28,459 nucleotides of DNA from a virus. Shown one piece after another: positions 1-28,459 of the stretch. Made by a program: the position numbers and the translations under genes. The notes under the pieces are model-generated. The model worked only from the letters and a program-made list of their open reading frames with translations. It was not told the origin of the DNA and ran no database searches. Where the stretch lies: positions 1 to 28,459 of IMG/VR virus record IMGVR_UViG_3300009702_000065; one strand, 5' to 3'. Numbering within the stretch: position 1 is the first letter of the stretch; each line of letters begins with the position of its first letter.

Positions 1-233
1 GAACCGTTAGGTACGCAAAACACTCTACCGTCAGGTAAAAGCACTCCTCCAACAAAAGCAGCCGCTCCAGGATAAGTGCCACTTGGTGTGGTTGTAAAAT
101 CTGCTGTAGGATAAGATAAAAAGCCCCTATTCCTAGCGGTGATAGTTCTTAAAATATCAGTTATTCCAATATCCTTTAGGTCTCCTGTAGAAGACGGCAG
201 ATTCTTAAATATTTTATCTGTAATATCAGCCAC
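1..233 (-). CDS. Kelch-like repeat tail protein, N-terminal part (runs off left edge)
   Basis: This is the 5' part of a minus-strand gene whose 3' end lies outside the window. The start chosen is GTG at 233, preceded by AGGA six bases upstream (inside the end of the upstream small gene). About 48 residues of unique N-terminus (beginning VADITDKIF) lead into a unit (SGTYPG, GGVLLPDGRVFCVP) nearly identical to the 44-residue repeats of the protein at 453-1565. It is therefore a paralogue of that protein with a different N-terminal adaptor. The repeat resembles a kelch/beta-propeller blade (GG pair followed by a YDP-type turn), and the position after the baseplate genes suggests a tail-tip or fibre role, possibly receptor binding. 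The function is inferred from context; the repeat relationship is seen directly. Confidence 0.75.
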   Translation of the reverse strand, partial: MADITDKIFKNLPSSTGDLKDIGITDILRTITARNRGFLSYPTADFTTTPSGTYPGAAAFVGGVLLPDGRVFCVPNG

Positions 234-236
234 AAT

Positions 237-440
237 TTATCCTATTAAGCTATCAGACCAATCATTCATGCTTTGTGGCATTCCCGCATCTTGATTAAAA
301 TCGGTTACCGTATTCCCTTGGTTACTGAGAATTTCGTTAACTAAGCTTTGATTTTCTTGATTTTTAGTAATTCTTATTTGAACTTTTCCGTTTTCATCGA
401 TGATTTCAATCATATTATTTGCATTTTTTACATTGGCCAT
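237..440 (-). CDS. Small hypothetical protein between two kelch-like genes
   Basis: This 67-residue protein begins at an ATG preceded by AAGGAAAACAAG, a good ribosome binding site, and ends with TAA four bases before the next start. It is hydrophilic, rich in Asn, Gln and Asp, with a central IRITKNQEN stretch. I see no signal peptide, membrane segment or cysteine motif. It lies between two paralogous kelch-like genes with almost no spacing, so it is probably co-translated with them and may be a chaperone or linker for the tip proteins. That role is only inferred from position; I do not recognise the family. Confidence 0.65.
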   Translation of the reverse strand: MANVKNANNMIEIIDENGKVQIRITKNQENQSLVNEILSNQGNTVTDFNQDAGMPQSMNDWSDSLIG

Positions 441-452
441 CTTGTTTTCCTT

Positions 453-1565
453 TTAAAGTTTATTTAAAAACCCAGAAAGTAATACTTGTCTTGGGAATTG
501 ATTTTCGTTGTTAAATTTACTAAAGTTACCTGAAAGTATTCTACTTGAGGTTGAACCGCTAGGTACGCAAAATACCCTACCGTCAGGTAAAAGTACTCCT
601 CCTTGAAAAGCACCTGCTCCAGGATAAGTGCCGCTTGGTATAGCTAGAGTATCAGTTACCGGATCATAAATTCTAGCGCTGGTTGAACCGCTAGGTACGC
701 AAAATACCCTGCCGTCAGGCAAAAGCACCCCTCCAGCAAAAGCATCCGTTCCAGGATAAGTACCGCTTGGTATAGTTAGGGTATCACTTACTGGATCATA
801 AATTCTAGCACTGGTTGAACTAAACGGTACGCAAAACACTCTACCATCAGGTAAAAGCACCCCTCCAATAAAAGCACTTGCTCCTGGATAAGTACCGCTT
901 GGCGTAGTTAGGGTATCACTTACTGGATCATAAATTCTAGCGTCGGTTGAATTACGCGGTACGCAAAATACCCTACCGTCAGGTAAAAGCACCCCTCCAT
1001 TAAAAGCAGTGCTTCCAGGATAAGTGCCGGTTGGTGTAGTTAGGGTATCACTTACTGGGTCGTAAATTCTAGCGCTGGTTGAATTTAATGGTAGGCAAAA
1101 TACCCTGCCGTCAGGTAAAAGCACTCCTCCAACAAAAGCATTGCTTCCAGGATAAGTGCCGGTTGGTGTAGTTAGGGTATCACTTACTGGGTCGTAAATT
1201 CTAGCGCTGGTTGAACCGCCAGGTACGCAAAATACCCTGCCGTCAGGCAAAAGCACGCCTCCTTGAAAAGCAGCCCCTCCAGGATAAGTACCGCTTGGTA
1301 TAGTTAGGGTATCAGTTACCGGGTCATAAATTCTAGCACTGGTTGAATTATATGGTACGCAAAACACTCTACCGTCAGGTAAAAGCACCCCTCCAATAAA
1401 AGCATCTGCTCCTGGATAAGTACCGCTTGGTGTGGTTGTACTGTCACTTATTGGAATATTTTTATTTTTTTCTGCAACATATTTAATTTGCTTAGTTAAA
1501 AACAAATTAGATCTATCTTCGGTTTCTATACTTTGTATAATTCCGCTTTCTATTCTTACTCTCAC
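453..1565 (-). CDS. Seven-repeat kelch-like beta-propeller tail protein
   Basis: The protein of about 370 residues has a roughly 40-residue N-terminus, then seven tandem 44-residue repeats, then about 25 residues of tail. Each unit has SGTYPG, two variable residues, AF, one variable residue, GGVLLPDGRVFCVP, two variable residues, STSARIYDP and DTL. The GG pair and the YDP-x-TDT turn fit a kelch-type blade, and seven units fit a closed seven-bladed propeller. Start choice: GTG at 1565 follows GGGGAG four bases upstream and overlaps the preceding TAG by one base (TAGTG); an in-frame TTG at 1577 is also open but lies upstream of that binding site. The gene follows the fibre-like protein in the tail operon, so a receptor-binding or carbohydrate-binding tip is likely. 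The propeller assignment rests on repeat pattern only. Confidence 0.8.
   Translation of the reverse strand: MRVRIESGIIQSIETEDRSNLFLTKQIKYVAEKNKNIPISDSTTTPSGTYPGADAFIGGVLLPDGRVFCVPYNSTSARIYDPVTDTLTIPSGTYPGGAAFQGGVLLPDGRVFCVPGGSTSARIYDPVSDTLTTPTGTYPGSNAFVGGVLLPDGRVFCLPLNSTSARIYDPVSDTLTTPTGTYPGSTAFNGGVLLPDGRVFCVPRNSTDARIYDPVSDTLTTPSGTYPGASAFIGGVLLPDGRVFCVPFSSTSARIYDPVSDTLTIPSGTYPGTDAFAGGVLLPDGRVFCVPSGSTSARIYDPVTDTLAIPSGTYPGAGAFQGGVLLPDGRVFCVPSGSTSSRILSGNFSKFNNENQFPRQVLLSGFLNKL
541..1440 (-). repeat. Seven tandem 132-bp coding repeats with fixed variable positions
   Basis: Near-identical 132-bp units lie head to tail within the kelch-like gene, and an eighth copy lies in the paralogue at 1-90. 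Differences between units concentrate at five codons. Two follow CCTGGA (for example GCA GAT, ACG GAT, AGC AAT, GGG GCT), one follows GCTTTT (ATT, CAA, GTT, AAT, GCT), and two precede TCAACC (TAT AAT, GGC GGT, TTA AAT, CGT AAT, TTT AGT, AGC GGT). The flanking codons change mostly at synonymous sites. Confidence 0.9.
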
Positions 1566-2554
1566 TACACTCCCCAAATTATATTTACGCTATTTGACTC
1601 ACCAGAATCTAAAATATTAGAATCATCAATCCACATATCAAACTTACTATAATTTCCATTAATAGTTAAATCGCCTAAAACTTTTAAATCTTTAAGATAA
1701 TTTTCATCACCGTTTACAGTAACGGTTCCTGATACTTGAGAGCCAGAGCCCTCTCCAATAAGCTTTATTCCAGAAGAAATTATTATATTTTCTGCAAAAG
1801 TTCTAGATAGTAATCTAACCTCTTTTACATTACCGGTACTATTTAAAGCATCCTGTATAGATGTATGGGTGGCAATTCCCATCGCAACATCACTAGTATT
1901 GCCAACGATAATAGAGCTTAATACTTTAAAATCTGTAAAGCTTAGATCCTCATCGTACATCAAACCTAAACCATTTAAATTAAAGGTATTCGTTGCTGTA
2001 ATTCTTACAAGTAGGCTGAGTTCTTTGTAGGATATCTGATAGCCAATAGAGTGTGTCGTTGGGGTCCAGCCAGAATCGAAGGCTTCTGCAAAATTAGATG
2101 CCGCTCCAGAATCTGATTCTATCGAAATAGATGTGGTAGAGGCTGCAAATACTGATTTATAATCACTATCGGTTTCAAAAACAAACCAGTAACTTCCAGA
2201 CTTAAGAACCTTTTTATATAAATCTACGGCAATGGTTCCTGCACTAAGATCCTGAATATTTAGTTGTGTCTCAAATAGGGTGCTCCCCGGATCTCCTGCA
2301 TTGTCTGCCGCTACTTTAACTGTCAAAAATCCAGTCGGAGAGCCGGTCTTTACAAGATCAAATTGTAATTTTGTTAAAACAGTTGGATTAGATAAAGTAA
2401 AGGGTTGAGCTAAAGATTTCTGTATTGTAGTATTTAATTCTAAGCTAGAATTATTACTGGGTATAGTACTAGTATCGGAGGGGGTTTCTTCTGCAAACTC
2501 CAACACACCGCTAAATTCGGTTGTGCTGTCGTTCCTGGTTAGATTAATCGCTTG
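1565..2554 (-). CDS. C-terminal part of fibre-like protein, reached only through an in-frame TAG
   Basis: This reading frame continues directly from the frame of 2555-5359 after its TAG, with no frame change: 16 sense codons, then GTG at 2506 and 313 more residues. I see no Shine-Dalgarno sequence before GTG 2506 and no other convincing start near the beginning, so independent translation is doubtful. The join reads as one domain: FEVSRDSATT, the stop, then QAINLTRND. This matches the common phage pattern of VSRDGGTTW followed by Q-x-x-x-LT, with the stop in the Trp position. The rest is beta-rich, with a likely jelly-roll half (PFTLSNPTVLTKLQFDL, GDPGSTLFET, SGSYWFVFE) and a C-terminal parallel-beta-like half (EVRLLSRTF, GIKLIGEGSGSQVSGT, LTINGNYSKFD). 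It ends TAG, immediately followed in frame by TGA. It could be a readthrough extension, a nonsense mutant or a sequencing error. Confidence 0.7.
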   Translation of the reverse strand, partial: QAINLTRNDSTTEFSGVLEFAEETPSDTSTIPSNNSSLELNTTIQKSLAQPFTLSNPTVLTKLQFDLVKTGSPTGFLTVKVAADNAGDPGSTLFETQLNIQDLSAGTIAVDLYKKVLKSGSYWFVFETDSDYKSVFAASTTSISIESDSGAASNFAEAFDSGWTPTTHSIGYQISYKELSLLVRITATNTFNLNGLGLMYDEDLSFTDFKVLSSIIVGNTSDVAMGIATHTSIQDALNSTGNVKEVRLLSRTFAENIIISSGIKLIGEGSGSQVSGTVTVNGDENYLKDLKVLGDLTINGNYSKFDMWIDDSNILDSGESNSVNIIWGV

Positions 2555-5359
2555 CTAGGTTGTTGCTGAATCCCTACTAACTTCAAAGGTAGCGTCTCCG
2601 TTTGTTGCCTGAGAATCTGAAAATACAGTAAGCTGTACAGATTTTGGATCTTTCTCCAAATCTAAAAAGGAAGAATCTATAAGGTCTATAGATTGAAATG
2701 TCTGTCCAACAGTGAAACCATAAACACCATCAACTAATTTAAAAGTAGCAGTTGTGTTTCCAGAATCGGTAAAATCTTCAGAATCGATAGAAAATATATC
2801 AGATGTTAAATAATTATATGAGGAATTATCGAACGAATCTCGTAAATCGATATAATTTTCATCTAAACCACTTGTAGCGCTTCCTCCTCCGCCTTGTCCG
2901 AAAACTCTAATATCAGATACTTCAATTGTTCCGCCATTATTAAAAACCTGAACGGCACCTAATTTTCTATTACCCGCTAATGCAGGTAATATTGCATTAG
3001 CTTTAACGGCACTAGAAGAAGAGGCGGAAGAAATTAATAACTGAGCGCTAATTTTGTTGTCAACCCCAACCGTAGAGGGAATTAGCGCTACCCCATACCA
3101 AAAATATTCATTAGACGGAACAGAAAAAGGCGTAAAATTAATTCCAAGCGCTGTTGAACCGTCTTCTTTTGTAATCGTACCGGTTGTAAAATCGATCACC
3201 GCTCCGGAAAAATCAACAACTAGACTATTCAATTGCTGGCTAAGAATTCGACCATCTAGGAGTGAAACATCAGACCCTGTAGATCTGACCTGATTGGCGT
3301 TTGATTCGTGTTGTGTTAAGCGAAATTGACCAAAATATCGGTTAATTTCTGCTAATGCACCCTCAAGTTCTAAACGCTCGATATATTGGCTATTACCCTT
3401 AAGTAAAAAGGTACCGTTTCCTACAAGAACGTCATTACCAACACGACGGGCAATGACTGTGCGATTTTTGGTGAGAGAAACCGCCGCAATATCACCGGTT
3501 GAAACGACAAGGTTTGCTGCGGCTCCGGATGTACGGTTAATGTCGACATAAGCTATTTGTCCATCAGCGCTGAGGACAATCGGGCTTTCGATAGAAAACG
3601 GAATTGTGTTTCGACTATTTGTAAGACCTGGAACCGATATATACGCATCAGCGGAAAAAGAAAGGGAGTTGTTGCCTAGATCCCAAGACCACGTACCTCC
3701 ACCAATTAATTTAGCATTATGGCTTTGGACGGTTTTATCAAGTTCTTTTATTGCCTTTGTAAGATTATCGGTGCTATCGGTAACGGCAATATTCGGTTGA
3801 GAATCTACGTCAGTTGCGAGATAATTAGGCTGAGAATCGGTTTCTCCAGTAGATCCCGCGTAGTTGAGAAGCCCGAAAGAAGTATTATCAGAAACTTCTC
3901 GTTTTTCGCCTTGTTCTAATTCTCCGCCAGAAGACCCTCTAATATAAATTCTAGGAGTGGCACCTCCATTATCAGCCCTTAAAAGTAACCAATAAATATC
4001 TTCTGTAAACGGTACATCTTTTCTATCAGCAATATGTACGTGCCTATCCGTTGAAGGGGAGGCCACTACTTGATATGATCCGTAAGCATATTTAGCCTGT
4101 ACACCACCAGAACCCGTAGAAGTATCCGCATATACTTCGGTTAGTGTAACGCTATAATGCATAGTTGGCTCTACTGTATCAATTTGATAGTATTTAGTGT
4201 CATTTTCAGATGCCACTTTAATAAAATCACCAGCTATTAAATCGGTTGTCCAGGGAACGCTCCCCACAGAAGTAACACCCGTAGAACCATTCGTAAAAAT
4301 AAGATTAGGAGTTATATCTACTCCACGTACAATATTTATGTAGGCTACTTCATTATCTACTAAAGTAAGATCTGTTCCTGGAACATCGTTAGAATCGATT
4401 CTATAAGATAATCTAGAACCTATAAAATTTAAATAAATATCAGAAGTCCAGTTAATTAGTCCTGGAGTGACAGAAGAGTGAATAAATTCTCCATTCCCTG
4501 TCATTTGTAATCTATCTAAATCGCCCTTTATCTTTAACAAAGAACCGGCGCTATTAAGCGAATACCAATACGGACCGCCTATAATCTCGACAAAACGAGA
4601 CATCATGGCGTCTGCCCATTCTTTAAATTGTAATAGCTGTTTATCACCACCATTAAATGGAGAGCTAGAAGAAGAAGTAGACTTCCAAAAGTTTTCTACT
4701 CTGCCTTCTGCATCATGATTCCAGGGGTAAACATAAAAAGGATTAGGGGTGGCTGATCCGGCAGTCCCTAATCTAAATAACATTGAACGCCGGTCTTCTA
4801 CGCTTATAACATTATTAGAAGCGTCCGTCTCTATAATAGCAATCGGAACAACGTTAGAACTCCAAACAGAAGAAGTAATAACCAATTGATAATTAAGGGT
4901 TTCTGATAATGGTATATTCTTACTAAACTCTATCTTACTTGCAGGGTTCCAAAAAAATACCTGAGAGGCGGTACTATTATCAATCGATCTCTGAAATTCA
5001 AATCCAACATAATTTATTGCACTTGGAGTAAACGATCCAGAAACATTAGTATTTACGTTAGAATTTAGAGTTTGATTGGGTTCAGAAGAGGGAATTTCAA
5101 AGAAAGTACCCGATTCATTAGAGGTACCGTGTAAAATTGCACTGTTGGCTACGATCATCTGCAAACTATTAGCAGAAGAATTAATAGCCCCAGTCATGTT
5201 TATTTTAAAACCTCTAATAATATAAGAAGAATTTTCTCCTATTAATAGAGATTTAGATAAATCATCAAAATCATTTCTTACAGCAGATTCTATAGAACGT
5301 ATATGTGGAACGTCTACTCTTTGCTGATTAAGCCAATTTTCTGATCTTTTTATTGCCAT
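2555..5359 (-). CDS. Large tail fibre or baseplate-peripheral protein, N-terminal 934 residues
   Basis: The ATG is preceded by AAAGGATAATA, a strong ribosome binding site. The N-terminus (KRSENWLNQQRVDVPHIRSIE) looks like an attachment segment, and it is followed by many Ser/Thr/Asn-rich beta repeats without cysteines, typical of a trimeric virion fibre or baseplate-peripheral protein. A central segment (QFKEWADAMMSRFVEIIGGP) recurs in my memory of large phage tail proteins, but I cannot assign it to a named family. The gene follows the small tail-tube-like protein by 59 bases and leads in frame, through TAG at 2555-2557, into another 329 codons; the full readthrough product would be 1264 residues. 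The TAG is the only in-frame stop across that length, which argues that the two parts were, or still are, one protein. Confidence 0.85.
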   Translation of the reverse strand: MAIKRSENWLNQQRVDVPHIRSIESAVRNDFDDLSKSLLIGENSSYIIRGFKINMTGAINSSANSLQMIVANSAILHGTSNESGTFFEIPSSEPNQTLNSNVNTNVSGSFTPSAINYVGFEFQRSIDNSTASQVFFWNPASKIEFSKNIPLSETLNYQLVITSSVWSSNVVPIAIIETDASNNVISVEDRRSMLFRLGTAGSATPNPFYVYPWNHDAEGRVENFWKSTSSSSSPFNGGDKQLLQFKEWADAMMSRFVEIIGGPYWYSLNSAGSLLKIKGDLDRLQMTGNGEFIHSSVTPGLINWTSDIYLNFIGSRLSYRIDSNDVPGTDLTLVDNEVAYINIVRGVDITPNLIFTNGSTGVTSVGSVPWTTDLIAGDFIKVASENDTKYYQIDTVEPTMHYSVTLTEVYADTSTGSGGVQAKYAYGSYQVVASPSTDRHVHIADRKDVPFTEDIYWLLLRADNGGATPRIYIRGSSGGELEQGEKREVSDNTSFGLLNYAGSTGETDSQPNYLATDVDSQPNIAVTDSTDNLTKAIKELDKTVQSHNAKLIGGGTWSWDLGNNSLSFSADAYISVPGLTNSRNTIPFSIESPIVLSADGQIAYVDINRTSGAAANLVVSTGDIAAVSLTKNRTVIARRVGNDVLVGNGTFLLKGNSQYIERLELEGALAEINRYFGQFRLTQHESNANQVRSTGSDVSLLDGRILSQQLNSLVVDFSGAVIDFTTGTITKEDGSTALGINFTPFSVPSNEYFWYGVALIPSTVGVDNKISAQLLISSASSSSAVKANAILPALAGNRKLGAVQVFNNGGTIEVSDIRVFGQGGGGSATSGLDENYIDLRDSFDNSSYNYLTSDIFSIDSEDFTDSGNTTATFKLVDGVYGFTVGQTFQSIDLIDSSFLDLEKDPKSVQLTVFSDSQATNGDATFEVSRDSATT

Positions 5360-5418
5360 TATTATCCTTTAGATTTTGCAGGGATACTATAAAAGATTGT
5401 TATTATAAATATACTCCG

Positions 5419-5850
5419 TTACAAAGATAAATCAATTTCATTGTAGGGGATTATCCCCTTAAATGTAAAACTTAATCTTGCCACCCCCTTAGCCTCAACG
5501 GATATTGATTCGTTAATGACCTTCATTTGCGGTAACCATAGCAAATCTGCATCCGAAGCCCTATCTTTTATTCTTAACGAACTATAGGGGGCGTATAAAA
5601 TTTGGTTAATCCTAGTTCTGGCCTGATAGGACTGTAATCCACCAGATAATTTTACTCTAACTCCGCTGATAGTCCCCTGAACTGACAATCTAGTTGGGGC
5701 TATCTCCTGTGGGTACTGTGAATCAATGCCGTATATTTCTTGTTCCCCATAATCGATTGTATAATTTAAAGACTGTACTTCCGCATATAGCTTACCGGAT
5801 ATGTACACTTTAATTTCTGGACCCTTTAAAACTGTAGAAGATCTAGCCAT
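5419..5850 (-). CDS. Small tail-tube-like virion protein
   Basis: This 143-residue beta-rich protein begins at ATG after AGGAAATAAAA. Features include a beta start (KVYISGKLYAEVQSLNYTID), IQG-like QGTISGVRVKLSGGLQSYQA, then SSLRIKDRASDADLLWLP and RLSFTFKGIIPYN. The length, the GT-I-SG core and the final FTFKG strand resemble tail-tube or tube-initiator folds of contractile tails (T4 gp19/gp54 or XkdM type), but sequence identity to any of them cannot be judged here. It sits between two baseplate-type genes and starts 9 bases after the TAG of the upstream gene, in the same frame, so its own binding site sets its start. A structural role is well supported; the exact subunit is not. Confidence 0.75.
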   Translation of the reverse strand: MARSSTVLKGPEIKVYISGKLYAEVQSLNYTIDYGEQEIYGIDSQYPQEIAPTRLSVQGTISGVRVKLSGGLQSYQARTRINQILYAPYSSLRIKDRASDADLLWLPQMKVINESISVEAKGVARLSFTFKGIIPYNEIDLSL

Positions 5851-5859
5851 TTTTATTTC

Positions 5860-7485
5860 CTATGATGGATCGGGTCCAAAAACCTGTTGCCATTTAGACT
5901 TCTTAATATCACTAGTTGCCTGCCAATTTTCTAACCCTACAGGGTTCGGATATAGAATATTTATAATAATATTAATTCCTGTTGCCGCGACTAAATTTAT
6001 AGTATCTTCTGCATACAGCCTACCCGATACAACATCTGTTATATAGAGTTGATAATCAGAGCCGTCTGATGCTGGATCAATTGCATAATTTTGAGATATT
6101 AATGCTACATCTGTCCCCGAAGAATGCACGTTTTTAAATATGTAAGAAGGATCAACAATCAATGAACTAGAAGAAGGTCTAGCAATATAAGGTATTGGGC
6201 CTTCTTCTAATTGAGTCCCGAATCCAAAAACTAAAAAACCCGACGAATCTGGAAATTCAGAAGAATTATCTACGTTTATGATTCTAGAAGTACTCGAATT
6301 GATTTCGGACGTAGTTAGTGCGGATTCTTGTCCAATTATATAAGGCTTTGAGGTATCATATATATACGGACCTTCATTCCCGGTTCCCGAAGCACCTGTA
6401 TCGTGAATATGTGCAGATCCTTTTCTATCTCTTCTTACAACCTTAGTTGTAGCAGGAAGGAATATTTCTAAAATTCTGGATTCAACCTGATAAGCTGTAG
6501 CAAAATTTACCTTACTATTGATGGTTTTTCTAACAGGATTATAAAATAAAATAGCATCGTTAGTTCCCTGTACTACTGTTTCAGATATACCATTAGGATT
6601 TTCAAACTCGACATAAGCGTCATTAATTAATCCACCATGAACACGAGTAATAGTAAAGGTTCCTCTATTATCAGAATTAAAAGAAGTACCAAAAATATTT
6701 ACATAGTCGTTTTTTCTAATTTTACCTATAGAGGGGTCTGCCCCCCCACTCCACGTAGCTCTTATTATACCGCCAGCAATCAATTCTAAGGTCCATTGGG
6801 TTGATATTGCTGCCGATGTAGGTCTAACTTCTGGAAATTTTAATACGTTTTGTGCCCTACCGCCCATTACCCTAATACTGGAAGCAGGACCGTCTGTTTC
6901 AGAAATTAATTCTATATAGCCTCCCGATCCATTATCTTTTGCTAGAGCAGATCCGTTTTTCCCCAAGCGTCTAATTTTTTTCGTAATAGCATCGGCTACT
7001 TCTTGTGCTGTTGCCGATGCAATATTGGAAAATTGAGAACTATCGAAATTTACTTCTACATTTTCAGATTTATCATCGTACTGAATTATTAAACGATCGC
7101 CATCCTTCAAGGCGTATGGCTCTAATTGGCTAGAATTTATGGTAGCCCTAGTAAACTCTTCACCATACATAATTCTCAAAATATTTAATATCAAATCCCT
7201 AACTTGTTTTCGATTGGAAATTTGAATACCGATTTCTATAAAAAGATCATCGGACAAGCCTACATTATCTGGACGAGTAATGTTTCTGTCTGACATTCTC
7301 TGATCCAAATAACTACCTTGAGAAGTAACTATATAAAGCGAATTATTAATAGCTTCTACATTACTAACAAGATGTTCTGTACCATGCGCAATAGCTTCTA
7401 AAATTGCGTCTGTATTTGGGCCGTCAATAGAAGGATTTAAATAACTTCTTAGCCTTTGTTTTTCTTTGGTTGTTTTATCTGTCAT
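5860..7485 (-). CDS. Baseplate/tail protein with modules shared with the J-like protein
   Basis: The protein has 541 residues and starts at ATG 7485, three bases after the end of the giant J-like gene. The first ~110 residues are helical (AILEAIAHGTEHLVSNVEAI, QVRDLILNILRIMYGEEFTR), consistent with a baseplate wedge arm. Residues ~140-215 carry a module (FSNIASATAQEVADAI, then IELISETDG, IRVMGG) that also occurs in the 1988-residue neighbour. Residues ~255-310 carry a second shared module (NDYVNIFG, NRGTFTITRV, FENPNGIS), and about residues 395-460 a third (IINVDNSSEFP, GFLVFGFGT, EGPIPYI). It ends in TAG followed by AGGA and the next ATG. Baseplate location is inferred from the order J-like, this gene, tube-like; I do not recognise a named family. 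Confidence 0.8.
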   Translation of the reverse strand: MTDKTTKEKQRLRSYLNPSIDGPNTDAILEAIAHGTEHLVSNVEAINNSLYIVTSQGSYLDQRMSDRNITRPDNVGLSDDLFIEIGIQISNRKQVRDLILNILRIMYGEEFTRATINSSQLEPYALKDGDRLIIQYDDKSENVEVNFDSSQFSNIASATAQEVADAITKKIRRLGKNGSALAKDNGSGGYIELISETDGPASSIRVMGGRAQNVLKFPEVRPTSAAISTQWTLELIAGGIIRATWSGGADPSIGKIRKNDYVNIFGTSFNSDNRGTFTITRVHGGLINDAYVEFENPNGISETVVQGTNDAILFYNPVRKTINSKVNFATAYQVESRILEIFLPATTKVVRRDRKGSAHIHDTGASGTGNEGPYIYDTSKPYIIGQESALTTSEINSSTSRIINVDNSSEFPDSSGFLVFGFGTQLEEGPIPYIARPSSSSLIVDPSYIFKNVHSSGTDVALISQNYAIDPASDGSDYQLYITDVVSGRLYAEDTINLVAATGINIIINILYPNPVGLENWQATSDIKKSKWQQVFGPDPS

Positions 7486-7488
7486 ATT

Positions 7489-10400
7489 TTAAACCTTGCT
7501 AACTGTAATATCATTTACTGTATCTAAAATAAATGGTTTTTCTGATGGATTCAAAACAATAACATCATGAGTAGTATCAAATTGTGGAAAGCTAATTGAA
7601 ACGGCAGTTACTCCAGAAACCGAATTAACAGTAGAAACTATATCAGAAATTGCAATAGGTTGTCCAATAGGACTAGAATTAATCAGCGCAGCAATGTTGT
7701 TTTTAACCTGTTCTGATACATATGTAAACGGTACTCCCGTTTTAACCCTAATACTGACCGATACTTGAATTTTTCTGATTAACGGAGGATTAATAAATAT
7801 TTCAGCACCGGCAGCTGCAATTCCAGGGAAACTAGCAGGATCTCTAGGGTCTCCATATATAGTTTTGTTTGCTTGCCGTATTAATCCTGTATTATACTTA
7901 TAAGCATCAAATCCAATTATGGTATCTTCTGTAAACCCTAATTTTCCCTGTACGGTAGCAGAAATATTAGCGGATTCTATTATTTTCTCATATTGATTTT
8001 TAGAATCAAAAACCAGTAATTCTCTTTGGGAATTGGCAGGATTTACTGCTTTATTGTATACCTTCTTGTACCCTACATACGGAGACCCTTCTTGAATGAA
8101 TACTTGAGCAAATAGATTGCTAAATTGAACCGAACTTTGTGCTGTTAATATATCGCTTACGACTATTTGCTTTTTAGACAAAACCTCTGATATCGCATGG
8201 GTTCCTTGGTTGGAACTACTCAGTACATCACCAGTAATAATTAATTCATCGCCTACAATTGTATTCTCATATGGACCAAAGGTCATTGCCGGAATTTGAC
8301 ATTCTAATACATCACCGCCCGTTCCGGTTACAACAATAGCAGATTCAGCAACAGCCTTAGCATTAGCAACCTTTAAATAATTGTTACCAGATTCTGTTAC
8401 CATAAAGATACCGCGATTGGCAACATTAAATGCCGTTCCGATAGTTAATTCATCGCCCATTTTAGCATTTATTAACGTGGGTGCGGTTCCATTAGTATTC
8501 CATTCAATTTTCATATCGCCGTTTACTGTAACGTCAAATTGAGTAGTAGAGGAAAAACCTAACGAACGTAAATTATCGGATACGACCACTCTTTCTTCTG
8601 TTGCTAGGGGATTGTCGATATAAATACTGTTGTTAAATCTTCTAATCACTCTAAATCGTCCTTGATTCAGAATATCAAAGGGGCTAGTAATATTTACACT
8701 ATCGCCTTCCTCTATTCCAGTTGTAATGACAATATCTCCAGTACTAATAGCGGCAGAAGCAGCATCCACTCCATTTAAATTATCTACACTTAACGTTAAA
8801 CCGTCATCTGAAATACCATTGACGTTAAACGTGCCGTTATTTTCAGTATTGACAAAATTCTGTATAACGACCGCATCACCAATGCTTACTTCTGAAAAAT
8901 TTATACTTCCTGACGTAACACTATATTCGGTTGATTCTGTAGAAGAATTAAACGAAATAGAGATATTTCCAGCAGCCAAATCATTTATTTCTACATTTTT
9001 GGTAAAAACAGGATCAGCACCTGTAATACCATCCCAAGAAATATTAACTAATTTTCCATGTTTTTCTACATGAAAAGCTCTAGAACGACTTCTAAAATTA
9101 TTTCTTGGTTGCCCAAAATATCTATCCGTAATTTCTCTATTTGCCAATAATATACTAGAATGATTGGACGTAGGATCGTTAGGGGTAATAGTGGCTTGAG
9201 TAGTAAAGCTAAACCCTGTAACCTTTTTCTGTGTATTGGTGGCTTCTAATTTTATCCAAGATTCGGTAGGTATTCCGGCGGATACAGATTTATCGACATT
9301 TACCTTAATGAAATCTGAATCCTTTATTAAATTAGCTACCCCAACTATATTTGCAGCAGAAATATTCGCACTTCCTCCTGAAATTTTAATAGCGCCAGTT
9401 GACCCTAAAATTTGAGTAGATAATTGCAGCCTTTGTTCTCTTAGAGCGGTATTAATAATACCTAATGTATTAAAACCACTAACAGCTAGCGTATTAATAA
9501 AATCCACTACTTGCGATATGGTAGTCGGAATAAATCTAATTTCTTCTCCATTATTAATGCTATATGCATTAGGAGTGTTGGTGTCAAAGCTAAAAAGATC
9601 TAGATTATTTTTAAATTGAAATTGGTAATTAGGTGCGCTAGCGGCCAATACGGAAGTTGAAATCCAATTGATGCCGTCCAAAAGATGGATATAATCACTA
9701 TCGCTAACGAAGCTATTATCTTCATATGTACTGAGCGATATTACTCCACTACCAGTAGATCCGTTATCGTTTAATAATTCTGCAGTTATCCAATTTGACA
9801 AATTATCGGTAACGTAGGTTGTTATTTCTTGAGCGGTTGTATCAGAATTTTCATATAAACGAATAGTGTCAGTGGTTAAAGTGGATATTCCAGTTTCCGC
9901 TACAGAAGTTCCGTTAGGCTTTCTAACAGTAAAGGAAGTAGAAGTAGCCGATACAATCCTAAACGTACCTAAGTTGGCACTATTAAACGCCCCATTAGAA
10001 TTAATGGTAACATAATTTCCTACCATTAAAGTACCCATAGCCGGATCTGTACCTGTAGAATTCCAAGTATAGGAGGCTTCTTCTATACCGACAGAAGGTG
10101 TATTATTAGCGACAGTTACATCCCATTGGGTAGTACCGTCAATATTGTTAGGAATAGAAGCGCCTGATTTTAGAGAAACATTTATGTCTACTGTATCTTT
10201 AACCAATATAGAACTAGAAATACTCTGATTGGCAGCGGCTGGATATGTATATCCGATTTTATATCTTTCTCCTCCCCTACCCCAAATTGCAGATCTGAAT
10301 AATATAGCATCTTCGTCTATAGCAGAATTAGGATCTATTATATTTTTAGCCTGCATTAGGGCTTTGTAGTTTTTAAAACTATATGAAGATCCAAAAAAGT

Positions 10401-13400
10401 CGCTAAACTCTATTGTACTACCGGCGTCTATATCGTATGCTCTAAACTGATTAGAACTCACCGGCATGGTTGTATTGGTGATAGCTCTTCTGTATAGATT
10501 AATCGGAAAGGTTTTATCGGACGCGTTATTATCTAATACCGCAGTAATAGAATCATTATATGCAAAATTAAGCGGATTCAATAAATAAAATCTATCTCCA
10601 ACTCTAATTCTTCTAATGGTTTGGGATTGATCAATGTTAACAATTGTTCCGCCACTATCTATTGAATCTATTTGTACAGTTTCATCATAAGACTGCATAT
10701 CATTTATATACATACCATTACTTAAATAGGGATTTTGCATAGCAACAATTAGATTCGGATCTATGCCTAATGACACTAAATTAATAGCAGATTGAAAATC
10801 TGGTATATACGCAGTAGGAATATCAGCACTTCTTTCGTCTGCCATTGAACCAAATATAAAAGCAGGAAAGGCCGTTGAAGCATAAATATTTCTTATAAAG
10901 GCGTAATGTGAAAAATTAGAGTTACCCATATCGCCGGGTGTAAAATTTAAATTTTTAGATGGGGCGTTTTGGGTTACCAGCAATACACTGCCATCAGATA
11001 GATTTTTGTTTTTGCTAGAAATTATAATTACTTCATCGTCTACGGTCGAAACATTTGCGCCTAATAAAATATCCTGAATATTAGAAGCTATTATATTTAT
11101 ATTATATGTACCGGCGGCTATAGATATTTTTTGAGGAGGTATATCGGATCTTACAAAGGTAAGACCCTCAGAAAATGTAATCGGTCCTTCAGCAACAGCA
11201 GCATTCCATTCTGTATTTGTTGTTTTAACCTCAATATAATCGTTAGGTAAAGAAGAAGTACCGACACCATGGACCCTGCCTTCGATTTTATTGTTTAGAT
11301 TTAGTTCTTCGGACCATATAATAACATAATCTCCGGCCTGGACGTTGCCAAAAGCATTATTAACATTCGATCTAAACCTGATAACATCCGAAGCTTCTTT
11401 GGTTACAGTTACTAGGCTATCAGTACTAACGCCATGTGTAATAATAGCGGCTTCTACATTATCTATAATGAACCACAAATCTGCATCAGACGATAGCGTG
11501 ACATTTCCGCCCAATATAGGACTACTTTGTATTTTTGCTTCGGTAAAGTCACTCCCAGCGGCTAGACTGTCTCCGGTATTTAGGGCCTTAGATAATTTTA
11601 ACTGTGCGGTATTTCTGGATAATGTAAAATCAGCTTCTTTGCCGCTTGAAGTCAGACCAAGAATAGAATTAAACATACCCTTGGTAACCAAGGTAGAAGT
11701 GTTATCGATTTCTAATTTAGATCTACTATTGGCTCCTAAATTAGACAATAAGGCAATTTGTGTTCCATTAATCGAGGCTGTTATTCCGGTTATTTTATTG
11801 TTTAAAACATTAACCCACGACTGCAACGAATTAGTATTAGAAACAGTAGCATACGTACCCTCTATTAAAAAATCATTATCGGTTATAGTATAGGTAATAG
11901 GGTCGGTACTGTCTACGGATATCTTTAACGTATCCCCACTAGCAATACTATTTGACCAAGCGCTTTGAGGGTCAGACTCTATGATCGCCGATCTTCCGTT
12001 TCTATTTAGAGGTGTATTATTTTTATAAATCCTGAGTGTTTGAGATTCTGTACTGGCTATACCTAATGCCAACCCTGCATCCACTCCAACGGTAGGTGTT
12101 ATTTTTTGTATAAATTCGTTTGTTTCAGATTTAGACTGAAGATTTATTTTAGTTCCATTTTCAATTGTTCTAGCATAGAATAATAAATCGGAATTGGCAT
12201 TAATAGAAGCCGATACCTCAAAAGCCGTAACAAAGCCATTAGATCTAAAGTCACCCTCCTGAAAAGTATGTTCGCTTAATATCCCCCCTACTAAAATGGA
12301 TAATTTATCGTTTGGATTAATAGCAAAAGGTGAAGTATTATTAGATATTAGTGCGGCTTTTGCTATAGAGGTTTGCGATCCCCCCGTTGCCAATTGAAAA
12401 AATTGTTCTCCGCCCAATGCAGAATCTATAATATATTCTAATCCAACTCCTTTAGATTTTTCTTCTAATGCCTGTCCATTATCGATAAACAAAGTGGTTT
12501 GTGTACTATCTGATAAAATTTCGTCCGATGTAACAATTGCGTTTTCATCAGGGGCCTGTATTCCAATTACTCCATTTTTTATTGCTAAGGCTGTACCCAA
12601 TCCTTTAGATATTCTTGCCTTTTTGATTTTGTTTCTTATTTCTTCATCTGTAGAATCGTTTCTGCCAGTTGTAAATGGTTCACTATTTGTAACCGTGGCA
12701 CCACCAAATGGAGGAGAAATAAACTCTTTAATAGAATTGGTTGGTATATTGCCGTCGCTACCCGATTCTAGTGCAACAACATTAACTCCGATTATAGTCG
12801 TTTCGCCATCTAAAATAGTAGCGGCCTGAATTATAGAAAAAGAAATATCTAATCCCGAACCCGCAGAAACTGTTTTTACAACCGTTCCTGATGCAATATT
12901 TCTTACTCCGCCTTGGGCTAAAATTACGGTTTCAGAATTGTTATGGTATTTAGTGGTGGGCGTGTCCAAATTAATTCTATAATAACTACCAATATTAGTA
13001 ATTGATGAATAAGAAATCGGCCCTTCGATATTTGAAGTACCGCGCCCTATATAAAGCTGACCACTACTGCTAAAATTAGAAGCGTCCGAAACGTCAATAG
13101 ATGTTGAGCCTATATTGGGGGGAGGATTACCGGAATATATTTTTGTGGAAATTTTATTAAAACTAGAATCTGTTATCGTTACATTACCGGTCGCTGGTTG
13201 AGCAGTATCAATACGAACGTTTTCTTCCTCAGCAATTCTAAGGAGCGCCTCTCCTGTTGCCCTGTCTACAGAAGCGTCTCTTAAAATGGAAAAAATATCT
13301 CCAGACGCACGATAAATGGCCTGAGCTACGGTTTCAAAAAAAGAAATTGAAACAGAGCCCGCATTAAGATCGTTTACGCCTATTTTAGACAGATATGTTG

Positions 13401-13455
13401 CTAAAATATCGCCTAAGAGTTGCTGATAGCTTTTGGGTGTTGGTTGTCCTGCCAT
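7489..13455 (-). CDS. Giant baseplate J-like protein (1988 residues)
   Basis: The N-terminus (residues ~1-85) has SYQQLLGDILATYL and RATGEALLRIAEEENV, a typical start for the Baseplate J (T4 gp6 / P2 gpJ) family. Residues ~257-300 contain the family hallmark: EPFTTGRNDSTDEEIRNKI followed by a Lys-rich helix and KGLGTALAIKNGV. The C-terminal ~110 residues (PPLIRKIQVSVSIRVKTG, then GQPIAISDIVSTVNSVSGV) match the family's end. Usual members have about 300-650 residues; here well over a thousand residues of repeated beta modules are inserted between the hallmark and the C-terminal end. At least five copies of a unit built around GD-x-V/L-x-I, N-x-G-x-F/H-x-V/I and a final beta strand can be read between ~1100 and ~1850. 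It should form the wedge part of the baseplate with decorations. It starts three bases after the upstream gene ends, so translation is probably coupled. Confidence 0.92.
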   Translation of the reverse strand: MAGQPTPKSYQQLLGDILATYLSKIGVNDLNAGSVSISFFETVAQAIYRASGDIFSILRDASVDRATGEALLRIAEEENVRIDTAQPATGNVTITDSSFNKISTKIYSGNPPPNIGSTSIDVSDASNFSSSGQLYIGRGTSNIEGPISYSSITNIGSYYRINLDTPTTKYHNNSETVILAQGGVRNIASGTVVKTVSAGSGLDISFSIIQAATILDGETTIIGVNVVALESGSDGNIPTNSIKEFISPPFGGATVTNSEPFTTGRNDSTDEEIRNKIKKARISKGLGTALAIKNGVIGIQAPDENAIVTSDEILSDSTQTTLFIDNGQALEEKSKGVGLEYIIDSALGGEQFFQLATGGSQTSIAKAALISNNTSPFAINPNDKLSILVGGILSEHTFQEGDFRSNGFVTAFEVSASINANSDLLFYARTIENGTKINLQSKSETNEFIQKITPTVGVDAGLALGIASTESQTLRIYKNNTPLNRNGRSAIIESDPQSAWSNSIASGDTLKISVDSTDPITYTITDNDFLIEGTYATVSNTNSLQSWVNVLNNKITGITASINGTQIALLSNLGANSRSKLEIDNTSTLVTKGMFNSILGLTSSGKEADFTLSRNTAQLKLSKALNTGDSLAAGSDFTEAKIQSSPILGGNVTLSSDADLWFIIDNVEAAIITHGVSTDSLVTVTKEASDVIRFRSNVNNAFGNVQAGDYVIIWSEELNLNNKIEGRVHGVGTSSLPNDYIEVKTTNTEWNAAVAEGPITFSEGLTFVRSDIPPQKISIAAGTYNINIIASNIQDILLGANVSTVDDEVIIISSKNKNLSDGSVLLVTQNAPSKNLNFTPGDMGNSNFSHYAFIRNIYASTAFPAFIFGSMADERSADIPTAYIPDFQSAINLVSLGIDPNLIVAMQNPYLSNGMYINDMQSYDETVQIDSIDSGGTIVNIDQSQTIRRIRVGDRFYLLNPLNFAYNDSITAVLDNNASDKTFPINLYRRAITNTTMPVSSNQFRAYDIDAGSTIEFSDFFGSSYSFKNYKALMQAKNIIDPNSAIDEDAILFRSAIWGRGGERYKIGYTYPAAANQSISSSILVKDTVDINVSLKSGASIPNNIDGTTQWDVTVANNTPSVGIEEASYTWNSTGTDPAMGTLMVGNYVTINSNGAFNSANLGTFRIVSATSTSFTVRKPNGTSVAETGISTLTTDTIRLYENSDTTAQEITTYVTDNLSNWITAELLNDNGSTGSGVISLSTYEDNSFVSDSDYIHLLDGINWISTSVLAASAPNYQFQFKNNLDLFSFDTNTPNAYSINNGEEIRFIPTTISQVVDFINTLAVSGFNTLGIINTALREQRLQLSTQILGSTGAIKISGGSANISAANIVGVANLIKDSDFIKVNVDKSVSAGIPTESWIKLEATNTQKKVTGFSFTTQATITPNDPTSNHSSILLANREITDRYFGQPRNNFRSRSRAFHVEKHGKLVNISWDGITGADPVFTKNVEINDLAAGNISISFNSSTESTEYSVTSGSINFSEVSIGDAVVIQNFVNTENNGTFNVNGISDDGLTLSVDNLNGVDAASAAISTGDIVITTGIEEGDSVNITSPFDILNQGRFRVIRRFNNSIYIDNPLATEERVVVSDNLRSLGFSSTTQFDVTVNGDMKIEWNTNGTAPTLINAKMGDELTIGTAFNVANRGIFMVTESGNNYLKVANAKAVAESAIVVTGTGGDVLECQIPAMTFGPYENTIVGDELIITGDVLSSSNQGTHAISEVLSKKQIVVSDILTAQSSVQFSNLFAQVFIQEGSPYVGYKKVYNKAVNPANSQRELLVFDSKNQYEKIIESANISATVQGKLGFTEDTIIGFDAYKYNTGLIRQANKTIYGDPRDPASFPGIAAAGAEIFINPPLIRKIQVSVSIRVKTGVPFTYVSEQVKNNIAALINSSPIGQPIAISDIVSTVNSVSGVTAVSISFPQFDTTHDVIVLNPSEKPFILDTVNDITVSKV

Positions 13456-13458
13456 TAT

Positions 13459-16173
13459 TTATAACCTAGTCGAAAAAGTAATTGGAACTACTCCAGTATC
13501 GTTTGCTAGACTTATGACCATATCTACAGTTAGGGTGGGGGCTTTTAATGTAATATCTATCTTTTCTATAAAATCAAATCTATCGTCTGATTTAATCATT
13601 TGATTCATTTCGTCAATTATAATACCATTTTCAACATCTGCAACAGATATACCATAATTTATACCCAATCCAAAATCTAAATGTCTTAAAAGTGTTCCTT
13701 TTTTTGTTCTTATCTTCATTTTTAATGCTTGAACTAAATTAGTTAGTCCATTAGCTAAACGAAAATCACCAACCGAATTAATAGCTACATCAAAATTATC
13801 AGTTAATAAAAAATCTACTTTAGATATTTTAGTTAAATTAGGATTGTTTAGATTCGGTATTTCAAACGTTCTATCATCTAATTGAGCTGGTAAATTGACC
13901 GGTATATAAATTTGATTTTGGCTATTTACGGTTCCTGGTAAAAATCCTTTAACTTTAGCCTGATCTGATAGTGTTAATATATCTAAATTAGCCAATCCGT
14001 CTACCGTAATTAAATAATTATTATCTCCTATTTTTTCGATATCTGTAATTTTCCTACTAAAAGGTGGCACGATTAAAGATTGTAATATTATCTTTTGACC
14101 TACAAAAAACTGATTATTTGAGTTGTCTATATTGAATTGTCGCCCTTGAGCGTTAGATAATAGAGACAATTCAAAACCATCCTCATCAATATACGGTGAT
14201 CTTAAATTATTTAACGTAACGATTTCTATCCATTTATTAGAATCTTCTAAATATCTAGCTGCAATTTCTTCTATAGTTAAACCAAACGGTACTGGCTGCA
14301 ATTGTTTAGACGGGAAAGTTTCAAAATCAATACCTGCCTCATCTGCTAATCCGCCTACATATTCTAACGGATTTTCTATATTCAAATCATCATATTGTTT
14401 AGTGGCAATAAGCGCATCATAAGCCTGAATTGCATTAAATAATGATTCCATCACCTCGTTCTCCTGAACGCTTAATGGAACAGATCTTATCTTAGGGGTT
14501 TGAAGATTATAAATTTGGGCATAAGTAGAATCGCTAGCTCCATAATTGTTGGCAATATCATCTACTAATTTTAAGAGTTCTTGTCTATACTCTCTAAAAT
14601 CGTTTATGGTTAAAATCCTTACCTTAGCCAATTCTTCTTCAAATAGATCTTTTTGTTTAGGAGTTAAGGTAAGCGAATCTAATGAAATATTATCAAATAA
14701 ATCAAAATGCTCATTGGGATTATCAAATATATTATCTATCGGGTTTGTTTGAAGCTTTTGAATTGCAGCATCCCCTAATGCTCCATTTTCTATTTGATTT
14801 CTAGATAATCCTTCATTTAATCGTCTATTTGAAATTAAATCATTTATGGCACCTCCATCTTGAGCCCTCGCCCCTCCCTTAGCGGTTGATTGGGAGTCAC
14901 CTACTCCAGACGAATTTATTCCAGAAGTAGAAGCTGTATAGGGAGTTGTTTTAATTTGCGTATTAAAATAATTTTTATTAAAAAGTGAATTTTCTATTGT
15001 TGATTTATAATCTGCAACAAGCTGTTTTGGTAAATCCGAAGCGGTACGGCTTATGTCGGCTCCATCTTTAATTGCCAAAGTGGTCTGCCTTATAATGTTC
15101 CAAATATTATGTTGAAAATCACCCCTAACGGCCTTAAGCAGATTATTGGCTGAAGATAGAGTACTTCTAGTAGCCCCTAAAGTTCTAACAATATCCTGAT
15201 AAAGGTCGGTAGTTATAGTAGGCAGATTATTAGTTGCCGCGTTAGGCGTTGCCTTTAGATCGATTCTATGCCATGCCTTTAACTGTGCACTAAACAGCAT
15301 TTCATTTGGTTTTTGTTGGCTTTGGTTCATAGAAAAGGAAATCGGAGAAACCACAAATGATTGATTTTGTTTAGGTATATCGAATACCAATCTTAAATTA
15401 TTATTATTAGGGTCTTTTTTTAATTCTGCATATCTTTCAAGAAATTGTCCTAAAAACATGGCCTGCCAATATCCGGTAGAAAACTCTCCTGCGTTGGTTT
15501 TGCCCGGCTCGTCTGCTTTAGGGGGTGAATTGGCATGTTTCCCTTGAGCAACGTTTAATACATTATTAACATTTCCAATAAAACTAGTTGCGGCCTGTAG
15601 TGTACCACCAAAAACGCTACCTATATTCCTACCTATCTTACCCGCTAACGTAGTCGGATTGTTAATTGAACCAGCTATAGTAGGTTTTTTAGGCCATATA
15701 CCGGTAGTACCAGACATATTTATCATTTTAAATTTAACACCGTTGTGTTCTTCAACTACGCCTCTCATAGTAGCTGATAAGTTGATAGCAAATCGATCTT
15801 GTATCTGTAATTGTTGAGGGGTGATGGGTAAAACCATTTCCCATTTACCAGCTTCATTATATTGAGTAATTATATATTCTATACCGCTTTGCGCTGTTTT
15901 ACTATTGGCAACATTACCCTTAGAACTAGCCTTCCCGGTTAATATTTTTCTGCCGCCACCCGTAACATCTACTACCAACAATCTATAAGGGTAGAGTTTA
16001 TCCCATCTATCAGATTTAATATCTATAGGTGGCCAAAATATTTCATTTTTATTGATTTTAGGATCGACAGACCACGGAAGACCCGCAGAACCACCCAAAC
16101 TAGTGGGTTTATTATCGATCCCTAATAAGTCTTTATTGATAAAATTGTTAATATTAGTTAATAAATTAGCCAT
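13459..16173 (-). CDS. Composite baseplate protein: LysM/gp53-like region plus gp25-like C-terminus
   Basis: The protein has 904 residues and is the first gene of the leftward structural run. Residues ~1-320 are a beta/helical region with GGRKILTG and QSGIEYIITQYNEAG, of unknown fold. The middle is helical and Asn/Gln-rich. Residues ~625-700 (PVPFGLTIEEIAARYLED, KWIEIVTLNNLRSPYI, then VGQKIILQS) look like a LysM-type fold as in T4 gp53 baseplate proteins. Residues ~785-904 (LANGLTNLVQALKMKIRTKK, LRHLDFGLGIN, IDEMNQMIKSDDRF) match the gp25/lysozyme-related wedge family (GPW_gp25). In T4, gp53 and gp25 are separate wedge proteins, so this appears to be a fusion. No clear Shine-Dalgarno precedes the ATG. 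Family assignments come from pattern recall, with gp25-like the surer of the two. Confidence 0.82.
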   Translation of the reverse strand: MANLLTNINNFINKDLLGIDNKPTSLGGSAGLPWSVDPKINKNEIFWPPIDIKSDRWDKLYPYRLLVVDVTGGGRKILTGKASSKGNVANSKTAQSGIEYIITQYNEAGKWEMVLPITPQQLQIQDRFAINLSATMRGVVEEHNGVKFKMINMSGTTGIWPKKPTIAGSINNPTTLAGKIGRNIGSVFGGTLQAATSFIGNVNNVLNVAQGKHANSPPKADEPGKTNAGEFSTGYWQAMFLGQFLERYAELKKDPNNNNLRLVFDIPKQNQSFVVSPISFSMNQSQQKPNEMLFSAQLKAWHRIDLKATPNAATNNLPTITTDLYQDIVRTLGATRSTLSSANNLLKAVRGDFQHNIWNIIRQTTLAIKDGADISRTASDLPKQLVADYKSTIENSLFNKNYFNTQIKTTPYTASTSGINSSGVGDSQSTAKGGARAQDGGAINDLISNRRLNEGLSRNQIENGALGDAAIQKLQTNPIDNIFDNPNEHFDLFDNISLDSLTLTPKQKDLFEEELAKVRILTINDFREYRQELLKLVDDIANNYGASDSTYAQIYNLQTPKIRSVPLSVQENEVMESLFNAIQAYDALIATKQYDDLNIENPLEYVGGLADEAGIDFETFPSKQLQPVPFGLTIEEIAARYLEDSNKWIEIVTLNNLRSPYIDEDGFELSLLSNAQGRQFNIDNSNNQFFVGQKIILQSLIVPPFSRKITDIEKIGDNNYLITVDGLANLDILTLSDQAKVKGFLPGTVNSQNQIYIPVNLPAQLDDRTFEIPNLNNPNLTKISKVDFLLTDNFDVAINSVGDFRLANGLTNLVQALKMKIRTKKGTLLRHLDFGLGINYGISVADVENGIIIDEMNQMIKSDDRFDFIEKIDITLKAPTLTVDMVISLANDTGVVPITFSTRL

Positions 16174-16224
16174 TTGTTAATTATTATTAAATTTTCATAA
16201 TTTGATAAACTATTAGGTAGGAAA

Positions 16225-16235
16225 TGTGGTATATA
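16225..16235 (+). promoter_or_regulatory. Possible extended -10 element for the rightward small-gene cluster
   Basis: TGTGGTATATA lies 35 bases upstream of the first plus-strand ATG, in the divergent gap 16174-16269. The same GGTAT core appears in other likely promoters of this window (19692, 20791, 23266, 26773, 27886). No good -35 box stands 17 bases upstream; TTGATA at 16202 is 22 bases away, so this is a weak call. Confidence 0.35.
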
Positions 16236-16269
16236 TATTATAAGATTACATTTTTATGGATTTGCTATT

Positions 16270-16431
16270 ATGAAAAAAAAGAAGTCAAATAAGAATAAGC
16301 CCGTGACCTTTTTAAAGAAATTAGGAATCAGAATTCCTACCGCTCCGGGTAGTTTTATCTTCATATCTAAGAAAAGATATAGCAGAAAGAGAAACAAAAA
16401 AATTATAGAGAAAAATCTAAATAATGAGTGA
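16270..16431 (+). CDS. Very basic 53-residue hypothetical protein
   Basis: ATG at 16270 opens a 53-residue frame ending in TGA at 16429-16431, overlapping the next gene's ATG (16424). The product is strongly basic: a Lys-rich N-terminus (MKKKKSNKNK), a short central segment (FLKKLGIRIPTAPGSFIFI), then KKRYSRKRNKK. Such a charge pattern suggests nucleic-acid or membrane binding, but no motif is diagnostic. The ribosome binding site is poor (TATGGAT). It is the first gene of a plus-strand cluster with overlapping ends, which supports it as real. Confidence 0.55.
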   Translation: MKKKKSNKNKPVTFLKKLGIRIPTAPGSFIFISKKRYSRKRNKKIIEKNLNNE

Positions 16432-16606
16432 TTTTAAAAAAATATGTCTATTTTTTCTTCCTTATATAACTCTACTAGTTACAATATTAATATTCGCTAT
16501 AAGAATAAACTATTGTAATCTTAAAAAAAACTACAAAAATAGGAAAATACATGAGAAAAGACTACGCACGTTCAAGGTTATCAAAGGCGGTAAAGAAGAC
16601 CGATAA
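16424..16606 (+). CDS. Small single-span membrane protein
   Basis: The 60-residue protein has one strong hydrophobic segment at residues ~8-27 (CLFFLPYITLLVTILIFAI), followed by a basic tail (KKNYKNRKIHEKRLR), implying an N-out or short N-terminal anchor with a positively charged cytoplasmic tail. It overlaps the upstream small gene by 8 bases (ATGAGTGA) and the downstream zinc-ribbon gene by 56 bases. Size and topology would allow a holin or inner-membrane lysis accessory, but nothing in the sequence is diagnostic and no endolysin is visible nearby. Treat it as an unassigned membrane protein. Confidence 0.5.
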   Translation: MSDFKKICLFFLPYITLLVTILIFAIRINYCNLKKNYKNRKIHEKRLRTFKVIKGGKEDR

Positions 16607-16955
16607 AGAGTTTACAACAGAGCAGAAGTTAAAAAAAGAAAATAAAAAATTAAAAAAACAAATCGCACAGTTACGTAAAATTATTAATAGAATTGATCTA
16701 GATCAGTATGATAATTTAAAAAACACTATCATTAAACAAGAATTAGAAGAAAAAGAAAAAAAATCTATTGATCGGGCAACTAAAGACCAAGCACAAAAAG
16801 AAGAAGCCTGGAAATGCTATAACTGTAATATGGGCGTATTGAGACTAATTATTTTTGAAAACAGGGTCGGAATTAGATATTATAGGTGCTGTGACAACTG
16901 TTCTAAGCGAACCAAGGCTAAAACCTATAACGATAAGGTAGACGGCATCAAATGA
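16551..16955 (+). CDS. Coiled-coil zinc-ribbon protein
   Basis: The ATG follows AGGAAAATAC, a good ribosome binding site. Residues ~20-75 are a charged Lys/Glu-rich coiled coil (LKKENKKLKKQIAQLRKI). Residues ~88-120 form a zinc-ribbon pattern: WKCYNCNMG at the first knuckle and RCCDNCSKRTKAKTY at the second, about 19 residues apart. Such proteins usually bind nucleic acid or mediate contacts with polymerase or other proteins; the specific role is unknown. Its TGA overlaps the ATG of the next gene (ATGA), so the two are probably translationally coupled. Confidence 0.8.
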   Translation: MRKDYARSRLSKAVKKTDKEFTTEQKLKKENKKLKKQIAQLRKIINRIDLDQYDNLKNTIIKQELEEKEKKSIDRATKDQAQKEEAWKCYNCNMGVLRLIIFENRVGIRYYRCCDNCSKRTKAKTYNDKVDGIK

Positions 16956-17527
16956 AAAAAATATTTAATTATATATTAACAATATCGCTTATATGTATAT
17001 CGACTTCTTGTGTATCTAAAAAAGAACTCATCAGAACGCATCCAATTCACAAAGGTGTGGCTTTACAATTACAACCCTATGTCGATGATTTTATTAAAGA
17101 TTCTAAGGGTATCGTAAGCCCCTATGATGTATATAAAATTACCATGGGGTTTAAGAAATATAATAAAAGTTCAATTGTGGGAATGTGTGTTAAATCTTTC
17201 TTTTTTAGAGAAATCGATATAGACCCTACATGGTGGGAATCCAATACCTCCAAATTGATTAGAGAGCAGTTAATCTTTCATGAATTAGGGCATTGTGTAT
17301 TAAATAGAGAACATGTTTATTCGTCATATAATTACATGATTATGTCTTGGATTGATAGATTTTTATTTAAATTGGGCGTTTTTAAAACACATAAATTACT
17401 ATCTGACGGATGCCCTATTTCTTATATGAACCCCTATGTATTATCGTTTTATTGTATAAAGTTTCATCATAATTACTATATTAACGAGCTGTTTGGTTTT
17501 AACACATTGAAATATTTAGATAATTGA
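16952..17527 (+). CDS. HExxH metalloprotease-like lipoprotein
   Basis: The N-terminus is a lipoprotein-type signal: MKK, a hydrophobic core (IFNYILTISLICI) and a Cys at residue 20 after STS. The zinc-protease motif is HELGHCVLNREH: H110, E111 and H114, with a possible third ligand at H121. Spacing is one residue longer than the metzincin HExxHxxGxxH. A later ISYMNPY (~residue 157) could act as a Met-turn, and the end contains NYYINELFG. I recall similar short metallopeptidase lipoproteins in phages and Gram-negative bacteria, but cannot name the family precisely. It would be anchored to a membrane facing the periplasm and might act in lysis, superinfection control or envelope processing; the substrate is unknown. 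The start overlaps the zinc-ribbon gene (ATGA). Confidence 0.8.
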   Translation: MKKIFNYILTISLICISTSCVSKKELIRTHPIHKGVALQLQPYVDDFIKDSKGIVSPYDVYKITMGFKKYNKSSIVGMCVKSFFFREIDIDPTWWESNTSKLIREQLIFHELGHCVLNREHVYSSYNYMIMSWIDRFLFKLGVFKTHKLLSDGCPISYMNPYVLSFYCIKFHHNYYINELFGFNTLKYLDN

Positions 17528-17529
17528 TA

Positions 17530-17823
17530 ATGGATTTGGTTTATTTAACAAAACTAATTATAGAAAAGTTTGAAAAATCCGAAGGCTATAGTGAACTAAA
17601 AACAAAAGAGTTAAGCGAATCTATTCTTAAGTGTTTAGAGTTACAGTATGCTAAAGAGTGTGAAATTTCAGCAACAAATATGGAACTAGAGAAAAAACAC
17701 CTGAATAAAGAAATATCGGATAATAAATATTTTATGGAAATAAGAAAAATTGAAAACAATATATTACATTTAGTGGATATATTATCAGCCTCTTCTAAAA
17801 AAGATTTACAAAATCTTATATAG
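17530..17823 (+). CDS. Small helical hypothetical protein
   Basis: The start chosen is ATG at 17530 (97 residues), three bases after the TGA of the metalloprotease gene; a TTG at 17524 is also in frame. The product is predicted to be almost wholly alpha-helical, with charged heptad-like stretches (LVYLTKLIIEKFEKSEGY, MELEKKHLNKEISDNKY) and no cysteine motif or signal. It is the last gene of the plus-strand cluster, and its end overlaps the convergent structural gene by 18 bases. No family is recognised. Confidence 0.6.
   Translation: MDLVYLTKLIIEKFEKSEGYSELKTKELSESILKCLELQYAKECEISATNMELEKKHLNKEISDNKYFMEIRKIENNILHLVDILSASSKKDLQNLI
17798..17817 (-). terminator. Weak hairpin with T-run at convergent gene ends
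   Basis: On the minus strand AAGATTT-TGT-AAATCTT forms a 7-bp AT-rich stem with a 3-base loop, running into TTTT at its 3' side. It lies across the overlapping ends of two convergent genes and could stop leftward transcription. Its low GC makes it weak. Confidence 0.3.
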
Positions 17824-19179
17824 CCTTGCTCCTAAATCCTGCTTGTATGTTTTAGGAACGACATCCGATAACGTAATGGTATTTCCGTTTATAGACGATA
17901 TTGTAGAAATTTCAGGCTGATCATTGGCTACTATATATATATTATCAGATACAGAAAAACCAGTCGAATCCAATACATGGACTATTTTATTCCCTGTAGC
18001 GGGTGCTCTAAAAGCTGTAGCTAAAATAAAATCTGTATATGAGGCTAACGTATTAGCATTTGCGTTTTTAATTTGGGTTTGTGCGTCCTGACCCCTTTCA
18101 AATCCCCTAAGCTTGCTTAACGATCCTCCTATAATATTTAATCTATTTTCCAATACCCTGAATCTTTTACCATAAAAACCATTAGCAGATACTATTTCGC
18201 CTGTTGAGAAGTTCTGACTAACAGTACCTAAATAACCATCTATTTGTGATATTCTAGTGGATATAAATGTTTGTCTAGCTACAATTTCATCCTTTATTGC
18301 TTGTAGTTCAGCGGCTCTAAATTTTGTAGGATTAAGCGTGCTTACATCTAAACTATTAAATGCTATACATGTAGTAGTACCGTGGGTTGTATCATAATCA
18401 TTTCTACCTTGCCAAGTATTGATAATAGAAAGAGAATTGGTTATATCAGCTCTAGAGCTATCGTTTTCAGTGGATCGAGTGGTGTCAGAATCTTCGACGG
18501 CGGTTGGAATATTACTATAAGTAGCATTAATAAAATTTTCCCAAGACTGTATTGCATTAATTAAATCGGTACCAGCCGTATGCATATCGATATCTGTAAC
18601 AATGTTATCTATTCCGGGGGTCCACGTTCCGCCGTTAGCCGTACAGTCAGAAGAATTATCATAAGCAGGTAAAGAACAGACCCCAGAAGTACATTTCTGT
18701 CCAGTACTCCTGGTTACATCACTAAAAGATTCGACAACCCCTACCTTTGCATTAATATCGTTAATTATACTTTGTTCACTTTGAACGCCCAAATAGGCTT
18801 GTAAATAATTTTTGCCAACAGCAAAACCTCCACTAAATGCTTGAAAAAATTTCCATATACCTCCGGATATATCCGGTAAGGCCGTTTGAGAATCGTTTGG
18901 GAAAAACGCATTTTGAAATTTTTTATCTGCAGAATCCAATATGGACTGTTCGGTTAGTTGAGTATGGCCGTTACCGGTATAATTTTCTAATTCGGCTTGA
19001 TATAAATTAATTAAAACGGTAACGGGGTCTGCTAAATTTTTATTAGCATCATCTTCTTGTTGTGCTTTTTGTTTTTCTATATTCAATTTGTCAATTGTTA
19101 AATCGGCTTGTTTATTTTGCTTAGGGATATCGATTATTTTTTTAGAAATAGATATTCTATCGTTTTTAGATAATGCCAT
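17806..19179 (-). CDS. Virion structural protein with C-terminal beta module
   Basis: The protein has 457 residues. The N-terminal ~60 residues are helical and charged (KIIDIPKQNKQADLTIDKLN). A central segment has KCTSGVCSLPAYDNSSDC followed by TANGGTWTPG, a Cys-rich insert that may form disulfides or bind metal. A long helical region follows (RAAELQAIKDEIVARQTFI). The last ~65 residues (KIVHVLDSTGFSVSDNIYIV, PEISTISSINGNTITLS, LGARLYKIL) resemble the small beta domains inside the baseplate proteins at 5860-7485 and 7489-13455, tying it to the virion tail. No Shine-Dalgarno sequence is evident; TATAAT sits only three bases upstream of the ATG. Function within the tail is unknown. Confidence 0.75.
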   Translation of the reverse strand: MALSKNDRISISKKIIDIPKQNKQADLTIDKLNIEKQKAQQEDDANKNLADPVTVLINLYQAELENYTGNGHTQLTEQSILDSADKKFQNAFFPNDSQTALPDISGGIWKFFQAFSGGFAVGKNYLQAYLGVQSEQSIINDINAKVGVVESFSDVTRSTGQKCTSGVCSLPAYDNSSDCTANGGTWTPGIDNIVTDIDMHTAGTDLINAIQSWENFINATYSNIPTAVEDSDTTRSTENDSSRADITNSLSIINTWQGRNDYDTTHGTTTCIAFNSLDVSTLNPTKFRAAELQAIKDEIVARQTFISTRISQIDGYLGTVSQNFSTGEIVSANGFYGKRFRVLENRLNIIGGSLSKLRGFERGQDAQTQIKNANANTLASYTDFILATAFRAPATGNKIVHVLDSTGFSVSDNIYIVANDQPEISTISSINGNTITLSDVVPKTYKQDLGARLYKIL

Positions 19180-19205
19180 ATATTATAAGATTGCAATAAA
19201 ATTAA

Positions 19206-19628
19206 TTATTTACCCGTACTGCCAAACCCGCCGCTTCTTTCAGTGTCAGATAGCGTGTCCGATTCAACAAATTCTATATGTGGAATCGGCATTATAATTA
19301 ATTGTGCTATTCTATCCCCAATTTCATATCCGTGTTCTTTAAAGCTAATCCTTTTAAATATTACCTTAATTTCATTACGAAAATTAGAATCAATTACGCC
19401 TACACTATTAGATAAATATAGCGACCTTTTATAAATAGAACTTCTAGAAAATAAATAGCCCACATACCCCCTGGGTATTTCTATAGAAAGTCCCGTTCCA
19501 TATATATAACTATCAGTTGTTATATTATATTTTTTAGAAGTAGCGGTTAAATCTAATCCAGCATCTCCTGCAATTTGATAATAAGGTATTTTAGCGTTTT
19601 CATTGAGTTTTTTTATCTTTATTTTCAT
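19206..19628 (-). CDS. dut: dUTPase (deoxyuridine 5'-triphosphate nucleotidohydrolase)
   Basis: All five motifs of the trimeric dUTPase family can be read in order: AGDAGLDLTA (1), FSRSSIYKRS (2), GVIDSNFRNEI (3, with the catalytic Asp), GDRIAQLIIMP (4) and the C-terminal RSGGFGSTGK (5), whose Phe stacks on the uracil. The start chosen is ATG 19628 (MKIKIKKLN), giving 140 residues, the usual length; the open frame continues 32 residues upstream, but that stretch is hydrophobic and crosses the likely promoter. The enzyme converts dUTP to dUMP and pyrophosphate, keeping uracil out of phage DNA and feeding dTTP synthesis. It stands downstream of the DUF5664 nucleotide-pool gene. Confidence 0.96.
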   Translation of the reverse strand: MKIKIKKLNENAKIPYYQIAGDAGLDLTATSKKYNITTDSYIYGTGLSIEIPRGYVGYLFSRSSIYKRSLYLSNSVGVIDSNFRNEIKVIFKRISFKEHGYEIGDRIAQLIIMPIPHIEFVESDTLSDTERSGGFGSTGK

Positions 19629-19691
19629 TTTTATACTATTTCGATTAGAAATATTAGTTCCGTTTTTTACAAGGACTACAACGATATATAG

Positions 19692-19720
19692 AAAATACCA
19701 TATTAATAATATAGAGTCAA
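19692..19720 (-). promoter_or_regulatory. Sigma-70-type promoter for dUTPase
   Basis: On the minus strand TTGACT (19715-19720) and TATTTT (19692-19697) are separated by 17 bases, with TGG directly before the -10 box (extended -10). The predicted start near 19684 leaves a leader of roughly 55 bases before the dUTPase ATG. Confidence 0.65.
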
Positions 19721-19757
19721 GCAAAAAATAGAAGAAAGATCAGAGAGAAGATCCGCA

Positions 19758-19844
19758 CTAGCAAAAGACGCCCTCTTCCACAAAACTTAATCGACCGAAT
19801 TGGGGAGATTTAAATAATATTTTATTTAATTTATGTCTATTCAT
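19758..19844 (-). CDS. Possible 28-residue peptide between DUF5664 gene and dUTPase
   Basis: An ATG at 19844 follows the tandem TAA TAG stops of the upstream gene and opens 28 codons ending in TAG. The product (MNRHKLNKILFKSP, then FGRLSFVEEG) has a basic start. The upstream AATAGGCCT gives only a poor ribosome binding site. The gap of about 220 bases contains nothing else recognisable apart from the dUTPase promoter. It may be chance. Confidence 0.22.
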   Translation of the reverse strand: MNRHKLNKILFKSPQFGRLSFVEEGVFC

Positions 19845-19851
19845 AGGCCTA

Positions 19852-20175
19852 TTATTGTTTTACCTTCCACCTATCGTCTAAATTCTTATGTAGTCTAAAA
19901 TATTCTTGTAAAAACATGGCATTGCAACCAATATGATCTACATGAGGTAACCCCGACTCCTTGTCAATATCCTCTCCGGCCATAAATAGAAAAGTATGAC
20001 GTAATAGACTACCTATTACCCTACTCCACTTCATACCCTTACGCCAATTATGTTCTTCATATTTATTAGCACCAAAGGTGAGCACGCTAGCACACCCCTG
20101 CATGGAAATAGGGGATAAAAGATCAACCCTTATTTTTCCTTGATCGAATCTTAATCCCCTATCCTTTTTATTCAT
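19852..20175 (-). CDS. DUF5664-type protein, dATP/dGTP diphosphohydrolase N-terminal family
   Basis: The pattern is that of a widespread phage family: GLRFDQGKIRVDLLSP, then LTFGANKYEEHNWRKGMKWS, LLRHTFLFMAGEDIDKESGL, PHVDHIGCNAMFLQEYF. The family (Pfam dATP/dGTP diphosphohydrolase N-terminal, earlier DUF5664) is linked to MazG-like hydrolysis of purine nucleotides; here it stands alone at 107 residues, near the usual single-domain size. The start chosen is ATG 20175 (MNKKDRGL), which overlaps the CYTH gene's end and follows AAGGGA; an ATG at 20199 lies further inside that gene. Together with dUTPase it points to nucleotide-pool management. The exact substrate is not deducible. Confidence 0.82.
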   Translation of the reverse strand: MNKKDRGLRFDQGKIRVDLLSPISMQGCASVLTFGANKYEEHNWRKGMKWSRVIGSLLRHTFLFMAGEDIDKESGLPHVDHIGCNAMFLQEYFRLHKNLDDRWKVKQ

Positions 20176-20785
20176 ACATATCCCTTCTATACATTTCAAA
20201 TAATGATTTATTTAATCTGTTTCTATAAGTGATACCTAGAGGTTCCAGTAGTTGTTCGTATTTTTTTATTTTTTCCCAAGCTTCGCTTGTAGTTAAACTA
20301 CCTATAGTTTCTTCATCTAATTCTATTTCGATAAAATGATCGGGTTTATTTGTATCTGAATCAATCACTCTATAAAATACAAAAGTAGCTTCTTTAAATT
20401 TATAAATATGACATACCTTATATATTTTAAAATTTAAAGAATATCCCTGCATTACAGCACCTTCGTGTATTGTATTGTAGGGTGTTACATCCACCCTCCA
20501 GTTCACTTCTTTTCGTTTAATATTATGCCTGGCTCCCTCTGGCTTCTCCTTCATTGTCCACCAGGCCATTTTTTGATTAATGGCCTTTCTATATCTACCA
20601 AAGGACCGATCAGATTTGGTATAATAATAATCCGGACCTTCCGCATATGTAAATTCCCATTTACCTAATTTTTCTTCTAAGGACATAATTAGAAATTTAA
20701 ACGGCTGTTCTATATCGCCGTTTACTCTATATTTTGTTTCAAATTCAGTATGAGGATCTAGATTTTTATTTTCAACATCTTCCAT
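20168..20785 (-). CDS. CYTH-domain (triphosphate tunnel) protein
   Basis: The N-terminus carries the CYTH signature ExExK as EFETKY (E14, E16, K18). Later positively charged and acidic strands fit the tunnel fold: YYYTKSDRSFGRYRK, WWTMKEKP, KRKEVNWRVD, ATFVFYRV and DHFIEIELDEE, followed by helices around the C-terminus (AWEKIKKYEQLLEPLGI). The family hydrolyses or cyclises triphosphate-containing substrates (thiamine triphosphate, polyphosphate, ATP, or RNA 5' ends in related tunnel enzymes) using divalent metal. Placement between RNA ligase and DUF5664 genes suggests a nucleotide or RNA 5'-end substrate, which is inference. There is no ribosome binding site before ATG 20785; TATGGTATATAA lies just upstream, so translation may be coupled or leaderless. 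Confidence 0.82.
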   Translation of the reverse strand: MEDVENKNLDPHTEFETKYRVNGDIEQPFKFLIMSLEEKLGKWEFTYAEGPDYYYTKSDRSFGRYRKAINQKMAWWTMKEKPEGARHNIKRKEVNWRVDVTPYNTIHEGAVMQGYSLNFKIYKVCHIYKFKEATFVFYRVIDSDTNKPDHFIEIELDEETIGSLTTSEAWEKIKKYEQLLEPLGITYRNRLNKSLFEMYRRDMYE

Positions 20786-20802
20786 ATTTATTATATACCA
20801 TA

Positions 20803-21864
20803 CTATATTTTGGTAAATTGATTATTGGTGGGTCTAATACGTTTCGTTATATAATGATCTAACCGCTCCATATTGTTATCAAAAACAGAAAACATAGCTG
20901 GAAGATGCCTAACTTTATCAGCGTGCAATGCTATATTCTTCTTTATATTTTCGGATTTTGAGAATTTACTTATAATAGAATTATATTCTGTAGTTATTTC
21001 CTTATAAAGATTTCTATATTGTCTCTCTAAAGCACAAGATATATTTTCTGCCCTTTCCCTAAATTCTTCAGGCGTTTTAATAATTATTTCGATAGGAATC
21101 TTACCGTTCTTCATTTGTTTCCAAAAATCTAATGGAGTTAAATGGGCCAATAAAGAGGCTATTTTTAAATATTCTTCGGATTTAAACTTAACCCTATATC
21201 CATCTTCAAACCTAACTACCACGCCCTCCTCCTTAAAAGACAAGTTTTTTTGATAATTCATCACCTCTTCTATGGTTTTAAATTTAAATTTCTTAGGAAC
21301 GGGAATTTTAGTTTTACTATGAATATTTAATAAAGTTGTACTATCCACTTCTTTTTTTGTAGTTACATCATATGCAGTTAATAATACTAATCTTCTTTCT
21401 TTCCCGTAATCTATAACTATCCTATTTTCAGGATATATAATTTCTACTAAAATTGTATACTTTTTGTCAATCTGAGATAAATCATATTGTTTTAATATTT
21501 TCTGTCCTTCTATAGTCTGGTCTGAATTAAAGCTACCTCTTGTATTTACCTTCCATTTATTGTTATAATTAAAAATTATACCTAATGAACCATCTACCTT
21601 TTCCAATACTTCAAAGTTCTTTTTCTTCATTAAGAGGCGTGCCTTAGAAGTGCTTAATTCAGAAAAATTAAAAAACTTTGGAAAGGATTTAGCTATTAGC
21701 TTCCCATTAAGGTCGTATACATTTCCACGAGAGTTAATAGTATATTTATCCCAATGCTTAGAATAGACACACTTTTTTGTATAATTATACAATATTAAAT
21801 CTTCACTTTGTGATTTACTTAAAAAACCACTCTTAACTAAATTGTTTAGTTTTTTTAAATTCAT
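20803..21864 (-). CDS. rnlA: T4 Rnl1-type RNA ligase
   Basis: This nucleotidyltransferase of 353 residues (T4 Rnl1 has 374) shows motif I EKVDGSLGI with the adenylated Lys at residue 89, an upstream element SRGNVYDLNGKLIAKSFPKF typical of Rnl1, motif III-like TILVEIIYPENRIV, motif IV EEGVVVRF and motif V VKFKS. The C-terminal ~120 residues are helical and replace the Rnl1 tRNA-recognition domain. It joins 5'-phosphate and 3'-OH RNA ends with ATP. Its ATG overlaps the lipoprotein gene's TAA (TAATG), and the end-healing kinase/phosphatase lies one gene upstream: the classic pair for repairing tRNA cut by anticodon nucleases. Confidence 0.95.
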   Translation of the reverse strand: MNLKKLNNLVKSGFLSKSQSEDLILYNYTKKCVYSKHWDKYTINSRGNVYDLNGKLIAKSFPKFFNFSELSTSKARLLMKKKNFEVLEKVDGSLGIIFNYNNKWKVNTRGSFNSDQTIEGQKILKQYDLSQIDKKYTILVEIIYPENRIVIDYGKERRLVLLTAYDVTTKKEVDSTTLLNIHSKTKIPVPKKFKFKTIEEVMNYQKNLSFKEEGVVVRFEDGYRVKFKSEEYLKIASLLAHLTPLDFWKQMKNGKIPIEIIIKTPEEFRERAENISCALERQYRNLYKEITTEYNSIISKFSKSENIKKNIALHADKVRHLPAMFSVFDNNMERLDHYITKRIRPTNNQFTKI

Positions 21865-22121
21865 TACTTTATTTGTAGATTAAATTTGGATAAAAAATTA
21901 TTTACAGCGCCATTAGCACACGCATTCAGTGTATCCTCTGAAGTATTAACAGACATCGTAGATTTACACAAATCATAAAAAAACTGAGTAAGGGTATCTA
22001 GGTTAATGCCTAGATTTACTTCTATAGGATTAGTAGGCCCTTCTACCTGAACTTTGTAGGGACCACAACTAGTAGTATACAAACCCAATAGAATTAAAAT
22101 AGAAATAATCTTCTTAGACAT
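21864..22121 (-). CDS. Small probable lipoprotein between RNA-repair genes
   Basis: The start chosen is ATG 22121, which overlaps the upstream TAA (TAATG) and has an excellent ribosome binding site GGAGG; an ATG seven codons earlier lies inside the kinase gene. The 85-residue product has a basic-hydrophobic signal (MSKKIISILILLGLY) and TTSC with Cys at residue 19, a weak lipobox. The mature part contains two more cysteines (DLCKST, LNACAN). It could be an outer-membrane lipoprotein, for example a spanin-like or superinfection-exclusion factor, but no family is recognised and its presence within an RNA-repair operon is unexplained. Confidence 0.75.
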   Translation of the reverse strand: MSKKIISILILLGLYTTSCGPYKVQVEGPTNPIEVNLGINLDTLTQFFYDLCKSTMSVNTSEDTLNACANGAVNNFLSKFNLQIK

Positions 22122-23008
22122 TAAAAACCTCCATCGGCACATTGTAAAACGTTATAACCATGCGATCTCCACATATTTACAACTTGAGTTCTATCGTCAA
22201 CTATGAATAGTATATCATATCTCGTTTTTAATTCAAACTCTAAAATTATTTCTTTCACAATACTGTCTTTTCTATAGTCCATACGCATTCTAGTAAATAA
22301 ACGTGACCCTGCAAACATTAAACCGTTTTGACTTAACCATTTTAACGTTACATCCCGATAATCTGCAGGTCTAGCCGTAACAAATACTACCCTATGTCTT
22401 TCTGATATACTTGTCAACAACTCTTTACACCAATAGTTAACCGGGTCTTTGTCCATATCTTTAAAGAATAAATCCCAATCGGTCTTGTTTGGCTTTATAT
22501 ATTTAAGACGATGATCGGTATTGGCAATAGTACCGTCAATATCACAAACAATAATCTGTTCTGTGTCTTTACCGGCCCATCCTAGTCTAATCACCTCATC
22601 AGCTTCTTGATCTTCTACCCTCCAATAATAATAAAAAAAGTGATCAATTGCTTTAATCGCTGTCTCTTTATCCTTTATACTAGGGTGGTTTTTTCTATTA
22701 ATCACTCTATCTAAACATACTTCGTAAGGAGTGTGGAATACAACTATACGAATTTCATATTTTTTTTGTCTAGCAGGGTTAATATATCTATTGCGTTGTT
22801 TTTTAGAAAAGTTCATTCTATCAACAACAATGTCGTATTTTTTTGATAAAGCATCCTTGAATTTTTCTAAATGTAATTCTGATCCCTGAATATCCTGATT
22901 AATATAGACTAAATCATTTCTGTTATTGTGGGTTTTTAAATAATCTTTAGCCCAAGTAGTTTTTCCAGACCCTGGTGGGCCTACAAGAAGAGTTAGCAGC
23001 GGATTCAT
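22121..23008 (-). CDS. pseT: Polynucleotide kinase / 3'-phosphatase (T4 Pnkp type)
   Basis: The 295-residue protein (T4 Pnkp 301) has the N-terminal kinase P-loop VGPPGSGKTTWA (K16), followed by VVDRMNFSKKQR and a lid region with Arg/Lys. The C-terminal HAD phosphatase has DIDGT (D156, D158), FVTARPADYRD, and VDDRTQVVNMWR with the acidic motif-IV pair. The enzyme phosphorylates 5'-OH and removes 2',3'-cyclic or 3' phosphates, making ends ready for RNA ligase. The start ATG overlaps the upstream zinc-finger gene's TGA (ATGA). Together with the Rnl1-type ligase one gene downstream and the tRNA just upstream, it is most likely part of tRNA repair against host nucleases. Confidence 0.96.
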   Translation of the reverse strand: MNPLLTLLVGPPGSGKTTWAKDYLKTHNNRNDLVYINQDIQGSELHLEKFKDALSKKYDIVVDRMNFSKKQRNRYINPARQKKYEIRIVVFHTPYEVCLDRVINRKNHPSIKDKETAIKAIDHFFYYYWRVEDQEADEVIRLGWAGKDTEQIIVCDIDGTIANTDHRLKYIKPNKTDWDLFFKDMDKDPVNYWCKELLTSISERHRVVFVTARPADYRDVTLKWLSQNGLMFAGSRLFTRMRMDYRKDSIVKEIILEFELKTRYDILFIVDDRTQVVNMWRSHGYNVLQCADGGF

Positions 23009-23166
23009 TTGTTATCCTTTTTTTTCTTTTTTTTCGTCATATTATAGTGTTTATCACAATAATATTCGTTGTAAACTTCATTATTAATTATTCCATGACA
23101 TGCTACTGCAGATTTTTCACCACATATCATACACTTATCAATGTTTAATACTTTTTTGTTTTCCAT
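23005..23166 (-). CDS. Small zinc-finger protein (53 residues)
   Basis: The ATG at 23166 follows AAAGGATAGC, a strong ribosome binding site, and the TGA overlaps the kinase start (ATGA). The product carries CMIC (C12, C15), ACH (C23, H24) and CDKH (C37, H40), a likely zinc-binding set, and ends in a poly-Lys tail (KKKKKK). The tail suggests RNA or DNA binding. Lying between the tRNA and the kinase gene, it could act with the RNA-repair enzymes; this is inference. The length is below the cut-off that many gene finders use, so it is easily missed. Confidence 0.7.
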   Translation of the reverse strand: MENKKVLNIDKCMICGEKSAVACHGIINNEVYNEYYCDKHYNMTKKKKKKDNK

Positions 23167-23181
23167 ATGCTATCCTTTAAA

Positions 23182-23258
23182 TGGTAGGCCCTGTGGGACT
23201 TGAACCCACGATCTCCCGTTTATAAGACGGGTGCTTTTACCAATTAAGCTAAGGGCCT
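23182..23258 (-). tRNA. tRNA-Ile(UAU), reads AUA
   Basis: A complete cloverleaf is readable: acceptor AGGCCCT with AGGGCCT, D stem GCTT with AAGC, anticodon stem CCCGT with ACGGG around loop CTTATAA, T arm GTGGG-TTCAAGT-CCCAC, discriminator A and an encoded CCA. The anticodon is UAU. Known E. coli isoleucine identity elements are all present: C4-G69, U12-A23, C29-G41, A37, A38 and A73. Most bacteria read AUA with a lysidine-modified CAU tRNA, so a direct UAU anticodon is unusual; AUA is common in the genes of this AT-rich window. It has its own promoter (23266-23294) and is followed by the zinc-finger and repair genes on the same strand. Confidence 0.95.
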
Positions 23259-23265
23259 ATTTATA

Positions 23266-23294
23266 TATATACCTCAAAATGTTATTTATGTCAA
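23266..23294 (-). promoter_or_regulatory. Promoter for tRNA and RNA-repair operon, nested in ankyrin stop codon
   Basis: TTGACA (23289-23294) and TATATA (23266-23271) are 17 bases apart on the minus strand. The TGA inside TTGACA is the stop codon of the ankyrin gene at 23291. The predicted transcript start falls at about 23259, next to the tRNA 5' end. Confidence 0.75.
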
Positions 23295-24010
23295 GCGGCT
23301 GATTTAAGATAATTGACAACATCTTGATGGCCTTTTTCTGCCGCCCAACACAGAGCTAAATCATCCCTAGCATGAATATTGGCTCCACTTTTGAGAAGGA
23401 ATTTGACGACATTTAATTGGCCATATTCTGCAGCTAAACATAAAGCATAATCATTATCAGCATGGATATTGGCGTCATTTTTTACAAGAAATTTAACGAC
23501 TTTTAGACGGCCATATCTTGCAGCCAATTGCAAAGCTAAATCATCTTCAGCATGGATATTGGCGTCATTTTCGACAAGAAATTTAACGATATCCAGATGG
23601 CCACCCGCTGCAGCCCAACGTAGGGCAGCATCATTATAAGTATGAACATAAGCGCCGTTTTCAACAAGGATTTTAACAACATTTGAATGGCCATATTCTG
23701 CAGCCAAACGCAAAGCATAATCATCTTCGGCATGAATATCAGCTCCATTTTCGATAAGAACCTTAATGACATCTAGACGGCCATATTGTGCAGCCCATTG
23801 CAAAGCTAAATCATTTTCGGCATGAATATCGGCTCCGTTTTCAACAAGAAATTTAATGACATCTAGATGGCCATGATATGCAGCCAAACATAGAGCATAA
23901 TCATTATCAGCGTGGACATTAGCGCCTTTTTTAATGGCTTCTTTTACGGCAGATAATTGTCCAAGTCGAGAAAATTCAATTAGTATATCGTTTAGTTCAG
24001 TTTGGTTCAT
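23291..24010 (-). CDS. Ankyrin-repeat protein, six full 30-residue repeats
   Basis: The 239 residues divide exactly into a 32-residue N-cap (TELNDILIEFSRLGQLSAV, then KEAIKKGANV), six 30-residue ankyrin repeats beginning HA, with D-x-ALxxAAxxGHLDVxKFL and ENGADI cores, and a 27-residue C-cap ending KSAA. The 30-residue period, shorter than the usual 33, is the form I recall from giant amoebal viruses. Ankyrin folds bind other proteins; the target is unknown, with host effectors or a eukaryotic partner both possible. It starts after its own promoter (24035-24063) with GTGAGAT as a mediocre binding site, and ends at the -35 box of the tRNA promoter. Confidence 0.9.
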   Translation of the reverse strand: MNQTELNDILIEFSRLGQLSAVKEAIKKGANVHADNDYALCLAAYHGHLDVIKFLVENGADIHAENDLALQWAAQYGRLDVIKVLIENGADIHAEDDYALRLAAEYGHSNVVKILVENGAYVHTYNDAALRWAAAGGHLDIVKFLVENDANIHAEDDLALQLAARYGRLKVVKFLVKNDANIHADNDYALCLAAEYGQLNVVKFLLKSGANIHARDDLALCWAAEKGHQDVVNYLKSAA

Positions 24011-24034
24011 AATTTTATCTCACTTTCTAAATAC

Positions 24035-24063
24035 AGAATAGCAAAAATAAGGGGTAATGTCAA
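24035..24063 (-). promoter_or_regulatory. Promoter for ankyrin gene 23291-24010, nested in upstream ankyrin stop
   Basis: TTGACA (24058-24063) and TATTCT (24035-24040) are 17 bases apart. The -35 box contains the TGA of the ankyrin gene 24060-24869. The downstream leader (TGTATTTAG, then GTGAGATAAAA) is shared with the sequence at 27941 onward. Confidence 0.75.
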
Positions 24064-24869
24064 GCGGCTAATTTAAGATAATCAACAATATCTTGATGGC
24101 CGAATTCTGCAGCCCAATGCAGGGCTAAATCATCTTTAGCATGAATATTGGCACCGTTTTTTACAAGAACCTTAATGACATCTAGATGGTCATTTGCTGC
24201 CGCCAAACGTAGTGCATAATCATTATGAGCATGGATATTGGCTCCGTTTTCGACAAGAAATTTAGCAACCCTTAGATGGCCATTTTGTGCAGCCCATTGC
24301 AGCGCACCATCATCATCAGCATGGATATCGGCTCTATTTTTGATGAGAATTTTAACGATATTTAGACGGCCATTGTGTGCAGCCCAACACAAAGCATAAT
24401 CACCACCAGCGTGGATATCAGCGCCGTTTTCAACAAGGACTACAACGACCTCTAGATGGCCATATTTTGCAGCCACGCGCAGAGCTAAATCATCACAAGC
24501 ATGGATATCGGCTCCGTTTTCAACAAGGACTTTAACGACTTTTAGACGGCCATATCTTGCAGCCAATTGCAAAGCTAAATCATTGACAGCGTGGATATCA
24601 GCGCCGTTTTCAACAAGGACTACAACGACATCTAGATGGCCATATTTTGCAGCCACGCACAGAGCTAAATCATCACAAGCATGGATATCAGCTCCATTTT
24701 CGATAAGGAGTTTAAGGACATTTAGGCGGCCATATCTTGCAGCCAATTGCAAAGCTAAATCATTGACAGCATGGATATCAGCTCCCTGTCTAATAGCCTC
24801 TTTGACGGCAGACAGTTGGCCAAATTCAGAGAATTTAATTAGTATATCGTTTAGTTCAGTTTGAGTCAT
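24060..24869 (-). CDS. Ankyrin-repeat protein, seven full 30-residue repeats
   Basis: The 269 residues divide exactly into a 32-residue cap (TELNDILIKFSEFGQLSAV, then KEAIRQGADI), seven 30-residue repeats and a 27-residue C-cap ending KLAA. Repeats 1-2 and 3-4 are near copies (HAVNDLALQLAARYGRL, then HACDDLAL with AAKYGHL), from a 180-bp tandem duplication. It has no signal peptide, so it is cytoplasmic unless secreted by another route. Its start ATAGGATAAAACTATGAC is shared with the ankyrin gene at 27966. Here, however, the TAG is the stop codon of the preceding coiled-coil gene, so this copy is joined to the ClpP-like operon rather than having its own promoter. Binding partner unknown. Confidence 0.9.
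   Translation of the reverse strand: MTQTELNDILIKFSEFGQLSAVKEAIRQGADIHAVNDLALQLAARYGRLNVLKLLIENGADIHACDDLALCVAAKYGHLDVVVVLVENGADIHAVNDLALQLAARYGRLKVVKVLVENGADIHACDDLALRVAAKYGHLEVVVVLVENGADIHAGGDYALCWAAHNGRLNIVKILIKNRADIHADDDGALQWAAQNGHLRVAKFLVENGANIHAHNDYALRLAAANDHLDVIKVLVKNGANIHAKDDLALHWAAEFGHQDIVDYLKLAA
24421..24780 (-). repeat. 180-bp tandem duplication inside ankyrin gene
   Basis: 24421-24600 and 24601-24780 align without gaps, with 11 differences that I counted by eye. Each unit encodes two 30-residue ankyrin repeats, so the duplication keeps frame and repeat phase. Confidence 0.9.
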
Positions 24870-24878
24870 AGTTTTATC

Positions 24879-25106
24879 CTATTGTTTACCAAACATTTTT
24901 TGAAAAAACGACTCTTTCTTTGGTTGATCTAGCAAATCTTCAGCTAAACTATCTACATAATCCGCTAGTAAGTCTAACTGAGCCTGTAGCTTGTTGACTT
25001 CAGAATACAATTCTTGTCTTAATTTATCTATATGTTTAACTAAAACATCTTCTTGAGGCTTAGTAAAGATCGTTTTCTTTTTTGTTGATTGGTTTGGGGT
25101 TGACAT
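24879..25106 (-). CDS. Small coiled-coil protein downstream of ClpP-like gene
   Basis: The start chosen is ATG 25106 (MSTPNQSTKK), two bases after the TAA of the ClpP-like gene; an in-frame ATG nine codons upstream lies within that gene. The 75-residue product has a charged N-terminus, a heptad-like helix (VKHIDKLRQELYSEVNKLQ, AQLDLLADYVDSL) and a basic-aromatic end (ESFFQKMFGKQ). The tight link to the protease gene suggests a partner or regulator, for instance an adaptor, but there is no known motif. Its TAG is embedded in the leader sequence of the following ankyrin gene. Confidence 0.65.
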   Translation of the reverse strand: MSTPNQSTKKKTIFTKPQEDVLVKHIDKLRQELYSEVNKLQAQLDLLADYVDSLAEDLLDQPKKESFFQKMFGKQ

Positions 25107-25108
25107 AT

Positions 25109-25690
25109 TTATTTGTTTACAACAACATCCCATCCATAAAATGGAACCATTTTTATACTACATATTTCATCAATTATATTAAGTTTTTTAGCTTGATTGG
25201 CACTTAAATATATTTCATGCCCGATAACTTTTTCTTTAATGAGCCTTCTAATATCAGAAGCCCCCTTCAATCCCATAGATTTAGCCAAAATATGCATCCA
25301 TTTTTTATTTATTGCACGTAAATATTTTACATTATTTTCTATATCTTTTATGTCTCCAAACGCTGCCGCTTGAATTTCATGAATCATAATATCTGCTTGT
25401 GGAGAGGCATATCTATAACCCGGAGTACCTGCAGAAGCCAATAAAATAGCACCTGCACTCATCGCCTTAGATGATGTATAGGTAACTACAACTCTATTTA
25501 GATTTTTAATTCTATCATAAAGAGTAGCTAGACCGTGTACTGCACCACCATAAGAATCGATATGAACCACAATAGGCTGACTGGCCGGGTAATCCGATTC
25601 TATTTTATCTATTTGTTTTAAAGTGTCTCTTACAGCCTCTTCCTTAAAAGAATTAATCCATATTAAGGGTTTGTGATTTTCTACCGACAT
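25109..25690 (-). CDS. ClpP-like serine protease
   Basis: The start chosen is ATG 25690 after AAAGGAATTCTT, a good ribosome binding site; the frame is open ten codons further up. ClpP/crotonase-fold features: IVVHIDSYGGAVHGLATLYD (oxyanion glycines near residue 48), AMSAGAILLASAGTPGYR with Ser78 as probable nucleophile, and ADIMIHEI with His104. The third catalytic position, Asp in ClpP before FLSA, aligns with Glu159 in HEIYLSANQAKKLNIIDE. Length of 193 residues is typical. It lies away from the structural genes, so a role in head maturation is not evident; it may replace or modify host Clp proteolysis. No ATPase partner gene is seen in the window. Confidence 0.88.
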   Translation of the reverse strand: MSVENHKPLIWINSFKEEAVRDTLKQIDKIESDYPASQPIVVHIDSYGGAVHGLATLYDRIKNLNRVVVTYTSSKAMSAGAILLASAGTPGYRYASPQADIMIHEIQAAAFGDIKDIENNVKYLRAINKKWMHILAKSMGLKGASDIRRLIKEKVIGHEIYLSANQAKKLNIIDEICSIKMVPFYGWDVVVNK

Positions 25691-25700
25691 AAGAATTCCT

Positions 25701-25898
25701 TTATTTGTTGAAGCCTTCATTCCTTAGCTTTATGTATTGATTTAATAAGCAACTACTATTTTTTATATTTTTAAAAACATTAGGATGTATAATTTTTAAT
25801 TTTAACAAAAAGCTTACAGGAGAACTATACGTTAAAGAATTTAAATATTTTTCTAAATGTATTTCTTTTGCTTTAATCCAGTTTTTATTGGTAACTAT
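25701..25898 (-). pseudogene. Open frame without a start codon, possible gene remnant
   Basis: From 25898 a frame of about 65 codons (VTNKNWIKAKEIHLEKYLN, then SPVSFLLKLKIIHPNVF) stays open to TAA at 25701. A strong AAAGGAG stands just upstream, but the in-frame codons after it are ATA GTT, with no ATG, GTG or TTG nearby. A second frame just upstream (QQNWKEYQNYIDRVIKGDA, then TAG) overlaps the same binding site. The two may be parts of one gene broken by a one-base change, or a gene starting at AUA. The gap between 25690 and 25971 holds nothing else that I can identify. Confidence 0.3.
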
Positions 25899-25970
25899 GC
25901 ATCTCCTTTGATTACTCTATCAATATAATTTTGATATTCTTTCCAGTTTTGTTGATAATGTTAAGCCTCA

Positions 25971-26363
25971 TTATGGTTTCAAAATGTCTTCTCTTTTAAT
26001 AGAACATTTTAAACAATCATAATATTGATTATAGATACTGTCTGTAATAGTCCACTCATTTTTACATTTAGGACAATATTTGTTGGTATCTATATCCGAT
26101 GTTTTTTTATCTAGGGACTTCTCAAGGGTTATATTATTTATAGGCGTAGCAGAACGAATTGCTTTATGAATAATATTGTTAATACGCAATGTATGTTCGT
26201 GCACTTGCATAGTGGGCGGAATGAGATTTTTATTATCAAATTCAATCGTATACATATAAGTATTCGGGTTCCCTCTTAAAATAACAGCGGTAAACTCTTT
26301 TATACCGTTATATGTAGAACTTTTATTTGTATAAATAATCTTATCACCTGGAATAAATTGCAT
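25971..26363 (-). CDS. Zinc-ribbon protein with N-terminal beta domain
   Basis: The start chosen is ATG 26363 (MQFIPGDKIIYTN), which follows GGAGCCAAT; an open frame extends six codons further. The N-terminal ~65 residues are a small beta-barrel-like segment (FIPGDKIIYTN, FTAVILRGNP, YTIEFDNKNLI), as in translation or Tudor-like folds. The C-terminal ~35 residues carry CPKCKNEW and DCLKCSIKRED, a four-Cys zinc ribbon. Nucleic-acid or protein binding is likely; the role is not known. It ends with TAA just before the broken frame described at 25701. Confidence 0.75.
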   Translation of the reverse strand: MQFIPGDKIIYTNKSSTYNGIKEFTAVILRGNPNTYMYTIEFDNKNLIPPTMQVHEHTLRINNIIHKAIRSATPINNITLEKSLDKKTSDIDTNKYCPKCKNEWTITDSIYNQYYDCLKCSIKREDILKP

Positions 26364-26513
26364 ATTGGCTCCGTTTTTCACTAAAAAATGAGGGTATCTG
26401 CATATTTTTTACAGCCTACCATAGGGTATAACCACGATCGGCACGAATGTCGGCCTTCTATTATCCCTAGTGTAGACTTTAAAATCTATATTTAAAGGTC
26501 AAACCTTAAGGTT

Positions 26514-26547
26514 TTTTAAAAATATAAGGGGCCGAAGCCCCTTATAT
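26514..26547 (-). terminator. Rho-independent terminator with UUCG loop
   Basis: On the minus strand an 11-bp stem (26537-26547 with 26522-26532; core AAGGGGC / GCCCCTT) closes a TTCG tetraloop and is followed by TATTTTT. It starts three bases after the stop of the helix-turn-helix gene. Confidence 0.9.
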
Positions 26548-26550
26548 AAT

Positions 26551-26736
26551 TCACTCAAGCGATAGAGGTACCCCTAGACGTTCTGCCTTGCTTCGTACCG
26601 ACTTTACAGTACGTCCTAGCCTACCTGCCATAGCAGAGGCACTCATCTCTCCAGCATTGCGTAGAATAAAATTAACAGCCCTTTCACTAAAGGGCTTGCC
26701 TGCATTACGGGGGGGCGTGTTTCTAGTAGTTGCCAT
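26551..26736 (-). CDS. Small helix-turn-helix DNA-binding protein
   Basis: The ATG follows AAGGAGCAATAAAT, a very good binding site. The 61-residue product (RNAGKPFSERAVNFILRNAG, EMSASAMAGRLGRTVKSV, RSKAERLGV) has the pattern of a Myb/SANT-like or homeodomain-like trihelical fold, with GRTVKSVRSKA as recognition helix. Similar small proteins occur in many phages and probably act as repressors or activators. Its coding sequence is visibly richer in G and C than its neighbours, and it has its own promoter (26773-26800) and terminator (26522-26547), the layout of a moron: an independently acquired unit. Confidence 0.85.
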   Translation of the reverse strand: MATTRNTPPRNAGKPFSERAVNFILRNAGEMSASAMAGRLGRTVKSVRSKAERLGVPLSLE

Positions 26737-26772
26737 ATTTATTGCTCCTTATTTTGTTTAATTTACCCTATT

Positions 26773-26800
26773 AATATACCATAGTTACCACGACATGCAA
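26773..26800 (-). promoter_or_regulatory. Promoter for helix-turn-helix gene
   Basis: TTGCAT (26795-26800) and TATATT (26773-26778) are 16 bases apart on the minus strand, and TGG precedes the -10 box. The leader to the ATG is about 30 bases. Confidence 0.6.
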
Positions 26801-26843
26801 TCATTTTTTTAAATAGTCTATCTGTTATCAGAAAGATTTGACC

Positions 26844-27173
26844 TTAAAAATTCCAATTAAAATAGACCGACTGTATATTTCTATTTAAATTTACAGATAG
26901 CGAGGGTCTTAATCCGTTATTTTTTAAAATCTTATAATTAAAGTTTTTATTCTGTATGCTGTTAACTATAACACCACTAATAAATAAAAAATTCTTACTG
27001 AAGCCGTTTAAAAGTATTTTTTTACTATTATTTTTAATATAATTATCGGTTTTATCTAAAAAATCTTTTGATTTTAGTTGTATACTCGTAGCTTCTAGTG
27101 TTTTCTTACACATGTTTTTGTTTATATTAGACAAATAAAAACATGCATGACTTATCAACAATACGTTAAGCAT
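26844..27173 (-). CDS. Exported hypothetical protein, last gene of PagL-like operon
   Basis: The ATG overlaps the TAA of the PagL-like gene (TAATG). The N-terminus (MLNVLLISHACFYLSN) is a weak signal-like segment, followed by a Lys-rich helical part (CKKTLEATSIQLKSKDFLD). The end (LRPSLSVNLNRNIQSVYFNWNF) alternates polar and hydrophobic residues and finishes in Phe, as outer-membrane strands do. It may be an envelope protein working with the PagL-like enzyme. No family is recognised. Confidence 0.6.
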   Translation of the reverse strand: MLNVLLISHACFYLSNINKNMCKKTLEATSIQLKSKDFLDKTDNYIKNNSKKILLNGFSKNFLFISGVIVNSIQNKNFNYKILKNNGLRPSLSVNLNRNIQSVYFNWNF

Positions 27174-27625
27174 TAAAAATCTAAATAATATTCCATTAAA
27201 ATAAAATTGCGTCCCTTATTAGGGCTGCTTAATCCAGCATTACTGTAATGTCTCATAGAGATTCCTATATTTTTATAGCCTAGAGATATTTCTTCTGTAA
27301 ATTCAAAAGCGCTCGAAAGATATTGATCTACTCCAGTAACAATAGAACCTCCCATTTGACCCTCTACCCAATAGCTAGAAATCCGTTTTCTTAATCCTAA
27401 CGAATATTGTTCATAATAAGAATTTTTTGAATTCTTCTTATTGTCTACCCAGTAACCCACTTCAGCATTTTGAAAAAAGAACGGAGTAGTATAGTGTCGA
27501 TAAGATAAAGAATAAACTGCTACATTTTTATTAGATTGAAATATCCCCGAACCTAATTTAACTGCAACATTTGCCTTAACGGGTAAGGAACCTAATAATA
27601 ACATTAAGTAAAAAAAAATTTTCAC
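27173..27625 (-). CDS. pagL: PagL-like lipid A 3-O-deacylase (outer-membrane beta-barrel)
   Basis: The 150-residue protein has a clear signal peptide (MKIFFYLMLLLGSLPVKANV) and alternating beta strands ending in YYLDF, typical of an outer-membrane barrel. RHYSNAGLSSPNKG matches the PagL active-site segment: H126 and S128 in an H-x-S-N-A-G context. The position of the catalytic Glu of Pseudomonas PagL is Asn140 here, as I recall also for many relatives annotated acyloxyacyl hydrolase; Glu145 is the nearest acid, so activity is uncertain. A working enzyme would trim the 3-O acyl chain of lipid A, changing the cell surface and perhaps blocking further adsorption. The start is GTG 27625, overlapping the upstream TAG (TAGTG), after GGGATAAA. 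Confidence 0.8.
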   Translation of the reverse strand: MKIFFYLMLLLGSLPVKANVAVKLGSGIFQSNKNVAVYSLSYRHYTTPFFFQNAEVGYWVDNKKNSKNSYYEQYSLGLRKRISSYWVEGQMGGSIVTGVDQYLSSAFEFTEEISLGYKNIGISMRHYSNAGLSSPNKGRNFILMEYYLDF

Positions 27626-27846
27626 TATTCTTTATCCCATACATTTTTAAACGTATCATAGTCGTAACTGACATGCATACCTGCGACAGAAGCACCCTTA
27701 ATAATAGTGTCTATTTTAGTTTTAGGAGGAAGCATACCCTGCCCTTCAAGAAAAACAATGAATTCTTTTATTGTCGTATCGCACATATGTATGGAGTTGT
27801 TGTAAAAATATTTTTTTATTCTACTTACCATTTCGCTTTTTTTCAT
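27625..27846 (-). CDS. Small hypothetical protein, first gene of PagL-like operon
   Basis: This 73-residue cytoplasmic protein starts at ATG 27846 after AAAAGGCT, a fair binding site. It has a basic helix (MVSRIKKYFYNN), a segment TTIKEFIVFLEGQGMLPP, and a C-terminal part with AGMHVSYDYD. The EGQGMLPP style of ending helix recalls small phage proteins that I cannot name. Its TAG overlaps the next GTG start. It is transcribed from the orphan ankyrin-type promoter at 27941-27969 and/or a TATAAT at 27886-27891. Confidence 0.65.
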   Translation of the reverse strand: MKKSEMVSRIKKYFYNNSIHMCDTTIKEFIVFLEGQGMLPPKTKIDTIIKGASVAGMHVSYDYDTFKNVWDKE

Positions 27847-27940
27847 ATTAATTTAGCCTTTTGAATAATTAATAATATTTAAATAATTATACCGCAAAGC
27901 AGATAATTAAGCTATATTTTTTATCTCACTACTTAGATAC

Positions 27941-27969
27941 AGTTTAGCAAAATTTTAATGCAATGTCAA
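27941..27969 (-). promoter_or_regulatory. Ankyrin-type promoter now leading into the PagL-like operon
   Basis: TTGACA (27964-27969) and TAAACT (27941-27946) are 17 bases apart. The spacer AAAATTTTGC and following TGTAT are shared with the promoter at 28259. The next 25 bases contain GTGAGATAAAA, as before the ankyrin gene at 24010, but no ankyrin start follows. A second -10-like TATAAT at 27886-27891 lies closer to the operon. Confidence 0.7.
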
Positions 27970-28235
27970 GCGGCTAATTTAAGATAATTAACAATATCTT
28001 GATGGCCATATCTTGCAGCCCAACGCAAAGCTAAATCATCACAAGCATGGATATCAGCCCCGTTTTTGAGAAGGAATTTAACGATATCTAGATGGCCATA
28101 TTCTGCAGCCCAACACAGAGCTAAATCATCTTTGGCATGGACATTAGCTCCCTGTCTAATGGCCTCTTTGACAACAGATAACTGACCAAATTGAGAGAAT
28201 TTAAGTAGTATATTATTTAGCTCAATTGGAGTCAT
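27966..28235 (-). CDS. Minimal ankyrin-repeat protein, one full 30-residue repeat
   Basis: The 89 residues divide exactly into the family's 32-residue cap (PIELNNILLKFSQFGQLSVV), one 30-residue repeat and the 27-residue C-cap ending KLAA. It is a contracted or primitive member of the same family as the genes at 23291, 24060 and 28284. ATG follows ATAGGATAAAACT with AGGA as binding site. Its own promoter is at 28259-28287. So few repeats may still fold because both caps are intact; it may otherwise serve as a donor for recombination. Confidence 0.85.
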   Translation of the reverse strand: MTPIELNNILLKFSQFGQLSVVKEAIRQGANVHAKDDLALCWAAEYGHLDIVKFLLKNGADIHACDDLALRWAARYGHQDIVNYLKLAA

Positions 28236-28258
28236 AGTTTTATCCTATCGTTCAATAC

Positions 28259-28287
28259 AGTCTAGCAAAATTTTAATATATTGTCAA
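28259..28287 (-). promoter_or_regulatory. Promoter for the minimal ankyrin gene, nested in upstream ankyrin stop
   Basis: TTGACA (28282-28287) and TAGACT (28259-28264) are 17 bases apart. The -35 box includes the TGA that ends the ankyrin gene running in from the right edge. Confidence 0.72.
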
Positions 28288-28459
28288 GCGGCTGATTTAA
28301 GATAATTGACGACCTTTGGATGGCCATTTTGTGCAGCCCAACGCAAAGCCTCATCATTCTTGGCGTGGACATTAGCGCCGTTTTTGATGAGGACTTTAAC
28401 GACATCTAGGCGACCATATTCTGCAGCCCAACGCAGCGCTAAATCATCTTTGGCATGGA
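28284..28459 (-). CDS. Ankyrin-repeat protein, C-terminal end (runs off right edge)
   Basis: Only the last 57 or so residues are in the window: HAKDDLALRWAAEYGRLDVV with KVLIKNGANV, then the 27-residue C-cap (HAKNDEALRWAAQNGHPKVV, ending KSAA). It belongs to the same 30-residue ankyrin family, so the array continues to the right. The KSAA ending groups it with the protein at 23291 rather than with those ending KLAA. Confidence 0.85.
   Translation of the reverse strand, partial: HAKDDLALRWAAEYGRLDVVKVLIKNGANVHAKNDEALRWAAQNGHPKVVNYLKSAA

Follow-up and report, generated by a model that had tools for sequence, protein, structure and literature searches.

The window analysed here, an entire virus record of 28,459 bases, encodes a seven-bladed propeller protein that is probably a phage tail receptor-binding domain, diversified by blade-to-blade gene conversion and selection. 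In the proposed mechanism, one face of the tail propeller, with 35 variable residues (five in each blade), would bind the host surface. Recombination within the gene and between neighbouring propeller genes, by gene conversion and unequal crossing-over, would keep the blade frameworks similar, and diversifying selection would keep and spread different residues at the five face positions. Since each conversion tract carries one to several variable positions, blades and faces would be reshuffled with the fold intact, and since seven blades are needed to close the ring, the array length would be nearly fixed. Whole propellers would also be swapped between phages at the tail locus. This reading draws on computed results, namely the predicted fold, the five positions, the selection pattern, the concerted evolution, one clear conversion tract, the swapping of alleles and modules, and the absence of the marks of a diversity-generating retroelement (DGR).

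The propeller gene, the variable codons of its blades and the two neighbouring genes on one side are located as follows.

453..1565, minus strand: seven-bladed propeller protein, 370 aa; GTG start at 1565, TAA stop
1347..1409, minus strand: variable codons of blade 1, at 1407-1409 and 1404-1406 (D-A loop), 1395-1397 (strand A), 1350-1352 and 1347-1349 (B-C loop)
1215..1277, minus strand: variable codons of blade 2, at 1275-1277, 1272-1274, 1263-1265, 1218-1220 and 1215-1217
1083..1145, minus strand: variable codons of blade 3, at 1143-1145, 1140-1142, 1131-1133, 1086-1088 and 1083-1085
951..1013, minus strand: variable codons of blade 4, at 1011-1013, 1008-1010, 999-1001, 954-956 and 951-953
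819..881, minus strand: variable codons of blade 5, at 879-881, 876-878, 867-869, 822-824 and 819-821
687..749, minus strand: variable codons of blade 6, at 747-749, 744-746, 735-737, 690-692 and 687-689
555..617, minus strand: variable codons of blade 7, at 615-617, 612-614, 603-605, 558-560 and 555-557
3..233, minus strand: paralogous propeller gene, start at 233, truncated at the contig end behind its first half-blade (GTYPGAAAFVGGVLLPDGRVFCVPNG)
237..440, minus strand: small gene of 67 aa between both propeller genes, without a family

The propeller protein consists of an N-terminal anchor of about 41 residues, seven blades of 44 residues and a conserved C-terminal tail ending LLSGFLNKL. 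The blades are seven units of exactly 44 codons, each beginning GTYPG, with the consensus GTYPGxxAFxGGVLLPDGRVFCVPxxSTSARIYDPVSDTLTTPS. The framework nucleotide identity between the window blades is 0.893, and it reaches 0.987 in relatives; the window gene thus has the near-identical blades within one propeller that define highly repetitive beta-propellers. An eighth, truncated blade copy sits in the paralogue at 3-233 (minus strand), which is a potential blade donor or recipient. Relatives carry a second propeller gene at the matching position.

The original prediction described seven units plus one in the paralogue, with a nearly invariant framework and five freely varying codons. The blade comparison confirmed this description with minor framework variation: substitutions are seen at a small number of framework residues (T/S, I/T and S/T close to the D strand, a single V/L and a single S/D), and about a dozen framework codons differ synonymously between blades. 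The residue sets quoted for the five sites (e.g. AD/I/YN, GA/Q/GG) are correct. In the window blades, 19 of the 25 extra amino-acid states fall in the five columns, and none of 200,000 random scatterings put as many states in any five columns. When 61 representative independent relatives were compared with the window excluded, the same five columns ranked 1-5 for between-blade differences within one protein (0.61-0.88, against 0.48 for the next column). These results indicate that the pattern belongs to the family as a whole, since it was predicted from a single member and found again in the others; it is also stronger than originally described. Four-gamete tests between the variable sites gave few violations, with few blades per gene. 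At two loci (L055, L067), the blades of a single gene differ in D-A loop length, by one to three codons.

It had also been noticed that several variable codons are of the form NNT or NNC. All eight codons at the second site (GAT, GCT, AAT, ACT, AGT, GAT and GGT, and GCT in the paralogue) and all eight at the last site (AAT, GGT, AAT, AAT, AGT, GGT and GGT, and GGT in the paralogue) are indeed NNT. However, sites 1, 3 and 4 hold some codons ending in A or G (GCA, GGG, ACG, CAA, TTA), and thus the rule is not general. At the fifth site only N, S or G is used in the window. The choice of amino acids (N, S, D, Y, H, F), together with the silence of third-base changes there, accounts for most of the NNT/NNC look.

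AlphaFold2 was run on 44 native sequences, and strands were assigned by DSSP. The model (pLDDT 93.6, pTM 0.91) shows seven blades of four antiparallel strands around an axis, with an identical strand set in each blade, as in seven-bladed Kelch-like propellers; the N-terminal strand 42-44 would complete the last blade. The structural matches found by Foldseek and VIA are propellers, including SAKe designs, KEAP1, galactose oxidase and streptogramin lyase, with E of 2.5e-15 for the PDB matches and VIA Z up to 29.5. None of the Pfam Kelch models matched the propeller protein at E<=1, and 'Kelch-like' refers here to fold and motif only. Sequence families were also tried as a source of the fold; the Pfam and PHROGs matches were many, weak and short, none passed alone, and they were taken as repeat noise.

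In every blade, two variable residues lie in the D-A loop, one is the second residue of strand A, and two lie in the B-C loop. In an antiparallel up-down blade, the same side carries both loops (D-A and B-C) and the beginning of strand A. According to the DSSP assignment and strand order, the five positions should therefore lie on one face. The earlier idea of a fixed scaffold with a variable face is thus supported by the predicted fold, the strand placement and the blade comparison: the variable residues of the modelled propeller cluster on one face by topology, and as far as topology tells they are not in the core, four of the five sites being in loops.

Viral contigs were scanned twice, yielding first 35 and later 75 loci, the best retained out of 111 that encode a relative. 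About 110 viral contigs encode propeller relatives, whereas in a scan of 84,980 prokaryote species genomes a single locus was confirmed, which lies in a Planctomycetaceae assembly. The family is thus almost entirely viral, within the reach of pattern scans. Among sequenced phages, only weak propeller matches were detected, in Cylindrospermopsis and Vibrio phages. According to the blade profile, 60 of the 73 ORFs judged complete have seven blades. All contigs of the relatives are metagenomic assemblies, in which repeats may be collapsed or chimerised. Nine contigs end inside the propeller array (L031, L032, L035, L087, L095, L098, L112, L157, L160). Such ends are expected where repeats or mixed alleles break assemblies, and blade counts below seven should therefore be distrusted. 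Arrays of 2-6 blades, such as the two-blade L158, are probably products of assembly collapse; natural blade loss was set aside as their origin, since L158, L062 and others are among the most homogenised genes. Blade shuffling between L060 and L062 resembles unequal crossing-over, and was also set aside because of likely assembly collapse.

The framework nucleotide identity between blades is 0.778 within one protein, whereas between proteins it is 0.642 for blades of the same index and 0.641 for blades of different index. Thus, the blade index carries no signal. The nearest blade is located in the same protein for 210 of 323 blades and in a paralogue of the same phage for 37 more (247 of 323). 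In one phage (L027), the three propeller genes share a framework (TALTSGG...ASNGK IYDPVTNTQT) unlike those of other phages. The relatives therefore show concerted evolution both within and between loci.

Exchange tracts were identified in relatives. The records IMGVR 3300044941_000368 and 3300045921_000781 show nine differences over 32,201 aligned bases, all within 57 bp of the first propeller gene. One version of the 57-bp tract is contained in a stretch of 77 bp that is matched exactly by a blade of the next propeller gene, and the tract alters two variable sites (columns 12 and 15) together with framework bases. In the case of L006 and L008, the blades differ by 3 bases within 30 bp, and a 67-bp exact donor is present in another blade. 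A unit gain was observed in L074, where two of the eight blades are identical. The main caveat is that chimeric assembly could, in principle, have produced the 57-bp tract. The exact repeats involved are 67-77 bases long, and collapse in assemblies is evident for arrays whose blades are more similar, such as that of L158. A search for more alleles of the L038 group returned only the known two records. With the fibre gene as query, no near-identical relative of the window was found; conversion and allele swapping are therefore documented in the relatives and not in the window phage. The proposal that blade recombination reshuffles the propeller gains support from the within-protein similarity and the conversion tracts of these relatives.

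A recent amplification of a single blade, followed by relaxed constraint that left the face positions free to drift, would also produce similar blades, and new propellers do arise by single-blade amplification (PMC9218822). However, seven blades are kept across relatives with about 64% framework nucleotide identity, and yet the similarity within each protein is higher and the index is free of signal. Since this similarity is found in every phage, one amplification is insufficient to explain it, whereas ongoing exchange could do so.

The substitutions at the five codons also bear on this alternative. Values of pN and pS were obtained by pairwise counts over related blades (a counting method, not a likelihood model) in 69 representative proteins, with 493 within-protein blade pairs from 49 proteins. 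In these pairs, pN is 0.43 at the five codons vs 0.044 in the framework, and pS is 0.36 vs 0.26. The window blades behave similarly, with pN of 0.62 at the variable codons vs 0.046 in the framework, and pS of 0.40 vs 0.26. As silent change is about equal and amino-acid change is tenfold higher at the variable codons, diversifying selection explains the pattern better than targeted mutagenesis. The pN/pS ratio is 2.2 at column 15, 1.6 at column 12, 0.88 at column 30 and 0.59 at column 31. Some variable columns, such as 30 and 31, could thus be relaxed instead of positively selected, and ratios near or below 1 are what drift after amplification would leave. Columns 12 and 15 exceed 1, however, and changes of several bases are present in the variable codons where silent sites are unchanged. 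Drift after a single amplification is therefore unlikely as the main explanation. The counts indicate diversifying selection at a small, fixed set of positions in each repeat on the presumed binding face, with the face assigned by topology.

In seven homogenised phages (L062, L060, L012, L074, L055, L067, L097), framework pS is 0.01-0.04 and variable pN is 0.26-0.50; the values are 0.010 and 0.278 in L062, and 0.017 and 0.379 in L055. At the variable codons of the most homogenised relatives, the third base deviates in 5%, and positions 1 and 2 deviate in 24-31%.

The surroundings of the propeller gene point to the tail. The relevant genes of the window are the following.

1565..5359, minus strand: putative tail fibre gene, upstream of the propeller; an in-frame TAG at 2555-2557 splits it into ORFs of 934 and 313 aa
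7489-13455, minus strand: Baseplate_J-like protein
13459-16173, minus strand: baseplate protein with phrog_975 at the C-terminus, 28% identical over 94% of its length to a Myxococcus phage Mx1 protein

The first 267 residues of the putative fibre gene product match Myxococcus phage Mx1. Six relatives have TGG (Trp) at the codon aligned to the TAG at 2555-2557 (minus strand), and their frames read through; the TAG may be a nonsense change, recoding or a sequencing error. Stop-codon recoding is not favoured, because TAG ends 7 of the 28 listed ORFs. In relatives, the propeller is fused to N-terminal parts of a minor tail protein (PF05939 below cut-off, phrog_14), a tail fibre (phrog_3100, phrog_19602) or a collar fibre (phrog_25620). 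A setting among tail genes, or fusion to tail domains, is typical of phage receptor-binding proteins, and the predicted tail location is borne out by the baseplate and fibre neighbours and by these fusions.

The window contains other genes outside this region. Three paralogous ankyrin-repeat genes (23291-24010, 24060-24869 and 27966-28235, minus strand; a Pfam Ank match for the first) have very regular repeats (IHAxxDxALxxAAxxGHxxVVKxL), and may represent another homogenised repeat family in the same phage. A PagL-like lipid A deacylase domain (PF09411) is encoded at 27173-27625 (minus strand), and would fit a phage that infects a Gram-negative bacterium. RNA ligase, polynucleotide kinase-phosphatase with P-loop and Clp-protease-like genes are located at 20803-23008 and 25109-25720.

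Whole propellers are exchanged in a group of relatives (the L056 group), in which a 316-aa gene product is identical in three phages and is followed by the propeller. Between L050 and L056, the blades differ by 20.2% and the rest of the overlap by 1.16%. The propeller is not the hot spot of divergence in all near-identical pairs: in L018/L020, L007/L041 and L007/L042, the propeller blades are more conserved than other stretches. The slot of the L056 group has the same start (MRTSTRMVVL or MRTSTKVVVL), followed by the propeller or by an unrelated module, with related genes upstream and downstream. The alternative modules match virion structural protein phrog_10356, tail protein phrog_5939 or families without known function. 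The slot downstream of a homologue of the 316-aa gene was also observed at L110, L113, L118-L120, L122, L128 and L132, with a near-constant N-terminal anchor. Judged from these sequences, the slot appears to be a natural library of exchangeable tail modules with several unrelated C-terminal types. An exchangeable C-terminal module behind a conserved anchor is thus present in these relatives, and not in the window. Module exchange behind a constant anchor is the behaviour of tail receptor-binding modules.

The adjoining baseplate and fibre genes would also agree with a variable face directed not at a host receptor but at a different virion protein or a small ligand, and varying together with it. 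However, the neighbouring tail genes are almost unchanged between phages in which the propeller differs by 20%, so that no co-varying partner is seen nearby, and the slot accepts unrelated modules. We consider such a partner quite improbable. We infer that the ligand of the face is a receptor on the bacterial surface, and that variation of the face changes host range.

The rewriting of the five codons from a template by a DGR or a similar element, the second route offered in the original prediction, is very improbable. The homogenised phages do keep the third base while positions 1 and 2 change, like the NNT/NNC codons left by mutagenesis of AAT/AAC, and their framework silent change is near zero. 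However, third-base constancy follows from silent changes not being selected. Among fourfold-degenerate third-position adenines of the most homogenised relatives, only 2 of 418 deviate; an adenine-directed retroelement would also alter such silent adenines, and thus this mutagenesis is not supported. Across the family, variable and framework codons are about equally diverged at silent sites, and the allele differences observed are conversion tracts in which framework bases are changed as well. A reverse transcriptase (RVT_1) was detected in none of 48 contigs (the window and 47 related contigs, including contigs of 217, 147, 140, 123 and 119 kb), while three control genomes were positive. A template repeat, or any blade-like DNA outside the propeller genes, was absent from the loci examined. 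The recommended search thus gave neither element in the related contigs or in the window, a record that is not a complete genome. As contigs may be fragments, the absence of the enzyme is not proof; the substitution pattern is independent of contig completeness. In the original prediction of a receptor-binding propeller reshuffled by blade recombination or targeted mutagenesis, the propeller, its tail location and recombination therefore stand, mutagenesis does not, and binding is presumed from the tail context.

Under gene conversion with selection, the variation probably lets the virus track changing bacterial surfaces without reverse-transcriptase machinery. It is conceivable, and we propose it tentatively, that this is a widespread phage-specific system of receptor variation free of reverse transcriptase, in which repeat genes and their paralogues archive each other and conversion rewrites a ring of 35 residues, possibly favoured by phage recombination machinery. 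If so, phages would have a second general solution for variable tail binding surfaces besides DGRs, namely a repeat scaffold that evolves in concert while diversifying selection acts on a fixed codon set. The parallel with a fungal allorecognition system of unrelated role would suggest a general design rule for propellers. The five codons per blade would be a testable read-out of host-range evolution in uncultured phages, and the propeller would be a natural scaffold with mapped variable positions.

Among known systems, the T-even gp38 tail-tip adhesins have a conserved scaffold with hypervariable loops at the receptor-binding tip. Their diversity is due to the exchange of whole loops, and their fold is unrelated to that of the phage propeller, in which repeat blades are exchanged. 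A gp38 structure is the subject of PMC12892980. In the open-access literature, no papers on phage propellers with hypervariable blades were found; most subscription journals lie outside this scope. The survey of highly repetitive beta-propellers by Pereira and Lupas in 2022 (PMC9218822) mentions viral members. Such propellers resemble the present family in having near-identical blades in one propeller. In its accessible part, the survey treats such blades as amplification products, and contains no phage tail family, fixed variable codons or conversion tracts. In KLHL20, the D-A and B-C loops shape the substrate face of the Kelch propeller (PMC6720452). Kelch propellers (KEAP1, KLHL20, galactose oxidase and the designed SAKe proteins) are among Foldseek's strongest structural matches, whereas their sequence identity is mostly 14-24%, and the phage blades are shorter, with short B-C loops.

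Mtd of phage BPP-1 is a DGR-diversified receptor-binding protein with a C-type lectin fold, a reverse transcriptase and a template repeat. The DGR-diversified receptor-binding proteins that include the tentaclins (PMC10743442) are similar to the present family in the fixed scaffold, the variable binding residues and the tail location, but use the lectin fold, the enzyme and the template, none of which was found here.

The HNWD genes of Podospora anserina (het-d, het-e, het-r) encode propellers of near-identical WD repeats, which evolve in concert within a locus and across loci. Diversifying selection acts on four positions of each repeat on the binding face, and gene conversion between repeats was proposed for observed mutants (PMC1805685, PMC2873952). 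The phage family resembles them in its homogenised propeller repeats, its exchange within and between loci, and its few selected codons per repeat on the predicted face. In contrast, the HNWD proteins are fungal NLR proteins (NACHT and WD40) of non-self recognition with a variable number of WD40 repeats, whereas the phage proteins are tail proteins with Kelch-like blades of 44 aa, five variable positions, a blade number fixed near seven and no NACHT domain. With its short N-terminal anchor and phage tail context, the window protein lacks the HET/NACHT and WD40 make-up of the fungal family. As domain make-up and role are unrelated, the likeness lies in the mode of working and not in membership.
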